Of a stretch of DNA of 64,000 nt, positions 1-64,000 are shown piece after piece; the first letter of the stretch is position 1, and each line of letters opens with the position of its first letter. The notes below the pieces were generated by a model. The model had not been told where the DNA came from and ran no database searches. It saw nothing but the letters and a program-made list of their open reading frames with translations. This DNA is from Ruminococcus sp. OA3 (GTDB lineage: Bacteria; Bacillota; Clostridia; Lachnospirales; Lachnospiraceae), in contig NZ_JAKNTO010000001.1 of NCBI RefSeq assembly GCF_022440845.1, positions 1,116,001-1,180,000 on the forward strand, read 5' to 3'. The position numbers and the translations under genes are program-made.

Positions 1-218
1 GAATCCTGATGGGGGCAATCGCTGTACTGACTGCGGTCATCTGGGCAGGATATTTTCTGCTGCCGCTGGATTTTGCGTTTTATCCGGTAGTGGATCATAT
101 TCAGAATACCAATCAGGCGGTATTTATCTATGCGATTGTGCTGATTTACATGGTTTTGCCGTCACTGCTTGAGATAAAGGAGAAACTTCGATGGAATTAC
201 TTAAAGTCGAAAATCTGA
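1..218 (+). CDS. ECF transporter transmembrane (T) component, C-terminal end (partial)
   Basis: This is the 3' end of a gene that starts before the window; the frame is open from base 3 to the TGA at 216-218. About 70 residues are visible. They are mostly hydrophobic, with two probable membrane segments, and end in a basic tail (EIKEKLRWNYLKSKI). It overlaps the following ATPase gene by 28 bp and lies just ahead of an ECF ATPase and S component. I therefore infer it is the EcfT scaffold subunit, but no diagnostic coupling-helix motif is inside the window, so the call rests on context. Confidence 0.55.
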   Translation, partial: ILMGAIAVLTAVIWAGYFLLPLDFAFYPVVDHIQNTNQAVFIYAIVLIYMVLPSLLEIKEKLRWNYLKSKI

Positions 219-1975
219 ATTTTACATATCCCGGTCAGAGTGAGAAGACACTGAGAGAGATATCGCTGACTGTCAGAGAAGGAGAGTTTATCGTACTCTG
301 CGGTGAGTCCGGATGTGGAAAGACAACGCTTCTGCGACTGCTGAAACGTGAGCTTGCCCCACACGGACAAAAAGAAGGTAAGATTGTCTACAGGGGCTGT
401 GAGCAGGAACAACTCGATGAGAAAGTATCGGCCTGCGAGATCGGCTATGTGATGCAGAATCCGGAAAATCAGATCGTAATGGATAAGGTCTGGCATGAAC
501 TTGCCTTTGGACTGGAAAATATGGGGCTTCCGCAGCAGACGATCCGGCGGCGGGTTGGAGAGATGGCTTGCTTTTTCGGGATTGATGAATGGTTTCGAAA
601 AGAAACGGCGCAGCTCTCAGGAGGACAGAAACAGCTGCTGAATCTGGCTTCCATCATGGCGATGCAGCCAAAGATTCTGATATTAGATGAACCAACTTCA
701 CAGCTGGACCCGATTGCAGCTGCAGATTTTATTGCTACAGTTGGAAAGCTGAACCGGGAGCTTGGGACGACGATTCTGATGGTTGAGCACCGGCTGGAAG
801 AAGTGTTTCCCATTGCCGACAGAGTTGTGGTGATGGAAGAGGGGAGCATACTGCTGTGTGAACCTCCCCGGGCAGCAGGAAAGCGGCTGAAGGAAATCCG
901 GGAAAATCACAGGATGCTGGTGGGATTTCCAAGCGCCGTGCGCATTTACAATGCGCTTGACGTGCCGGATGCACCATGTCCTGTGACTGTGCGTGACGGA
1001 AGAGAATTTCTGAAAACTTATTTTTCAAATGAAAAACAGCGCAGAGCTTCGCATGAAAACTCTCTGGTGGAAGGAAAGACAGCAGTTATGCTGAAGGATG
1101 TCTGGTTCCGTTATAAAAGGGAGCTGCCGGATGTTCTGGAAGGAGTTGCGCTGGAGATCAAGACCGGGGAAATCGTCAGCATACTGGGCGGAAACGGTTC
1201 TGGAAAGACAACGCTGTTAAGTGTGATTTCAGATATGAATCATGCATATCGAGGAAAGATTCGTATTCTTGGAAAAAAACTAAAGGCCTACAAAGGCAAT
1301 GAATTATATAAGCATACACTTGCGATGCTGCCGCAGAATCCGCAGACTGTATTTATAAAAGAAAGTGTGCGGGAGGATTATCTGGAGATGAAGAAGGTCA
1401 TGGAATATTCTGATTCCGAGATGGAAAATCAGGTCGCAGAGGTGCAAGAGCTTTTGGGAATCTCCGCTCTGATGGATAAACATCCGTATGACTTAAGCGG
1501 CGGAGAGCAGCAAAAGGCGGCACTTGGAAAAATTTTGCTGCTGCAGCCGAAGATTCTGCTGCTTGATGAGCCGACGAAAGGAATCGATGCCTATTCAAAG
1601 CACCGCCTGGTGGAACTGATGAAAAAGCTGCAGACCGGCGGCATGACGATTTTGATGGTAACACATGACGTAGAATTCGCAGCCCAGGTGTCGAACCGCT
1701 GTGCCATGTTCTTTGACAGGGAGTTGACTTCGGTAGATCCGCCGGCGGAATTCTTCTGCGGCAACAGCTTCTACACAACGGCTGCCAACCGCATTGCGAG
1801 GCAGATGTTCGATGATGTTGTGGTATGCGGGGATATTGTCAGTCTGTGCCGTATTAATGGAAGAAAAGGAGAAAGGCATGAAGGTAAAACGGTTAACGGG
1901 GATTCTGCTGCTGATTGCCTGTGCGGCGGGAATCATCTTCTGCGGAGTCACAGCGTTTCAGGATCGGCGATATAA
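191..1975 (+). CDS. ECF transporter ATPase with two fused ABC domains
   Basis: A 594-residue protein with two complete ABC ATPase domains that should power an ECF-type uptake system at the membrane. Domain 1 has Walker A GESGCGKT (about residues 38-45), signature LSGGQKQ and Walker B ILILDEPTS. Domain 2 has Walker A GGNGSGKT (about 335), signature LSGGEQQ and Walker B ILLLDEPTKG. This single-chain arrangement resembles the YkoD-type ATPases of the YkoCDE group and replaces the EcfA1/A2 pair. The last 30 or so residues are read out of frame across the start of the next gene (98-bp overlap). That is longer than a usual operon overlap, so the natural stop may have been lost. Confidence 0.9.
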   Translation: MELLKVENLNFTYPGQSEKTLREISLTVREGEFIVLCGESGCGKTTLLRLLKRELAPHGQKEGKIVYRGCEQEQLDEKVSACEIGYVMQNPENQIVMDKVWHELAFGLENMGLPQQTIRRRVGEMACFFGIDEWFRKETAQLSGGQKQLLNLASIMAMQPKILILDEPTSQLDPIAAADFIATVGKLNRELGTTILMVEHRLEEVFPIADRVVVMEEGSILLCEPPRAAGKRLKEIRENHRMLVGFPSAVRIYNALDVPDAPCPVTVRDGREFLKTYFSNEKQRRASHENSLVEGKTAVMLKDVWFRYKRELPDVLEGVALEIKTGEIVSILGGNGSGKTTLLSVISDMNHAYRGKIRILGKKLKAYKGNELYKHTLAMLPQNPQTVFIKESVREDYLEMKKVMEYSDSEMENQVAEVQELLGISALMDKHPYDLSGGEQQKAALGKILLLQPKILLLDEPTKGIDAYSKHRLVELMKKLQTGGMTILMVTHDVEFAAQVSNRCAMFFDRELTSVDPPAEFFCGNSFYTTAANRIARQMFDDVVVCGDIVSLCRINGRKGERHEGKTVNGDSAADCLCGGNHLLRSHSVSGSAI

Positions 1976-2570
1976 TCTGATATCCATAATTATGGTGCTG
2001 TTCGCCTGCGTTCCTTTTTATTATGCCTATGAAAAAAAGGATGGAAATATCCGGCGAATGGTGGTCCTGGCAGTTATGACGGCAATCGCCGTCGTGGGAC
2101 GTTTTATCTTTGTCGTACTTCCCGGGTTCAAACCCGTAACGGCAATTGTGATCATCGCAGGCATGTACATGGGACCTGAGGCAGGATTTTTGACAGGTTC
2201 ACTGGTTGCCGTCATTTCCAATATGTTTTTCGGACAGGGGCCCTGGACGCCGTTCCAGATGCTGGCATGGGGAATGACCGGTATGGTCGCAGGACTTCCG
2301 GGAATACGAAAAGCACTGAAAAAAAAATGGGTGCTCGCCATATATGGGGTGATCACAGGATTTATGTATTCGGCAATTATGGACATCTGGACTGTCCTCT
2401 CCATGGATGGGACGTTCAACTGGCTTCGCTATGGAATGGCCCTTTTTACTGCCATTCCGGTGACGATCGAGTATATGGTTGCGAATGTTGTATTTCTGAT
2501 GCTTGGCATCGGCCCGATCGGGACTAAACTAGAACGCATTCGTATAAAACACGGTATTTTTGATGACTAG
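1878..2570 (+). CDS. ECF transporter substrate-binding (S) component
   Basis: A 230-residue integral membrane protein with about six hydrophobic segments. The motif GMYMGPEAGFLTGSLVA followed by GQGPWTPFQMLAWG is typical of ECF S components that bind vitamin-type substrates. ATG 1878 is chosen because AAAGGAG lies just upstream; a longer frame exists but reads through the ATPase gene. Together with the double ATPase and the preceding T component it makes a complete transporter. The substrate cannot be named from sequence; cobalamin precursors or thiamine-like compounds are possible. Confidence 0.8.
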   Translation: MKVKRLTGILLLIACAAGIIFCGVTAFQDRRYNLISIIMVLFACVPFYYAYEKKDGNIRRMVVLAVMTAIAVVGRFIFVVLPGFKPVTAIVIIAGMYMGPEAGFLTGSLVAVISNMFFGQGPWTPFQMLAWGMTGMVAGLPGIRKALKKKWVLAIYGVITGFMYSAIMDIWTVLSMDGTFNWLRYGMALFTAIPVTIEYMVANVVFLMLGIGPIGTKLERIRIKHGIFDD

Positions 2571-2604
2571 AAAACGGGCGGAAAAAGCGCCTCTGGAGGG
2601 AATT

Positions 2605-3534
2605 ATGAATCAGACAGAAAGCTTGGTAACAGAAATTCAAAAAGTTATTGTTGGTAAGGAGGAAGTCATCCAGAATGTACTGATGGCCATCCTGGCGAGA
2701 GGGCATATCCTGCTGGAGGATATCCCGGGAGTTGGAAAGACGACACTTGCACTTGCGTTTTCCAAAGTACTTGGAATGGACTATAAGAGAATTCAGTTTA
2801 CGCCGGATGTCATCCCATCGGATGTCGTAGGCTTTACGGTTTACGATAAGAAAACAGATTCTTTTATTTACAAGCCGGGGGCTGTTATGTGCAATCTGCT
2901 GCTTGCTGATGAAATCAATCGCACTTCCAGCAAAACGCAGGCAGCGCTGCTGGAGGTAATGGAAGAGGGAAGCGTTACGGTGGATGGTAAGACATATCCG
3001 GTGCCTCAGCCGTTTACCGTATTGTCGACACAGAATCCGTTTGGTTCTGCGGGAACCCAGATGCTGCCGCAGTCCCAGCTGGACCGTTTTATGGTGAAGC
3101 TGAGCATGGGTTATCCGGATTTCGACAGTCAGGTCAATATCCTGCGTGACCGCCAGAATGAGCAGCCGCTGGATTCTTTAAGACAGGCGGCATCGAAAGA
3201 AGATATCGTGAACATGCAGCAGGAAGTAGCACGGGTGACAGTCAAGGACAATATTCTGCGGTATATCACCACACTTGTGGAAAATACGAGAAAACATGAG
3301 CTGATTCAGCTGGGGGTCAGTCCGCGTGGAGCACTTGCGATCAATAATATGGCGAAAGCGGCGGCATATGTCTCAGGAAGAGAGTACGTGATACCCGAAG
3401 ATATCGTGCGGATTTTTACAAATGTATGTGCGCATCGTGTGATTCTGCATCCGAGAGCAAAAGTGGCGAATACGACTGCGGAAGAGATTATGGAAGAAAT
3501 TGTAAAGGAGACAAAAGCGGCGGAAGTCGCCTGA
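2605..3534 (+). CDS. MoxR-family AAA+ ATPase
   Basis: A 309-residue MoxR-type AAA+ ATPase, a chaperone-like ATPase thought to assist assembly or metal insertion of partner proteins. Walker A is EDIPGVGKTT, Walker B is LLLADEINR, and sensor-like STQNPF and arginine-finger PQSQLDRF follow. ATG 2605 has GGAGGG at 2595-2600 and gives the usual family length; an upstream in-frame ATG at 2560 would overlap the S component end. It is followed within 10 bp by a DUF58 gene and then a transglutaminase-domain gene, the standard MoxR gene neighbourhood. Confidence 0.92.
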   Translation: MNQTESLVTEIQKVIVGKEEVIQNVLMAILARGHILLEDIPGVGKTTLALAFSKVLGMDYKRIQFTPDVIPSDVVGFTVYDKKTDSFIYKPGAVMCNLLLADEINRTSSKTQAALLEVMEEGSVTVDGKTYPVPQPFTVLSTQNPFGSAGTQMLPQSQLDRFMVKLSMGYPDFDSQVNILRDRQNEQPLDSLRQAASKEDIVNMQQEVARVTVKDNILRYITTLVENTRKHELIQLGVSPRGALAINNMAKAAAYVSGREYVIPEDIVRIFTNVCAHRVILHPRAKVANTTAEEIMEEIVKETKAAEVA

Positions 3535-3544
3535 GGATAAAACG

Positions 3545-4714
3545 ATGGCAAAATCCAGGATTTGTTATGGGATCTGGTTTCTGCTTACACTCCTGCTGTA
3601 TCTTTGGTCTGATTCCTGGACGGCGCTGTTTTTGGTAGCAGCGACAGTACTGTTGGCGGTGTTTGGCAAAATCAGTGTGCTTCTGATGAAAAAAAAGGTG
3701 GAATGTACGTTTGAAATACGCAGGATGACAAGTAAGAAAAAACCGATACGCGGCGTACTGTGCATGACGAACCGGGGGTTTTTGCCGATTCCGAAAGCCG
3801 GCTGCCGGCTGCGCATTGAGAATATGATGACCGGAGAGACGCAGACGCAGTTCCTGTACTGTTCACTTCCGGCTGCCAGAACAGAGCGGGTGGACTGGGA
3901 GTTAAAGAGCAGTTACTGTGGGAATATCAGAATCACGGTGGACAGTCTTCGGTGTTTTGATGTTTTTGGCATGTTTTCTGTGAAAGAAATGCCGGAAACG
4001 AAAGGGCAGGCAATTGTACTGCCGGATATTTTCCCCACGGAAGTTGTGATTACCGAGAGCAATACTGCCAACTGGGAAAGCGTAACGTATTCCAGTGTGA
4101 AAAAGGGTGATGACCCCAGTGAAATATTTGGAATCCGTGAATATATGCCTGGGGACAGCTTAAAAAGTATACACTGGAAGCTTTCCGGGAAGCTGGATGA
4201 ACTGTATGTCAAAGAACTGAGCCTGCCGGTGGAAAATTCCATTCTGGTGGTTTATGAGACGGGGATCCTGGGTGAAAAGCCTGAGAAATCCTGTGTCCGT
4301 GATGCCATGATGGAGGCATTTCTTTCGGTATCGCAGTCGCTGATCGAAAACGGACATATCCATGCGCTGGGATGGTATGACCAGAAGAAAGAGCGGTTTA
4401 CCTGTGAGGAAGTGCCAACGGAGGATGATCTTGCAGCTATGCTTGGCGGATTACTGGCGATTCGGCCCGGTGTGAACGGATACAGCACCCTGCATTATTA
4501 TCTGCAGGATTATATTGAAAATCCGTTTGCACATATCCTTTATATTACGGCACATCAGCCGGGGGCTGAACTTGACCGGCTGATGCAGTTCTGTACAGTA
4601 AGTGTTCTGCTGTGCAGGGAAAAACTTTCTGAAAGAGAGCAGGAAGCACAGGGTACACATCTGTTGTTTTCGCCGGATAATATGGAGGAAGCGCTGTGCC
4701 AGCTGATTGTTTAG
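3545..4714 (+). CDS. DUF58 domain protein
   Basis: A 389-residue protein with one or two N-terminal membrane segments (about residues 5-45) and a DUF58 domain marked by GDDPSEIFGIREYMPGDSLK followed by IHWKLSGK. DUF58 proteins resemble von Willebrand A domains and accompany MoxR ATPases. It sits between the MoxR and transglutaminase genes with almost no spacing, so the three are probably one transcription unit acting at the cell envelope. The substrate of this complex is not evident. Confidence 0.88.
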   Translation: MAKSRICYGIWFLLTLLLYLWSDSWTALFLVAATVLLAVFGKISVLLMKKKVECTFEIRRMTSKKKPIRGVLCMTNRGFLPIPKAGCRLRIENMMTGETQTQFLYCSLPAARTERVDWELKSSYCGNIRITVDSLRCFDVFGMFSVKEMPETKGQAIVLPDIFPTEVVITESNTANWESVTYSSVKKGDDPSEIFGIREYMPGDSLKSIHWKLSGKLDELYVKELSLPVENSILVVYETGILGEKPEKSCVRDAMMEAFLSVSQSLIENGHIHALGWYDQKKERFTCEEVPTEDDLAAMLGGLLAIRPGVNGYSTLHYYLQDYIENPFAHILYITAHQPGAELDRLMQFCTVSVLLCREKLSEREQEAQGTHLLFSPDNMEEALCQLIV

Positions 4715-4727
4715 GGGAATGACTGTT

Positions 4728-7151
4728 ATGAGTGAGACAAAAAGAAAATCAAAGAAAAAGAATCAAGGATTAAATATGGAGATTGTACAGGAACTTTCCG
4801 CAAAAGGACGGTTTCTGAAGGGGCTGAATGAGGCGGGAAGCGTCTTTGTGCTCTATGCGGGGATTATGTTGTCACTTCTGTCCATGTTTGCTGTTCCGAA
4901 ACAGGTTTGGGGAGCCGCTGCCGGCGGGGTGGCGGTGATGGTTTTGCTGCTGGCAGGCGGGAAACTTAAAAAAGCTGGTTATGTGATATGCACACTGTTG
5001 TTTGCAGCATTCCTGATTGTTATTTTGCTAAAGAGAACACCGGTATACCAGGGCCTGCTGCTGGTTTGCAATGATGCGCTTGCGCAGCTTGGGCATCATC
5101 TGGGCGTGATGAAGGATGCGTTTGAGGTTACGGCACCGGAAACATTATATTTTTTATGTTACGTGATGTTTGTGGGGACAGTTTCTGTCTTTCTGGCTTT
5201 AATCTGCTATAGCGTGGCGGAGAGCAGAAATAATTATCTGTTGTTTTTGCTTCTGCTGCCCTTGCTTGTGCTGCAGATGGTGTCTGGCGTGTCTGAATCA
5301 TCCTGGCCGCTGCTTTTGCTGTTGCTTGGTATTATCCTGAGCATTGCCGCAAGCAGTGCCGGTGGGACAAATACTAAGAAAAATGCAGGTATTACAAAAA
5401 ATGCGGCCCTGGCGGAGATGCTTGGGATGCTGGCAGTAATCTTTATGGCAGTGCTGCTCATACTGCAGGCGGCGCTGCCTGTGACTTCGTATCAGACAGC
5501 CGGATTTGTCACTGCTCTTCGGGAAAAAATCCACAGTACAATAGAAAACATACGTTATGAAAAAGATAAGACGAATTCTTTTACACAGGGACAGTTCATT
5601 GGGCTGAAAGATTTAAAGCTGACAGACAAGACAGCGCTGAAGGTTGTAATGGATAAGCCGACATCCATGTATCTGAAAGGGTACGTGGGAAGTGTTTATA
5701 CCTCGGAAGGATGGGAAGAAACGGACAAACCCGTCTTTTATGAGAACAAAGAGCTGTTGGCGGGCCTGCATGAGAAAAACTTTAATGCGCTGACACAGCT
5801 GCCGGATATTTACCGACTGGAAAAGCCGGACACAGAAGATGAAAAGGTTAAGATAAAGATACAGAATGTAAATGCAGGCAGCAAATACATATATGTACCG
5901 TATGAGCTTGAAAGTGATCCCAATGAGATTGGGCAGTCCAAAGTGCTTGGAGATGAACGGATCATGGCAAAAGGATTGTTCGGAAACCGCCTGTACCAGT
6001 ATCAGACTTCATTCAATATGGTCAGACAGTATCCACAGATAGCAACTGAATACTATAATCGCAAAGATGAAAACGAATTCAGTGATTATGCACAGGCTGA
6101 GAGCTATTATAATGCGTATGTTTATCAGCAGTACACAGAGGTATCCCCGGATATGATGACACTGCTGCAGACGCATCTGAAAATGGAACCTGCCGGAGAG
6201 GGAACCCATCTGGCTTATGAGGATGCAAATGCGGCGGTGATGGGATATTTAAATAAAAAGATTACATATTCGGAGGAAATTACAGAATTTACAGGCGGTG
6301 ATTTTCTGAAAAACTTCCTGGAAGTATCAGCAAAAGGATATTCTGTACACTATGCCACTGCAGCGACGATGATGTATCGGTATTTTGGCATACCGGCACG
6401 TTACGTGGAGGGGTATCTGATTACCCCCGAACTGGTAAAGGATGCAGAAAGTTACGATGAGATCAGTGTGACCGGCAAGGAAGCCCACGCCTGGGTGGAA
6501 ATCTATCAGGATGGGATCGGCTGGGTGCCGATGGAGGTCACACCGCCCTATCTTGACAAGATGGAGCGGCCGGATTATGAAATTGCCCCATCCTCCATGT
6601 TTGGAGATGACGGGGAACAAGGCGGAGCCAGGGATGGTGAATCCGAGCAGATGGAGGATGACACCCCGGATACGCCTCCTGACGAGGAAAAACAAAAGAA
6701 GAAAGAAGCCTCCAGGATTGGATTTTGGGTGCTGATGGGAGCGCTCACCATGCTGGCGCTGTGGCTGCTGCTGTTCATCATCTATATACTGGCAAAACGT
6801 CATGCAATGTATAAAGAGCTCAAGGCGATCAAATCGGCGGATGACAGAACTGCAGTCTGCCTGCTGGGCAGATATCTCGAAAAATGGCTGTGCTATGCCG
6901 GACTATGGAACGGGAGCGGTTCCCGCTATGAAGTGTGCGGTGTGCTGACTGAGCATTATGGCGAGGCAGTTGCCCAGGAATATCGGCATATGGTTGATAT
7001 TGTCCAGAAGGGAGCGTACAGTGACCGGGATATCAGCGGTGAGGAACGACGCGAGGCAGTGGAATTTACCGGTAAAATGAGAAAAAACATCCTGAAGAAA
7101 ACGAAATTCAGAAAGAAAATACGCATGAAATTATGGGATTTTATGTACTGA
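4728..7151 (+). CDS. Membrane transglutaminase-like (TgpA-type) protein
   Basis: An 807-residue protein with an N-terminal bundle of about six to eight membrane segments (to about residue 260) and a large extracytoplasmic part. The transglutaminase core has a region around residues 530-610 including GYSVHYATAATMMYRYFGIPARYVEGY and GKEAHAWVEIY. The residue normally occupied by the catalytic Cys (family pattern G-x-C) reads as Tyr/His here (KGYSVHYAT), so catalysis is uncertain. A further membrane segment follows near residue 690, then a cytoplasmic DUF4129-like tail. ATG 4728 follows AGGGGAA at a good distance; upstream TTG and ATG codons lack this. Confidence 0.88.
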   Translation: MSETKRKSKKKNQGLNMEIVQELSAKGRFLKGLNEAGSVFVLYAGIMLSLLSMFAVPKQVWGAAAGGVAVMVLLLAGGKLKKAGYVICTLLFAAFLIVILLKRTPVYQGLLLVCNDALAQLGHHLGVMKDAFEVTAPETLYFLCYVMFVGTVSVFLALICYSVAESRNNYLLFLLLLPLLVLQMVSGVSESSWPLLLLLLGIILSIAASSAGGTNTKKNAGITKNAALAEMLGMLAVIFMAVLLILQAALPVTSYQTAGFVTALREKIHSTIENIRYEKDKTNSFTQGQFIGLKDLKLTDKTALKVVMDKPTSMYLKGYVGSVYTSEGWEETDKPVFYENKELLAGLHEKNFNALTQLPDIYRLEKPDTEDEKVKIKIQNVNAGSKYIYVPYELESDPNEIGQSKVLGDERIMAKGLFGNRLYQYQTSFNMVRQYPQIATEYYNRKDENEFSDYAQAESYYNAYVYQQYTEVSPDMMTLLQTHLKMEPAGEGTHLAYEDANAAVMGYLNKKITYSEEITEFTGGDFLKNFLEVSAKGYSVHYATAATMMYRYFGIPARYVEGYLITPELVKDAESYDEISVTGKEAHAWVEIYQDGIGWVPMEVTPPYLDKMERPDYEIAPSSMFGDDGEQGGARDGESEQMEDDTPDTPPDEEKQKKKEASRIGFWVLMGALTMLALWLLLFIIYILAKRHAMYKELKAIKSADDRTAVCLLGRYLEKWLCYAGLWNGSGSRYEVCGVLTEHYGEAVAQEYRHMVDIVQKGAYSDRDISGEERREAVEFTGKMRKNILKKTKFRKKIRMKLWDFMY

Positions 7152-7170
7152 CAGACACAGGGGGAAATAG

Positions 7171-8022
7171 GTGAAAGTAATATTCAATGAACAAAACTGG
7201 CAGCAGCTTCAAAAAATGAAGGGTACATACCGCAGAGATATGGCGGTCAAGCACAGAAGCCATGTGCTGCAGATTCCGGAATATTATCAGTTTATCGGAG
7301 ACAGGGCTTTGTGTAATAATATGAAGGTACGTTCGCTGGAGCTTCCAAAGGCATGTGCCATTATCGGTAACAGTGCTTTTGAGGGCTCACAGATTGAACG
7401 GGAGATCATCCTGCCGCCGACAGTGAAAGTCATAGGGAGAAAGGCATTTGCCCATACGTCAAATCTCAGAAAGATGTTTATACCCAAAAGTGTGAAACGT
7501 ATTGGGGAAGGTGCATTCCGTGAATGTAAAAAGCTCAGACATGTGGTATTCGAAAAAAATTCTCAGCTTCAGATATTAAGAGATGGTGTTTTTGACAGCT
7601 GTACCGGTATGATATCGATACAATTTCCGGACCACCTGCAGAGGATTGAGAGGAGAGCACTGTACCGCTGCAAACAGCTTACAGACGCAGAGCTGCCAGT
7701 GACGATGCGCTATATCGGTGAGGAAGCGTTTTATTTTACCATGATAGATCATCTTAAGCTGCCCGAAGGACTGGTGGAGATTGGGGACAGTGCATTTTTT
7801 AAATGCAATATGCTGACGGAGGTTTCGATACCTCCGGGTGTCCGGCGGATCGGCCGGTGGGTTTTTCACGGCTGCAACCGTCTGCAGACTCTTGAAATCC
7901 TGCATGACCCTGACAGCATCGGTGAATGGATTATCAACAGGAGTGCGACGATCCGTTGCCGAAGAGGCTCCTCAGTCGATCAATACTGCCAGGAATACGG
8001 TTTTAAGACAGCGTACGTATAA
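7171..8022 (+). CDS. BspA-type leucine-rich repeat protein
   Basis: A 283-residue protein made of about eight BspA-like (LRR_5) repeats with the recurrent pattern IGDxAFxxCxxLxxVxIPxxVxxIG, for example VKRIGEGAFRECKKLRHV and LVEIGDSAFFKCNMLTEV. It starts with GTG 7171 behind GGGGGAAATAG. No signal peptide or anchor is visible, so it is probably cytoplasmic, unlike many BspA surface proteins. It follows the MoxR/DUF58/transglutaminase group by 20 bp and may be cotranscribed. The binding partner is unknown. Confidence 0.85.
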   Translation: MKVIFNEQNWQQLQKMKGTYRRDMAVKHRSHVLQIPEYYQFIGDRALCNNMKVRSLELPKACAIIGNSAFEGSQIEREIILPPTVKVIGRKAFAHTSNLRKMFIPKSVKRIGEGAFRECKKLRHVVFEKNSQLQILRDGVFDSCTGMISIQFPDHLQRIERRALYRCKQLTDAELPVTMRYIGEEAFYFTMIDHLKLPEGLVEIGDSAFFKCNMLTEVSIPPGVRRIGRWVFHGCNRLQTLEILHDPDSIGEWIINRSATIRCRRGSSVDQYCQEYGFKTAYV

Positions 8023-8027
8023 AAAAA

Positions 8028-8960
8028 CTATTCATACATCGTATCCTGCAGCAGACCAACCTGGATACCGTCCAGAAAATCAGGCCTGCGGTAATCGTGC
8101 AGGATACAGCGTATGGCTTCTATTGAGGGGGTCAGGTACTTGTTTTTGTGATAGACAAGTTTAAAGGTCCGCTCCCATTCTCTTGAGGCCAGACATATCA
8201 CACGGATGTCGCCTGCAAGTATTTCCTGTTCGAACAGGCGGACAGAGATAACGGAAAGTCCCCTGTTGTATAAGATGGCATTTCTGATCGCCAGGGGACT
8301 GTTGGCTTCCCAGCCAATCGTAACCTGCAGATTATGACGGTGCAGATAATGTTCAAACAGTGCACGGGTTCCGCTTCCGGATTCACGCATTGCAAATTTC
8401 TCGTGCTCCAATTCTTCTGCCTTTATCACCTTACGGCCGGCAAACGGATGGTTGCGGTCACAGACAAGGACAAGGTAATCTTCAATCATAGGAATGGCAA
8501 CCAGGTCAGGGGACTGTACATTGCCTTCGACAATACCGATATCCAGACTGGAATCCAATAATTTTTGTTCGATTTCTGCCGTATTGCTGATGCAGGCGTA
8601 CGTGCCGACATCCCGAACTTTATCTTCGAAATCATTCAGAATCTGTGGGAGCAGGCAGGTGCCGACTGTGATGGTTGCACCAATATGAAGTATTTCTCTG
8701 GCCGGATTGTCCAGCATGCTGCTCTCAAGGATCTGAAACTGATCGATGACCTGACGGGCATAAGATAAAAGCCGTGTGCCGGAATCTGTGATATACAGTT
8801 TTCTGGACAGGCGCTCAAATAACTGTGTGTTATAATGTTCTTCCAACTCGTGGATTGTCTGGCTGACGGTGGGCTGGGTGATGAAGCACTGGCGGGCTGC
8901 CTCGCTCATACTCCTTGTTTCGGCTACTGCTATAAAAATGCGAAGATGGCGTAAAGTCAT
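8028..8960 (-). CDS. LysR-family transcriptional regulator
   Basis: A 310-residue LysR-type regulator. The N-terminal helix-turn-helix (residues 1-65) includes AETRSMSEAARQCFITQPTVSQ, and the rest is the two-lobed effector-binding domain. It resembles the CysB/CysL-like branch that covers many sulfur- or nitrogen-related regulators, but the effector cannot be assigned. Its 3' end faces the LRR gene with 5 bp between stops, and no terminator is visible there. The gene upstream and divergent is galE; a direct regulatory link is only possible. Confidence 0.92.
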   Translation of the reverse strand: MTLRHLRIFIAVAETRSMSEAARQCFITQPTVSQTIHELEEHYNTQLFERLSRKLYITDSGTRLLSYARQVIDQFQILESSMLDNPAREILHIGATITVGTCLLPQILNDFEDKVRDVGTYACISNTAEIEQKLLDSSLDIGIVEGNVQSPDLVAIPMIEDYLVLVCDRNHPFAGRKVIKAEELEHEKFAMRESGSGTRALFEHYLHRHNLQVTIGWEANSPLAIRNAILYNRGLSVISVRLFEQEILAGDIRVICLASREWERTFKLVYHKNKYLTPSIEAIRCILHDYRRPDFLDGIQVGLLQDTMYE

Positions 8961-9071
8961 AGTTGCTCCTCTCCTGCGGATGCAGATTATTCATTATAAA
9001 GGCATTGTATCAGAACAGCAGCCATGATAACAAGAGTACTGCAAAAAAAACTGTGTGTATATTTGGGACTG

Positions 9072-9080
9072 TGGTATAAT
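9072..9080 (+). promoter_or_regulatory. Extended -10 promoter for galE
   Basis: TGGTATAAT at 9072-9080 is an extended -10 element with a consensus hexamer. No good -35 hexamer is present at the matching distance, which is usual for extended -10 promoters. It lies about 50 bp ahead of the galE start. Confidence 0.6.
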
Positions 9081-9128
9081 AAGCAGGTAGTGTCACCCCA
9101 AACTTACCATTACACAAGGAGGAACGTT

Positions 9129-10145
9129 ATGAAAATTTTAGTAACCGGCGGTGCAGGTTATATCGGGAGCCACACTTGCGTGGAACTGTTGAATCATGGT
9201 TATGATGTTGTGATACTGGATAATCTGTGCAATTCCAGTCCGAAGGCGGTGGATAGAATTGCTCAGATTTCAGGAAAAAAGCCTGGGTTTTACCAGGGGG
9301 ACCTGCTGGAGAGGTCATTTGTGGAACAGGTATTTGACTCGGAAAGCATAGATGCAGTTATCCATTTTGCAGGTTTGAAGGCTGTAGGTGAATCTGTCGA
9401 AAAGCCGCTTGAGTATTATTATAACAATATTACCGGAACCCTGATCTTGTGTGATGTGATGCGCAGCCATGATTGCTTTAATATTGTATTCAGTTCATCT
9501 GCGACCGTATATGGTGATCCCGCATTCGTGCCGATCACAGAAGCATGTCCGAAAGGTCAGATCACGAATCCGTACGGACAGACTAAGGGGATGCTCGAAC
9601 AGATCCTGACAGATTTAAATGCAGGAGATCCCAGATGGAATATCATGCTGCTGCGCTACTTCAATCCGATCGGCGCTCATGAGTCTGGTCTCATCGGAGA
9701 GGACCCGAAGGGAATACCGAACAATCTCGTGCCTTATATCGCGCAGGTGGCCGTCGGGAAACTGAAATGCCTGGGTGTGTTTGGTGATGACTATGACACG
9801 CCGGATGGAACGGGAGTCAGGGACTATATTCATGTTGTTGACCTGGCAAATGGTCATGTCAAAGCGCTGGAGAAACTGGCCCTGTCAAAGGGAGTTTCTA
9901 TCTATAATCTGGGGACAGGAATCGGCTACAGCGTTCTGGATGTGGTGAAAGCTTACGAAAAAGCATCTGGTAAAAAGATTCCATATGAGATTAAGCCGAG
10001 AAGAGCAGGCGATATCGCTGCCTGTTATGCGGACCCGTCGAAAGCGGAGCGGGAACTGGGTTGGAAGGCGCATTTTGGAATTGAAGAGATGTGTGCTGAT
10101 TCCTGGAGATGGCAGTCGATGAATCCTGACGGATACGATTCCTGA
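9129..10145 (+). CDS. galE: UDP-glucose 4-epimerase
   Basis: A 338-residue short-chain dehydrogenase-type epimerase that interconverts UDP-glucose and UDP-galactose. The NAD-binding GGAGYIGSHT is at residues 7-16, the catalytic pair is SSSATVYG and the YGQTK motif (Tyr and Lys), and RYFNPIGAH and DGTGVRDYIHV are family signatures. ATG 9129 follows AAGGAGGA (9116-9123) and gives normal family length; longer frames upstream lack a site. Stands alone behind its own promoter. Confidence 0.97.
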   Translation: MKILVTGGAGYIGSHTCVELLNHGYDVVILDNLCNSSPKAVDRIAQISGKKPGFYQGDLLERSFVEQVFDSESIDAVIHFAGLKAVGESVEKPLEYYYNNITGTLILCDVMRSHDCFNIVFSSSATVYGDPAFVPITEACPKGQITNPYGQTKGMLEQILTDLNAGDPRWNIMLLRYFNPIGAHESGLIGEDPKGIPNNLVPYIAQVAVGKLKCLGVFGDDYDTPDGTGVRDYIHVVDLANGHVKALEKLALSKGVSIYNLGTGIGYSVLDVVKAYEKASGKKIPYEIKPRRAGDIAACYADPSKAERELGWKAHFGIEEMCADSWRWQSMNPDGYDS

Positions 10146-10196
10146 GAATATCTAAAACTTTGCACAACACAATTTTATAAATAGCCATATTTTTTG

Positions 10197-10225
10197 TTGA
10201 ATACCGACGAATAATCCTATATAAT
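10197..10225 (+). promoter_or_regulatory. Sigma-A promoter of the ferredoxin gene
   Basis: TTGAAT at 10197-10202 and TATAAT at 10220-10225 separated by 17 bp, about 52 bp ahead of the ferredoxin start codon. Confidence 0.75.
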
Positions 10226-10277
10226 AGGATTTATGGAGAAATTATATCAATAAAATATATACCACAGGAGGTTTACA

Positions 10278-10667
10278 ATGAAAAAATTAGTAGCGGTGAA
10301 TAAAAACGCATGTATGGCTTGCCTTGAGTGTGCAAATGCATGTTCTCAGGCTTTTTACAAGAGACCGGATGTTTCCGTGGCATATCTGCAGATCGGAGCA
10401 AAGAAGGACGGATCTCCTCAGGTGCTGGCATGTCCGCAGTGTGGAAAATGTGCGGAGGCCTGTGAAGCCGGAGCCATCACACAAAATGCGAAGGGCGTTT
10501 ATATGGTAGACAAGAAAAAATGTACCGGATGCGGAAAATGTGTGGAAGCATGTCCATTCAATGTAATGGTAAAGGCGGCAGACAGTGAAGTTGCAGGTAA
10601 ATGCAGCGCATGTGGTATCTGCGTGAAAGCCTGTCCGATGGACGTTCTCGCAATTAAAGAAGATTAA
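10278..10667 (+). CDS. Polyferredoxin with four Cys clusters
   Basis: A 129-residue iron-sulfur protein with four Cys-rich clusters: CMACLECANAC, CPQCGKCAEAC, CTGCGKCVEAC and CSACGICVKAC. These should bind several [4Fe-4S] centres; the second to fourth are canonical CxxCxxC(x3)C motifs followed by the usual small residues. It resembles the electron-transfer subunits (HycB/CooF-like) of oxidoreductases, but no partner enzyme is encoded next to it. AGGAGGT lies just upstream, and a hairpin follows the gene. Confidence 0.88.
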   Translation: MKKLVAVNKNACMACLECANACSQAFYKRPDVSVAYLQIGAKKDGSPQVLACPQCGKCAEACEAGAITQNAKGVYMVDKKKCTGCGKCVEACPFNVMVKAADSEVAGKCSACGICVKACPMDVLAIKED

Positions 10668-10689
10668 CTTAACAGTATGTTATACATAG

Positions 10690-10735
10690 AGGGCGCCGTA
10701 AGATAACTGTGTGATGGTTATTTTACGGCGCTCCC
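10690..10735. terminator. Hairpin between ferredoxin gene and pyrG
   Basis: An inverted repeat with arms GGGCGCCGTAAGATAAC and GTTATTTTACGGCGCTCC forms a long stem. It lacks a strong T tract on either strand but sits between convergent genes and probably terminates or protects both transcripts. Confidence 0.6.
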
Positions 10736-10803
10736 GTTCTTTGGGGGATCAGGGGAGGCAATATGCGGCAGTATTTCCGGGAGGAAAAAGCCGAAATAAC
10801 ATT

Positions 10804-12414
10804 TCAGATTTTTTTCCTGTTGTCAATCGCCGCTGCAACGAGACCCTTAAACAGCGGATGGGGGCGATTCGGCCTTGACTTGAGTTCGGGATGTGCCTGG
10901 GTTGCGATGAAAAACGGATGGTCCTTCAGTTCTATCATTTCTACAATCCTTCCGTCCGGGGACAGACCGGAGAGCGTCATGCCACTCTCTGTGAGCATAC
11001 TGCGGAAGTCATTGTTTACCTCATAACGATGTCTGTGGCGTTCATAAATGGTCTCCGCGCCGTATATCTGATATGATCTGGAAGTCTTGTCCAGGACACA
11101 GGGGTAAGCACCGAGGCGAAGGGTTCCGCCGATGTCCTCCACGCCGTTCTGATCCGGCATCAGAGCTATAACCGGATGTGCGGTGGCGGGATCAAGTTCT
11201 ATACTGTGGGCATCAGTACAGCCCGCCACATTGCGCGCATACTCCACGATAGACAGCTGCATGCCGAGGCAGAGTCCCAGAAAAGGTATTTTATGTTCTC
11301 TTGCATAGCGGATGGCCTGAATTTTTCCTTCGATTCCACGATCACCGAAGCCTCCGGGTACGAGGATACCATCGGCATCTTTGAGAACTTCGGAAACATT
11401 TTCGCTGTTCAGCAGCTCAGAATCCACCCAATTGATATTGACGGTTGCATGACTGGCAATGCCTCCATGTTTCAGTGCTTCAACGACGCTGATATAAGCA
11501 TCATGCAGGGCAATATATTTGCCGACCAGCGCGATCGTAACATCCTGCGTCGGATTGCGGAGTGCTTTGACCATGGAGATCCAGTCGCTCAGGTCGGGTT
11601 TGGGACATTCCAGACGCAGAGATTCGCAGGCAACCTGTGCCAGGTGTTCCTGCTCCATTGCAAGGGGGGCTTCATAGAGATATTCCACATCCAGGTTCTG
11701 CAGTACGTGATTGCTGGGAACGTTACAAAACAGGGCGATCTTGTCTTTGATTTTCTGATCAAGTGGAAGTTCGGAACGGCATACGATGATATCGGGCTGA
11801 ATTCCCATTCCCTGCAGCTCTTTGACGCTGGCCTGGGTGGGTTTTGTCTTCATCTCGCCGGATGCTTTCAGATAAGGAATCAGGGTGACGTGGATAAGGA
11901 TGGCATTTTCATGTCCTACATCGTGCTGGAATTGGCGGATTGCCTCGAGGAATGGCTGGCTTTCGATGTCGCCAACCGTACCGCCGACTTCGATGATGGC
12001 AATCCGTGTATCTTCAGAGGTGAAATTTCGGTAAAAACGGCTTTTGATTTCGTTTGTGATATGTGGTATCACCTGGACAGTACCTCCGCCGAAATCGCCG
12101 CGGCGTTCTTTCTGCAGTACGGACCAGTAAATCTTTCCCGTTGTGACGTTGGAATTCTTGTCCAGGCTCTCATCGATGAAACGTTCATAGTGCCCAAGAT
12201 CAAGATCTGTCTCAGCACCGTCGTCTGTCACAAATACTTCGCCGTGCTGTATGGGGTTCATGGTTCCGGGGTCGATGTTGATATACGGGTCAAATTTCTG
12301 CATGGTCACTTTGTAGCCCCGGGCCTTTAAAAGACGGCCCAGAGAAGCTGCCGTGATGCCTTTACCAAGACCGGATACAACACCGCCCGTCACAAATACA
12401 TATTTTACTGGCAT
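10804..12414 (-). CDS. pyrG: CTP synthase
   Basis: A 536-residue CTP synthase making CTP from UTP with glutamine as ammonia donor. The N-terminal synthase domain opens with [16 protein letters not shown] and contains the HYERF motif. The C-terminal class I glutamine amidotransferase has GGFGDRG and the nucleophile loop FLGLCLGMQ, with His and Glu in the terminal AHPEL segment. The start at 12414 is chosen because AAGGAGGAG lies 5 bp upstream; two in-frame ATGs further upstream have no such site. Confidence 0.98.
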
Positions 12415-12504
12415 AATTCTCCTCCTTTTCATGTCGTACATTAAAAAATACTGAAATAGTATACAACAAACAGGGAGAATAATACAATAAAAAAATTTAT
12501 TTTG

Positions 12505-13983
12505 TCAGAAAAATAATTGTTTGTTTTCATACTGAGGTTCCGTTGTCACCTGAACCGACAGTCTGTTAAAAAGCTTCATATCTACGGAGGACAGGATAAC
12601 AGAACTGTGTACCTGGCATCCGGCGAGCTTCGGGAGCTGCTCAAGGGCCTGTTGTGCGCAGAGATCAGATGCAGCGGAGGTCGAGAGTGCGATCAGTACT
12701 TCGTCCATATGCAGCCGTGGATTGATGCTTCCCAGATACCTGGTCTTCAGGCGTGAAATTGGAGCAATCGATTCGGGTGAGATCACATGTTTATTATGTT
12801 CGATACCTGCCAGATGTTTCAACGCATTCAGAAGAAGTGCGGAACATGCGCCCAGAAGGCGGGAAGTTTTTCCGGTAATGATGGTTCCGTCCGCAAGTTC
12901 GATCGCAGCGGCAGGTGCGCCGGTGGTCTTTGCGCGTTCCAGAGCAGGAGCGATGACACTGCGGTCCTCGGTGGAAATCTGTGCCTGTTTCATGATCAGC
13001 TCAATTTTAAAAGCTTCTTCTTCTTTGTCCGCTCCTGCGGCGATATCCGCGAGTGCATGATAGTAGCGGCGCAGGATCTCCTGACAGGATGCCGCGCGGC
13101 AGGCTTCGTCATCAATGATGCAGTTGCCGGCCATATTTACGCCCATATCCGTCGGTGATTTGTATGGGCTTTTTCCGAAAATACGTTCAAAAATGGCATT
13201 TAATACCGGAAAGATCTCAACATCCCGATTGTAGTTGACGGTTGTTACATTGTAAGCGTCAAGGTGGAACGGATCGATCATATTGACATCGTTCAGGTCG
13301 GCTGTTGCCGCTTCATAAGCGAGATTGACCGGGTGTTTCAGTGGTATATTCCAGATTGGAAATGTCTCGAATTTTGCATATCCGGCACAGATCCCCCGTT
13401 TATGTTCATGGTACAGCTGGGACAGGCAGGTTGCCATCTTACCACTTCCCGGTCCCGGGGCAGTCACTACGACAAGCGGACGAGAGGTTTGAATATAATC
13501 ATTTTTACCGTAACCCTGTTCGCTGACGATGAGTGGAATATTGGACGGATAACCGTCGATAATATAATGAATGTAGACGGGAATGCCCATTTTTTCGAGG
13601 CGCGATTTAAAATGCAGTGCACTGTCCTGGCCGGAATACTGTGTGATCACGACACTCCCGACAAAGAGTCCCATATCGCGGAACTCATCAATCAGACGGA
13701 GCACGTCAGTATCGTATGTGATGCCAAGGTCACCGCGCACTTTGTTTTTTTCAATATCTGAGGCATTGATGGTAATTACGATTTCTGCCTGGTCAGCAAG
13801 CTGCAGCAACATACGGAGTTTACTGTCCGGCTCAAAACCAGGAAGAACACGGGCGGCATGATAATCGTCAAAAAGTTTGCCCCCGAATTCCAGGTAAAGC
13901 TTATCATCGAATTGGGAAATGCGCTCCCTGATATGACGGGACTGCATCTCCAAATATTTTTCATTGTCAAATCCTTTTTTCAT
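12505..13983 (-). CDS. DUF1846 family protein
   Basis: A 492-residue protein of the DUF1846 (UPF0371) family, seen by the start KGFDNEKYLEMQSRHIRERI and the phosphate-loop-like TAPGPGSGKMATCLSQLYHE. The family has a known structure with a nucleotide-binding-like domain, but no established reaction. The start at 13983 has AGAAGGAAA in front; a second in-frame ATG at 14004 lacks one. It lies upstream of pyrG on the same strand (91 bp gap) and divergent from ftsH. Confidence 0.9.
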   Translation of the reverse strand: MKKGFDNEKYLEMQSRHIRERISQFDDKLYLEFGGKLFDDYHAARVLPGFEPDSKLRMLLQLADQAEIVITINASDIEKNKVRGDLGITYDTDVLRLIDEFRDMGLFVGSVVITQYSGQDSALHFKSRLEKMGIPVYIHYIIDGYPSNIPLIVSEQGYGKNDYIQTSRPLVVVTAPGPGSGKMATCLSQLYHEHKRGICAGYAKFETFPIWNIPLKHPVNLAYEAATADLNDVNMIDPFHLDAYNVTTVNYNRDVEIFPVLNAIFERIFGKSPYKSPTDMGVNMAGNCIIDDEACRAASCQEILRRYYHALADIAAGADKEEEAFKIELIMKQAQISTEDRSVIAPALERAKTTGAPAAAIELADGTIITGKTSRLLGACSALLLNALKHLAGIEHNKHVISPESIAPISRLKTRYLGSINPRLHMDEVLIALSTSAASDLCAQQALEQLPKLAGCQVHSSVILSSVDMKLFNRLSVQVTTEPQYENKQLFF

Positions 13984-14121
13984 AAGTTTCCTTCTCGCTT
14001 CCATGTGGTATGATTTATCTATGAAAACAGTATACTACAAGAGAGAATAACAGTGCCAGTGACAATTCTTATTTTTTTAGGAAAACTTTAGAATTGTGTC
14101 CGGCTTTTCACAAACTGCGTA

Positions 14122-14150
14122 TTGATTTATCCGGGTTTAATCTTTATAAT
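14122..14150 (+). promoter_or_regulatory. Sigma-A promoter of ftsH
   Basis: TTGATT at 14122-14127 and TATAAT at 14145-14150 with a 17-bp spacer, about 30 bp ahead of the ftsH start. Confidence 0.75.
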
Positions 14151-14180
14151 TAAAAGGTGTTATTACAAGGAGGATAAAGA

Positions 14181-16154
14181 ATGGAACAAGACCCAAAGAA
14201 TACAAAGCCGGAAGGGCCTGGCGGCAATGGACCGAAAAACAGGCAGTCCCTGCTTATACTGCTGATCAGCACGCTGGTTATCCTGGTTTTATGGAATGTT
14301 TTCAGCGTGTTTTTAAGTGGATCGGCAAATCAGGAAATTACCTATGATAAATTTATTGAGATGGTAGACAACGGAGAAGTAACCAAGGTCGTGCAGGAAT
14401 CTGATAAATTGACGATTACCCCGAAAGAACAGAAGATTGAGGGGATTCAGTTTAATTATACGGTTGTCATGACAGAGGACGGGAGCGCCCTGACCAAACG
14501 TCTGGAAGGCAAAGATATCACATTCGAGAAAAAAGAGCCGAACATGGCAGCCTCCGTAATGTCAACGATTTTAAGCCTTGTATTGCCGATCGTACTGATG
14601 TTTGTAGGACTTTCGTTTTTGATGAAGCATTTAAACAAAGGCGGAGGCATGATGGGAGGAGTCGGGAAGAGTAAAGCCAAGGCTTACGTGCAGAAAGAAA
14701 CAGGTGTCACATTTAAGGATGTGGCAGGACAGGACGAGGCCAAGGAGTCTCTTCAGGAGGTAGTTGACTTCCTGCACAACCCGACGAAGTATACTGCGAT
14801 CGGTGCGAAGCTTCCGAAAGGGGCACTTCTGGTCGGACCTCCCGGAACCGGCAAGACATTGCTTGCGAAGGCGGTTGCCGGTGAGGCACACGTACCGTTC
14901 TTTTCGCTTTCCGGTTCGGATTTTGTGGAAATGTTTGTAGGTGTCGGTGCATCGCGTGTGCGTGACTTGTTTGAAGAGGCTAAAAAGAATGCTCCGTGCA
15001 TCATCTTTATCGATGAGATTGATGCCATCGGTAAAAGCCGTGACAGCCGTTACGGAGGCGGGAATGATGAGCGTGAACAGACATTAAATCAGCTGCTGGC
15101 AGAGATGGATGGATTTGATACCTCCAAAGGCCTGTTGATTCTTGCAGCGACCAACCGCCCGGAAGTTCTGGACCCGGCTTTGCTGCGTCCCGGACGCTTT
15201 GACCGCCGTGTTATCGTTGACCGACCGGATTTAAAGGGACGTGTCAATATCTTAAAGGTACATGCAAAAAATGTACTGCTGGATGAGACGGTAGACCTTG
15301 ACGGTATTGCGCTTGCAACTTCAGGAGCGGTCGGCTCCGATCTGGCGAACATGATCAATGAGGCTGCGATCCTCGCAGTGAAGAATCGGAGAAAAGCCGT
15401 ATCGCAGAAAGACCTGCTGGAAGCGGTAGAGGTCGTTCTGGTCGGAAAAGAAAAGAAAGACCGTATCTTAAGTCAGGAAGAGCGCAGGATCGTGTCATAC
15501 CATGAGGTAGGGCATGCACTCGTAAGTGCGCTTCAGAAGGATTCAGAACCGGTTCAGAAGATTACCATTGTCCCAAGAACAATGGGAGCGCTCGGCTATG
15601 TGATGCAGGTTCCCGAAGAGGAAAAGTACCTGAACACAAAAAGCGAGCTGGAAGCGATGCTTGTGGGACTTCTGGCGGGGCGTGCGGCAGAGGAGATCGT
15701 ATTTGGGAATATTACGACGGGAGCTGCCAATGACATTGAAAAGGCAACCAGTATTGCCAAGGCGATGATCACGCAGTACGGAATGTCTGAGAAATTCGGA
15801 CTGATGGGTCTTGCAAGTGCAGAGAACCAGTATCTGGATGGAAGGACTGTGATGAACTGCGGAGATGATACTGCCACTGAGATCGACCATGAGGTGATGG
15901 AACTTCTTCGCGTATCCTATGAAAAGGCAAAAGTTCTGCTGTCGGGCAACAGGGAGGCACTGGATAAAATTGCAGCCTTCCTGATTGAGAAAGAGACCAT
16001 TACCGGAAAAGAATTCATGGAAATCTTCCGCAGGGTAAATGGCATCGAGGAATCTGACGCCATGTCTGAGGAACAGCCGGCTATAACCGGGGAAAATGGA
16101 CCAGATGAAGAGATTTCAACAACTGCAGACAATACAACACCAATGGAACCATAA
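14181..16154 (+). CDS. ftsH: ATP-dependent zinc metalloprotease FtsH
   Basis: A 657-residue membrane-bound AAA+ protease that degrades membrane and regulatory proteins. There are two membrane segments (about residues 24-45 and 120-145) with an extracytoplasmic domain between. Walker A is GPPGTGKT, Walker B is [12 protein letters not shown], the second region of homology has [10 protein letters not shown], and the zinc motif is HEVGH. The acidic C-terminal tail ([15 protein letters not shown]) is poorly conserved, as in the family. The next gene starts 3 bp after the stop, so ftsH and uvrC are probably cotranscribed. Confidence 0.97.
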
Positions 16155-16156
16155 TT

Positions 16157-18016
16157 ATGTTTAATCTGGAAGAAGAATTGAAAAAACTCCCGGCCAGGCC
16201 GGGAGTCTATATTATGCATGATCAAAAGGATGAGATCATCTATGTAGGAAAAGCGGTCAGTCTGAAAAACCGTGTGCGTCAATATTTTCAAAGCAGCAGA
16301 AACAAAGGCGTGAAAATTGAGCAGATGGTGACGAAGATTGCCCGCTTTGAGTATATCATTACAGACTCAGAGCTGGAAGCGCTTGTGCTGGAATGTAATC
16401 TGATTAAGGAGCATCGGCCGAAATATAATACGATGCTGAAAGATGATAAAAGCTATCCTTTTATAAAAGTGACGATTCAGGAAGAGTACCCAAGGGTGCT
16501 CTTTTCGCACCGCATGCAGAAAGACAAAAGTAAATATTACGGGCCGTATACGAGTGCGGGCGCGATAAAAGATACGATCGAATTGATGAGGAAGCTGTAC
16601 AGGATACGTTCATGCAGCAGGAATCTTCCGAAGGACCAGGGAAAAGAACGACCGTGTCTCTATTACCATATTGGCCAGTGCATGGCCCCGTGCCAGGGCA
16701 ACATTTCAAAGGAAGATTATCGGAAGAATATCGAAAGTGTGCTGGATTTCCTGAACGGCAATTTTAAAGCCGTGTTAAAAGAACTGGAAGAAAAAATGCA
16801 GGCAGCATCAGATGAACTGCGCTTTGAAGAGGCGATGGAATACCGGGATCTTATGAAAAGTGTAAAACGGATCGGTGAACGCCAGAAGATCACGGGAAGC
16901 GACGGAGAGGACAAGGACGTGATCGCCATCGCCGCTGATGAAAATGATGCGGTTGCGCAGGTGTTTTTTGTAAGGGAAGGACGTCTGATCGGGAGAGACC
17001 ATTTTTATCTCCGGGTTGCACGGGAGGACAGCGAAGAGCAGGTCCTTTCCAGTTTTTTAAAACAGTTTTACTCCGGGACGCCGTTCGTGCCTAAAGAGTT
17101 GATGATTCAGTACGACATTGATGATCGGGAAGTGATCGAGGAATGGCTCACTAAGGTGAGAGGGCAGCGGGTTTATGTTCGGGTACCGAAAAAAGGGACC
17201 AAGGAGAAGCTTGTGGAGCTCGCCAAACAAAATGCCCGGCTGGTTCTGAACCAGGATAAGGAACGGCTGAAACGTGAGGAAGGACGTACGATCGGTGCGC
17301 TCAAAGAGATTGCCCGCTGGCTGAATATGGATTCCCTGAACCGTATTGAGGCGTTCGATATCTCCAATATCAGCGGTTTTGAATCGGTCGGTTCGATGAT
17401 CGTCTATGAAAAAGGAAAGCCGAAGCGAAATGATTACAGGAAATTTAAGATCCGTTCTGTGAAAGGTGCCAATGACTATGCCAGCATGGAGGAAGTACTG
17501 ACGCGCCGGTTTACGAGAGGCCTGAAGGAGCAGGAAACTGAACAAAATCAGGGAGGATTCCTGCGTTTTCCGGATCTGGTTATGATGGACGGAGGACGCG
17601 GTCAGGTCAATATTGCCTGTGAGGTACTGCAGAAACTTAACCTTGATATACCGGTCTGCGGTATGGTCAAGGATGACAAACACAGGACGAGAGGACTTTA
17701 TTTTCAAAATGAAGAAATTCCGATCGACCATTCGTCGCAGGGATTTCAGCTGATCACACGGATTCAGGATGAAGCACATCGTTTTGCGATCGAATATCAT
17801 CGCCTGCTGCGCAGCAAGGGGCAGGTCCATTCGATTCTGGATGATATTCCGGGAGTGGGACCGGCACGCAGGAAGGCTCTGATGAAACATTATCAGTCGC
17901 TGGACAATATCAAGGCAGCCAGTGAGGAAGAGCTGGCGAAGCTGCCCTCCATGAATGCGGACAGTGCACGGAAAGTCCATGCGTTTTTCCACCCGGAAGA
18001 TTCAGAGAATTCTTGA
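16157..18016 (+). CDS. uvrC: Excinuclease ABC subunit C
   Basis: A 619-residue nucleotide-excision-repair endonuclease that makes both incisions around a lesion with UvrB. An N-terminal GIY-YIG domain (PGVYIMH followed by IIYVGKA), a Cys-rich segment ([15 protein letters not shown]), a UVR coiled segment near residue 210, an RNase-H-like domain (AFDISNISG) and C-terminal helix-hairpin-helix repeats ([13 protein letters not shown]) are present. Length matches the family. Confidence 0.97.
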
Positions 18017-18041
18017 TGCGGCAGGGTGCCTATGGTATAAT
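18013..18041 (+). promoter_or_regulatory. Sigma-A promoter of hprK
   Basis: TTGATG at 18013-18018, overlapping the uvrC stop, and TATAAT at 18036-18041 (17-bp spacer, TGG extension just before). It gives a leader of about 140 nt before hprK. Confidence 0.7.
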
Positions 18042-18069
18042 AACTGCACAGCAGATGATACCTGGCAAG

Positions 18070-18125
18070 CCGCGATCTGAAAAACAAATATCCATGCGGG
18101 CTGCTTGTTTTTCTGCCACACGCGG
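18070..18125 (+). promoter_or_regulatory. Structured leader of hprK
   Basis: The 5' leader can fold into nested stems: CCGCG (18070-18074) with CGCGG (18121-18125), and TGAAAAACAA (18079-18088) with TTGTTTTT (18105-18112). I do not recognise a known riboswitch class. Regulation is inferred only from the structure. Confidence 0.35.
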
Positions 18126-18186
18126 AATCATGGGAATAACAGGAAACGCGTTTTAAAAGAAAAAGAAAAAGGATAAGGAGCATGAT

Positions 18187-19122
18187 ATGAAGGCAGTTGA
18201 ACTCAGCAAAATTATAGAAACACTGAATCTGAAGAACCTGACTCCGGATATCGACCTGGACCAGATTAAAATTGAGATGCCTGACATCAACCGTCCGGCA
18301 CTGCAGCTGGCAGGGTATCTGGAGCATTTTGCAACAGAGCGTGTGCAGATTATCGGATATGTGGAGTATACATACCTGATGCATCTGACAAGAGAAGAGA
18401 AAATAAAATCCTATGAGGGATTTATCTCAAAGGGAATCCCGTGTGTTGTATTTACCACACAGACAACAGCGGATGAGGACATGCTGGCACTTGCCGAGAA
18501 ATACAAAGTACCGACTCTTCAGTCGGAGCGTACGACTTCTAATTTTATGGCGGAGATCATCCGCTGGCTGAATGTTCAGCTGGCACCTTGCATTTCCATC
18601 CATGGAGTTCTTGTGGATGTATACGGTGAAGGTGTACTGATCATGGGCGAGAGCGGCATCGGAAAGAGCGAGACAGCCCTTGAACTGATCAAACGTGGAC
18701 ATCGTCTGGTAAGTGATGATGTCGTCGAGCTCAGAAAGGTGAGTGATGAGACACTGGTGGGTTCAGCTCCGGATATTACGCGTCATTTTATAGAGCTTCG
18801 CGGAATCGGAATTATTGATGTAAAGACGCTGTTTGGTGTCGGAAGCGTTAAGAATACACAGTCCATTGATCTGGTGATCAAACTGGAGGAATGGGACAGG
18901 GATAAAGAATATGACAGACTTGGTCTGGAACAAAAATATACGGAGTTTTTGGGCAATAAGGTTGCATGCCATGGAATTCCGATCCGCCCGGGACGTAACC
19001 TGGCTATCATTGTAGAGTCTGCAGCAGTCAACCATCGTCAGAAAAAGATGGGTTATAATGCCGCACAGGAACTTTACAACCGTGTGCAGGCAAATATGAC
19101 CCGGAAAAGAGAGGAACGTTGA
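18187..19122 (+). CDS. hprK: HPr kinase/phosphorylase
   Basis: A 311-residue bifunctional enzyme that phosphorylates or dephosphorylates Ser46 of HPr to control carbon catabolite repression. The P-loop is GESGIGKSETAL, followed by VSDDVVEL and the signature ELRGIGIIDVKTLFGVG. ATG 18187 follows AAGGAGCATGAT. Its stop overlaps the next start (TGATG), so translation is probably coupled to the sugar kinase. Confidence 0.96.
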   Translation: MKAVELSKIIETLNLKNLTPDIDLDQIKIEMPDINRPALQLAGYLEHFATERVQIIGYVEYTYLMHLTREEKIKSYEGFISKGIPCVVFTTQTTADEDMLALAEKYKVPTLQSERTTSNFMAEIIRWLNVQLAPCISIHGVLVDVYGEGVLIMGESGIGKSETALELIKRGHRLVSDDVVELRKVSDETLVGSAPDITRHFIELRGIGIIDVKTLFGVGSVKNTQSIDLVIKLEEWDRDKEYDRLGLEQKYTEFLGNKVACHGIPIRPGRNLAIIVESAAVNHRQKKMGYNAAQELYNRVQANMTRKREER

Positions 19123-20057
19123 TGGGCGAGTATTGTTTTGGTATCGATGTAGGGGGAACGACCATTAAACTGGGCTGTTTTATGACGGATGGTACGCTTC
19201 TGGAAAAGTGGGAAGTTCCTACAAGGCTGGAGGAACAGGGAAAATATATACTCTCTGATGCAGCCGGGGAAGTAAAGCGGGTGATCCGTGAAAGAGGATT
19301 GGAAAATGGACAGGTCTGCGGTGTCGGCCTTGCCGTTCCGGGTCCTGTTAACGACGAAGGAGAGGCTTCACAGGCGGTGAACCTGCATTGGGGATACAAA
19401 CACCTTGTCAGAGAACTGGGGGATATGCTTAATCTTCCGGTGAAGGCTGCCAATGATGCCAATGCAGCCGCTCTGGGGGAACTGTGGCAGGGTGCAGGCA
19501 AAGGGTGCCGTAATATGATCATGGTGACGCTTGGGACCGGCGTAGGCGGTGGTATCATAGTAAACGGAAAGATTGTAGCGGGGGAACACGGAGCAGCCGG
19601 AGAAATCGGCCATGCCTGCGTAGAACCTTCGGAAACAGCCGTTTGCAACTGTGGAAATCACGGCTGTCTGGAACAGATGGCTTCAGCAACCGGAATTGTA
19701 AGACTCGCGAAAATGGAACTTGCGGGATGCGATGAGGAATCTCTGCTTCGCGCTCAGGAAGTGACGGCGAAGAATGTCTTTGATGCGTATAAACAGCGGG
19801 ATGCACTTGCAGGACGAGTCGTAGAGAAGTTTGCACAGTATCTGGGAAATGCACTCTCTATCTATGCATGCGTTGTAGATCCCGGAAGGATTGTGATAGG
19901 GGGCGGCGTGTCAAAAGCTGGTGAAGTACTGATCGGGCCGATACGGAAATATTATGAACGGGATGCTTTTCCGGCATGCAAAGATACGCCGATCGTGTTG
20001 GCAGAACTGGGAAATGACGCAGGCATTTACGGATCCGCCAAGCTGGTACTGCCGTAA
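19122..20057 (+). CDS. ROK-family glucokinase
   Basis: A 311-residue ROK sugar kinase, most likely glucokinase. It has the ATP-binding motif GIDVGGTTIKLGCF at the N-terminus, the substrate motif EIGHACVEP and the zinc-binding CNCGNHGCLEQMAS. ATG 19122 overlaps the hprK stop. Pairing glucose phosphorylation with HprK links sugar entry to catabolite control; this functional link is inference from order. A promoter and strong terminator follow within 165 bp. Confidence 0.9.
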   Translation: MGEYCFGIDVGGTTIKLGCFMTDGTLLEKWEVPTRLEEQGKYILSDAAGEVKRVIRERGLENGQVCGVGLAVPGPVNDEGEASQAVNLHWGYKHLVRELGDMLNLPVKAANDANAAALGELWQGAGKGCRNMIMVTLGTGVGGGIIVNGKIVAGEHGAAGEIGHACVEPSETAVCNCGNHGCLEQMASATGIVRLAKMELAGCDEESLLRAQEVTAKNVFDAYKQRDALAGRVVEKFAQYLGNALSIYACVVDPGRIVIGGGVSKAGEVLIGPIRKYYERDAFPACKDTPIVLAELGNDAGIYGSAKLVLP

Positions 20058-20128
20058 AAACAAAGCGTCTTTGTACAGTTTGACGAAAGACATGTAAAAT
20101 ACAGCATATAATTTGGTGATGGGGATGA

Positions 20129-20157
20129 TTGACAGGAAATCACCGGTCGGATACAAT
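20129..20157 (+). promoter_or_regulatory. Strong sigma-A promoter without a following ORF
   Basis: TTGACA at 20129-20134 and TACAAT at 20152-20157 with a 17-bp spacer. No start codon with a ribosome site follows before the terminator ending at 20222. Confidence 0.6.
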
Positions 20158-20163
20158 ATATGT

Positions 20164-20222
20164 GAGCTGGAAAACAGCTTGCAACAAAGGCGTTGTTCTC
20201 TTGGAGAACAACGCCCTTTTTC
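20164..20222 (+). ncRNA. Candidate small RNA of about 59 nt
   Basis: Transcription from the promoter at 20129-20157 would begin near 20164 and end at the terminator. The product would hold two hairpins: AGCTG/CAGCT (20165-20169 with 20175-20179) and the terminator stem. No ORF is present. It could instead be only the terminator of the sugar kinase gene with a fortuitous promoter. Confidence 0.4.
20189..20222 (+). terminator. Rho-independent terminator
   Basis: Perfect 12-bp stem GGCGTTGTTCTC (20189-20200) with GAGAACAACGCC (20204-20215), followed by six T residues. Confidence 0.9.
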
Positions 20223-20264
20223 ATACCCAATCGGGGATAACACCCCAATTTCTCCCTATTTATG

Positions 20265-20297
20265 AGAAAGCCGCTAACGTCAGGCGGCTTTCTTTTC
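20265..20297. terminator. Second hairpin terminator ahead of the PBP gene end
   Basis: Ten-base-pair stem AGAAAGCCGC (20265-20274) with GCGGCTTTCT (20284-20293) then TTTT on the plus strand. It lies 6 bp from the stop of the convergent PBP gene and may serve both strands. Confidence 0.65.
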
Positions 20298-20298
20298 G

Positions 20299-22995
20299 TT
20301 AATCTGTATTATTCTCAATATAATCCCGCCAGTCATCATACCGGTTTCCGCCGGAATCACTGTTGCCGGGGGAGTCGCCACTGTCGTCAGAATCGCTGTT
20401 TCCGGGGGAACCATCACTGTCGTCGGAATTATTGTTTCCGTTTGTATCTTCGCGGTCATCATCGTTCTCAGCATCGTCAGGATCATCATAACGGTCACTG
20501 CCATTGTTATCCGTAGAATCATAGCCATTGGATGGGCTGTTGCCGTAATCACTGCGATCATAACTGCTGGAAGAACTGCTGTTCCTGGAACTGCCGCTTC
20601 CATAGGTATTATGCGAAGTGGAATCTGTATTCGTCTTCTGGTGTGAAGAACAGCGTTCTGTTGGAAGGGTGGATTTTTCAAAGTATTCCTTAATAGTCGG
20701 ACATCCGGAAGATGCCAGTTTACCTGAAATCTGACAGACAGTCGCCTCAGTCACACTGTTTGGCATCTCAAAATCCTTGTCCGGAAGGTTTTCATGAATC
20801 CGATTCATGATCTTTCGCCAGAGTACCTGGTGATAAGTCCTGCCGATTCCATTCGGTGATAATTTTTCGTTGTTGTCATATCCTGCCCATACCGCACATG
20901 TATAGTAAGGAGTGTATCCGGCGAACCATACGTCGTTGTATGCAGAGGTTGTACCGGTTTTACCTGCGACTGTCATATCATCCAGGCGAAGGTTCTTTCC
21001 GGTTCCTTCGGTCACAACATCTTCCATGGCGTTTGTCAGCAGATATGCAGTGCTTTCCTTGGTAACGGTTGTCTCCTGCGCAGTGTTTTCCAGAACGACA
21101 TTGCCGTCCTGATCCAGGATCTTTGTATAAAACATCGGCTTAATATACGTACCGCCATTGGCCAGGGCAGCATAGGCTGATGCCAGTTCCAGGTTGGTGA
21201 CACCGTATGTGATACCGCCAAGTGCCAGGGGCTGATAGATGTCTGAAAATATCTTGCCGTTGATGGTTTTGGAGGTGATCAGATTTGAAAATCCAAAATT
21301 CTGAAGATAATCAAAACCAAGCTGGGGCGTGATCTCCGTCAGGCATTTGACAGCAACGACATTAATAGACTGTTCGATCGCATGGCGGATGGTTGTCGTA
21401 CCATTATAACTGTCAGACAGCCAGTTCCGTACTTTAGTGCCGTCTTCATACTCATATGGCTCATCCTCGTAAGTGGTTGCCAGGGTCAGGCCCTGATCGA
21501 GTGCCGGTGCATACGCAGCCAGGATCTTAAATGTGGAACCGGGCTGACGGTAAGTGTTTGTCGCTCTGTTGAGCGTCAGACTGGCAGTTTTTTCACCTCG
21601 TCCGCCGACGATCGCCTTTACATATCCCGTATGCTGATCGATAACCGTGAGAGATGACTGCGGCTGTGGAGAAAAGCTGGTTCGTTCACCGATTACGGTT
21701 TCTCCCGGAAGGACAACACTTTGCTTGTAAGCATCGATATAGCTCTGTGCTTCTTCCTGTGAATCAAACAGAAGTTCAAAATCAGGATCGATATCTTTGA
21801 AATGAAGACGCATCATTTCTACACTGTAATTTTGTACAGTTCCATCCGTCTTTTTGACAGAGAGTGCCCAGTCGATGCCGACCTGGCTTTCCTCCGGGAA
21901 ATTGTCAGGATTGGTATATTCATCATCGCAGATTCCCTGGATGACAGGATCCTGGGTCGTATAAATTCGGAGACCTCCGCTGTAAAGTGCATTCTGTGCC
22001 TGGACTTCGGTATAGCCCTTCTGGATCTGGAGATCATTAATGACCTGGTCGATGAGTTCATCGATGAAATACGAATACGGAGCAGCCTGTTCCTGTGAAG
22101 AATCGGTCTCCTGAATCCGGTCATATACATTGTCCGCGAGTGCCGTCTCGTACTCGCTCTGAGAGATATATCCCTGGCTTAGCATATTGGATAAGACTTT
22201 GTTGCGGCGCTCGATATTTTCTTCCGGATGGTTGATGGGATTATACTTTGTCGGGTTCTGAGGGATCGCAGCCAGAACTGCAGATTCTGACAGGGTGAGC
22301 TCAGAAGCATCCTTATTGAAATATCTCTGGGAGGCGGCCTGAATCCCATAGGTGCCTGCTCCGAAGTTGATCGTGTTGAGATAGTTCTCTAAAATAATAT
22401 TTTTTGTGTCTTTTCCCTGGCGGTTCAGAGATTTTTCTAATTGAAGCGCAAGATACTGTTCCTGAAATTTTCTTTTAAAGCGTTCAATTTTACCTTCATC
22501 GGTCCAGTTGGTAAAGACATTGTTTTTCAGCAGCTGCTGTGTCAATGTACTGGCACCTTCATTGAAATTAAAGCCGTTGGAAACACCATTTACGAAAGCA
22601 CGCAGAATTCCGCGCACATCAATGCCTTCGTGTTCATAAAAACGCTCATCCTCAATTGCTACGATCGCATGCTGCATATCGAGCGCTATTTTGTCGATGG
22701 ATACGGACATACGGTTTGAGGAAGAGGAAGTCAGTTTCTGCAGCTGATTACCATTGGTATCATACACGAACGTTGCGTAGCCGCTGGGCATAATATTGAC
22801 ATCACTGATATCAGGAGCGCTGTCTATCATACCGTTAATAACGCCGAACACAAGGCTGATGCAGATGACGCCGAAGGAAATCAAAGCGATAAACAGTACC
22901 TTTAAAAAAGAAACTCCCGCTTTATTGCCAAGCATCGGAGCGGAAGAGTTCAGAGCTTTCTGCTTTTTTAAGGTTTTGTTTTTTCCAAAATTCAT
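20299..22995 (-). CDS. Class A penicillin-binding protein (PBP1A-like)
   Basis: An 898-residue bifunctional peptidoglycan synthase. A short cytoplasmic tail and one membrane segment (about residues 30-55) are followed by a glycosyltransferase (GT51) domain with EDERFYEHEGID and GASTLTQQLLKN. The transpeptidase domain has the active-site motifs RQPGSTFK (SxxK), SIN and KTGTT. The last 100 or so residues are a low-complexity Ser/Asp/Asn/Gly tail outside the catalytic fold. Start at 22995 has AGGAGGTT upstream. Confidence 0.95.
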   Translation of the reverse strand: MNFGKNKTLKKQKALNSSAPMLGNKAGVSFLKVLFIALISFGVICISLVFGVINGMIDSAPDISDVNIMPSGYATFVYDTNGNQLQKLTSSSSNRMSVSIDKIALDMQHAIVAIEDERFYEHEGIDVRGILRAFVNGVSNGFNFNEGASTLTQQLLKNNVFTNWTDEGKIERFKRKFQEQYLALQLEKSLNRQGKDTKNIILENYLNTINFGAGTYGIQAASQRYFNKDASELTLSESAVLAAIPQNPTKYNPINHPEENIERRNKVLSNMLSQGYISQSEYETALADNVYDRIQETDSSQEQAAPYSYFIDELIDQVINDLQIQKGYTEVQAQNALYSGGLRIYTTQDPVIQGICDDEYTNPDNFPEESQVGIDWALSVKKTDGTVQNYSVEMMRLHFKDIDPDFELLFDSQEEAQSYIDAYKQSVVLPGETVIGERTSFSPQPQSSLTVIDQHTGYVKAIVGGRGEKTASLTLNRATNTYRQPGSTFKILAAYAPALDQGLTLATTYEDEPYEYEDGTKVRNWLSDSYNGTTTIRHAIEQSINVVAVKCLTEITPQLGFDYLQNFGFSNLITSKTINGKIFSDIYQPLALGGITYGVTNLELASAYAALANGGTYIKPMFYTKILDQDGNVVLENTAQETTVTKESTAYLLTNAMEDVVTEGTGKNLRLDDMTVAGKTGTTSAYNDVWFAGYTPYYTCAVWAGYDNNEKLSPNGIGRTYHQVLWRKIMNRIHENLPDKDFEMPNSVTEATVCQISGKLASSGCPTIKEYFEKSTLPTERCSSHQKTNTDSTSHNTYGSGSSRNSSSSSSYDRSDYGNSPSNGYDSTDNNGSDRYDDPDDAENDDDREDTNGNNNSDDSDGSPGNSDSDDSGDSPGNSDSGGNRYDDWRDYIENNTD

Positions 22996-23064
22996 GAAAG
23001 AACCTCCTATTCTGCGTTCATTATAGCAAAATAGAAATACTAAGGAAAGCCCCCAAATAAAAAC

Positions 23065-23093
23065 TTCACAATTTCTTTAGAAGCGTGTACAAT
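23065..23093 (+). promoter_or_regulatory. Sigma-A promoter of the YigZ-family gene
   Basis: TTCACA at 23065-23070 and TACAAT at 23088-23093 with a 17-bp spacer, 39 bp ahead of the start codon. Confidence 0.65.
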
Positions 23094-23132
23094 GGTTTTG
23101 ACAGGAAAAAAGAAAAAGAACGGGGAGGCGAC

Positions 23133-23807
23133 ATGATAGAACAATATAAGACAATTTTCCGGGGCGGACAAGCCGAGATCGTGGAGAAAAAGTCACGGTT
23201 CATAGCAGCCCTGCGGTATGTGGAAAATGAAGAATCAGCGATGGAATTTGTCGAACAGATAAAAAAACAGCACTGGAATGCCAGACACCACTGCTGGGCT
23301 TATGTGATCGGGGAACGTCAGGAAAAGGTGCGGTGCAGTGATGACGGGGAACCGTCGGGGACAGCCGGCAAGCCGATGCTGGATGTTCTGCTCGGTTCAG
23401 GGGTGTGCTATGCGGCAGCCGTGGTGACCCGCTATTTTGGGGGTACACTTCTTGGCACCGGGGGTCTGGTGCGTGCATATTCCAGAGCAGTGCAGGAGGG
23501 GCTGCAGGCATGCGAGATCATCGAGCGGCAGTATGGCGCGCTGCTCTTCGTGCAGACAGATTATAATGGGCTGGGGAAGATACAGTATCTGCTTGGACAG
23601 CAGAATATTCCGATTATGGATGTGATCTATGGAGAAGGTGTAGATATGAAAATCCTCCTGCCTGTGAGTCTGGCAGAAAAACTTCGGGCTGACATCACGG
23701 AAGCCACCAGCGGTAAAGCCGAAATTCACAGGGAGGAGGAACTATATTTTGCGGTGAAGGATAAGAAGATCCTCACCGGTGATGCATTGTTAGCGGAAGA
23801 AATTTAG
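23133..23807 (+). CDS. YigZ/IMPACT-family protein
   Basis: A 224-residue member of the YigZ (UPF0029/IMPACT) family. The conserved core runs from KKSRFIA through HHCWAYVIG, CSDDGEPSGTAGKPML and VVTRYFGG. The eukaryotic relative IMPACT modulates translation stress signalling; the bacterial role is not settled. ATG 23133 has GGGGAGG upstream. The stop overlaps the stop of the convergent cyclophilin gene by 4 bp. Confidence 0.92.
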   Translation: MIEQYKTIFRGGQAEIVEKKSRFIAALRYVENEESAMEFVEQIKKQHWNARHHCWAYVIGERQEKVRCSDDGEPSGTAGKPMLDVLLGSGVCYAAAVVTRYFGGTLLGTGGLVRAYSRAVQEGLQACEIIERQYGALLFVQTDYNGLGKIQYLLGQQNIPIMDVIYGEGVDMKILLPVSLAEKLRADITEATSGKAEIHREEELYFAVKDKKILTGDALLAEEI

Positions 23808-24322
23808 CATTTTTCCGGTTCAGAATACGACTCGCCAAATGTATCCACTGTGATGGATGCAATGCGCTGAGGAGTCAGCGGCTTATCATTGTAGTCACGG
23901 GAAACGTTGGCGATCTTGTCTACCACGTCGAGACCCTCGGTTACTTTCCCGAAAGCTGCATAAGCGCCATCGAGATGCGGTGATTTTTCATGCATGATAA
24001 AGAACTGGGATCCTGCAGAGTCAGGGTGCATAGCGCGTGCCATGGACAAAACGCCTGGTGTATGTGAGAGGTCATTTTTGAAATTGTTCTGAGCGAATTC
24101 ACCTTTGATGGAATAGCCAGGACCTCCCATGCCGGTTCCGTCCGGGCAGCCGCCCTGAATCATGAAGCCCGGTATGACTCTGTGAAAAATCAGGCCATCG
24201 TAATAACCCTTCTGGATGAGTGAAATAAAGTTGTTGACTGTGTTTGGCGCGACATCCGGATATAATTCAGCTTTCATGACATCGCCGTTTTCCATTGTGA
24301 TGGTAACGATTGGATTTGCCAT
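23804..24322 (-). CDS. Cyclophilin-type peptidyl-prolyl cis-trans isomerase
   Basis: A 172-residue cytoplasmic cyclophilin that speeds proline isomerisation in folding. Motifs are FHRVIPGFMIQGG, with the catalytic Arg, then GSQFFIMHEKSPHLDG and FGKVTEGLDVV. The start at 24322 follows AAGGAG; a longer frame upstream lacks homology. No signal peptide. Confidence 0.95.
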   Translation of the reverse strand: MANPIVTITMENGDVMKAELYPDVAPNTVNNFISLIQKGYYDGLIFHRVIPGFMIQGGCPDGTGMGGPGYSIKGEFAQNNFKNDLSHTPGVLSMARAMHPDSAGSQFFIMHEKSPHLDGAYAAFGKVTEGLDVVDKIANVSRDYNDKPLTPQRIASITVDTFGESYSEPEKC

Positions 24323-24440
24323 AGTATCGTTCTCCTTTTTATTTTGTAGAATGATGCCGGGGTCAAAAGGTATTTTCCCCCTGGTATCATAGAATATGAA
24401 CATTATAAGGGTTTTTGGAAAAAGTTGCAAGGGCAGGCAG

Positions 24441-24469
24441 TTGTAAGCTCAGAATGGGTGTGCTATAAT
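24441..24469 (+). promoter_or_regulatory. Sigma-A promoter of the tsaE operon
   Basis: TTGTAA at 24441-24446 and TATAAT at 24464-24469 (17-bp spacer, extended TGC before the -10). It should drive tsaE-tsaB-rimI. Confidence 0.7.
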
Positions 24470-24515
24470 CCAGTGTAACTTTAGAAATCCGATGAACGGG
24501 TGATTGGAGGAACAG

Positions 24516-24947
24516 ATGATATTTGAAACGTATCAGCCCGATGAGACGCTTGAACTTGGCGTGCGTATTGGCCGACAGGCGAAAGCAGGACAGATTTATA
24601 CGCTGACCGGGGACCTTGGTGTCGGCAAGACAGTATTTACACAGGGAATTGCAAAAGGACTTGGCATAACAGAGCCTGTCTGCAGCCCCACCTTTACGAT
24701 TGTACAGGAGTACGATACAGGGCGTCTGCCACTGTATCATTTTGACGTTTACCGGATTGGTGATTTAGAGGAAATGGAAGAAATCGGTTATGATGATTAT
24801 TTTTTCGGAGAGGGTATCTGCCTGGTGGAGTGGGCGGAACTGATCGAAGAACTTCTTCCTGACGGATGCATTCGGATCACCATTTTGAAAGAGCCGGAAA
24901 AGGGTTTTGATTACCGGCGAATTATAATAGAAGGGACGGATGAATAA
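24516..24947 (+). CDS. tsaE: tRNA t6A threonylcarbamoyl transfer ATPase TsaE
   Basis: A 143-residue P-loop ATPase needed with TsaB and TsaD for N6-threonylcarbamoyl adenosine (t6A37) in ANN-decoding tRNAs. Walker A is GDLGVGKTVF, with SPTFTIVQEY and HFDVYRI typical of the family. ATG 24516 is chosen for the GGAGGA upstream; an upstream TTG is that same Shine-Dalgarno. First gene of the operon. Confidence 0.95.
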   Translation: MIFETYQPDETLELGVRIGRQAKAGQIYTLTGDLGVGKTVFTQGIAKGLGITEPVCSPTFTIVQEYDTGRLPLYHFDVYRIGDLEEMEEIGYDDYFFGEGICLVEWAELIEELLPDGCIRITILKEPEKGFDYRRIIIEGTDE

Positions 24948-24950
24948 ATT

Positions 24951-25670
24951 ATGAAGATTTTGGCGCTGGACAGTTCCGGACTTGTGGCGTCGGTTGCGCT
25001 TGTGGAAGATGAAGTGCTGCTTGCGGAATATACAGTAAATTACAAAAAGACACATTCACAGACTCTGCTTCCTATGCTTGATACGATCGGGGCCATGATA
25101 GATCTGGATCTGAGTACTGTTGATGCGATCGCCATTGCAGCGGGACCGGGTTCTTTTACAGGCCTTCGCATTGGATCTGCGACCGCAAAAGGACTGGGTC
25201 TTGCCCTTGGTAAGCCAATCATAGGGGTGCCGACAGTGGATGCGCTGGCATATAATCTGTATGACTGTGAAAAAATCATATGTCCAATGATGGATGCCCG
25301 GAGAAATCAGGTTTATACAGGATTCTATACATTCAGGGAGCATCAGCTGAAAGTGCTTCGGGAACAGACTGCGGCGGCTGTGACGGATGTGGCGGCGTGG
25401 TTAAATGAGATGGGAAGAGAAGTCATCTTTCTTGGAGACGGTGTACCGGTATACCGGGATTTAATACAGCGAAAGATGCGCGTGCCGTATTCGTTTGCAC
25501 CTGCGCATGTCAATAAACAGAGGGCCGGTGCAGTGGCGGCGCTGGGTGAAATCTACTATGCGCAGGGTAAAATACAGGATGCCAAAGAGCATCAGCCGGA
25601 ATATCTCCGGATGTCCCAGGCAGAGCGGGAACGTGCAGAAAAACTGAAACAGGAAGAGAAGACGGTATGA
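24951..25670 (+). CDS. tsaB: tRNA t6A biosynthesis protein TsaB
   Basis: A 239-residue inactive paralogue of TsaD that forms the TsaBD core of the t6A enzyme. The start ILALDSSGLVASVAL and the segment GPGSFTGLRIG are family signatures. It starts 4 bp after tsaE and overlaps rimI by 4 bp, so the three genes are translationally coupled. Confidence 0.95.
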   Translation: MKILALDSSGLVASVALVEDEVLLAEYTVNYKKTHSQTLLPMLDTIGAMIDLDLSTVDAIAIAAGPGSFTGLRIGSATAKGLGLALGKPIIGVPTVDALAYNLYDCEKIICPMMDARRNQVYTGFYTFREHQLKVLREQTAAAVTDVAAWLNEMGREVIFLGDGVPVYRDLIQRKMRVPYSFAPAHVNKQRAGAVAALGEIYYAQGKIQDAKEHQPEYLRMSQAERERAEKLKQEEKTV

Positions 25671-26101
25671 TTACAATACGAGACATGCAGATTGATGATC
25701 TGGAACAGGTGATGCCTATTGAGTCTGAAAACTTTTCCGTTCCCTGGTCAGAGACTGGTTTTTTTTCTTTTTTAATAAGAGAGGATGCAATATTTCTTGT
25801 GGCAGAAGAGGAGCGGGAGATCCTTGGCTACTGCGGAGTACTTATGGTTCCTGACGAGGGAGACATCACGAATGTTGCAGTGAAAAAAGACAGGCAGCAC
25901 CAGGGTATCGGGAAACTGCTTGTGCAGGAGCTGATCAAAAAGTCTTCTGATGCAGGGGTTACCACCCTCCATCTGGAAGTCCGCGAGAGCAATACACCGG
26001 CGATCGGGCTGTATCAAAAGCTTGGATTTGTGCAGGTTGGAGTTCGCAGGAACTATTATGAAGCACCGGCTGAAGACGGTATCATGATGGTCAGAAGATA
26101 G
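25667..26101 (+). CDS. rimI: Ribosomal protein N-acetyltransferase RimI
   Basis: A 144-residue GNAT acetyltransferase. The acetyl-CoA-binding segment is RQHQGIGKLL and the C-terminal GLYQKLGF motif is present. In Firmicutes this position between tsaB and tsaD-type genes is typical of RimI, which acetylates the N-terminus of ribosomal protein S18; that activity is not shown here. The stop lies inside a terminator hairpin. Confidence 0.92.
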   Translation: MITIRDMQIDDLEQVMPIESENFSVPWSETGFFSFLIREDAIFLVAEEEREILGYCGVLMVPDEGDITNVAVKKDRQHQGIGKLLVQELIKKSSDAGVTTLHLEVRESNTPAIGLYQKLGFVQVGVRRNYYEAPAEDGIMMVRR

Positions 26102-26120
26102 CAGAGGTGCTATCTTTTTC
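26096..26120 (+). terminator. Terminator of the tsaE-tsaB-rimI operon
   Basis: Eight-base-pair stem AGATAGCA (26096-26103) with TGCTATCT (26108-26115), then a T run. It overlaps the rimI stop codon. Confidence 0.8.
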
Positions 26121-26214
26121 TAAATCTGCAAACCATTCCCACTGGGATTTGCATTTGAAATGATATATAATGCAATTGTGGAACGAAAGACAGCGACTCC
26201 AAAGGAGGAACGAT

Positions 26215-26463
26215 ATGAGAAAATACAGAAACGAAACAGTAGAAAAACTCGAACTGCTTTCCTGCAATCGCTGCGGAAAATCCATTAAGCTTATAAACGG
26301 TATGGAGGCAGAAGGGGTATGCCATATTGAAGTACCGTGGGGATATTTTTCAGAGATGGACGGAGAAGTTCACAGTTTTGACCTGTGCGAGGAATGTTAC
26401 CGTAAATTTATAAAAGAGTTTGCGATACCTGTGACAGTCAGAGAAAGAAAAGAGTTGTTGTAA
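26215..26463 (+). CDS. Small protein with two CxxC pairs
   Basis: An 82-residue protein with CNRCGK near residue 20 and CEECYRKF near residue 64, suggesting a single zinc-ribbon-like site. Between them is a hydrophobic and acidic segment (VPWGYFSEMDGEVHSFDLC). AAAGGAGGA stands 5 bp upstream of ATG 26215. I do not recognise a characterised family. It lies alone between the rimI terminator and rnz. Confidence 0.75.
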   Translation: MRKYRNETVEKLELLSCNRCGKSIKLINGMEAEGVCHIEVPWGYFSEMDGEVHSFDLCEECYRKFIKEFAIPVTVRERKELL

Positions 26464-26515
26464 TCTCATTCCTGTGGTAGAATAATAAAATTGAAATTGG
26501 GAATGAGGTTTTATC

Positions 26516-27427
26516 ATGTTAGATGTATGTTTGCTGGGATGCGGCGGCATGATGCCGCTGCCGCGCAGATGGCTGACTTCGCTGATGACGCGTTATAACG
26601 GGAGCAGTCTTCTGATCGACTGCGGCGAAGGCACACAGATTGCGATAAAAGAAAAAGGCTGGGTATTCAAACCGATCGATGTGATCTGTTTTACCCATTA
26701 TCATGGGGATCATATCAGTGGTCTTCCGGGACTTTTGCTCACGATGGGCAATGCAGACCGGACCGAACCGCTGGTGCTGATCGGACCGAAAGGGCTGGAA
26801 CGTGTTGTTTCCGCCCTTCGTGTCATTGCACCGGAACTTCCATTTGAGTTGAAATTTATCGAGCTTAGGCAGGCGGTAGAGACGATCGATATCTGTGGTT
26901 ATCATATCACGGCCTTTCGGGTGAATCACAATGTGACATGTTACGGATACACGCTGGAGATCCACAGGAAGGGGAAATTCCAGGTGGAGCGTGCCAAGGA
27001 GCAGGGGCTTCCGGTACAGCTCTGGAGACAGCTCCAGAATGGCGAGACGGTCGAATATGATGGAGTCAGGTATACGCCGGATCTGGTGATGGGCCCGCCG
27101 AGAAAGGGGATCAAACTGACATATTGTACGGATACCCGTCCGGTACCGGCGATCGCAGAGCAGGCGGCCGGGGCGGATTTATTTATCTGCGAAGGCATGT
27201 ATGGTGAGGCTGAAAAAGCGGTCAAAGCAAAAGAGTATAAGCATATGACGTTCAGGGAAGCAGCCGGTCTGGCAAAAACGGCGAAAGTAAATGAGATGTG
27301 GCTGACACATTACAGCCCGTCACTTGTACGGCCGGAAGATTATATGGAAGACGTGAATGCGATTTTCCCGAATGCAAAGCCGGGTCATGACGGCAAGTCA
27401 TGCGAACTGCAGTTTGAAGAGGATTAA
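26516..27427 (+). CDS. rnz: Ribonuclease Z
   Basis: A 303-residue metallo-beta-lactamase-fold endonuclease that trims tRNA 3' ends. The zinc motif is [14 protein letters not shown], and [12 protein letters not shown] and WLTHYSPS supply later ligands. Length matches the short bacterial form. None of the tRNA genes in this window encodes CCA, which suits processing by this enzyme. It is followed 5 bp later by tsaD. Confidence 0.95.
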
Positions 27428-27432
27428 CGGAT

Positions 27433-28464
27433 ATGGAAAAACAAAAAGACGATATTTTGATTTTGGCAATTGAAAGCTCCTGTGACGAGACGGCAGCGGC
27501 TGTCGTGCGGGGGGGAAGAGAAATTCTTTCTAATGTTATATCTTCTCAGATTGAACTCCATAAGCTGTATGGAGGGGTAGTGCCGGAGATTGCTTCCAGA
27601 AAACATATAGAGAAAATCAATCAGGTCATTGAAGCAGCCCTTGCAGAAGCCAAAGTTACCCTGGATGACGTCGATGCGGTCGGGGTTACTTACGGTCCCG
27701 GACTTGTTGGGGCACTTCTCGTCGGAGTGGCTGAGGCAAAAGCGATCTGCTATGCCCGTAAGCTGCCGCTGGTCGGCGTGCACCATATCGAGGGGCATGT
27801 ATCGGCAAATTATATCGAGCATCCGGATCTGGAACCGCCGTTTATGTGTCTGATCGTGTCGGGTGGCCATACACATCTCGTGATTGTAAAGGATTATGGG
27901 GAATTTGAGATACTGGGAAGGACTCGCGACGATGCAGCAGGCGAAGCGTTTGATAAAGTCGCCCGTGCAATCGGGCTTGGTTATCCCGGAGGTCCGAAGA
28001 TTGACAGAATCTCCAAAGAGGGAAATGCCGATGCCGTTGTTTTTCCGAAGGCCAGGCTTGAGGATGGACCGTATGATTTCAGCTTCAGCGGTGTGAAGTC
28101 AGCGGTGCTGAATCATCTGAATCACTGCCGCATGCAGAATATTCAGATCAAGGAGGCAGATATCGCGGCTTCTTTCCAGAAGGCAGTCGTGGATACACTG
28201 GTGGAAAAATCGATGAAAGCGGCAGAGGCGTATCATATGAAGAAATTTGCAATTGCAGGCGGCGTGGCATCGAACCAGACACTGCGGGCAGCGATGCAGA
28301 AAGCATGTGAACAGCAGGGACTTACATTTTATCATCCATCTTCCATCTTCTGTACGGATAATGCGGCGATGATTGGGGTGGCTGCTTATTATGAATATCT
28401 CAAGGGGACCCGTCATGGCTGGGATCTGAATGCTGTACCGAATCTGAAACTTGGAGAACGGTGA
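27433..28464 (+). CDS. tsaD: tRNA t6A threonylcarbamoyltransferase TsaD
   Basis: A 343-residue catalytic subunit of the t6A enzyme. It opens with [15 protein letters not shown], has the metal-binding [13 protein letters not shown], and [13 protein letters not shown] of the ASKHA fold. It is separated from tsaE-tsaB by rimI and rnz but remains in the same local block. It overlaps ispD by one base (TGATG). Confidence 0.97.
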
Positions 28465-29165
28465 TGGAAAAAGGAAAATGCATCGCGATTGTGCTGGCTG
28501 CAGGCCAGGGCAGACGCATGGGAACAAAAGTTCAGAAACAATATCTGCATATTCAGGACAGACCTGTGGTATACTATGCCCTGGAAAGTTTTCAGAAGAG
28601 CAGTATTATTGATGAAATCATTCTGGTGACAGGTGAAAAAGAAATCGTTTTCTGCAAAGAGGAAATTGTACAGCGTTATCAACTGGATAAAGTGCGGAAG
28701 GTGATAAGCGGAGGAAACGAACGTTTTGATTCCGTGTACCGGGGGCTTCTGTGCTGTGAAGACTGTGCGTATGTATTTATTCACGATGGCGCGCGGCCGT
28801 TTGTCGATGAAGCAGTTATTGAGCGGACGTACGCAGCCGTGCAGGAATACGATGCCTGCGTCGCGGCGATGCCTTCTAAAGACACAGTGAAAATTGCTGA
28901 TGGGGATGGGTTTGTGAAATGCACGCCAGACAGGAGTACGGTATGGACGATACAGACACCACAGGTGTTTTCCTACACTTTAATCCGCAGAGCATATGAT
29001 GATCTGATGGCGAACCCGATTGAAGGTATCACAGATGATGCCATGGTGGTAGAGCAGACAGAGCATCATCCTGTGAAGCTTGTGGAAGGTTCTTATTATA
29101 ATATAAAAATTACCACACCGGATGATTTGAAGCTGGCTGAATTGTTCGTAAATGAGTCGTTATGA
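28464..29165 (+). CDS. ispD: 2-C-methyl-D-erythritol 4-phosphate cytidylyltransferase
   Basis: A 233-residue nucleotidyltransferase of the MEP isoprenoid pathway, converting MEP and CTP to CDP-methylerythritol. The N-terminal VLAAGQGRRMG loop, the HDGARPFV motif and the C-terminal NIKITTPDDL are diagnostic. Translation is coupled to tsaD by the TGATG overlap. Confidence 0.96.
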   Translation: MEKGKCIAIVLAAGQGRRMGTKVQKQYLHIQDRPVVYYALESFQKSSIIDEIILVTGEKEIVFCKEEIVQRYQLDKVRKVISGGNERFDSVYRGLLCCEDCAYVFIHDGARPFVDEAVIERTYAAVQEYDACVAAMPSKDTVKIADGDGFVKCTPDRSTVWTIQTPQVFSYTLIRRAYDDLMANPIEGITDDAMVVEQTEHHPVKLVEGSYYNIKITTPDDLKLAELFVNESL

Positions 29166-29283
29166 GTGTAATTTAATGAGTCATGGAACTTTGATTTATA
29201 GTCTAACATTTGTGGAAAATAACGTTAGTTGACGCGTGCTGATAACAGTTGTTGAAAAAATTAAAAAAATGTAAAAAAGTATA

Positions 29284-29312
29284 TTGACACTGCCGGATAA
29301 TAATGGTAGAAT
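29284..29312 (+). promoter_or_regulatory. Promoter of tRNA-Ser(UGA)
   Basis: TTGACA at 29284-29289 and TAGAAT at 29307-29312 with a 17-bp spacer, about 68 bp ahead of the first tRNA. The stretch 29166-29283 holds no recognisable gene. Confidence 0.75.
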
Positions 29313-29379
29313 ATCATTTGCGTCACGGTAGTGCTTGCGCATCAAATAGCGCACGAAACCGGGCATTTACACCATATAT

Positions 29380-29465
29380 GGAGAGGTATCGAAGTGGTCA
29401 TAACGAGGCGGTCTTGAAAACCGTTTGTCCGCAAGGGCGCGTGGGTTCGAATCCCACCCTCTCCG
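29380..29465 (+). tRNA. tRNA-Ser(UGA)
   Basis: Acceptor stem GGAGAGG with CCTCTCC and discriminator G. Anticodon loop CTTGAAA gives anticodon TGA. A long variable arm is present, as expected for serine tRNA. CCA is not encoded. Confidence 0.95.
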
Positions 29466-29471
29466 TCGCCG

Positions 29472-29686
29472 AAAGCAACTTAGTGAATGCGAGCCGCAGG
29501 CGAAGCATGAACTTAGTGCGAGGCGGTTCACGAACCTTAGCGCGTGCGAAGCACGAGGTTAGTTGAGTGAACATACAGTTTAAAAGCAACTTAGTGAATG
29601 CAAGCCGCAGGCGAAGCATGAACTTAGTGCGAGGCGGTTCACGAACCTTAGCGAGTGCAAAGCACGAGGTTAGTTGAGTGAACATA
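29472..29686 (+). repeat. Two tandem 104-bp palindrome-rich repeats
   Basis: Copies at 29472-29575 and 29583-29686 (period 111 bp) differ at about three positions. Each contains nested inverted segments such as GTGCGAAGCAC and the recurrent word GCGAAGC. Related shorter segments recur in the rRNA spacers near 31695-31795, 32089-32160 and 35678-35735. No ORF with a ribosome site is present; apparent frames on both strands follow the repeat. Confidence 0.85.
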
Positions 29687-29699
29687 GACAGGGCAATTT

Positions 29700-29789
29700 G
29701 GAGAAGTACCCAAGCTGGCCGAAGGGGCTCCCCTGGAAAGGGAGTAGGTCGTTAATAGCGGCGCGAGGGTTCAAATCCCTCCTTCTCCG
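29700..29789 (+). tRNA. tRNA-Ser(GGA)
   Basis: Acceptor GGAGAAG with CTTCTCC and discriminator G. Anticodon loop CTGGAAA gives GGA. Long class II variable arm. CCA not encoded. Confidence 0.95.
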
Positions 29790-29837
29790 TTCGCTGGAAA
29801 CGCTTTGGAAAAACGACAAAAAAGTTTAAAAAAAGTG

Positions 29838-29866
29838 TTGACAGAGAAAAAGAAACATGATATTCT
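29838..29866 (+). promoter_or_regulatory. rRNA operon promoter
   Basis: TTGACA at 29838-29843 and TATTCT at 29861-29866 with a 17-bp spacer, about 180 bp ahead of 16S. Confidence 0.7.
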
Positions 29867-29913
29867 GTTATAGCTGTCGTCGAGAAATACGGGCACAGCA
29901 AACAACGAACTTT

Positions 29914-29937
29914 GATAACTGAACAGTAAAACACATC
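29914..29937 (+). other. 5' arm of the 16S processing stem
   Basis: These 24 bases are complementary, with one mismatch, to 31811-31834 beyond the 3' end of 16S. The two arms should pair in the precursor and form an RNase III-type substrate that loops out 16S. Confidence 0.8.
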
Positions 29938-30041
29938 CTTGAAAATTCTAAAAAAGAATTTCATTAAATTGACGAAAAGTCAAAACCAACAGTAAAAGGG
30001 ATAAGATAGCCAAGAGTTATCTTGAACTGGAACGAACACTT

Positions 30042-31960
<1,919 letters not shown>

Positions 31961-32077
31961 TCTGGTGGCGATGCGCTTAGGGGAAACACCCGTACCCATC
32001 CCGAACACGATGGTTAAGACTTAAGCGGCCGATGGTACTGCACTGGTGACGGTGTGGGAGAGTAGGTGGCTGCCAGA
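31961..32077 (+). rRNA. 5S ribosomal RNA
   Basis: About 117 nt with terminal helix TCTGGTGGC / GCTGCCAGA and the conserved CCCATCCCGAACACG loop. It lies between 16S and 23S instead of after 23S. Confidence 0.95.
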
Positions 32078-32171
32078 CCATAAAAAAGTTAATGAATCCG
32101 AGCGAGAGCGAAGGATGAATTTAGTTTTTCAGGTCGTTCGCAAAACGAAGTGAAGCGAACTTCCGAAAAAA

Positions 32172-32232
<61 letters not shown>

Positions 32233-32245
<13 letters not shown>

Positions 32246-32350
32246 TTAAGTGGAAACTTCTCGGTAGAGGAGGAAAGGCCCACTTAAGCCCATTAAGTGG
32301 AAACTTCTCAATAGAGGAGGAAAGGCCCACTTAAGCCCATTAGGTGAAAC
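32233..32350 (+). repeat. 47-bp tandem repeat derived from the tRNA-Ile 3' end
   Basis: Units begin at 32233, 32280 and 32327 (the third is partial and diverged). Each unit begins with the palindrome CCACTTAA-GCCCA-TTAAGTGG, whose first half is the T-arm/acceptor end of tRNA-Ile, followed by about 26 bp of flank. Confidence 0.85.
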
Positions 32351-32402
32351 TTCCTAAAACAGGAAAAATCCATTTGAAAAAGCAATAATAAATAAGACCC
32401 AT

Positions 32403-32475
32403 GGGGGTGTAGCTCAGTTGGGAGAGCACCTGCCTTGCAAGCAGGGGGTCAAGGGTTCGAATCCCTCCATCTCCA
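32403..32475 (+). tRNA. tRNA-Ala(UGC)
   Basis: Anticodon loop CTTGCAA gives TGC. Acceptor GGGGGTG pairs with CATCTCC using two G-T wobbles, discriminator A. The first T-stem pair appears mismatched (AAGGG against CCCTC). CCA not encoded. Confidence 0.9.
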
Positions 32476-32566
32476 TTCGGTATGGAAACATACCGGAATA
32501 CAATCAAATACGAAGAAGCAGATGGAAGCAAGCTTCCAGAGTCTCTTAGGATCTGATTGTGCAGAT

Positions 32567-32588
32567 GTACCTTGAAAACCGCATATAC
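32567..32588 (+). other. 5' arm of the 23S processing stem
   Basis: About 21 bases complementary to 35813-35834 after 23S, with one mismatch and one G-U. Confidence 0.75.
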
Positions 32589-32783
32589 GAAAATATCTAT
32601 ATTGATAACATCTCTTATCAGCGAAGCTGATAAGCAAGAAACGTTAGAGATAGGAAAAGACATCCGAGGAACCACAGGCAGAGATGCATGTGGTGAATCA
32701 AACATTGTAAACGCAATGAAACGAAACGCTCGATGCGAAAGCATCGCAAGTACCGACTGTTCCAAACGCTATTGGAGCAGGAA

Positions 32784-35675
<2,892 letters not shown>

Positions 35676-35812
35676 TGAGCACGCAAAGCGTGCGAAGGTC
35701 GTTCGATAGAGCAAAGCGAGATCGAACTTCCCCTGCATAAGCAGAAGGAAGGAAGAGAAGCGGAGATCGAATGACCCGAAAGAAGACGGTAGAAGCGTGG
35801 ATGGATGTAATA

Positions 35813-35834
35813 GTGTATGCGGTTTTGAAGGTAT
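35813..35834 (+). other. 3' arm of the 23S processing stem
   Basis: Pairs with 32567-32588. The spacer 35676-35880 also contains short GCAAAGC-type hairpins (for example GCACGCAAAGCGTGC) and no gene. Confidence 0.75.
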
Positions 35835-35882
35835 ATCCTTCATCAAATAAAAAGACCTGCTGAAAAGCAGGATAAAAGATGT

Positions 35883-35954
35883 TCCTCGATAGCTCAATGG
35901 TAGAGCATTCGGCTGTTAACCGAAGGGTTGTTGGTTCGAGCCCAACTCGGGGAG
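35883..35954 (+). tRNA. tRNA-Asn(GUU)
   Basis: Acceptor TCCTCGA with TCGGGGA and discriminator G; anticodon loop CTGTTAA gives GTT. CCA not encoded. Confidence 0.95.
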
Positions 35955-35962
35955 CTTTTTTC

Positions 35963-36034
35963 GGCTCCATGGTCAAGCGGTTAAGACACCGCCCTTTCAC
36001 GGCGGTAACAGGGGTTCAAATCCCCTTGGAGTCA
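35963..36034 (+). tRNA. tRNA-Glu(UUC)
   Basis: Acceptor GGCTCCA with TGGAGTC and discriminator A; anticodon loop CTTTCAC gives TTC. Confidence 0.95.
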
Positions 36035-36086
36035 TTAAAAAACACTTGCATCATTTTCAAAAAGTGTTAATATAATAATAGAGTAA

Positions 36087-36158
36087 GGCGCAGTAGCCAA
36101 GTGGTAAGGCATAGGTCTGCAACACCTCGATTCACCGGTTCAAATCCGGTCTGCGCCT
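36087..36158 (+). tRNA. tRNA-Cys(GCA)
   Basis: Acceptor GGCGCAG with CTGCGCC and discriminator T; anticodon loop CTGCAAC gives GCA. Remnants of mobile-element recombinases begin 90 bp downstream. Confidence 0.95.
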
Positions 36159-36162
36159 CTTG

Positions 36163-36190
36163 AAAAGCATCGTATTTACGGTGCTTTTTT
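36163..36190 (+). terminator. Terminator after tRNA-Cys
   Basis: Stem AAAAGCATCGTA (36163-36174) with TACGGTGCTTTT (36177-36188), one G-U pair, followed by T residues. Confidence 0.8.
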
Positions 36191-36247
36191 ATTTTGTGTT
36201 TTATTTTGTGTTGCATAGTTTTTCAAAATGACTGTTTGCAACGCTGT

Positions 36248-36469
36248 TCATTTCTTCGCTTTTATCATCCACTTGTCATTTTCCTGTATGATCATGTTTT
36301 CGCATACATGGACAATATTACGGTGAATGTTTTTGCTGTGTAAGGCACAGATCTCTCCGCGCCTCATCGGACCGAAAGCTGCGAGTAAGATCGGAAGATA
36401 TGTGTTCGTAATATGTAGGCGTCTCTTAACCCGTATAGTATTATTTACTGTCCCTGGTTGCTGCCGGGG
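36248..36469 (-). pseudogene. Tyrosine integrase fragment
   Basis: On the minus strand the frame reads YLPILLAAFGPMRRGEICAL, then VHVCENMIIQENDKWMIKA and a stop. This is the segment of phage/ICE tyrosine integrases that holds the first catalytic Arg (RRGE). The rest of the gene, including HxxR and the Tyr nucleophile, is missing. It is joined to a recombinase fragment in another frame. Confidence 0.75.
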
Positions 36470-36631
36470 TTATTTGTTTGTTGCGACACAATTCCTGTAC
36501 CCGTTTCCATGTATCGAGGTCAATAGTTGCTTTGTGGGTGTCACAAACACAAGATGCTTTTCTTCTGGATTGTAGCACTTCTTTTTGGGCTTGTAGGATT
36601 ACTTATAGATCTTGAAGTTCACCGTATGCCC
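36441..36631 (-). pseudogene. Large serine recombinase fragment
   Basis: Minus-strand reading gives GHTVNFKIYK, an in-frame stop, SYKPKKKCYNPEEKHLVF, a frameshift, then THKATIDLDTWKRVQELCRN. This matches the recombinase domain ahead of the zinc-ribbon of large serine recombinases. It lacks the catalytic N-terminus and the zinc motif and carries a stop and a frameshift. Confidence 0.7.
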
Positions 36632-36782
36632 TGTTATCTCCGACGTGCCTGGCAGAATAATATACCCGTCAATGAGTATTTTACGGGCAAAAGCCGAGAG
36701 ATTTTTCGTCGAAAATTAATTCATCTTTTCTTCGACTAACGCCCTTTCTTCTTCTGTCATACGGACGATAACTTAAACAATC
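36632..36782 (-). pseudogene. MobC-like mobilisation protein fragment
   Basis: Minus-strand reading gives MTEEERALVEEKM, a stop, then STKNLSAFARKILIDGYII, which resembles relaxosome proteins (MobC type) of ICEs and plasmids. It runs directly into the serine recombinase fragment, so a deletion has fused the two. Confidence 0.65.
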
Positions 36783-36870
36783 CTCTTTAAGAAGTTGATT
36801 TTAGGTAAAAAAATATTGCAGCCGTTATGTACCAAACTAAAAGCAATGACAGCAACACCTCATTTTCATA

Positions 36871-36900
36871 TTGACAAATATCAATGTGAAGTATATAATT
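36871..36900 (+). promoter_or_regulatory. ArsR-regulated promoter and operator
   Basis: TTGACA at 36872-36877 and TATAAT at 36895-36900 with a 17-bp spacer. The inverted repeat ATTGA-N6-TCAAT (36871-36886) overlaps the -35 element, a usual place for an ArsR operator. Confidence 0.7.
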
Positions 36901-36934
36901 ATAAAATGAAAACAGGTAGAAAGGAGAGTATGGA

Positions 36935-37243
36935 ATGACCGAGAACGAAAAAAACGCAAGGATATTCAAAGCCTTTTGCGACGCAAATAGATTGACAATT
37001 TTAGGTTTGTTACAAAGTGGTGAAAAATGTGCGTGTAAGTTACTGGAAGAACTCAATATTGGACAGCCGACTTTATCACATCACATGAAAATATTGTGTG
37101 ACGCAGAAATAGTTGTTGGACGTAAAGAGGGTAAATGGACGTACTATTCTTTTAATACAGAGGGGATTATCCGCGCAAAAGAACTTCTGAATCAAATTAC
37201 AATCGTAACAAGCGATGCAAAATGCAACGGTACAGACCAATAA
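36935..37243 (+). CDS. arsR: ArsR-family metalloregulator
   Basis: A 102-residue winged-helix repressor of the ArsR/SmtB family. The segment EKCACKLLEELNIGQPTLSHHMKIL carries the CxC metal-binding pair in the recognition-helix region, as in arsenic-sensing ArsR, and a further Cys lies near the C-terminus. It should repress its own operon until arsenite or an organoarsenical binds. Base composition is AT-richer than the core genes. A hairpin (AAGCCGCC / GGCGGCTT, 37242-37266) follows. Confidence 0.9.
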   Translation: MTENEKNARIFKAFCDANRLTILGLLQSGEKCACKLLEELNIGQPTLSHHMKILCDAEIVVGRKEGKWTYYSFNTEGIIRAKELLNQITIVTSDAKCNGTDQ

Positions 37244-37322
37244 GCCGCCAAAAATAACGGCGGCTTATATATCAACATCATATCGACACATAGAAATATA
37301 TAGATGAAATGGAGGCATTTTC

Positions 37323-38336
37323 TTGGGAGGTATTAAATTATTTTGGGACTTTTTTCAAAATCAAGTATTGGGTATGAAGTGGCTCAGTGAAGTAATAGGC
37401 AGCGGTTTATCTGCTGTTGGCCTAAACATTGAAAGTCAAGTAGGCGCAAGTATTCAATTTTTTCTTTATGACACAATTAAAATCACGGTTTTGCTTTGTG
37501 TTTTGATTTATTTGATTTCCTATATTCAAAGCTATTTTCCACCCGAAAGAAGCAAGCGAATATTGGGGCGTTTTCATGGTGTAGGTGCAAATATCGTCGC
37601 GGCTTTACTTGGAACAGTTACCCCGTTTTGTTCCTGTTCGTCTATCCCTTTATTTATCGGCTTTACAAGTGCGGGCTTGCCTTTAGGTGTGACATTTTCT
37701 TTTCTTATCTCGTCTCCTATGGTTGACCTCGGTTCTCTTGTCCTGCTAATGAGTATATTTGGTTCAAAAATCGCTTTTATCTATGTTCTAGTAGGTTTGG
37801 TTATCGCGGTTGTCGGCGGCACAATCATTGAAAAGCTACACATGGAAAAATACGTTGAGCATTATATTAAAACGGCGGGAAGTGTAGATATTGAAGCCCC
37901 AGATTTGACAAAACGAGATAGGTTCAAATATTCGTGGGAACAGGTTGCAGCAACTTTCAAAAAAGTATTTCCTTATATTCTGATGGGCGTTGGCATCGGT
38001 GCGTTCATTCATAACTGGATACCGCAAGCATGGATTGAAGCTGCGCTCGGAAGCAATAATCCATTTTCTGTAATTTTGGCTACGCTTGTAGGCGTACCGA
38101 TGTATGCGGATATTTTTGGAACAATCCCTGTTGCCGAAGCCCTATTTGCCAAAGGCGCACAACTTGGCGCAATTTTATCTTTTATGATGGCAGTAACCAC
38201 TCTGTCCTTACCGTCCCTTATTATGTTACGAAAGGCGGTAAAGCCGAAATTGCTTGCCCTGTTCATTGGTATCTGCACAGGTGGTATTATCATTGTTGGT
38301 TATCTGTTTAACATATTTCACCATTTTCTTATTTAA
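37323..38336 (+). CDS. arsP: ArsP-type permease (DUF318)
   Basis: A 337-residue membrane protein with about eight hydrophobic segments and the family motif TPFCSCSSIPLFIGF near residue 105, where the paired Cys residues lie. DUF318 permeases include ArsP, which exports trivalent organoarsenicals; the ArsR neighbour supports that role but does not prove the substrate. It starts with TTG 37323 behind GGAGG (37311-37315); the next ATG at 37374 would remove part of the N-terminus. Confidence 0.82.
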   Translation: MGGIKLFWDFFQNQVLGMKWLSEVIGSGLSAVGLNIESQVGASIQFFLYDTIKITVLLCVLIYLISYIQSYFPPERSKRILGRFHGVGANIVAALLGTVTPFCSCSSIPLFIGFTSAGLPLGVTFSFLISSPMVDLGSLVLLMSIFGSKIAFIYVLVGLVIAVVGGTIIEKLHMEKYVEHYIKTAGSVDIEAPDLTKRDRFKYSWEQVAATFKKVFPYILMGVGIGAFIHNWIPQAWIEAALGSNNPFSVILATLVGVPMYADIFGTIPVAEALFAKGAQLGAILSFMMAVTTLSLPSLIMLRKAVKPKLLALFIGICTGGIIIVGYLFNIFHHFLI

Positions 38337-38354
38337 TGAAAGGAGATTATCTTT

Positions 38355-38708
38355 ATGTTACTATTTGGAAAGAAAAGCAAAAAAGAAGAAACATCCTCTT
38401 GCTGTTGTGGAGGTAATTGTAATGCTGAAAGTATGGCAAAAGCAGAACAGGCAAAAGAAGAGGGCGCAAGCGTTAAAATTTTAGGAAGTGGCTGCGCAAA
38501 ATGCAATCAGCTTGAAAACGCCACAAGAACGGCGTTAGAACACCTTAACATGGATGCAGCTATCGACCATATCACTGACTTTACACAGATAGCGGCTTAT
38601 GGCGTAATGACTACCCCTGCCCTTGTCGTTGACGGAAAAGTCGTATCTTATGGAAAGGTACTCAAGGTTGAGGAAGTAATGAAAATCTTGCAAAAAGCAA
38701 GGCGGTGA
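38355..38708 (+). CDS. Small thioredoxin-like redox protein
   Basis: A 117-residue protein. The N-terminal part is Cys-rich (SSCCCGGNCN, about residues 11-20) and the C-terminal 77 residues are a thioredoxin-like fold with GSGCAKCNQL as active site and a cis-Pro loop TTPALVVDG. It resembles the redox-active disulfide protein 2 family often found with DUF318 permeases. It may reduce or pass on the metal(loid). AAAGGAG lies upstream. Confidence 0.85.
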   Translation: MLLFGKKSKKEETSSCCCGGNCNAESMAKAEQAKEEGASVKILGSGCAKCNQLENATRTALEHLNMDAAIDHITDFTQIAAYGVMTTPALVVDGKVVSYGKVLKVEEVMKILQKARR

Positions 38709-38782
38709 TTTACAAAGTGAGTTGCCCGAATGTCAAAGCATGTGCTTGTCCCAAAAAGGCGTGGCCTAATAAAGGGAAATGA
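38705..38782 (+). CDS. 25-residue Cys-rich ORF overlapping the thioredoxin gene
   Basis: GTG 38705 overlaps the preceding TGA (GTGA), a coupling arrangement. The peptide is basic with three Cys (VSCPNVKACACPKKAWPNK). It is too short to be sure, but its position at the end of an arsenic-type operon and its Cys spacing suggest a metal-binding peptide. It may also be a degraded remnant of a longer gene. Confidence 0.4.
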   Translation: MIYKVSCPNVKACACPKKAWPNKGK

Positions 38783-39029
38783 TGTGCTCGCGTAATCAAG
38801 CATAGGGAAACAGATAGTTTGACATATTGTTTGTTTCTGGATAATGAGTGCGATAAAAGCCTTAGAAATTTTTTGATGAAACTAAACATGATAAAGCTGC
38901 TCAGATTGCAGATCTCCTATCCTCGGGTCATATCAGGTTTTCTTGTGAAATGGGTAGAACAGGCAGAAGATACGCTCAAAGTATCATCTGCCTGCTCGGG
39001 TTTGATTATCCCAAAAGCCGTCGTATTAC
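38783..39029. other. Gene-free stretch with a decayed frame and hairpin
   Basis: The plus strand has an uninterrupted frame at about 38897-39041 (DKAAQIADLLSSGHIRFSCE) with no start signal; it may be a decayed gene. An inverted repeat CAGGCAGAAGATAC / GTATCATCTGCCTG (38960-38994) may end the glnA transcript on the minus strand. Confidence 0.4.
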
Positions 39030-40457
39030 TTACAGATCATAATACTTTTCAAATTCTACTGGGTGGGGAATCTGTGAAATTTCCAGGCATTCCCCGCGTT
39101 TTCTCTTCAGCCAGATTTCGATCAGGCGTTCGGGAAATACCCCGCCAGCCGTCAGGTAGTCATGGTCAGCTTCCAGGGCATCCAGGGATTCATCGAGCGT
39201 TTTGGGAAGAGCCTGTATTTTGGCCTTTTCTTCCTCTGATAAATCATACAGATTGCAGTCATAAGGTCCCCAGCCATTTTCAGATGGATCTATCTGATTC
39301 TTAATTCCGTCCAGCCCCGCCATCAAAATTGCAGCATATGCATAATAGGGATTTGCTGTCGCATCCGGGTTCCGGAGTTCAAAACGTTTTGCCTTCGGAG
39401 ACTTTGCATAAGCAGGAATGCGGATGACAGCGCTACGGTTTGAGGTTGCGTATCCGATCGTGACGGGCGCTTCATATCCGGGAACAAGGCGTTTAAAGGA
39501 GTTTGTGGAGGGATTGGTAAAGGCACAAAGAGAAGCGATGTGTTTCAGCAGACCGCCGATAAAATAATGTGCTGTCTTACTCAGTCCGGAATATCCATTT
39601 TCATCATAGAAGACGGGTTCCCCTTCTTTCATCAGAAGCATATGTACATGCATTCCATTGCCGGCCTCTTTATAAATTGGTTTTGGCATGAAAGTTGCAG
39701 TTTTGCCTGCCTGTACGGCCGCATTCTTGATGATATACTTTGTGATCATGGTTTTATCTGCCATATCAACCATATTACCCAACTCTACCTCGATTTCCAT
39801 CTGTCCGGAACCACCCACTTCATGATGGTGGTATTTGACATCAATGCCCCAGTCCTGCATGTACATGCACATCCGGCTTCTCAGACTGTACGCAATATCA
39901 TGAGGTGCTGAGATATGATAGCCTCCGCTTTTTGGTACCTGGTAGCCCGCATTTTCAGGAGATTCTGTACCGCTGTTCCAGGCTGCCTGTTTTGTATCCA
40001 CGGTAAATGAAGTCTTCTGAGGCTCAGTCATGTAACTTACATTGTCAAATAAATGAAATTCAAATTCCGGCCCGATCAGCATTTCATCGGCGATGCCTTC
40101 AGATTTCATATATTCCAGCGCCCGAAGACTGACGTTCCGGGGATACTGATCAAAGGGGAGATTTTCTTTACCGATCACGCAGACGTTTCCGCACATGGTG
40201 AGTGTGGGAATCTCTGTAAAGGGGTCAATCACTGCAGTGCCCGGGTCGGGTATAAAAACCATATCACTTTTTTCTACCGGAGCGTAGCCGTAGTTTGAAC
40301 CGTCAAAGCCGATACCGTATAGGAAGATATCATCATTGAATCTCTCTACAGGAATGGTGATATGTCTCCACCTTCCGTCGAGATCCGTCATCTTAAAATC
40401 AATCATCCTGATTCCATTGTCGTCACATAACTTTCGGATGTCAGTGCTGTTTAACAT
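39030..40457 (-). CDS. glnA: Glutamine synthetase, type I
   Basis: A 475-residue glutamine synthetase that makes glutamine from glutamate, ammonia and ATP. It has the beta-grasp segment GFDGSNYGY, the metal site IGPEFEFHLF, the ATP motif KPIYKEAGNGMHVHM and the catalytic loop NRSAVIRIP. A C-terminal NLYDL resembles the adenylylation site of the I-beta type, though Firmicutes usually lack that control. The start at 40457 follows GGGAGGAAG; an upstream ATG has no better site. It follows the ATC-hydrolase gene on the same strand. Confidence 0.95.
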   Translation of the reverse strand: MLNSTDIRKLCDDNGIRMIDFKMTDLDGRWRHITIPVERFNDDIFLYGIGFDGSNYGYAPVEKSDMVFIPDPGTAVIDPFTEIPTLTMCGNVCVIGKENLPFDQYPRNVSLRALEYMKSEGIADEMLIGPEFEFHLFDNVSYMTEPQKTSFTVDTKQAAWNSGTESPENAGYQVPKSGGYHISAPHDIAYSLRSRMCMYMQDWGIDVKYHHHEVGGSGQMEIEVELGNMVDMADKTMITKYIIKNAAVQAGKTATFMPKPIYKEAGNGMHVHMLLMKEGEPVFYDENGYSGLSKTAHYFIGGLLKHIASLCAFTNPSTNSFKRLVPGYEAPVTIGYATSNRSAVIRIPAYAKSPKAKRFELRNPDATANPYYAYAAILMAGLDGIKNQIDPSENGWGPYDCNLYDLSEEEKAKIQALPKTLDESLDALEADHDYLTAGGVFPERLIEIWLKRKRGECLEISQIPHPVEFEKYYDL

Positions 40458-40472
40458 AATGCTTCCTCCCAA

Positions 40473-40991
40473 TCAATCGTTTTTTTCTGTTTTCCGTTTT
40501 TTCTTTATATAACGAAGTGCGCAGATATCGTCGCCTTTCGCTATGCATTCAGGCAACTTCAGTACACTGTCATAACATGCACCGATGCCATGGTCGCCGC
40601 ACATGGCGATGTCACATAAGACAGCAATTTCATCATCTGTGCAGCCTGCCTTCTGCCACGCCTTGACAAGGGGGCAGTAATGAAAATTAAGGAAGAGTTC
40701 TTCGTCCGTGCTTTTTAGTACTTTCATCTCAAATACCCATTGTGCAGGTTTTGTAAATAACGTTTTTTTTAGTCCCTTCAGGCTTTTTGTCCGACTTTTA
40801 CGGACCAGCCCTTTTCCCTGGGTTATCCCGCATCTTCTAACGGCTGCCGAGCCGAAGTCCCGCCAGTCAAGCCCTCTCTTACCTGCCTCATCACACAGCA
40901 GATAAAGCCATAAAGCCCTGTGCTCAAGCTGTTCTCTGATAGCTGCGATCAATTTGTTCTTGATGCTTGGTTCGTTTTTTATCCTGCTCAT
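40473..40991 (-). CDS. ATC-hydrolase-family protein
   Basis: A 172-residue protein matching the L-2-amino-thiazoline-4-carboxylate hydrolase family (PF14196) by its C-terminal half: FNFHYCPLVKAW, CDIAMCGDHGI and IAKGDDICALRY. Most members are of unknown substrate. It lies 15 bp ahead of glnA and is probably cotranscribed, which suggests a nitrogen-related role; that link is inference. Confidence 0.75.
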   Translation of the reverse strand: MSRIKNEPSIKNKLIAAIREQLEHRALWLYLLCDEAGKRGLDWRDFGSAAVRRCGITQGKGLVRKSRTKSLKGLKKTLFTKPAQWVFEMKVLKSTDEELFLNFHYCPLVKAWQKAGCTDDEIAVLCDIAMCGDHGIGACYDSVLKLPECIAKGDDICALRYIKKKRKTEKND

Positions 40992-41130
40992 ATTTCCCCC
41001 AATCTTTTTTAACTCACGAAATGGTGTACCTCAAGCTTTGTATAGGTTTCTCCCTATGTTAATTTTACAATAAAAATGGAGGTTTTAAAACAATAAACTG
41101 AATATATTTGTAAAAGTTATGGAACTCAAA

Positions 41131-41159
41131 TTGACAGATTTTATTTTCGGGTTTAGAGT
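41131..41159 (+). promoter_or_regulatory. Promoter of the alpha/beta hydrolase gene
   Basis: TTGACA at 41131-41136 and TAGAGT at 41154-41159 with a 17-bp spacer. Confidence 0.6.
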
Positions 41160-41192
41160 ATAAGAACAAGAACGTCCGGAGGAGGTGGCAAA

Positions 41193-41903
41193 ATGGATAT
41201 GAAGCTTCATTATACAGAGCATGGCGCGGGGGAGCCGCTGATACTTCTGCACGGAAACGGGGAAAGCAGCGCATATTTCGTTCATCAGATCAATTACTTT
41301 TCAGACAAGTTTCGGGTAATCGCCATCGACACACGGGGACATGGAAAGTCGCCAAGGGGAGAGATGCCTTTTACAATCCGGCAATTTGCGGAAGATTTAA
41401 TGGAGTTTATGGATGTGCATCTAATAGAGAAAGCAAATTTGCTGGGGTTCTCTGACGGTGGGAATATTGCGCTTATATTCGCGTTGAAACATCCTGAAAA
41501 AGTTAAATGCCTGATTCTGAATGGGGCGAATTTGGATACAAAAGGTGTGAAAGCTTCTGTACAGGTTCCAATTGTGGCAGGCTATAAAATAGCTTCTTTG
41601 TTTGCCGGCATAAGTGTACAGGCTAAAAGAAATGCCGAAATGCTGGGTCTGATGGTCAATGATCCCGATATTAATCCCGACGAGCTGAAAGTACTGGATG
41701 TTCCGGTGCTGGTCATAGCGGGGCAGAAAGATATGATTAAGTATGAACATACAAGATTAATTTATGAAAGTCTGCCGAATGCGGAGATTGCAGTTATTCC
41801 CGGAGATCATTTTATTGCAGATAAAAATTCGGGGACCTTCAACCGTATTGTGGGTGACTTCCTTCGTAGAACAGGAGATCACCTTCTTGATAATTCATGC
41901 TGA
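41193..41903 (+). CDS. Alpha/beta hydrolase
   Basis: A 236-residue alpha/beta-hydrolase-fold protein. The oxyanion HGNGESS, the nucleophile elbow GFSDGG (Ser), the acid in PVLVIAGQKDM and a late His in PGDHF are in the right order. The substrate is not evident. A strong GGAGGAGG site precedes ATG 41193. Stands alone behind its own promoter. Confidence 0.88.
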   Translation: MDMKLHYTEHGAGEPLILLHGNGESSAYFVHQINYFSDKFRVIAIDTRGHGKSPRGEMPFTIRQFAEDLMEFMDVHLIEKANLLGFSDGGNIALIFALKHPEKVKCLILNGANLDTKGVKASVQVPIVAGYKIASLFAGISVQAKRNAEMLGLMVNDPDINPDELKVLDVPVLVIAGQKDMIKYEHTRLIYESLPNAEIAVIPGDHFIADKNSGTFNRIVGDFLRRTGDHLLDNSC

Positions 41904-42146
41904 CAGATATAATGTTGAGGGAATGCACCTGCATGGGCATGGCGAGAACTTTGGCCGCTTAAATAAACGGGAGATGGACGGTATTAAAAATCTGCTGCGC
42001 ACAGACAGGAATTCATTATTATGATGGATAAGAGCGGAAATACCAGGTTTTCAAATGAAAAGGACTGTTACAGGTTATGTACCATTGTAATAATGATGAG
42101 CATGCTTTGAGAACAATGGAAAAGTTAATACAGATGTATCTGTACG

Positions 42147-42178
42147 GAATCGTCTTATAAGAGGCGGCTCCTTTTTTT
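42147..42178 (+). terminator. Terminator-like hairpin
   Basis: GGAATCGTCTT pairs imperfectly with AAGAGGCGGCTCC, followed by a run of T. Confidence 0.6.
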
Positions 42179-42186
42179 ATTAAACA

Positions 42187-42250
42187 ATATTGAACTTATA
42201 TTCAATATGATATGAAAGGTTTGTACAGATTGAATTATCTGTTCAGATAA
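42187..42250 (+). promoter_or_regulatory. Two palindromes ahead of the MATE remnant
   Basis: ATATTGAA-N6-TTCAATAT (42187-42208) and TTATCTG-TT-CAGATAA (42235-42250) are probable operators. No matching regulator lies next to them. Confidence 0.5.
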
Positions 42251-42275
42251 ATTAAAAAACAGGAGATTTTAAAAC

Positions 42276-42615
42276 ATGAATGAAAAGAAGACAAAAATGG
42301 AACTGCTGGGTGAGGAAAGAGTGCTCCGTGCCCTGGTAAAATTGAGGATTCCCACCATGATCGGGATGTTAGTATCCGTTTTGTACAATGCAATCGATGC
42401 ATACTTTGTCGGCGGGCTTGGGATCAGCCAGATGGGGGCGGTTTCGGTCGTGTTTCCCATTGTACAGCTGGTGATCAGACTTGGTATGATGTCTGGAGCC
42501 ATGTATATCCAGGCTTTTGGGGAAAGAAGATTATCGGGGAGCTGACAAAGTGGCATCGACCGCCGCCGTCGTTACGGTTTTTTTGCTGCTCAGACAGGTA
42601 AACATCTGGGATTAA
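42276..42615 (+). pseudogene. MATE efflux transporter remnant
   Basis: The first 85 or so codons match the N-terminus of MATE multidrug exporters (LGEERVLRALVKLRIPTMIGM, LVSVLYNAIDAYFVG), then the frame stops at 42545. In the +1 frame the match resumes as ADKVASTAAVVTVFLLL up to 42615, and the remaining 350 residues are absent. A fragment in yet another frame (EVEGKHTVKILRKPNTGPIV, to about 42724) follows. The gene is frameshifted and deleted. Confidence 0.8.
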
Positions 42616-42776
42616 AACAGAAGTGGAAGGAAAACATACAGTAAAAATATTAAGAAAACCTAATACCGGACCGATTGTTTGGGAAGAAGCTACCAATTAT
42701 AATAAAAATAATGTATTTGAATAATGTATGAGGCAATGAAACCTCATGCAAAAAGACATATCGGAGGGAGAATAGT

Positions 42777-45236
42777 ATGGACAGAACAAAAATGGTTTTT
42801 AGAAAGCTGCTATCCGTGGCGTTGTGCCTGTGTATGGCAGTTACCATGATATCTGCGGCAGCATATCCGGCAGTGGTAGAAGCTGCCCAGGAGATGGAAT
42901 GGGATGGCACGCTGACGGATTTATCCAGCGGGATTTATTACATTCCAAAAGGCAAGACGGTAACGACAAAGGGTTTGGTTATTATCGGGGAGAATGCCGT
43001 ACTGAGAGTAGAGGGGAGCTGGATTCTCCAGGAACAGGGCGAATTCAGTCTGTTGGGAAGCGTACAGTGTGCAGGGGGAGAGATTATTCTGGAGTCTGCA
43101 TATGAGCCTTGTGTTTCTTACGTAAATCCAATGGCAAACCTTGAAAGTATAACGCTGAAATCTGGTCGGCTGCACAACAAGGGGGGGTCTGTGGGCCGTG
43201 TTGAAATCACCGGCGCCGCGACAGAATTTATCAATTATGATGGTGCCAGCATAAACAGTGTCCTTATGACGGACGGATGGCTGTCCAATGATCAGGACGG
43301 ATCTGTAATTGAGGATGTTGTGCAGACAGGGGGAACGCTGTATAACTGTGCGGGAGGGACCATCAATAATATAGCAGTCCAGAGCCAATCTCAAAACAAT
43401 AATATTGTTTTTGACAATTATAAAGGCGGAATCGTAGAGAAATTGACAGTATCCGGTGATGCGGGATACAACATCTATAATCGTAACGCCGAGAGCGGTG
43501 GTGTACCCGTTATCAGAGAGCTGTATATGGATCCGGGATATTACTGGGTTTACAACGACTATAACGGTCGGATCGACAAGGTATATGCCAGAGGGGAAGG
43601 CGGCGCCAAACCTGAACTTGTGAATAATTACGGTGCCAGTATCGGACAGGCATTTATGGGTAATAAGAGTGTGGTATCCAACCGTACCTATACCAACCAA
43701 AACACAAATACAACAAAGTCGGGAACGATAGAAGAACTCTATCTGTTCGGAGAGGTGACGGTGGATAATCTGGGTGAGGCAAGTATAGGCAGCCTGTATG
43801 CGAATGTGCCTTCCGGCTATACCCACTGGCTGACAGGCATTACGGATGATTCACCGGATGCGGGTGCGATAGGAAGTCTTTATTACAAGATTGAGAAACA
43901 GCCCGATACTGCTGATCTGATACAGATAGGCCAGGAGAATACAGTTGCTTTGGGCGGAATAGGTAATGTATACGGGAGAACCGATTCCTATGATGGTGTA
44001 TACGGCGTGTACGGCGAAGATGTGAGGCTGACACCGACCGTACCAGCAGAAATACGCAACAATACGAATGGATTGGATGACGTACCGCTGGAATCCGACG
44101 GTGCGGGAGGATTTATCCTCCCTGTAACAGCTCAGAACGCCTGGCTGTCGGCCAGAGTCTATTCCGGTGATGCCACTTTGTCAGGTTTTACTTACCGCAT
44201 AGACGGCGGAGAACCGATCGAAGTACCCGGTTTTGCGCCTTCAACAACTGAATACACCCTTGTTCTGCCGAGAACAGTTTCACCGGACGCCAGGATTTCT
44301 CTCGATGGAACTCTGAATGATCCTGCTGCCCGGGTAAAGGAAAATGTGCCTCTGGCACTGAGTTTTGGTACGCACGTATATGAAAATCCTGCGTATATGA
44401 CGATACAGGCGGAGGATGGTTCGGAGAATACTTACAAAGTCAGGGCAGGCATTGAACCAGACCGGCCGAATTTTGAAGATTCATCGGTAAAAGGCCTCGA
44501 AAACGGAGCTTACAGACAGAATGAAAAGCCTGTAATTACGGCGGTTGGGGCAGGCATGGATAATCAGGAACCGGTAATGGGTGATGTGAGGTATATCCCG
44601 GCAGCATGGCAGGTTGACAACGGCAAAATACTTGCGGGTACCTGGGGACAGAAGCCGTATACTTCAGAGATCGATATGTCAAAACTGAGTATCGGGGAAC
44701 ATACACTTTCGGTCACGTTCAGTCAGCAGATGTTTGGAGAACTGAGTTCTGAAACGGGCAACTTCGGATGGGGTGACACGGGTGAGGGACCGGAGGGAGG
44801 TTTTGTGATTCCTGTTGCATTTACGGTAAAAGCGGAAGAGAAAACTTCAGAATATACCCTTACGGTAGAAAACGGAACCGGATCAGGCGTATACCCTGCA
44901 GGTGAAAAAGTCACCATTAAGGCGGACACAGCGCCGGCAGGAAAAGTATTTGACAAGTGGGTTCTGGGAAAAGACAGTTCAGGTAAGATTACGAGCACAA
45001 CCAGGCAGCAGACAACGTTCACCATGGGCGAGGGAGATGCCACAGTAACCGCGACCTATAAGAATAAAACTTCAGGTACGGGAGGAACTGGAGACACAGG
45101 CAATAAGACCACCACAGTCAGGAGTCCGAAGACAGGAGATGCGTCAATGTCCGTATGGATGCTTATGGCGTTTATGATGGGCTCAGGTGCACTGGCGGCT
45201 GTTCTGTGCAGCAGGCGCAGAAGAAAAAATAAATAG
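42777..45236 (+). CDS. Cell-wall-anchored surface protein
   Basis: An 819-residue secreted protein. A signal peptide (residues 1-36, ending AAAYPAVVEA) is followed by a Gly/Asn-rich repeat region that looks like a beta-helix. A C-terminal InlB/bacterial-repeat domain follows (YTLTVENGTGSGVYPAGEKV, then FTMGEGDATVTATY). It ends with SPKTGD, a hydrophobic segment and RRRRKNK, a sortase sorting signal in which Ser replaces the usual Leu. Ligand unknown; probably an adhesin. GGAGGGAG precedes the start. Confidence 0.85.
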   Translation: MDRTKMVFRKLLSVALCLCMAVTMISAAAYPAVVEAAQEMEWDGTLTDLSSGIYYIPKGKTVTTKGLVIIGENAVLRVEGSWILQEQGEFSLLGSVQCAGGEIILESAYEPCVSYVNPMANLESITLKSGRLHNKGGSVGRVEITGAATEFINYDGASINSVLMTDGWLSNDQDGSVIEDVVQTGGTLYNCAGGTINNIAVQSQSQNNNIVFDNYKGGIVEKLTVSGDAGYNIYNRNAESGGVPVIRELYMDPGYYWVYNDYNGRIDKVYARGEGGAKPELVNNYGASIGQAFMGNKSVVSNRTYTNQNTNTTKSGTIEELYLFGEVTVDNLGEASIGSLYANVPSGYTHWLTGITDDSPDAGAIGSLYYKIEKQPDTADLIQIGQENTVALGGIGNVYGRTDSYDGVYGVYGEDVRLTPTVPAEIRNNTNGLDDVPLESDGAGGFILPVTAQNAWLSARVYSGDATLSGFTYRIDGGEPIEVPGFAPSTTEYTLVLPRTVSPDARISLDGTLNDPAARVKENVPLALSFGTHVYENPAYMTIQAEDGSENTYKVRAGIEPDRPNFEDSSVKGLENGAYRQNEKPVITAVGAGMDNQEPVMGDVRYIPAAWQVDNGKILAGTWGQKPYTSEIDMSKLSIGEHTLSVTFSQQMFGELSSETGNFGWGDTGEGPEGGFVIPVAFTVKAEEKTSEYTLTVENGTGSGVYPAGEKVTIKADTAPAGKVFDKWVLGKDSSGKITSTTRQQTTFTMGEGDATVTATYKNKTSGTGGTGDTGNKTTTVRSPKTGDASMSVWMLMAFMMGSGALAAVLCSRRRRKNK

Positions 45237-45249
45237 TGAAATAAATAGG

Positions 45250-45274
45250 AGCCTCCCGGGTAATCCGGGAGGCT
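45250..45274 (+). terminator. Hairpin after the surface protein gene
   Basis: AGCCTCCCGG and CCGGGAGGCT form a 10-bp stem; the T tract is short (TTCTT). Confidence 0.65.
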
Positions 45275-45392
45275 TCTTAGAATCTGGAATTATCTGGAAG
45301 ATAAAAATTTAAACGGTGTTCTGGGTTAACAAAACCTGCAAAAACCTGTATAATAATCTAAAAGTTCAGGGGTATCTGGGGGCAGGAGAAAT

Positions 45393-47489
45393 ATGGAACG
45401 ATTCCGAAAGATTCTTAATAATAATATATTTATCTTTTCTGTAAGGCAGGGTCTTTTACTGACCATACCTTTTTTGATGATTGGTTCTTTCTCGCTGGTC
45501 ATTATGAATTTTCCAGTCAGTGCGTGGCAGGAATATCTGTCGTCTGTGGCCGGGGGTACGATCCACATGTTTCTGATGGGCATGTATCAGGCAACATTTG
45601 GTTCCCTGTCGTTTATCTTTGCCCTGATGATATCCTTTGCATACGGGGAGGAACAAAGGGTTTATGAGAATACACACGTGTTCTTTCCGGCAGTCACCCT
45701 GTGCTCCTTCATTGCATTTTGTTATCCCAGCGGCGGACTGTCGATCTGGGGTCCAGAGTGGAGTTTTACCGCTATTTGTATTACGATTGTCAGCTGCTGG
45801 CTGCTCACGGTTTTTTACCGTCTGGTTTCTCTGCATCAGCGGCTTTACACTGTCGGTGTGGCATATAATTTTAATGCATCCATGCAGAGCCTGGTTCCTG
45901 CAGTACTGACGGTAGCTGCCTGCGGTGTATGCGGTGTCATTCTGTTTCTGATTTTTGATGATACTAATATTATGAACTTTGGTTCTTATCTGTTTATGCG
46001 CCTGTTTGGAAGCATGGGGAACGGCCTGGCATCCATGCTGCTCTACATCGTCCTGTCTCACGTACTGTGGTTTTTCGGGATTCATGGAACGAATACACTG
46101 GAAGCCGTCTCAAGAAGACTGTTTGAGTCTGAGATACTTATGAATCAGGACATGCTGGCACAGGGGCTGATTCCCACACACATTTTCAGCAAGACGTTCC
46201 TGGACACCTTTGTATTCATAGGGGGATGCGGCAGTACTCTTTGCATGATACTGGCATTGTTTCTGGTAGCCAGGAAGAAGAACAACCGGCGTCTTGCAAA
46301 GCTCTCACTTCCAGCCGTTGTTTTTAATATTAATGAACTGGTATTGTTCGGTTTCCCTATCATATTCAGTGCGGATATGATTCTTCCGTTTATCCTGACG
46401 CCTGTGGTGCTGACCGGGATTAGCAGTCTGTCCATGTATCTTAACCTGGTACCTGTTGCAGCGCAAAGCGTGGAGTGGACCGTTCCGGTGTTATTCAGCG
46501 GATATATGGCGACAGGATCGGTGAGGGGGAGTCTGCTGCAGCTTGTGAACCTCGCAGTGGGTACACTCATCTATATTCCCTTTATTAAAAAGAGTGAGGA
46601 TATTCAGGAAAAAGAATTTCTGAGTAAGATTAAGAAACTGGAAACTGCAATGAACCAGGAACAGCATTCAGTATGGATGCAGAATTTTCATTGGAAGACA
46701 TATGAGAATCGGCAGACTGCAAAACTGCTCACTGCGGATCTGCAGTACGCGCTGTCGAAAGGGGAACTGCAGCTGTATTATCAGCCTCAGATCCACCATG
46801 ATGGTACACTGTATGGATGTGAAGCACTGCTGCGCTGGAACTATATGGGGCACTCGTATATTTATCCGCCTCTGATCATCGCCCTTGCTGTGCAGTCGGG
46901 GTTCATCGATTCCCTGGGGCTTTCGATTATTCGTCTGGCTTGCAAGGATATGAAACAGGCAGAGAGGGAACTTGGGTATCCCATAACATTTTCTGTCAAT
47001 ATTCTGCCGCTTCAGCTTGAGACCCCCGGTTTTGCCCGGAGTGTCAGTGAGATCATGAAGGAGACAGAAGTTGACAGCAAATATATGACGATTGAACTGA
47101 CAGAACAGGTTGCACTGAATCCGGGGCCAGTTCTGGAAAAAGAACTGGAAGCATTAAAAGATGCCGGTATCCGCATCAGCATGGACGACTTTGGAATGGG
47201 GCATGGTTCACTGAACTATCTGAATTCAACCCACTTTGACGAAGTCAAAATAGACGGGGCCCTGATCAAACGCCTCCCGGATCATGCGCAGACCTGTGAA
47301 CTGGTGGGAAATATTATGAACATGTCTCAGATACTGCGGGTGGATACGGTGGCTGAGTGTGTTGAGACTGAGGAACAGGTCAATATGCTTGAACACCTGG
47401 GATGTGAGATTTACCAGGGATATCATTACAGCAGGCCGCTTCCGCTGGACGATTTTATCCGGTTTTTGGATCCTTTAAAGAAATGTTAA
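45393..47489 (+). CDS. PTS EIIC-like membrane domain fused to EAL phosphodiesterase
   Basis: A 698-residue protein. The first 420 or so residues are a PTS EIIC-like membrane domain (about ten hydrophobic segments, with HVLWFFGIHGTN and ELVLFGFPIIF typical of the lactose/cellobiose type). The C-terminal 250 residues are an EAL domain with EALLRW, ELTEQ, DDFGMGHGSLNYL, VKIDG, AECVE and QGYHYSRPL all present, so c-di-GMP hydrolysis should be intact. Such fusions are known from Clostridioides difficile. The membrane part probably senses a sugar and does not transport it, since no EIIA/EIIB is nearby. Its stop overlaps that of the convergent regulator gene by 4 bp. Confidence 0.9.
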   Translation: MERFRKILNNNIFIFSVRQGLLLTIPFLMIGSFSLVIMNFPVSAWQEYLSSVAGGTIHMFLMGMYQATFGSLSFIFALMISFAYGEEQRVYENTHVFFPAVTLCSFIAFCYPSGGLSIWGPEWSFTAICITIVSCWLLTVFYRLVSLHQRLYTVGVAYNFNASMQSLVPAVLTVAACGVCGVILFLIFDDTNIMNFGSYLFMRLFGSMGNGLASMLLYIVLSHVLWFFGIHGTNTLEAVSRRLFESEILMNQDMLAQGLIPTHIFSKTFLDTFVFIGGCGSTLCMILALFLVARKKNNRRLAKLSLPAVVFNINELVLFGFPIIFSADMILPFILTPVVLTGISSLSMYLNLVPVAAQSVEWTVPVLFSGYMATGSVRGSLLQLVNLAVGTLIYIPFIKKSEDIQEKEFLSKIKKLETAMNQEQHSVWMQNFHWKTYENRQTAKLLTADLQYALSKGELQLYYQPQIHHDGTLYGCEALLRWNYMGHSYIYPPLIIALAVQSGFIDSLGLSIIRLACKDMKQAERELGYPITFSVNILPLQLETPGFARSVSEIMKETEVDSKYMTIELTEQVALNPGPVLEKELEALKDAGIRISMDDFGMGHGSLNYLNSTHFDEVKIDGALIKRLPDHAQTCELVGNIMNMSQILRVDTVAECVETEEQVNMLEHLGCEIYQGYHYSRPLPLDDFIRFLDPLKKC

Positions 47490-48937
47490 GGTCCGTACAA
47501 TACGATGTTCTCAAGGTTCGTTATGCCGCCCGCTGACAAAATCTGTTTTGTGATCATGAAAGCGACTTCTACCAGACGGTAGAAGGAGCAGGCAAACTGA
47601 GAAGCATTACGGTTCTTACAGCTTTTTACTATGTCCTGTGCAATTTCATGCCAGCCGGTAAGATGCCGGGATTCGGCATTTTCGAAGCGCAGTATGCTTC
47701 CGTTTAACAGCTGGAGAGTTATCTTTCCGTAGATTTCCTGCAAAGCATATAATGGGCAATGCCGTACGACCGCCTGCAAGGTATTGCTGAGTACTGCCTC
47801 GAGGGCTTCCTTATCATCTTCCCGGGTGGCGGCATCGCGGATAGATTCCAGAGTTTCAGAATCAAAATATGGGAACGTATAGTTGATGACAGGATCATTG
47901 AAAGCCGCAAGCATCTGAAGGATTTCTAAGAAATCTTTGAAATAGCCGTCAGACATAAAACTCCCCGGTTTTTGAAGAACTTCTGTACCGCAGCTGGAAA
48001 TAACCATACTTCCTCTGCCGTTTAAGGTCTGTAAGATGCCGAGTTCATTCAGCATACGAATCGTGCGCCGCATCGTACTGACAGAGACATGGTAAGTAGA
48101 TGCCAAATGATGATAGGGAGGCAGAAAAGTTCCCGGCTGATAACGTCCCTGATTGATTTTGCAGATGATATCCGTTGCGATCATATCAATATATCGAATC
48201 CGTCCTTTGTTCGGTTCCCAGATAAATGGTGTTGCCGGGGTATTACTGGAGGGAGGCAATACATTTTCAAAATACTGATCGATCTTGTTGTGAAACGCCA
48301 GGCTGAGCTGAATTAAGTGCTGTTTCGATAAACGTAGATTTCCATCTCGATACTCCTGCATGCACTGTTGGAATCCTGACAACACATGCTGTATGAATTG
48401 ACTGGTCGTTTTTTCTCCGTCAAGAGCCTGAAGTATGTCTAAGAAAGCGCTGCCGGAAAACGACAGAATATCATAAAAAAGGCTTAGTAAGGCCTGGCTG
48501 CCAGATGCCCTGATTGATTGAAAGAAAGAATCGTAAAGGCGTTTGACATAATATGTGTTTTTCCGACCGGGCGCTGCGGCTTCCACTAAGCTGTCATCCA
48601 GATGTGAAAAACTATAGAAACAGAGTGCAGGGGAGATAAGCTCCAGTGTTTTGTTCAGGTCTTTCAACGCTGTCATTCGCTCCCTGAATATATCTGATTT
48701 AAGATAATCAGGATAAGGTTTACTTATAATATCAGAAGATTTTTTGCGGTTTATTTTGATGAGTCCCGCTTGTTCAAGCATCTTAAGAGCGCGCTGAGCA
48801 GGGCAATACGAAACATCATATAACTGTGCGATTTCCATGACTGAAGGAAACGGTTCCGCATCGTCAAAAAAGCCAATCTGTATCTGTGTAGCAAGATCAC
48901 GGTAGATTGTCTGCTCCTGGCTGTTTGAATTTGTCAT
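47486..48937 (-). CDS. Regulator with two GntR-type winged helices
   Basis: A 483-residue regulator with two GntR-type winged-helix domains. The first is at residues 8-70 (DAEPFPSVMEIAQLYDVSYC then ALKMLEQAGLIKI). The second is at about 245-310 (FLPPYHHLASTYHVSVSTMR then IRMLNELGILQT). No FadR/UTRA/aminotransferase domain is recognisable; the rest is helical. Two winged helices in one chain are unusual. It is convergent with the EIIC-EAL gene. Function unknown. Confidence 0.8.
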   Translation of the reverse strand: MTNSNSQEQTIYRDLATQIQIGFFDDAEPFPSVMEIAQLYDVSYCPAQRALKMLEQAGLIKINRKKSSDIISKPYPDYLKSDIFRERMTALKDLNKTLELISPALCFYSFSHLDDSLVEAAAPGRKNTYYVKRLYDSFFQSIRASGSQALLSLFYDILSFSGSAFLDILQALDGEKTTSQFIQHVLSGFQQCMQEYRDGNLRLSKQHLIQLSLAFHNKIDQYFENVLPPSSNTPATPFIWEPNKGRIRYIDMIATDIICKINQGRYQPGTFLPPYHHLASTYHVSVSTMRRTIRMLNELGILQTLNGRGSMVISSCGTEVLQKPGSFMSDGYFKDFLEILQMLAAFNDPVINYTFPYFDSETLESIRDAATREDDKEALEAVLSNTLQAVVRHCPLYALQEIYGKITLQLLNGSILRFENAESRHLTGWHEIAQDIVKSCKNRNASQFACSFYRLVEVAFMITKQILSAGGITNLENIVLYGP

Positions 48938-49073
48938 TTCGTAATATCCTTTCTAAGATCAGTTTGTGATGACCGGGGGCTAACATCTATATCATACCAC
49001 ATATTTTTTTTCCATTATAGAAAAACTGACAATAATCTGACAGAACATTAGATATTGTACGATATCAAACATG

Positions 49074-49109
49074 AAAAATCACCCGGGCGATTTTGCCCGA
49101 GTGATTTTT
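49074..49109. terminator. Bidirectional hairpin between divergent genes
   Basis: AAAAATCACCCGGGC pairs with GCCCGAGTGATTTTT (14 pairs, one mismatch) and is flanked by A and T runs, so it could act on both strands. Because both neighbours diverge, it may be an attenuator in the leader of the minus-strand regulator gene. Confidence 0.6.
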
Positions 49110-49145
49110 ATATAAATTCTTGAATTTATCAATTTGGTAATTTGG

Positions 49146-49174
49146 TTGTAATAAAAAATGCTTTTTGCTATAAT
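49146..49174 (+). promoter_or_regulatory. Promoter of the hybrid kinase gene
   Basis: TTGTAA at 49146-49151 and TATAAT at 49169-49174 with a 17-bp spacer and extended TGC. Confidence 0.65.
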
Positions 49175-49292
49175 TGATATTATCAAATGTTATATAATAT
49201 GAACAAGGTTGTATGAGAAAGATTACAGGAATGATGAAAGCACTGGAATTGATAAGCATATAAATTTTTTACGGCAAAAGAACGGGGTTAAA

Positions 49293-51926
49293 ATGAATGG
49301 ACGGGAAGTAGAACAGGAGGATGCGGTAAGCAAAAAGATATACTGGTCAGGCACGGTCATATTACTTGGACTGTTACTGCTTTTTTTGATTGTTATGCTT
49401 TTCAGCAACAACAAATTGGCATCACAGATCAGGCTGCTTACGGAGCATCCATTTACTGTAAATGGAGACATCAGCGATGTAAAGACTGATCTGGCGCTTA
49501 TGCGTATCCGAACGGAACGGCTGCAGTCCTATAATCAGGCTGCGGACATAAAAATTGTTGAGGCGGCACTGAATGACCTCTATACAGACATAGAGGGATT
49601 GATCAGTGAGATTGACGCTTTATACCTGGGGCCGGACGAAGACATAGACGAGCTCAGTGACACTTATAAGGCTATCAGTGAGGGGCAGAGGCATCTCCTT
49701 CGATTTGCTGCACTGCCGGATTCTACGAATGATACGATTGCTGAATATGAAGAGGAACATCTCTACCCTCTCTACGAAAAATTTGAAAAGAGTGCAGAGA
49801 GGATATTGACATATGTACGAAATACACAGCAGAGTATTTTCACTTCTGCGGATCACATGAGTAAGTTAACGGTTGTGTGGGCATTTGTCATTTTCTTTGT
49901 GATGTCAATAGCACTGCTCTTTTTTCAGTCATCAGTCAGAAAGATTAATCTTCGGCTTTACCAGAAAAACTGCCAGTTCGAGATTCTTTCTGATACGGTA
50001 GATGAGGCATTTCTGATCTTTGGGACGGAGGAGATAGAATGTGATTTTGTTTCAAACAGAACAGGTAAAGTTTTGGGTCTGTCTGCTGACCGACTGCGGA
50101 AAGACCGTACACTGATCTACCAGTATATGAGTAAAGAAACAGCAGAGGAAATACACAGGGAAATATATTCAGGGATGAAAGAATCCTGGGATAAGGTGAT
50201 CGAATATTATGATCCGCGTAGTACAGAACCTCATTGGCTGCAGGTGTGCTTCTATCGGATCAGCAGTCAAACAGAAATAAAATATATTATGACCCTGACT
50301 GACCGTACGGAAGAACATCGTGCAAATCTCGTCCTGCAGGATGCGCTGGTAAATGCACAGAATGCCAATAACGCAAAGCGTGATTTTCTTTCCCACATGA
50401 GCCATGAGATTCGTACACCGATGAATGCGATCATAGGTATGACGACAATCGCTGCCGCATCTACTCAGACCCCCCGCAGGGTGGAGGACTGCCTGGAGAA
50501 AATCAGTTATTCTTCCAAGCATCTGCTCATGCTCATTAACGATGTGCTGGATATGTCAAGAATTGAGAGCAACCGCATAAAGATTAGAAAAGAACCATTT
50601 GAACTATACCAGTTCCTTAATTCTTTCGTCTCTGTTATTTTTCCACAGGCAAGCAGCAAGGGGCTGGAATTTATTGAAAAAACAACTGATTTTACAGAAC
50701 ATACAACGTATCTTGGAGATGCCCTGAGGCTCAATCAGATTCTTTTGAATCTGGTTTCAAATGCCGTCAAATTTACGCCCGGCGGAGGAAAAGTAAACCT
50801 GGAAGTGAAACGTCTGCCATCCCGCGGCAGGAAAAGCTGGATTCGTTTTGTTGTATCGGATACCGGAATCGGGATGAGTAAAGACGCGCTGGGGCGTCTT
50901 TATACACCGTTCGAACAGGCAGATGCATCGATTGCACAAAAATACGGAGGTACCGGACTTGGCATGCCCATTACGCAGAATCTGGTATCGCTGATGGGTG
51001 GATACATTGACGTTAAGAGCAGGCCTGATGAGGGTACAACATTTACTGTGGAATTGCCATTTGAGCAAAGTGAAGTCGATCTACAGCCGTTTCATGAGAA
51101 AACACTGGAATCTCTTCATGCCCTTGTGGCTGACGATGAACAGGACATCTGTGAGCATACGATATTACTGCTGAACAAGATGAAGATTAATGCGGAGTGG
51201 GTCCTCAGCGGAAACGAAGCGGTTGAGCTGGTGATTTCAGCTCAGGAGTCGGGACAGGGGTTTGACGTCTGCTTCATTGACTGGAAGATGCCGGACCTGG
51301 ACGGTGTGGAGACTACACGGCTTATCAGGGAAAAGGTAGGGTGGAATACTCCCATTATTATCATCTCAGCGTACGACTGGACTGACATTGAAGAAGAGGC
51401 GCGTGCGGCTGGAGCTGATGCTTTTATCTCCAAACCTCTGTTCCAGTCCTCGATCTACAACGTGATCGTAGGGGTCACAAACGGAGCTTTTGGCATGGCA
51501 GAGTCAAATGAAAAAACAATGGGAGACTTTCTTTCTGGAAAGCGGCTTTTGCTGGCGGAGGATAACGCGCTGAATATGGAAATTGCCGTGACACTGCTGG
51601 AAATGAATGGGGCAGCAGTGGAAGGGGTTGTGAATGGTGCGGAAGCTGTGGAACGTTTTCTGCAGACAGAACCGGGCTATTTCGATGCTATTTTGATGGA
51701 TGTTCAGATGCCGGTCATGGATGGCTGTGAGGCAGCCAGATGTATCCGAAACTGTGCACGCGCAGACGCAATTAGTATTCCGATCATCGCAACAACAGCC
51801 AATGCCTTCGCTGAGGACGTTTCCATTGTGCTGGCTGCAGGGATGAATGCCCATATCAGTAAGCCGCTTGATATGGGACAGCTTTGCACCATGCTTTCCC
51901 GGCTGTGTGATAATACTGATGACTAA
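49293..51926 (+). CDS. Hybrid sensor histidine kinase with two receiver domains
   Basis: An 877-residue membrane kinase. Two membrane segments (about residues 22-42 and 190-212) flank an extracytoplasmic sensor of mostly helical character. A PAS-like region, the HisKA motif SHMSHEIRTPMNAIIGM, and the ATP domain (NLVSNAVKFTPGG, DTGIGMS, GGTGLGMPI) follow. Two receiver domains end the protein: ADDEQD with FIDWKMPDLDG, and AEDNALN with LMDVQMPVMDG. No HPt or output domain is present, so phosphate must pass to another protein. The start is uncertain; an upstream TTG at 49209 is possible. Confidence 0.9.
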   Translation: MNGREVEQEDAVSKKIYWSGTVILLGLLLLFLIVMLFSNNKLASQIRLLTEHPFTVNGDISDVKTDLALMRIRTERLQSYNQAADIKIVEAALNDLYTDIEGLISEIDALYLGPDEDIDELSDTYKAISEGQRHLLRFAALPDSTNDTIAEYEEEHLYPLYEKFEKSAERILTYVRNTQQSIFTSADHMSKLTVVWAFVIFFVMSIALLFFQSSVRKINLRLYQKNCQFEILSDTVDEAFLIFGTEEIECDFVSNRTGKVLGLSADRLRKDRTLIYQYMSKETAEEIHREIYSGMKESWDKVIEYYDPRSTEPHWLQVCFYRISSQTEIKYIMTLTDRTEEHRANLVLQDALVNAQNANNAKRDFLSHMSHEIRTPMNAIIGMTTIAAASTQTPRRVEDCLEKISYSSKHLLMLINDVLDMSRIESNRIKIRKEPFELYQFLNSFVSVIFPQASSKGLEFIEKTTDFTEHTTYLGDALRLNQILLNLVSNAVKFTPGGGKVNLEVKRLPSRGRKSWIRFVVSDTGIGMSKDALGRLYTPFEQADASIAQKYGGTGLGMPITQNLVSLMGGYIDVKSRPDEGTTFTVELPFEQSEVDLQPFHEKTLESLHALVADDEQDICEHTILLLNKMKINAEWVLSGNEAVELVISAQESGQGFDVCFIDWKMPDLDGVETTRLIREKVGWNTPIIIISAYDWTDIEEEARAAGADAFISKPLFQSSIYNVIVGVTNGAFGMAESNEKTMGDFLSGKRLLLAEDNALNMEIAVTLLEMNGAAVEGVVNGAEAVERFLQTEPGYFDAILMDVQMPVMDGCEAARCIRNCARADAISIPIIATTANAFAEDVSIVLAAGMNAHISKPLDMGQLCTMLSRLCDNTDD

Positions 51927-51944
51927 AGAAAATAAAATAAATCA

Positions 51945-51973
51945 TTGACAAATACAAGAAAAGGTAATATATT
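51945..51973 (+). promoter_or_regulatory. Promoter of marR-flavodoxin operon
   Basis: TTGACA at 51945-51950 and TATATT at 51968-51973 with a 17-bp spacer. The -10 lies inside the first of two palindromes. Confidence 0.7.
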
Positions 51974-51995
51974 ACTTATAAATGTAATGTATTAC
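51964..51995 (+). promoter_or_regulatory. Two tandem palindromic operators
   Basis: GTAATATATTAC (51964-51975, perfect) and GTAATGTATTAC (51984-51995, one central difference) repeat at 20 bp, about two helical turns, on the same DNA face. The first covers the -10 hexamer, so binding would repress. The regulator encoded next is the likely ligand. Confidence 0.75.
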
Positions 51996-52031
51996 CTTTT
52001 TGTGTGGAAACTAAGCGGAGGGGAGAAGCCT

Positions 52032-52511
52032 ATGAAATATATATACGAAGATATGCAGAAGAACCCGGTAGATTTCGGTGAGATGGATAACAGCTTTTTC
52101 CTGATCGGGCTACTGAATCAGTTTGTAAACCGGTTTCAGGTAGCAGGGGACCGTTTTTTTAAGGATATCAGCTGGAAACAGTGCTTTGTACTGATCTGTA
52201 TCCGTTTCTTTGAAAATCCGCCGACGCTTAAAGAGCTGTCGGAACTGATGGGGAGTTCACATCAGAACATCAAGCAGATGCTACTTAAACTGGAGAGGGC
52301 AGGATATATAGAGTTTATTCCTGATGAATCTGACAAGAGAAAGCGCAGGATAGTTCTCACAGAAAAAACACACCGCTTTACCGAGGAACATGATGCACCC
52401 AGTTCGGCGTTTATGGAGCAGCTGTTTCAGAACGTTGAGAGAGAAAATCTGGAAATCACGGTAAAGACGATCATGAAACTTGATGAACAGCTGAAACGTA
52501 TGAAAGTATGA
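52032..52511 (+). CDS. MarR-family regulator
   Basis: A 159-residue MarR-type winged-helix regulator, with PTLKELSELMGSSHQNIKQMLLKLERAGYI as the recognition region and wing PDESDKRKRRIVLTEK. ATG 52032 follows GGAGGGGAG; frames further upstream run through the operators. It probably represses its own promoter and the flavodoxin gene. Confidence 0.88.
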   Translation: MKYIYEDMQKNPVDFGEMDNSFFLIGLLNQFVNRFQVAGDRFFKDISWKQCFVLICIRFFENPPTLKELSELMGSSHQNIKQMLLKLERAGYIEFIPDESDKRKRRIVLTEKTHRFTEEHDAPSSAFMEQLFQNVERENLEITVKTIMKLDEQLKRMKV

Positions 52512-52528
52512 GCAGGAGGAGACTGAGA

Positions 52529-53041
52529 ATGAAAAGATTAGTAGTGTATCAGAGCGGGACCGGTTTCACCAGGCAGTATGCCATGTGGATCGCAGATGCA
52601 TTGAGCTGCAGGGCGGTGGATTTAAAACAGACAACAGAAAATATGATAAGAGAGCATGAGCAGGTGATCTTTGGCGGCTGGATCATGGGAAATATGATTC
52701 GGGGTCTGGATAAAATAAATAAAATGAATCCGGGGCACCTGTATGTGTTTGCAGTCGGCTCAACTCCGGATGACATTGTAGATACGGTTGAGATAAAGGA
52801 GCTGAATCATCTTGGGGATACCCCGTTTTTCTATATGCCCGGGGGATTTCGTTTTGAGCAGCTGAATTTTATGACACGGAGAATGCTGAAAATATTGAAA
52901 AGATCAGCTGCTAAAAAGGAAAACAAAAACCCTCAGGAACAATATATGGCGAATGCGCTTGGAACATCTTTTGATCACTCGGATAAAAAGTACACGGAAC
53001 CTCTGCTGGCGTGCTGTTTGAAGGATAGCTCCCCTGTCTGA
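52529..53041 (+). CDS. Flavodoxin-domain protein
   Basis: A 170-residue flavodoxin-like protein with the FMN phosphate loop YQSGTGFTRQYAMWIA at the N-terminus and VIFGGWIMGNMI, resembling the HemG/Flavodoxin_5 type. It is an electron carrier or small oxidoreductase, partner unknown. AGGAGGA precedes the start. Its last 67 bp overlap the 3' end of the convergent kinase gene. Confidence 0.82.
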   Translation: MKRLVVYQSGTGFTRQYAMWIADALSCRAVDLKQTTENMIREHEQVIFGGWIMGNMIRGLDKINKMNPGHLYVFAVGSTPDDIVDTVEIKELNHLGDTPFFYMPGGFRFEQLNFMTRRMLKILKRSAAKKENKNPQEQYMANALGTSFDHSDKKYTEPLLACCLKDSSPV

Positions 53042-54315
53042 ATCAAAATTACAACGGTGAATCTGTCCTGTGTGTACTGAATGTCAATTGCCCCATGGTA
53101 TTTTTCAACGATCCGCCTGATATTGACGGTTCCTATGCCATGTAATTCCGGATCTTTTTTATCTGTTTGAAATCCGGTGGAAGTTTCCCTTATTTCATTT
53201 TCCTTAGAGTTCACGATCTCGTAACTGAAATAGTTATTGTTACAGCGTGTTTTAACATTGAGGAACCGTTTGGAAACATCCTGTATCTTCAGGCAGGACT
53301 CAATTGCATTATCCAGCGTATTGGCGAACAGGGAACACAGGTCAATATCATCGATGGGCAGATTCTCGTCCAGATCAACCTGCAGATGGCAGTGGATCCC
53401 ATGATCTTTTGCAAACTGTTCCTTTGTACTCAACACGGCATTGACGGTACTGTTGGGACAAAAATTTTTTGCCGTCGTGATGAATTCCTGATTGAGCCTG
53501 TTCAGATATTGACCTGCTTTATCATAGCTCTCATTCTGTAGCAATGTGCTGACGATGTTCAGGTGATTTTTCATGTCATGGCGCAGTCCCCTGATGGCCT
53601 GCTGGTTGGATTCCATTTCCTGATAGTATGCCTGCTGATACTGATAAGATTCCAGCTGCATCTCAGTCCGTACTGTTTTTGCCATGTGGGTGCACAGACA
53701 ACAGCATCCCAGATTCGTGATCAGGCTGGCAATACATGCGGGATAAGCGATGTAGGATGTCTGTGAAGTGGAATTGTAAATTACCGTAATGATACCAATA
53801 AAAGAAGCCAGTGAGACCAGATCGATCAGAAACCATATCTTTCTGGTCAGGTCGCAAACGGCACAGGGGATCCACTTCTTCATGAAATACCAGATGACGA
53901 ACCAGACCGGAATCCGCAGCATCATGGTAAAGGAATGGAGAATCGTCTGGCCTGCCGGGGACATGTGTCTGTTGAAGCCGTACATCCAGATCAGAGAACC
54001 TATGTCCTGCAGGATATAAGAGACAGCGGCGATGATGGGGAACAGCAGAACAGCGACGGAAAGCTTCAGATACAGATCACTCCTGTGAAAAAGAAATAAA
54101 ATAATGATCAGCGCAGCAAAGGCACCGAAGGTTCCTGTGATCTCTCCAGGGTATATTATTGCATTGGAAAGATATGTGATCAGAAAAATTTCGATAAGCA
54201 CCAGAAATCTGTTATCCCTGCGAAGGGGAATGAACTGCCTGAGGATTAAAAAAAGCAGTGTCCCGTACGTCATGGATAATATCCAGTTTACAATAAATTC
54301 AATGGTATTCAGCAT
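52975..54315 (-). CDS. GHKL sensor histidine kinase (AgrC-like)
   Basis: A 446-residue membrane kinase. About six or seven membrane segments fill the first 200 residues. The DHp-like RGLRHDMKNHLNIV carries the phospho-His, and the ATP domain has the N box FANTLDNAIESC and the G box HGIGTVNIRRIV. This is the GHKL class that pairs with LytTR regulators. The last 20 residues extend over the flavodoxin gene. It overlaps the regulator gene by 7 bp and should phosphorylate it. Confidence 0.9.
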   Translation of the reverse strand: MLNTIEFIVNWILSMTYGTLLFLILRQFIPLRRDNRFLVLIEIFLITYLSNAIIYPGEITGTFGAFAALIIILFLFHRSDLYLKLSVAVLLFPIIAAVSYILQDIGSLIWMYGFNRHMSPAGQTILHSFTMMLRIPVWFVIWYFMKKWIPCAVCDLTRKIWFLIDLVSLASFIGIITVIYNSTSQTSYIAYPACIASLITNLGCCCLCTHMAKTVRTEMQLESYQYQQAYYQEMESNQQAIRGLRHDMKNHLNIVSTLLQNESYDKAGQYLNRLNQEFITTAKNFCPNSTVNAVLSTKEQFAKDHGIHCHLQVDLDENLPIDDIDLCSLFANTLDNAIESCLKIQDVSKRFLNVKTRCNNNYFSYEIVNSKENEIRETSTGFQTDKKDPELHGIGTVNIRRIVEKYHGAIDIQYTQDRFTVVILIQTGELSFKQHASRGSVYFLSE

Positions 54316-55028
54316 GACATATCCTCCTGGTGCAGCATATATTTTGCAAAAGCGATGGAAAGAGCCTGCTTACAGGTTCGGCTGACGGGCAGAATTTCCC
54401 CGGCTACGACCGCGGTGTTTCCCTTTATTTCCTGCAGGTATTTCAGGTTGACCAGGTACCGGTTGTGTATGCGGACAAAGCCGCCTCCAAGCTGAAGTTC
54501 CACATCGTTTAGCTTTTGATAAAAGTCATAACTTTTTTCTGATGTAACGGCATGGATGATGCGTTTGTCACTGACAAAATATGTTACAGAAGAGAGCGGT
54601 AGACGGATACTGCCGCTGCGCTGTTCAATGACGTAATATTTTTCGAGTGAAAGATCCAGTGATTCCAGTGCTGTATGCAGTACTGAAACGATTTTACTCT
54701 GCTCGTAAGGCTTTATGATGTAATTCAGGGCACGTACTTCATAGCCCTGAAACACGAAATCCGGGTGGGAAGTCACGAATATGATTTCTGACTGCTTATT
54801 ATACTTTCGTATTCTTCTGGCAGTTTCTATACCATCCAGTTCCTTCATTTCTACATCTAAAAATATAATCTGAAAGTCTGAATGCTCCAGAGAATCGAGC
54901 AGCTCTTCACCGCAGGTGAATTCTGAAATATCATGATCGATACCGCACAGATCAAGCTCTGTACGAACGATTCTTTTCAGATCATTTCTAAACACTCTTT
55001 CATCATCACAGACAGCCAATTTCAACAT
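54309..55028 (-). CDS. LytTR-family response regulator
   Basis: A 239-residue regulator. The receiver domain has acidic pocket CDDE and phospho-Asp in IIFLDVEMKELDGIE. The C-terminal LytTR DNA-binding domain (residues about 135-235) contains FVRIHNRYLVNLKYLQEI. It is first gene of the minus-strand pair and divergent from the ABC exporter genes, which are likely its targets. Confidence 0.93.
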   Translation of the reverse strand: MLKLAVCDDERVFRNDLKRIVRTELDLCGIDHDISEFTCGEELLDSLEHSDFQIIFLDVEMKELDGIETARRIRKYNKQSEIIFVTSHPDFVFQGYEVRALNYIIKPYEQSKIVSVLHTALESLDLSLEKYYVIEQRSGSIRLPLSSVTYFVSDKRIIHAVTSEKSYDFYQKLNDVELQLGGGFVRIHNRYLVNLKYLQEIKGNTAVVAGEILPVSRTCKQALSIAFAKYMLHQEDMSC

Positions 55029-55203
55029 ATCTAACCCTCCGGTAATACTTTGAATTACAAACAGTATGATTTGTGTTCACATTATAACATAAGTTGCAGA
55101 ATTTTACATAAAAAGTGTCAAACTTAGCATGTCGCTCTCTCGCAATAAAGTACGTTTTTTTATAAAATAAATGTCAGAAAGAGACATACGGGAGGAAATT
55201 AGA

Positions 55204-55947
55204 ATGTTAAAAGTAGAGCATCTGTGTAAGAGCTATCAGACGGGAAAAGAAACCTATGAAGTGTTAAAGGATGTATCATTTGAAGTTGGTGAGAGCGAGT
55301 TTGTTGCGGTGATGGGACCTTCCGGTTCTGGGAAAACCACACTTTTAAACTGCATTTCATGTTTTATCCCTTTTGAAGAGGGGACGATCAGCCTGAGAGA
55401 TGACGCCCTGTCAAAATTGAACGAGAAGGAAATTGCGAAGGTTCGAAATGACAAACTGGGTTTTGTTTTCCAGGACTTTATGCTGTTGGACGGTCTGACA
55501 GTATTTGAAAATGTTTGCGTACCGAAATCCATCAGAAAAGAGCCGTATGAAAAAATGGAAGAAAAGGCCGGAAAGCTTCTGGAGATGTTTGGGATCAGGG
55601 ATATAGCCGGCAAGTATCCGGCTGAGATTTCGGGCGGTCAAAAGCAGAGGACTGCAGTTGCCAGGGCATTGATGAATGATCCGCTTTTAATCCTTGCAGA
55701 CGAACCTACAGGTAATCTGGACAGCCGTTCCGGCGAGGCGGTCATCAGGGCGTTTCTGGATGCGCAGAAGAAACTTGGCGCCACCATATTCATGGTAACC
55801 CATGACAGCTTTTCTGCGAGTTACTGTGACCGTGTGATCGTGATGAAAGACGGCCATATCTACAGGGAACTGTTAAACAAAGGCGACAGGCGGATGTTTA
55901 TGGAGGAACTGCTTGGCGTATTAAGGGAGCTGAATGGAGGTGAGTGA
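55204..55947 (+). CDS. ABC exporter ATPase (BceA-like)
   Basis: A 247-residue ABC ATPase of the MacB/BceA type. Walker A is GPSGSGKTTLLN, signature ISGGQKQRTAVARAL, Walker B LLILADEPTGNLDS. It pairs with the FtsX-type permease that follows 1 bp later. Such pairs usually give resistance to peptide antibiotics or act in peptide sensing. ATG 55204 follows GGGAGGAAATT; the longer frame lacks a site. Confidence 0.93.
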   Translation: MLKVEHLCKSYQTGKETYEVLKDVSFEVGESEFVAVMGPSGSGKTTLLNCISCFIPFEEGTISLRDDALSKLNEKEIAKVRNDKLGFVFQDFMLLDGLTVFENVCVPKSIRKEPYEKMEEKAGKLLEMFGIRDIAGKYPAEISGGQKQRTAVARALMNDPLLILADEPTGNLDSRSGEAVIRAFLDAQKKLGATIFMVTHDSFSASYCDRVIVMKDGHIYRELLNKGDRRMFMEELLGVLRELNGGE

Positions 55948-55948
55948 G

Positions 55949-58054
55949 ATGACGCTTGGGACAATATGGAGCATGCTCAGAAAAAGAAACAAGGGGGATT
56001 ACCGTCAGTTTGAGTTCTGTATGACCTTCTCAGTACTGCTGATGACCTCTCTTCTGATGATGATATGCTCTCCGCTGGTCCAGAACTCTCTGCCGGCAGG
56101 AGGAGACAGTGGAAAACAGGCATATCTTATCTGCGGTATCGCTGTTGTGGGCTGCTTTATCTTTTCAGCATATGCGGCGAGGCTGTTTCTTCGCTATAAG
56201 AGCCGGGAAATCGGAATCTTCATGGCACTGGGCGCCCAAAGAAATGTGCTGTCGAAAGCATTAACACTGGAACTGGGGAAGATCATTGGAATGTGCACGG
56301 CGGCAGGTATTGTGCTGGGGGCTGTGATTGCGCTTATCGTCGGTAAGGTGATGGAGATACTGACAGCCGATGTCCGGGAGGCGGGATTTAAATTTACAGT
56401 TTCCGGCTTACTGCTCTCTGTTTTGTATGCGGCGTTTCTGTTCCTGATCATTCAGTTTCTGGCACGGCGGGCGATGAAGAGAACAAATGTGATAGATGTT
56501 ATCAACGAACAGAGAAAACAGGAGCCGATGAAAAAGTCGGTATCAAAAAAGTATGTGATCAGCGGGGTTATTCTGACAGCAGCCGGCCTTTTCGGAGCCA
56601 TTTTTTTGGAACAGATAGCGGTGTATGCTTTTGGGACATGGCTGGGAGGCTGGACAAATGCATGTTATCTGCTGATTGTGCTGGGGGTATATCGGATGCT
56701 GGTATATGCGGTATCCAGCCATAAAAAAGGGAAAAATCCACAAAAGTACTATGATAATCTGATCGGCTACGGAATGGTAAGATTCCAGGGCGCATCAGTC
56801 GTAAAAAACATGCTGGTCATTACGCTTCTGATCTTTGGCGCATTATATGCGATCTCTTATATCCCGTCCAATCTGGGAGCGGGGAGCGAACTGGAAGATG
56901 ATTTCTCTTACCGGTACTTAAATGATGCGGATGAGATGACAGAATCTGAAGTGATGCAGCTGGCAGAAGATTATGGGATATCGGTGGAGAATTACCGGGA
57001 AGGTGAATTTATCCGGGTCGCAGGCAGCGGTACAGAGCGGGATATGGGGGACGACAAAAAGCTGCTGGAAATTTATTATGATGAATATGCAGAGTATGAC
57101 TGCACCAGTGCTTCGGAGTATGAGAAGATGACGGGAACGAAGCTCCATATTCCTGAGGGTGGATATTATCAAATTGAGGGCCGAGGAGCATATGAAAATA
57201 TCTGGTATCATTTTGGTGATATGGATAAGCTGTATAACCGAAATGAAGAACGGTTTTTACCTATGCAGTATCTGGGAAACGTCACGTATCATGCTCTTGT
57301 CATTGGTTCAGACAATGGTATGGACCAGGGAAGCCGCTTTGTATTAAATGACGGAGATTTCGCACGGTTGAAACGCGGTCTTCCCAGGGAAAAACGGGAG
57401 ACTCAGGTTCTGTTTAAAACGAGCGGGGAAGTAAAGAAGATGGCAGATTTCTCAAAAGCGTTTTATCAATCTTTTGTGGAGGGGATGTCCGGAGATATGA
57501 ATGTAATGGGGTACTATAACTCCATGGAGGAAAAGAGACGCGAAAGTGATTATATTGATATGATGGGAGAGGCCGTGGTGGATCCGGAGAATCCTTTGAA
57601 AGAAACCGACTGGCAATATGATCCGCTTATGAGTCCGCTTGTAAAACAGCAGACGATCATGGCACTGGCAAACAGGCTGCTGTTGTTTGGATATGTCTTC
57701 CTGATATGTTTTGCAGCTGTGGGAATTATAGGATTTACGAGGAGTCAGAGCACGGGAATCACCAATGCACAGATATTTGAGGATATCAAGCGGTTGGGAG
57801 CAGACAGAGTCTACAGAATCCATCTGATGAAGCATCAGATTCAGAAAGTATTTGTGCTTCCCACGGCAGTGGGCATCGTCCTGCTGCTGATATATGAAGC
57901 GATGATGCTCTATACAAATGATAAGCAATTTTCGGTTCAGGATATAAAGCTCATGTTTATCCTGGCTGGACTCGGTCTGACGGCAGCACTGTACCAATAT
58001 CTGATATACAGGGTGTCAGTGAAAAAAGTATGCGCACTGCTCAAATTAAACTGA
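55949..58054 (+). CDS. FtsX-type ABC permease (BceB-like)
   Basis: A 701-residue permease with about ten membrane segments: one at the N-terminus, three near 55-190, a pair near 205-265, one near 290, and three at the C-terminus. A large extracytoplasmic domain (about residues 310-560) lies between, the BceB arrangement. The KSREIGIFMALGAQ motif is the FtsX/MacB signature. ATG 55949 has GGAGG 8 bp upstream; ATG 55934 is possible. Confidence 0.9.
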   Translation: MTLGTIWSMLRKRNKGDYRQFEFCMTFSVLLMTSLLMMICSPLVQNSLPAGGDSGKQAYLICGIAVVGCFIFSAYAARLFLRYKSREIGIFMALGAQRNVLSKALTLELGKIIGMCTAAGIVLGAVIALIVGKVMEILTADVREAGFKFTVSGLLLSVLYAAFLFLIIQFLARRAMKRTNVIDVINEQRKQEPMKKSVSKKYVISGVILTAAGLFGAIFLEQIAVYAFGTWLGGWTNACYLLIVLGVYRMLVYAVSSHKKGKNPQKYYDNLIGYGMVRFQGASVVKNMLVITLLIFGALYAISYIPSNLGAGSELEDDFSYRYLNDADEMTESEVMQLAEDYGISVENYREGEFIRVAGSGTERDMGDDKKLLEIYYDEYAEYDCTSASEYEKMTGTKLHIPEGGYYQIEGRGAYENIWYHFGDMDKLYNRNEERFLPMQYLGNVTYHALVIGSDNGMDQGSRFVLNDGDFARLKRGLPREKRETQVLFKTSGEVKKMADFSKAFYQSFVEGMSGDMNVMGYYNSMEEKRRESDYIDMMGEAVVDPENPLKETDWQYDPLMSPLVKQQTIMALANRLLLFGYVFLICFAAVGIIGFTRSQSTGITNAQIFEDIKRLGADRVYRIHLMKHQIQKVFVLPTAVGIVLLLIYEAMMLYTNDKQFSVQDIKLMFILAGLGLTAALYQYLIYRVSVKKVCALLKLN

Positions 58055-58063
58055 TCAGCCGGT

Positions 58064-58498
58064 ATGGACAGAAGAAGACAATTTTACAGAGTCTGTTTTG
58101 ACTGCAGCGATGAGTTTATCATTGTCCCCGTGAAATTGATGCGGCAATTGCTGGCAGGAATGAGAACGACAGACCGGTTGGGTATCGCTTATACAGATAT
58201 GTTCCCGGACGGATATACGGAGTATCTGATAAGGGTACTGAACAGCAACCGGCACCTTCCGCAGTTTGCCTACCGATATATCAGGGAAATTCCAATCCGT
58301 GAGAGGGATATTATACGGATTCTGGTGAGACAGCTGCAAAGCCTGAAGGTGAATGGAGTGTACTGTTTTGCAGAGATAAGATATTCACAGTGCAGTGAAA
58401 AACGGCATAGATTGGATTTGAAATATACGCCGGGGCTCCTCAGGCTGCAACAGGAGACAGACGGGATTTTCTATTATGAACCGTCATGTACGCTATAA
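58064..58498 (+). CDS. Conserved-looking hypothetical protein, 144 residues
   Basis: No family recognised. The protein is soluble, rich in Arg and Tyr, without signal peptide (DRRRQFYRVCFDCSDEFIIV at the start). It begins 9 bp after the permease stop and has a weak ribosome site, so translation may be coupled. Its place in the exporter operon suggests an accessory role; this is inference. Confidence 0.55.
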   Translation: MDRRRQFYRVCFDCSDEFIIVPVKLMRQLLAGMRTTDRLGIAYTDMFPDGYTEYLIRVLNSNRHLPQFAYRYIREIPIRERDIIRILVRQLQSLKVNGVYCFAEIRYSQCSEKRHRLDLKYTPGLLRLQQETDGIFYYEPSCTL

Positions 58499-58576
58499 AC
58501 AAATGGGAATCAAGTCTAAAGCGGACGTTTTGCACATATGGTTTAAAAAGCAGTACGAAAGTGGGGAACGGTAGCG

Positions 58577-58828
58577 GTGATAGAAGAAAACAGAACATTG
58601 CTTGGGCGCATCTATGTTGTTGCAGTAGCAATTCTGATCAGTTTTTGGTGTGTGGTTGCGGCGGGGAGTATAAAATTACGGCAGCTCGCCGGAAAGCTGG
58701 AGGAGACTCAGGTACAGCTCGAGGATGTGATGGAGACGGTGCAGGGGATCGAGGTTGACAGTTTAAACGAGACGATCCGAACACTGAATAAGATCATCGA
58801 TCCCCTGAGAAAATTGATGGGTGAATAA
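58577..58828 (+). CDS. Small membrane protein with coiled coil, 83 residues
   Basis: It starts with GTG 58577 behind GGGGAACGG. One membrane segment (about residues 10-30) is followed by a predicted coiled coil (KLRQLAGKLEETQVQLEDVM). No family recognised. It is last gene of the exporter operon; its stop lies 4 bp before the IS110 element. Confidence 0.6.
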   Translation: MIEENRTLLGRIYVVAVAILISFWCVVAAGSIKLRQLAGKLEETQVQLEDVMETVQGIEVDSLNETIRTLNKIIDPLRKLMGE

Positions 58829-58975
58829 AAAGACTAACTATTAAAAGTCAAGTCCTAAACTAAATTTTTGAATGAATTGCAGAAATGCATTTCAGATATA
58901 TTTAAACTTTGAAAACTGCATGACAAACAGAGCATCTTTACAGGTGCTCAAAAAGGAGATCGGAAAGCAAAAAAG

Positions 58976-60151
58976 TTAAGCGGTTGGGATGTATGGCAGC
59001 CCGGATTTTTCTAACTGATAAATCACTCTGACAAGTTTTTTTGCTGCATGAGATACTGCAACATTATAGTGCTTACCCTCGGCCCTCTTTTTGGCGAGGT
59101 AGGCAGCGAATGTCGGATCCCAATGGCAGACAAATTTAGCCGCATTAAAAAGCGCATAGCGTAGATACCTTGAACCGCGTTTCTCCATATGGGAATAACA
59201 GGATTCCAACTGACCGGACTGATAGGTTGATGGGGATAATCCTGCATAAGCCAAAATTTTATCAGGAGAATCAAACCGGGAAAAATCGCCGACTTCAGCC
59301 AAAATCATAGCACCCATCCGGTAACTGATTCCTGGAATGGTAAGAATCGGAGAATGAATGCCATCCATGATAAGCTTTATTCCCTGTTCGATTTCATCAA
59401 TCTCGGCATTTAGCTCACCAATTAATTTCAAGGTGTGCTTGAGTTCGAGCGATTTGGCCGGCATATTTGACCCGATTGAGGTTCTGGCAGCCTCCCGAAA
59501 CAAGAGGGCGGTATCCCGTCCATAACGTCCGTTGGAGGCTTCGTGAAGCAGGTGGGTCAGTTTGGTAAGATGAGCGTAGGAAATATGGAAAGCACCGGGG
59601 AATTCGCTAAGCAAAGCAGAAACAGATGCCATATGGAGTGTGGGTACTAATTTCTCCAGTTCAGGGAAGAGAATCGTAACCAGCCGTGAAACAGAAGTTT
59701 TCAGTTTTGCCCGCTCTTTGACTTTATCAAAACGGTAACGGGTTAGTGACTTGAGTTCTTCGTTGTGATAAGATGTGTCTGAGTAGGACTTTAAGTTCAC
59801 ATCAGACATGAGCATTGTAGCAATCGTATGGGCATCAGCTTTATCCGTTTTCGTCTTTCTAAGGCTTAGACTTTTTCTGTAAAGATTGGTATGTAACGGG
59901 TTGATAACAAAGGTGGTCAGACCTTTATCAAGAAGATATCCCAAGATGTTATAACTGTAGTGTCCAGTGGCTTCAAGCCCTACTTTTACATTGGTTAACT
60001 CATCTGTAACGGATTCTATTTTCTGATAAAGTACATCAAAACCAATGCGGTTGTTTGGAATGGTAAATGCTTTGAAAAGCACTTCACCATCTGAATTCGT
60101 GATAAAGCAATCATGCTTATCCTTGGCAACATCAATGCCTGCGTATATCAT
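58976..60151 (-). CDS. IS110-family transposase (bridge-RNA-type recombinase)
   Basis: A 391-residue DEDD/serine recombinase. The RuvC-like domain has GIDVAKDKHDC, GLEATGHY and KTDKADAHTIA, supplying Asp, Glu and Asp residues. The C-terminal Transposase_20 domain has IPGISYRMGAMILAEVGD and AYAGLSPSTYQSG, where the catalytic Ser lies. The start at 60151 has AAAAGGAG upstream; a longer frame runs into the noncoding RNA region. All key segments are intact, so the element may be active. Confidence 0.95.
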   Translation of the reverse strand: MIYAGIDVAKDKHDCFITNSDGEVLFKAFTIPNNRIGFDVLYQKIESVTDELTNVKVGLEATGHYSYNILGYLLDKGLTTFVINPLHTNLYRKSLSLRKTKTDKADAHTIATMLMSDVNLKSYSDTSYHNEELKSLTRYRFDKVKERAKLKTSVSRLVTILFPELEKLVPTLHMASVSALLSEFPGAFHISYAHLTKLTHLLHEASNGRYGRDTALLFREAARTSIGSNMPAKSLELKHTLKLIGELNAEIDEIEQGIKLIMDGIHSPILTIPGISYRMGAMILAEVGDFSRFDSPDKILAYAGLSPSTYQSGQLESCYSHMEKRGSRYLRYALFNAAKFVCHWDPTFAAYLAKKRAEGKHYNVAVSHAAKKLVRVIYQLEKSGLPYIPTA

Positions 60152-60194
60152 GACAAAACTCCTTTTAAAGTATTTGATACTGTTTTTAGACCAC

Positions 60195-60381
60195 GGGATC
60201 TCTCTGCAATTGTAACCTCGTTCTAAATAAACCGTCATGCGGTATCTAACTGATTAACAAATGAACAAAGAGACTGTGGTTAGAGCCTTTTTAAAACCAT
60301 CAAGTGGTAGGAGGGATTCACTAATCCACAGTATCTAAAATCAGCATAGCGTATACCTAAGAAAAGGTAAAGAAAAGCTAT
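60195..60381 (-). ncRNA. Candidate bridge RNA of the IS110 element
   Basis: RNA read on the minus strand. A 5' hairpin (CATAGC/GCTATG, 60377-60382 with 60345-60350) is followed by a target-binding loop and a donor-binding loop. Target loop: 11-bp outer stem ACTGTGG-TTAG (60321-60332 with 60273-60283) and apical hairpin ACCA-CTTGA-TGGT. Donor loop: outer stem TCTCTTTG/CAGAGAGA (60266-60273 with 60199-60206) and apical hairpin ACCG-CATGA-CGGT. Target guides GAATCCCTCCT and TAAAAAGG fit the reconstructed target. The two loops abut, and their stem arms share base 60273. Confidence 0.75.
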
Positions 60382-60395
60382 GACTATATAATACG

Positions 60396-60418
60396 AGGAG
60401 GGATTCCCCTCCTTTTTT
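60396..60418 (+). terminator. Remaining half of the target terminator
   Basis: AGGAGGG-ATTC-CCCTCCT followed by TTTTT on the plus strand. It still terminates plus-strand transcription, but the T-rich flank for the minus strand was split off to 58823-58832 by the IS. Confidence 0.8.
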
Positions 60419-60422
60419 GCGC

Positions 60423-61670
60423 TCAGTGTTGTTTTAGCTGTTCTTCTGTTTTTCTGAAAAAATGTTTTGCCGCAAGGCCGGTTACGCACAGGATGACTGC
60501 GGAAGGGAGCAGTACAAAATAAATATTATTTGAAAAAACGTCAAACAGTATACCGTAGATAATCTGTCCCAGAGGCTGTGCACATAAGGAAATCGTTGCG
60601 GTATAAGCCATGACTTTCCCAATCATACGTTCCGGTGTCAGCTGCTGAATGATGGACAGGCAGAAAATAGAAAACACGCAGGCTGCAATCTGAATCAAAG
60701 CGAAAAAGGCGATCAGTGTTACATATCTCGGAAAAGTGCCGATGGGAATATAAAAGATCAGCCCTGCAGGAAGCAGAAACAAACCAATGCACAATATGGG
60801 AAGGTTCAGATTTCCGGTCCTGAATCTTGCTGCGGCCAGCCCGGCGATCACACTGCCGGCGAGACCGGCAAAACCCAGGATACTTTCGGCTGCACCGTAG
60901 TAACTGGCGCTCAGCCCGAGAACTGACCGTATGATAAACGGAAGCCCCACCAGAGCAACCCCCTGAACAAAAAACGCAGTGACCGATACCAGAAGCAGAG
61001 TTTTAAGAATAGAAGGCCTTACCCGGGATATAAAATGTGTACTGGCCTTCAGGTCATGTTTAACAATTTGCAAAATGTGTCCGTTTGTCTGTTGAGGTAT
61101 GTAGTCAAGCCGGATAAAATATTCGAATATGGATGTTATAAAGAAACAGATAACGCCCGCATACATGACCGGTTTTAAACCAAAAGAAGAGTAAAGCATG
61201 CTTCCGATGAAGGGGGCGGCCAGGGTAGAAACGGCGGCGATCTGGTTGACAACTGCATTTCCGCGGACGATGTTATCACCCGTCTGCATCTGAGGAATAC
61301 ATGCCTGCACCGTGGGGCTCTCAAAGGTTCCTAAAACTGACAGGGCGATAAGAGCCGTACATATCACGGTAAGGTCGCTGACGCGCCCCATCATAAGTGC
61401 CGCCAGCAGTGTGACGACACCCGATATAAAATCCAGAGCGACCATGATACTGCGTTTGTTTGCACGGTCGGCAAGTACACCGGCAAGAGGGGATAAGAGA
61501 ATGGCAGGCAGCATGGCAGCAGCCAGAAAACCGGCAAAAACAGCCGCAGAGCCCGTCACTTCCAGGACATACATTGACATTGCAAAATCAAGGATGCAAT
61601 TGCCGAACAGAGAACTTGCCTGCCCTGCGACGAGTAATGTAAAATTTTTTGTAAATAGTTTGTTTTTCAT
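60423..61670 (-). CDS. MFS transporter
   Basis: A 415-residue major facilitator protein with twelve hydrophobic segments and the loop motif GVLADRANKRSIM between segments 2 and 3. It resembles multidrug or macrolide (MefA-like) exporters. GGAGGCG precedes the start. Its promoter region is filled with repeated TTAGAT/ATCTAA boxes, so it is likely regulated. Its terminator was interrupted by the IS110 element. Confidence 0.9.
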   Translation of the reverse strand: MKNKLFTKNFTLLVAGQASSLFGNCILDFAMSMYVLEVTGSAAVFAGFLAAAMLPAILLSPLAGVLADRANKRSIMVALDFISGVVTLLAALMMGRVSDLTVICTALIALSVLGTFESPTVQACIPQMQTGDNIVRGNAVVNQIAAVSTLAAPFIGSMLYSSFGLKPVMYAGVICFFITSIFEYFIRLDYIPQQTNGHILQIVKHDLKASTHFISRVRPSILKTLLLVSVTAFFVQGVALVGLPFIIRSVLGLSASYYGAAESILGFAGLAGSVIAGLAAARFRTGNLNLPILCIGLFLLPAGLIFYIPIGTFPRYVTLIAFFALIQIAACVFSIFCLSIIQQLTPERMIGKVMAYTATISLCAQPLGQIIYGILFDVFSNNIYFVLLPSAVILCVTGLAAKHFFRKTEEQLKQH

Positions 61671-61687
61671 AACGCCTCCTGAAATAA

Positions 61688-61776
61688 ATCTAATTAGTTA
61701 GATATCCATCTAATGATACGACATACAAAAACACCTTTTGTTAGATGTATATAAAATATATAACATATTATTAGAT
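61688..61776. promoter_or_regulatory. Cluster of TTAGAT/ATCTAA boxes
   Basis: ATCTAA at 61688, TTAGAT at 61698, ATCTAA at 61708, TTAGAT at 61741 and 61771. The first three are exactly 10 bp apart. The first two form a palindrome (61688-61703). They lie 18-106 bp upstream of the MFS start, so they are probable operator sites. Confidence 0.6.
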
Positions 61777-61934
61777 GTAAGTCAAATATATTGGACTTAT
61801 ATCAACACTGAAGTGATCACTTATCGGCGCCGCCTCATTTGAAAAACCAGATTAAAATATTAAAACGAAGCACATATAAAGTGAATGTGAAAATTAAGAA
61901 AATTAATATATAAATTAAAAATATTAATTTCCGT

Positions 61935-61964
61935 ATTGACTTTTATGATGAACGAGGTTATATT
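61935..61964 (+). promoter_or_regulatory. Promoter of the DUF2089 operon
   Basis: TTGACT at 61935-61940 and TATATT at 61959-61964 with an 18-bp spacer. Confidence 0.6.
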
Positions 61965-61991
61965 ATTATCAAACAGAAAGGAAGTGACGGT

Positions 61992-62351
61992 ATGAATAAG
62001 GTCATTAGCCGCTGCCCGGTGTGTGATCACGAGCTGACTGTGGCAAGACTCAAATGTGATGCATGTGACACAGTCATAGAAAATAATTTTCGGCTCGGAA
62101 AATTTGATTACCTGTCAGAGGGAGAACTGTATTTTACAGAGACTTTTATCCGATGCAGGGGAAATATCAAAGAGGTGGAAAAGGAACTGGGAATTTCTTA
62201 CCCCACAGTTCGTTCAAAACTGGACGCAGTGATTAAAAAACTTGGTTATGAAACGGAACCTGACGAACAGGCAGTTAAAAAAGAAGAAATTTTAAAAGCA
62301 CTGGAGAACGGAGAGATAACCGCAGAACAGGCGATAGCACAGCTAAAATAG
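61992..62351 (+). CDS. DUF2089 zinc-ribbon/HTH protein
   Basis: A 119-residue protein with an N-terminal zinc ribbon (CPVCDH, then CDACDT), a helix-turn-helix-like segment (CRGNIKEVEKELGISYPTVRSKLD) and a C-terminal SHOCT-like tail (EEILKALENGEITAEQAIAQ). This is the DUF2089 arrangement, probably a DNA-binding regulator of its own operon. AAAGGAAGTGACGGT lies upstream. Confidence 0.85.
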   Translation: MNKVISRCPVCDHELTVARLKCDACDTVIENNFRLGKFDYLSEGELYFTETFIRCRGNIKEVEKELGISYPTVRSKLDAVIKKLGYETEPDEQAVKKEEILKALENGEITAEQAIAQLK

Positions 62352-62376
62352 GATTCATAAAATATGGAGGTTCATG

Positions 62377-62763
62377 ATGGACGAAAAAATGAGGATTTTA
62401 AAAATGGTAGAAGAAGGGACAATTACAGCAGAACAGGCGTCAGAACTGATGGCAGCCATGAACGTGGAACTGCCGGTACAGCAGACAGCTATTGTAAAGA
62501 ACAGTTATGATAAAAAAATGTTCCGCGTTATCGTAGACAGTGTCTCAGGCGATAAGGTAAATATACAATTTCCGGTAGGGGCTATCAAAAAAATACTGAG
62601 GGTGACGGGCAAACTTCCGATTCCTGAAAAAGATCTGGAGGGCATCGACCTGTCCAGCATGATGGACGCTATCTCTGAATGCCTGGAAGACGAGATAGAA
62701 GGCGATTTTGTCAACGTGGAGGCGGCAGACGGAACTACGGTCAGGATATTTGTTGACAAATAG
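62377..62763 (+). CDS. SHOCT-like domain protein (YvlB/LiaX-like N-terminus)
   Basis: A 128-residue protein. The N-terminus ILKMVEEGTITAEQASELM is the same motif as the tail of the previous protein. The C-terminal half (DFVNVEAADGTTVRIFVDK) resembles the third protein of the operon. No membrane segment. ATG 62377 is 6 bp from GGAGG; ATG 62374 is too close. Confidence 0.75.
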   Translation: MDEKMRILKMVEEGTITAEQASELMAAMNVELPVQQTAIVKNSYDKKMFRVIVDSVSGDKVNIQFPVGAIKKILRVTGKLPIPEKDLEGIDLSSMMDAISECLEDEIEGDFVNVEAADGTTVRIFVDK

Positions 62764-62774
62764 AGGGTAAGTGT

Positions 62775-63038
62775 ATGAAAGTAAAAATCAGGACAAAAGA
62801 TTTTCGGTTCTCGATGCCTGTGCCCGTCAGCATGATCGGGTTCGTCGTAAAAATGATTCCTGACAGGGTGTTTGAGGATATAAGAGTTCATACACCGGAT
62901 CCTTACCGCTGTCTGATCACAAAAGATAATATCAGTATGATACTGAGTGAATGCCTGGATATTCTGAGAGAGAATAAAGGCCTGGAGGCTGTCCATGTGG
63001 AGGCGGCAGATGGAACTTTTGTGTCGATAAAGCTTTAA
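62775..63038 (+). CDS. Small operon partner, 87 residues
   Basis: Soluble protein with no named family known to me. Its C-terminal half (LEAVHVEAADGTFVSIKL) matches the C-terminus of the preceding protein, which suggests gene duplication within the operon. It starts 11 bp after that gene behind GAGGGTAAG and is closed by a terminator. Confidence 0.7.
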   Translation: MKVKIRTKDFRFSMPVPVSMIGFVVKMIPDRVFEDIRVHTPDPYRCLITKDNISMILSECLDILRENKGLEAVHVEAADGTFVSIKL

Positions 63039-63064
63039 AGGGAGCAGAATTGCTCCCTTTTTTG
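63038..63064 (+). terminator. Terminator of the DUF2089 operon
   Basis: AAGGGAGCA pairs with TGCTCCCTT around a GAAT loop, then a run of T. Confidence 0.9.
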
Positions 63065-63080
63065 GTTCAGACAAAATTTT

Positions 63081-64000
63081 TTATATAGAAAAAATGGAGT
63101 GCAGCTTAGAGAGAAGATCTCTGAGGGTATCCTTAGAGAGTGTGTAATATACCCGCCCGTCTCTTTTCTCAACGTTTACAAGCTGATAAGTCAACAATAC
63201 ACTCATATGGTGGGAGACCGTCGCTGCTGTCAGATTCAGTTCCTCGGCTAATTCCAGATTATATTTTGGAGAAGTCATCAGCGAAAGCAGGATGTCGAAT
63301 TTACTGCCGTCACTCAATGCTTTCAGGACCGGGAGCAGATTGCCACGAAAGTTTTGCGGTTTCTTCATCATTTGATACACATCGGCCACAAACAGACCGA
63401 TATAGGCATTGCTGGTGGTTTCATTTGTATCGATTAGTTCGCCTGTTGGGAAAATCATGACTGGCGTCAGCACAGCATCTTCTTTCATAGCCGAACTTAT
63501 ATATTCGCCTGATGGGAAGTTTGCCAGAAGTTTATCCAAGGGCTTTCGGATAGCGGTGACAGCTTTTTCGTAAGCTGGGATGCTGTTAACTACAATGGCT
63601 GTGAGATTTTCAAGCTTCTTTTTTGGCGACTGCATGATCAGCATAAGCTTCCAGCAAATTTCGGAGGAAAAACCGACAGCCTGAAGTAACTGGATCAGTT
63701 CGTCCGTGGAAGGCGGTGCTGCGAAAGACTCTGCGTCGTCCGCAGTGAGCCTGTTTGCAAAAGCCAGAACAACAGCATCTTCCGTAATGCCGCCCGGATC
63801 ACCCTCAAACCATTCGGTGTGTTCGGCACAGACAGTCTGAAGAAACAATATAAAATCATCGGCCTCGTCTGAAAAGAAAAAATCAAAATCCTCCAGATTT
63901 TCTGCGGTCATGTTCTTCTGAAATGCAGTTAGATATTTCTTATATGTGGCACCGGCCTTCTGGTAAAGCTCATCGCCGTTGATCCCGTGCTCAGCAGCTG
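63081..64000 (-). CDS. ArsR-type winged-helix regulator with long N-terminal domain (partial)
   Basis: The frame is open to the window edge, so the start lies beyond 64000; the ATG at 63911 is internal. About 306 residues are visible. The last 80 residues are an ArsR-type winged helix (LKALSDGSKFDILLSLM, then ELNLTAATVSHHMSVL). The N-terminal 220 residues are a helical domain of unknown ligand, as in larger ArsR-like regulators (DUF5937-type arrangement). No CxC metal site is present. It is convergent with the DUF2089 operon. Confidence 0.8.
   Translation of the reverse strand, partial: AAEHGINGDELYQKAGATYKKYLTAFQKNMTAENLEDFDFFFSDEADDFILFLQTVCAEHTEWFEGDPGGITEDAVVLAFANRLTADDAESFAAPPSTDELIQLLQAVGFSSEICWKLMLIMQSPKKKLENLTAIVVNSIPAYEKAVTAIRKPLDKLLANFPSGEYISSAMKEDAVLTPVMIFPTGELIDTNETTSNAYIGLFVADVYQMMKKPQNFRGNLLPVLKALSDGSKFDILLSLMTSPKYNLELAEELNLTAATVSHHMSVLLTYQLVNVEKRDGRVYYTLSKDTLRDLLSKLHSIFSI

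What the first reader, a model, noticed from the sequence alone, without database searches (positions are those of the whole stretch)
58833..60397. IS110 element with a readable bridge RNA whose guides match its reconstructed target
Removing 58833-60397 joins GAATAAAAAG to GAGGGATTCCCC and restores a symmetric bidirectional terminator between two convergent operons. On the transposase strand the restored site reads GAATCCCTCCTTTTTA, with core CT. The noncoding RNA upstream of the transposase folds into a stem, internal loop and apical hairpin (60273-60332). The left internal strand contains GAATCCCTCCT (11-nt match including core). The right strand contains TAAAAAGG, complementary to CCTTTTTA (8 nt). 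This is the target-binding-loop logic known from IS621-type IS110 elements. Target choice here is an intrinsic terminator, a sequence type that recurs in genomes and is harmless to genes.
Basis: partly seen in the sequence, partly recalled or inferred. Interest (0 to 1): 0.92.

Follow-up and report, generated by a model that had tools for sequence, protein, structure and literature searches.

The report
Transposon guided to ribosome-binding sites
This mobile DNA element carries a short guide RNA that steers its insertion, and across its relatives that guide resembles the part of the ribosome that finds gene starts, so most copies land in the ribosome-binding sequences in front of genes; the copy in this window is an exception that sits in a transcription terminator with a look-alike sequence.

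Summary
Window 58833-60397 is a complete 1,565-bp IS110 element. A sister species has the empty terminator, joined where predicted.

The reading that terminators are the target does not hold. The second, identical copy in the same genome sits in a Shine-Dalgarno (SD) sequence whose empty site is intact in the sister species. The four other exact CCTCCTTTTTA sites in the genome precede ORFs as SDs do. In 94 of 99 copies the loop could be parsed; guides covary with their own targets (0 of 2000 permutations on either side). 53 of 81 unique sites lie at SD spacing before an ORF of at least 60 aa, against 12% at random positions. The pooled guide profile ranks the 16S rRNA 3' tail (the anti-SD) first of 7,304 CT sites in the window.

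So this is a clostridial IS110 group whose bridge RNA is programmed toward translation-initiation signals. IS900 of Mycobacterium is known to hit such signals; the RNA basis and anti-SD likeness appeared in no paper found. Some members target other sequences.

The parts
58833..60397 (-). complete IS110 element, 1565 bp, with one of the two AG/CT core copies
   Evidence: identical second copy in the same genome with unrelated flanks beyond 7 and 4 nt; empty sites in a sister species
58976..60151 (-). transposase/recombinase, 391 aa (MIYAGIDVAKDK...)
   Evidence: PF01548 E=2.7e-42 and PF02371 E=4.5e-23 on the longer ORF; NF033542 IS110 family RNA-guided transposase 203.7 bits, cut-off 140
60273..60332 (-). 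target-binding stem-loop of the bridge RNA
   Evidence: fold; helices 1 and 2 have 6 pairs with double-sided compensatory changes in 55 relatives
60309..60319 (-). left target guide GAATCCCTCCT with core CT
   Evidence: over 81 unique pairs of the group, left guides match their own target at 5.88 of 8 noncore nt vs 3.86 permuted, 0/2000
60287..60296 (-). right target guide TTTTAAAAAG (complement of CTTTTTAAAA)
   Evidence: over 79 unique pairs of the group, 3.51 of 4 noncore nt vs 2.06 permuted, 0/2000
60200..60272 (-). donor-binding stem-loop of the bridge RNA
   Evidence: fold and consensus structure
60217..60221 (-). right donor guide ACGAG, complement of the element's own left end CTCGT
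   Evidence: across the group it complements the first four bases of the left end in 92 of 92 parsed pairs, in four variants
60244..60252 (-). left donor guide CAGTTAGAT, resembling the right end ...TAGTTAGT
   Evidence: follows the TTAAT (3 loci) and TCAGT (1 locus) right-end variants
60388..60397 (-). left end: core CT plus the -10-like hexamer TATTAT of the circle-junction promoter
   Evidence: TTGAC[TA]-17-(TATTAT, TACTAT, TATAAT or TGCTAT) at the joined ends in 92 of 92 loci with both ends parsed
58846..58851 (-). right end: -35-like hexamer TTGACT of the circle-junction promoter
58831..58832 (.). second copy of the core dinucleotide (AG on +) in the flank
   Evidence: empty-site joins

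Best explanation
The element is an IS110-group insertion sequence that moves by bridge-RNA-guided recombination. Its RNA has a target loop and a donor loop. The donor loop reads the element's own joined ends. The target loop reads a target with core CT. In this clostridial group the target loop is tuned to Shine-Dalgarno sequences: pooled over the group it comes closest to TCACCTC-CT-TTCTAA, the 3' end of 16S rRNA. The element therefore mostly lands in front of genes, with the transposase antisense to the target gene, the orientation that the guides set. Its left end brings its own AG, so the SD core (AGGA, AGGAG or AGGAGG, by site) is rebuilt. Circles re-form a promoter across the joined ends. 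The window copy went into a terminator because the stem AAAAAGGAGGG looks like an SD and fits this guide. Shown by sequence: ends, empty sites, guide/target and donor/end covariation, RNA structure, promoter geometry, SD enrichment. Inferred: RNA expression, catalysis, and that SD targeting is selected rather than incidental.
For: Second copy in an SD; its empty site in the sister species is unbroken, 95% identity over 354 bases. Guide/target permutation tests. An ATG lies 11-15 nt from the core at 52 of 81 unique sites, against 7 and 15 of 81 in two more distant 5-nt spans; 53/81 have a start plus ORF of at least 60 aa and 62/81 one of at least 20 aa, vs 12% and 25% at random positions. In the window's own genome 4 of 4 other exact CCTCCTTTTTA sites precede ORFs of 123-498 codons (L106 with long spacing, ATG at 17), and L105 reads GAATCCCTCCTTTTTA. 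The guide profile ranks the 16S tail first of 7,304 CT sites, 14.8 vs 10.3 for the next; 4 of 100,000 shuffles of the tail reach it. Mean SD:anti-SD energy over 47 sites: -12.8 kcal/mol empty, -10.4 occupied, -8.0 without the re-supplied AG. Extra genomes: starts behind the target at 4/4 (G242), 2/2 (G374), L177 and L125; a CAT at the expected place in 4/4 copies of a 41%-identical relative, G289 (ORFs not tested).
Against: 19 of 81 sites have no start with an ORF of at least 20 aa at SD spacing, the window site among them. The core is followed by full AGGAGG at 27 of 81 sites, AGGAG at 47, AGGA at 61. Three G211 copies target one repeated sequence without an ORF, L182 is not at an SD by this test and L178 only doubtfully. 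In the window 7 of the 20 best sites by the guide profile are SDs by the same test, vs 13% of random CT sites. Plain AGGAGG words in the same flanks are SDs in 45% of 60 cases, so part of the enrichment follows from the word alone. 23 of 47 sites lose more than 2 kcal/mol of SD pairing on insertion. The 97 outside loci come from two protein searches (80 of 360 genome hits kept) and are related by descent; the permutation tests are not tree-aware.
Confidence: 0.85

Rival explanations
1. The element is programmed for intrinsic terminators; the SD hits are accidents.
For: The window site matches the left guide 11/11; the rebuilt site has an 11-bp stem; the sister species has a terminator there too.
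Against: 6 of 74 unique both-flank sites have any perfect hairpin of at least 6 bp over the core, and only the window site has an 11-bp one. The second copy, the 4 other exact words in the genome and most relatives are SD-like. An unused SD (L105) fits the left guide as well.
Confidence: 0.05
2. Guide and target look alike only through shared ancestry or T/C-rich composition, not base pairing.
For: Loci are related and both guides and targets are pyrimidine-rich.
Against: Permuting targets among guides keeps composition: 0 of 2000 and 0 of 5000 on 57 dereplicated clusters. Rare right guides such as CTAACT, CTATTC, CTCCGT, CTCCAT recur in their own flanks. Donor guide and left end switch together in four variants, 92/92.
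Confidence: 0.03
3. SD sites are over-represented because only insertions outside coding sequence survive; the guide has no special relation to translation signals.
For: AGGAGG words in the flanks are already SDs in 45% of 60 cases; a member that targets a repeated hairpin exists (G211).
Against: Survival would allow any intergenic site; here the site follows the guide, whose pooled profile best fits the anti-SD tail, and a 41%-identical relative hits the SD-to-start region in another register in 4 of 4 copies.
Confidence: 0.2
4. The guide was captured from 16S rRNA sequence rather than reached by drift and selection.
For: L068, L071 and L077 carry ATCACCTCCT on the left, the letters of the 16S tail.
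Against: No single guide among 71 matches all 14 noncore positions; the best have 12. Left and right matches to 16S do not rise together (r -0.13).
Confidence: 0.05

Closest known systems
IS621 bridge RNA system (IS110 group; Durrant 2024, PMC11208160; abstract start and passages seen)
   Same: RNA from the noncoding end with two internal-loop stems; left and right guides for target and donor; CT core; a promoter on the joined ends
   Different: Text searches of that paper for 'Shine', 'ribosome binding', 'terminator' and 'IS900' gave 0. IS621 targets REP sequences (recalled); this group mostly targets SDs
IS900 of Mycobacterium avium subsp. paratuberculosis (IS110 family; Doran 1997 seen only as a cited title; PMC8141618 passages seen)
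   Same: Inserts at translation-initiation signals; motif CATGNNNNNNTCTCCTT, which reads as start codon and SD on the opposite strand
   Different: Explained in the cited title by expression of the antisense hed ORF; no + strand ORF of at least 80 aa lies in this element. The passages seen do not mention a guide RNA. From the printed motif its register resembles the distant relative G289 more than this element
ISEc11/ISEc21 seekRNA elements (PMC11187229; passages seen)
   Same: Noncoding region sets the target; circle junction makes a promoter
   Different: Other targets; 'Shine' occurs 0 times and 'ribosom' once, for a cargo gene

Membership tests
IS110 family | DEDD transposase with the C-terminal Transposase_20 domain | tested here: met
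   Both Pfam domains above cut-off; D7, E60, D103, D106 invariant in 15 aligned sequences (their assignment to the DEDD motif is recalled)
IS110 family | no target duplication beyond the core dinucleotide | tested here: met
   Empty sites carry one AG, occupied sites two
IS110 family | no typical terminal inverted repeats | not tested
   no repeat search was run on the ends
IS110 group (not IS1111) | noncoding RNA region before the transposase (long left end, shorter right end) | tested here: met
   246 nt before the start, 143 nt after the stop
bridge RNA system | target loop whose two strands covary with the two target halves | tested here: met
bridge RNA system | donor loop whose strands covary with the element ends | tested here: met
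   right side 92/92; left side follows two rare end variants, but five loci with end TTAGA keep the common loop TTAGAT
bridge RNA system | RNA expressed, bound by the recombinase, needed for recombination | not testable with these tools
   only a promoter-like junction was seen
elements that target translation-initiation signals (IS900-like targeting) | most insertions at translation-initiation signals | tested here: met
   53 of 81 (ORF >= 60 aa) or 62 of 81 (>= 20 aa) unique sites of the group; the window copy itself is not one

The most novel reading that the evidence does not exclude
A clostridial branch of IS110 has evolved guide RNAs that imitate the ribosome's own mRNA-finding sequence (the 16S anti-SD tail), giving it landing sites in any bacterium that uses SD sequences while rebuilding the SD core of the gene it lands in front of; separate lineages read the same initiation region in shifted registers, and some have drifted from SDs to hairpins.
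Probability: 0.55. Interest if true: 0.75.

Novelty: new variant of a known kind. Interest (0 to 1): 0.62.

Why it matters
It links an old observation (IS900 hits translation starts) to a mechanism found in 2024 (bridge RNA), and shows a target class that is near-universal rather than a repeat or a single gene. It gives about 70 natural guide sets with matched targets, useful for learning which mismatches natural systems tolerate, and it predicts landing sites from the RNA alone.

Tried and rejected
Tested whether guides avoid exact matches to 16S rDNA, which would be a damaging self-target: not supported; 6 of 71 unique guides match at least 9 of 10 seed positions vs 3.5 expected from column shuffles. 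A string check found no insertion at a 16S end among 78 loci.

Looked for an outward promoter or an antisense hed-like ORF that would use the host signals: no + strand ORF of at least 80 aa inside the element; promoter-like hits no more than in shuffles (4 vs 3.6). The scan cannot see the promoter across the joined ends, which are apart in the inserted form.

Rfam at gathering thresholds has no match to the bridge RNA. Plasmid records gave one near-complete relative, Monoglobus. Terminator targeting as a rule: rejected. Third IS110 gene of the genome (L102): another element, not analysed.

Rows dropped before counts: L035, L062, L070, L079, L081 (target loop not parsed); L027 for the donor loop only; L096 for a short flank. 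The structure alignment used 55 of 71 dereplicated sequences. Some viral-contig loci repeat genome loci (L083 shows the same element and flanks as L007); site counts are on unique flanks. Of the 20 extra regions, ends were not resolved for L179, L180 and L181, and L176 stops at a contig edge; L126 was not resolved either.

Full report
Observation. The window holds a 1,565-bp element at 58833-60397 with a 391-aa IS110 transposase on the minus strand. An identical copy lies at another place in the same 4.06-Mb genome, with unrelated flanks apart from TAAAAAG on one side and GAGG on the other. No match to the element was found in the three other genomes held for the genus. One of them, G002, has both empty sites: the terminator site (match over all 600 query bases, 80%, joining AAAG to GAGGG, with small gaps about 4 nt left of the join and inside the hairpin) and the second site (354 bases, 95%, of which 54 lie upstream of the join, with TTTTAAAAAGGAGGTATTTAAAATGG unbroken). 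The other two gave no match to either joined query. Ends and core are therefore settled.

The RNA. The 151 nt of window 60200-60350 (- strand) fold into two stem-loops. Alone this is weak (z -1.28, 22 of 200 shuffles as good), but over 55 relatives (of 71 dereplicated) 98.9% of pair cells are standard pairs, 8 of 29 pairs show compensatory changes, and sliding the structure by 1-3 columns drops pairing to 32-47%. The first loop carries the two target guides, the second the two donor guides. The donor loop's right strand complements the first four bases of the element's left end in all 92 parsed pairs, across four variants (CTCG 69, CTTG 14, CTAC 8, CTGC 1); the left strand follows two rare right-end variants (4 loci), and five loci with end TTAGA keep the common loop. 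At the joined ends a -35-like TTGAC[TA] and a -10-like hexamer stand 17 nt apart in 92 of 92 loci with both ends parsed; where the left end is CTAC or CTGC (9 loci) the right end carries compensating extra bases.

Guides and targets. I collected 99 loci: 2 own, 80 genomic (the best 80 of 360) and 17 viral-contig loci. Target loops were read in 94; 87 had a usable left flank, 85 a right, 78 both. Counting unique pairs (81 left, 79 right), left guides match their own target at 5.88 of 8 noncore positions against 3.86 when targets are permuted, and right guides at 3.51 of 4 against 2.06; no permutation of 2000 reached either value. The result holds with one locus per guide (61) and on 57 clusters (0 of 5000). 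Both copies of the window element fit its guide: window site 11/11 left and 7/10 right, second site 9/11 and 10/10.

What is targeted. On the target gene's strand the core AG opens an SD-like word: AGGA at 61 of 81 unique sites, AGGAG at 47, AGGAGG at 27. An ATG lies 11-15 nt from the core at 52 of 81, against 7 and 15 of 81 in two more distant 5-nt spans. 53 of 81 have a start codon at 8-20 nt with an ORF of at least 60 aa (12% at random positions), 62 of 81 with at least 20 aa (25% at random). AGGAGG words elsewhere in the same flanks pass the 60-aa test in 45% of 60 cases. In the window's own genome CCTCCTTTTTA occurs at four places besides the two occupied ones, and all four precede ORFs of 123-498 codons (L106 with a long spacing, ATG at 17 or TTG at 8); L105 reads GAATCCCTCCTTTTTA, equal to the terminator site over those letters. 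The window's terminator is thus a look-alike, not the rule: 6 of 74 unique sites have any perfect hairpin of at least 6 bp over the core, and only the window's has an 11-bp one.

The anti-SD likeness. A profile from 73 unique guides scores the 3' end of the window's own 16S gene (ATCACCTC-CT-TTCTAA, + strand, 31668) first among 7,304 CT sites, 14.8 against 10.3 for the next; 4 of 100,000 shuffles of the tail score as high. The plain majority consensus of the guides is TTTTTTCCTC-CT-TTCTTAAA, so the likeness is carried by part of the guides at some positions. Individually the guides are not copies of the tail: the best of 71 match 12 of 14 positions, and there is no sign of avoidance or of capture. 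Against a clean picture: 7 of the 20 best profile sites in the window are SDs by the ORF test (13% of random CT sites).

Extra genomes. Of 391 genomes of the class, 24 carry a relative at E <= 1e-100. I fetched 20 regions. Copies of G242 (4 of 4) and G374 (2 of 2), and single loci L177 and L125, have a start codon 9-13 nt from the core with an ORF of at least 30 aa; L178 has only a GTG with 31 codons; L182 has none; three G211 copies share one repeated sequence without an ORF and with a guide that fits it. G289, 41% identical, has four copies whose left target has CAT six or seven bases before the core and whose right target begins CTCC, so the insertion lies between SD and start codon; ORFs were not tested there. 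Ends of L179, L180, L181 and L126 were not resolved; L176 stops at a contig edge.

Consequence of insertion. Because the left end brings its own core, the SD core is rebuilt: mean SD:anti-SD energy over 47 sites is -12.8 kcal/mol empty, -10.4 occupied and -8.0 without the rebuilt AG; 23 of 47 still lose more than 2 kcal/mol. At the window site the hairpin stays on the MFS-gene side with a changed tail. Whether target genes are still transcribed is unknown; a simple promoter scan of the element gave 4 hits against 3.6 in shuffles.

Literature. Bridge RNAs and guide-target covariation are known (PMC11208160, PMC11187229; passages seen). Targeting of translation-initiation signals by an IS110-family element is also known: the title of Doran 1997 on IS900 is cited in PMC8141618, which reports the motif CATGNNNNNNTCTCCTT (passages seen). 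No paper was found that joins the two or reports SD targeting in Clostridia; searches: bridge RNA + IS110, IS110 + Shine-Dalgarno, seekRNA + IS110, IS110 + ribosome binding site + target site, bridge RNA with SD terms, IS110 family/bridge RNA/start codon, IS900 + translation initiation, IS900 + hed gene, IS110 + Lachnospiraceae; of most hits only the listing was seen. Subscription papers and preprints are largely not held. The verdict is a new variant of a known kind.

Noticed in passing
window 30041-35677: The rRNA operon runs 16S, 5S, tRNA, tRNA, 23S (5S before 23S), and the 16S match spans 1,631 nt against a 1,533-nt model, suggesting an insertion, perhaps around 31500-31590.
   Followed up: no
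L041 1751-1850: An element is preceded by a left-end fragment of its own kind that stops at the left-guide core, as if the guide-coding DNA had itself served as a target.
   Followed up: partly
L035 around 1932: This copy has lost the apical part of the target loop, including the right guide, while its transposase frame stays open.
   Followed up: no
L014, L018, L019, L025-L027, L033, L034, L088 and others: A subgroup has a left end about 45 nt longer, with what looks like a second end-like block.
   Followed up: no
plasmid records H5-H12 (Monoglobus pectinilyticus): Eight plasmid records match only 56-76 nt of the element's left-end region, at or within 10 bases of the record's end, which suggests contigs broken at the repeat rather than plasmids.
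   Followed up: no
L167-L169 (G211): Three copies with guide ACACCCACCT sit in one repeated sequence with a CACCT...AGGTG hairpin and no ORF: a lineage that may have moved from SDs to repeats.
   Followed up: partly
L102 (own genome, C1:280795): A different IS110-family gene of the same genome.
   Followed up: no
L067: A stretch just after the donor loop is duplicated in tandem.
   Followed up: no

What the first reader, a model, noticed from the sequence alone, without database searches (positions are those of the whole stretch)
60199..60272. Donor-binding loop of the same RNA resembles the element's own ends
Immediately 3' of the target loop is a second module with an 8-bp outer stem and apical hairpin ACCG-CATGA-CGGT, nearly a copy of the target loop's ACCA-CTTGA-TGGT. 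Its left strand has CAGTTAGAT, compared with right-end sequence ATAGTTAGTCT (AGTTAG shared). Its right strand has GAACGAG, compared with AATACGAG, the complement of the left end CTCGTATT (ACGAG shared). The match is shorter than for the target loop, but it is in the expected order.
Basis: partly seen in the sequence, partly recalled or inferred. Interest (0 to 1): 0.7.

Follow-up and report, generated by a model that had tools for sequence, protein, structure and literature searches.

The report
Donor loop of IS110 bridge RNA

Summary
Confirmed. The window carries a complete 1,565-bp IS110-type insertion sequence on the minus strand (58831-60397, CT core counted at both ends). Loop 60199-60273 is the donor-binding loop (DBL) of its bridge RNA. 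In this one sequence the match is weak: 3.7% of dinucleotide shuffles do as well in the same order. Across 100 distinct homologues the right guide (ACGAG here) is the exact complement of the element's left end in 99. Four guide types each pair with their own end type (ACGAG/CTCGT, ACAAG/CTTGT, AGTAG/CTACT, AGCAG/CTGCT); the exception is a G-T wobble. The left guide covaries too: eight right-end hexamers each occur as the left guide of their own RNA and almost never in another type's RNA. A sister species has both empty sites, which fixes the CT core and shows no target duplication. Joining the ends creates a promoter (TTGACT-17-TATTAT) in 93 of 95 elements. So: a new member of a known kind, with small variations (6-nt rather than 8-nt left guide, longer bulge in the right guide). 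A side result may be new: this clade inserts mainly into Shine-Dalgarno sites, antisense to the gene.

The parts
58831..60397 (-). Whole IS110-group element, CT core counted at both ends (1,565 bp with one core). Element 5' end at 60397, 3' end at 58831
   Evidence: Two copies with different flanks; empty sites in a sister species
58976..60151 (-). Recombinase (391 aa), DEDD_Tnp_IS110 + Transposase_20; D7, E60, D103, D106 and S312 align with the catalytic D11/E60/D102/D105 and S241 of IS621
60199..60273 (-). Donor-binding loop (DBL) of the bridge RNA, outer stem to outer stem
60266..60273 (-). DBL outer stem, 5' arm (UCUCUUUG)
   Evidence: six pairs kept in the 64-sequence consensus
60199..60206 (-). 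DBL outer stem, 3' arm (CAGAGAGA)
60246..60251 (-). Left donor guide AGTTAG; [quoted passage not shown]
   Evidence: 97/98 match and covariation; eight types across wider homologues
60231..60243 (-). DBL apical hairpin ACCG-CATGA-CGGT
60217..60221 (-). Right donor guide ACGAG; complement of left end CTCGT
   Evidence: 99/100 Watson-Crick, four covarying types
60227..60228 (-). Conserved AU upstream of the right donor guide, separated from ACGAG by a 5-nt bulge (UUAGA); inferred to pair with A13 and T14 of the left end as in IS621
   Evidence: AU invariant in the RNAs read; pairing inferred from IS621, no covariation possible because the DNA partner is constant
60216..60216 (-). Handshake base G of the DBL, opposite target position 7 (C); changes to A where the target has T
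58833..58839 (-). Left donor (right end of element) AGTTAGT
58831..58832 (-). Core CT at the right end
60391..60397 (-). Right donor with core (left end of element) CTCGTAT
58846..58851 (-). TTGACT, -35 box of the junction promoter formed in the circle
   Evidence: 17-bp spacing to TATTAT/TACTAT/TATAAT in 93 of 95 junctions
60388..60393 (-). TATTAT, -10 box of the junction promoter
60309..60319 (-). Left target guide GAATCCCTCCT, identical to the left flank of this insertion
   Evidence: guide-target matches exceed every swap
60287..60295 (-). Right target guide TTTAAAAAG, perfect for the right flank of the second copy, 7/9 for this one
60285..60286 (-). Target-loop handshake bases GC opposite donor T7 and G6; they change with the donor (GT with A6; TG or TA with A7)
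60296..60308 (-). Apical hairpin of the target-binding loop (ACCA-CTTGA-TGGT)

Best explanation
[quoted passage not shown] Shown here: the element's boundaries, its CT core, the covariation of both guides with both ends, matched changes of handshake bases, the catalytic residues, and a conserved promoter-like sequence formed when the ends join. Inferred from IS621: the element is excised as a circle; the joined ends make a promoter that transcribes the bridge RNA; the RNA binds the recombinase; [quoted passage not shown] top strands are cut after the CT core by the serine/DEDD active site and exchanged.
For: Recombinase domains and catalytic residues. RNA upstream of the gene with two similar loops. 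Right guide/left end complementary in 99 of 100 distinct elements, four types; left guide/right end 97 of 98; changes coincide on the tree. Eight left-guide types across relatives down to 34% identity; relatives with a CA core carry ...TG in the right guide (ACGTG/CACGT: L009, L011). Handshake changes: target-loop GC to GT with donor G6 to A6, and to TG or TA with donor T7 to A7; DBL GU to AA where target bases are TT. Empty sites in a sister species. Promoter across the junction in 93 of 95.
Against: No RNA-seq or activity data. In the window alone the match has a 3.7% chance level. The number of independent changes is modest (6 for the right guide in the close set), and the strict independent-pairs sign test is underpowered (2-3 pairs).
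Confidence: 0.96

Rival explanations
1. The resemblance of loop and ends is a chance match of short words; the structure serves only to regulate the recombinase gene.
For: Both matches in order occur in 3.7% of shuffles.
Against: Matched changes of guide and end in 99 of 100 and 97 of 98 elements and in eight left-guide types.
Confidence: 0.01
2. Guide and ends agree because the RNA gene and the ends descend by duplication or gene conversion from one another, not because they pair.
For: The two sites lie in the same element and could exchange sequence; no tool result speaks for it.
Against: The right guide agrees with its end as reverse complement over only five bases, the left guide as identity over six; surrounding sequence differs; the two single deviations are G-T wobbles, which fits pairing and not copying.
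Confidence: 0.02
3. The loop belongs to an IS1111-type seekRNA system with long subterminal inverted repeats.
For: Same recombinase superfamily.
Against: The RNA lies upstream of the gene; only a 3-bp ATA...TAT inverted repeat flanks the donor, not 11-13 bp.
Confidence: 0.01

Closest known systems
IS621 bridge RNA (IS110 group; Durrant et al. 2024, PMC11208160; Hiraizumi et al. 2024, PMC11208158)
   Same: Two-loop RNA upstream of the recombinase, target loop first; CT core; left guide pairs with bottom strand, right guide with top strand; handshake bases; ATA...TAT repeat flanking the donor; promoter across the joined ends; DEDD + Ser recombinase.
   Different: Left donor guide is 6 nt and leaves out donor position 7 and the core C (IS621: 8 nt, A123-C130). 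The AU of the right guide is separated from the rest by 5 nt instead of 2. Short 13-nt apical hairpin. Recombinase of 391 aa, only weakly similar (phmmer 78 bits). Targets are mostly Shine-Dalgarno sites rather than REP elements.
ISEc21 and IS1111-type seekRNAs (Siddiquee et al. 2024, PMC11187229)
   Same: RNA-guided target choice by DEDD recombinases; ISEc21 is itself an IS110-group element.
   Different: IS1111 types carry the RNA downstream and have 11-13-bp subterminal inverted repeats, absent here.
ISCro4 (PDB 9t56)
   Same: Second solved recombinase matched.
   Different: Similar level of sequence divergence as IS621; its donor loop was not compared here.

Membership tests
IS110 group (bridge RNA elements) | RuvC-like DEDD domain plus Tnp domain with catalytic serine | tested here: met
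   PF01548 and PF02371; D7, E60, D103, D106, S312 align with IS621 residues
IS110 group (bridge RNA elements) | Long non-coding left end upstream of the gene, short right end | tested here: met
   246 bp upstream of the gene against about 145 bp downstream
IS110 group (bridge RNA elements) | Core dinucleotide shared by donor and target, no target duplication | tested here: met
   CT; empty sites in sister species
IS110 group (bridge RNA elements) | Donor-binding loop pairing with both ends | tested here: met
   Covariation
IS110 group (bridge RNA elements) | Target-binding loop pairing with both flanks | tested here: met
   Mean 6.2 of 9 left and 4.5 of 6 right matches; highest of 1,000 swaps 4.7 and 3.0
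IS110 group (bridge RNA elements) | Promoter formed by joined ends | tested here: met
   TTGACN-17-TATTAT/TACTAT/TATAAT in 93 of 95; activity not tested
IS110 group (bridge RNA elements) | RNA expressed and bound by the recombinase; recombination in cells | not testable with these tools
   Needs experiment
IS621 subtype | 8-nt left donor guide including donor position 7 and core C | tested here: not met
   Guide ends at donor position 6; an A/T-T linker follows in the homologues read
IS1111 group | 11-13-bp subterminal inverted repeats, RNA downstream of the gene | tested here: not met
   Neither present (definition)

The most novel reading that the evidence does not exclude
The clade to which this element belongs is specialised on ribosome-binding sites: its bridge RNAs keep an anti-Shine-Dalgarno-like guide (consensus CYCCU followed by UUUC in target letters, the same letters as the tail of 16S rRNA) while the outer guide letters drift, so that gene starts, always abundant and conserved in sequence, are the standing target, entered antisense with the AGGAGG next to the start codon left intact.
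Probability: 0.75. Interest if true: 0.6.

Novelty: new member of a known kind. Interest (0 to 1): 0.4.

Why it matters
It shows, in an uncharacterised Clostridia lineage, that donor recognition by a bridge RNA holds with a shorter left guide than in IS621 and with natural matched donor/guide variants, including a different core dinucleotide in relatives. Such matched sets are ready-made test material for orthogonal donor loops. The Shine-Dalgarno preference would explain how a sequence-specific element can always find a site in any host of the group.

Tried and rejected
Single-sequence significance of the match: weak (3.7% of shuffles), so not used as proof. Rfam: no bridge-RNA family matched. 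Exact joined-end junction AGTTAGTCTCGTATTATA in viral contigs: none. A 1,563-bp circular record of a relative (L156, NZ_OY725734) looked like a natural excised circle, but its junction has five extra bases (CACCT), so it was not used as proof of the junction. The strict independent-pairs sign test is underpowered. Covariation of the linker base after the left guide (A/T) with a bulge base (T/A), matching the IS621 A131-U159 pair, is a single event on the tree and only suggestive. Searches of the held papers for IS110 and Shine-Dalgarno or ribosome-binding sites gave no report of such a preference; the library lacks most subscription papers.

Full report
What is there. The window lies in a 4.06-Mb genome; the named homologous loci come mainly from Lachnospiraceae and allied Clostridia. 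At 58976-60151 (minus strand) is a 391-aa recombinase with the two IS110 domains; its only solved relatives by sequence are IS621 and ISCro4, and the catalytic D, E, D, D and S line up with theirs. Two identical 1,570-bp copies exist in the genome. Their flanks differ outside a shared CT: AATCCCTC-[CT]-TTTTATTC at the window copy and ATACCTC-[CT]-TTTTAAAAG at the other. A sister species has both sites empty; the second reads through the junction without a gap, the first with small indels. This fixes the ends: left end CT-CGTATTAT (60397 downward) and right end AATAGTTAGT-CT (to 58831).

The observation. On the minus strand, between the left end and the gene, lie two similar stem-loops. A consensus fold of 64 non-redundant homologous RNAs keeps both apical hairpins, the outer stem of the donor loop (six pairs, with changes between A-U, G-U and C-G) and an inner stem UUGU/ACAA.

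Chance level. In 5,000 dinucleotide shuffles of the loop, both matches in the right order occur 184 times (3.7%).

Covariation with the left end. From 125 homologous elements (65-100% identity), 106 distinct combinations were read. In 100 with both parts, the right guide is complementary to the first five bases of the element in 99: ACGAG/CTCGT 77, ACAAG/CTTGT 12, AGTAG/CTACT 9, AGCAG/CTGCT 1; the exception ACGAG/CTTGT is a G-T wobble. On a tree of the recombinases the guide changes at least 6 times and the end 7 times, matched except for the wobble case. Relatives with a CA core have ACGTG opposite CACGT (L009, L011), so even the core is read by the right guide.

Covariation with the right end. 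AGTTAG is nearly constant in the close set, but where it changes both sides change: AGTTAA in L110 and L148, AGTCAG in L155. The one mismatch (L070, GGTTAG) is again a wobble. With relatives down to 34% identity there are eight hexamer types at the right end (AGTTAG, AGTTAA, AGTCAG, AGTTTG, AGCTGG, AGCTAG, AGTTGG, AGAATG); 118 of 123 elements carry their own hexamer followed by A/T-T in the RNA, and RNAs of other types practically never do. Three of the exceptions (L136, L163, L166) belong to the AGCTGG type; in L136 the RNA reads TGCTGG, one base off.

Handshake bases. Hiraizumi et al. (PMC11208158) found that bases next to the guides pair with the other DNA after strand exchange. Here the DBL base next to ACGAG is G where the target has C before the core, and AA where the target has TT (L139, L114, L036, L039); the target-loop bases are GC opposite donor G6 T7, GT opposite A6 T7, and TG or TA opposite G6 A7.

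How it differs from IS621. In IS621 the left donor guide is 8 nt including the core C, followed by an A-U linker. Here the guide is 6 nt and the linker follows at once, so donor position 7 and the core are not read by the left guide. In IS621 the right guide is AU-(2 nt)-rest; here it is AU-(5 nt)-ACGAG, and some distant relatives (L009, L011) have the 2-nt form AU-UU-ACGUG. The pairing of AU with A13 and T14 is inferred, because the DNA there never varies (it is also the start of the -10 box).

Promoter. TTGAC at the right end and TATTAT (or TACTAT, TATAAT) at the left end come to lie 17 bp apart when the ends join in 93 of 95 elements. This is the arrangement reported for IS621, and it may explain why the right donor is so constrained.

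A side result on targets. Of 91 distinct insertions with enough flank, 53 have an ATG-started ORF of at least 50 codons beginning 3-15 bases beyond the core on the opposite strand, against 4-16 in shifted windows; ATG peaks at 8-13 bases. The guide consensus (CTCCT in 58 of 85 guide pairs, CTTT from the core on in 58 of 85) is the complement of a Shine-Dalgarno sequence. The second copy in this genome sits in such a site; the window copy sits in a bidirectional terminator between convergent genes. No report of this preference was found in the held papers.

Verdict. The donor loop is a new member of the IS110 bridge-RNA kind with minor variations; the Shine-Dalgarno preference of the clade is the more unusual finding.

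Noticed in passing
58831-60397 and 91 homologous insertions: The clade inserts antisense into Shine-Dalgarno sites: 53 of 91 insertions have an ATG-started ORF 3-15 bases beyond the core, against 4-16 of 91 in shifted windows. The target guides resemble the anti-Shine-Dalgarno tail of 16S rRNA.
   Followed up: partly
58820-58832 and 60396-60430: The window copy has split a bidirectional intrinsic terminator (AAAAAGGAGGG-AATCCCTCCTTTTT) between two convergent genes; the left target guide matches it perfectly.
   Followed up: partly
L156 (NZ_OY725734, Monoglobus, 1,563 bp): A record filed as a circular plasmid is nothing but a circular IS110 element, probably an excised form or an assembly product; its junction has five extra bases CACCT, which resemble its left target.
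   Followed up: partly
L088, upstream of the gene: The left flank of this element is the left part of another copy's bridge-RNA gene up to its target guide (identical to the target by definition), while the right flank is unrelated: a possible recombination between guide DNA and target.
   Followed up: no
L009, L011, L164, L165, L168, L171-L175: Relatives at about 34-38% identity use a CA core; in those where the right guide was read it is ACGTG. Two (L168, L172) show CTCGT at the left end but CA at the right end, as if donor and target cores had differed.
   Followed up: no
L127/L100 and L130: Copies that keep the target loop and gene but have lost the donor loop and recognisable ends; probably decayed or recombined.
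   Followed up: no
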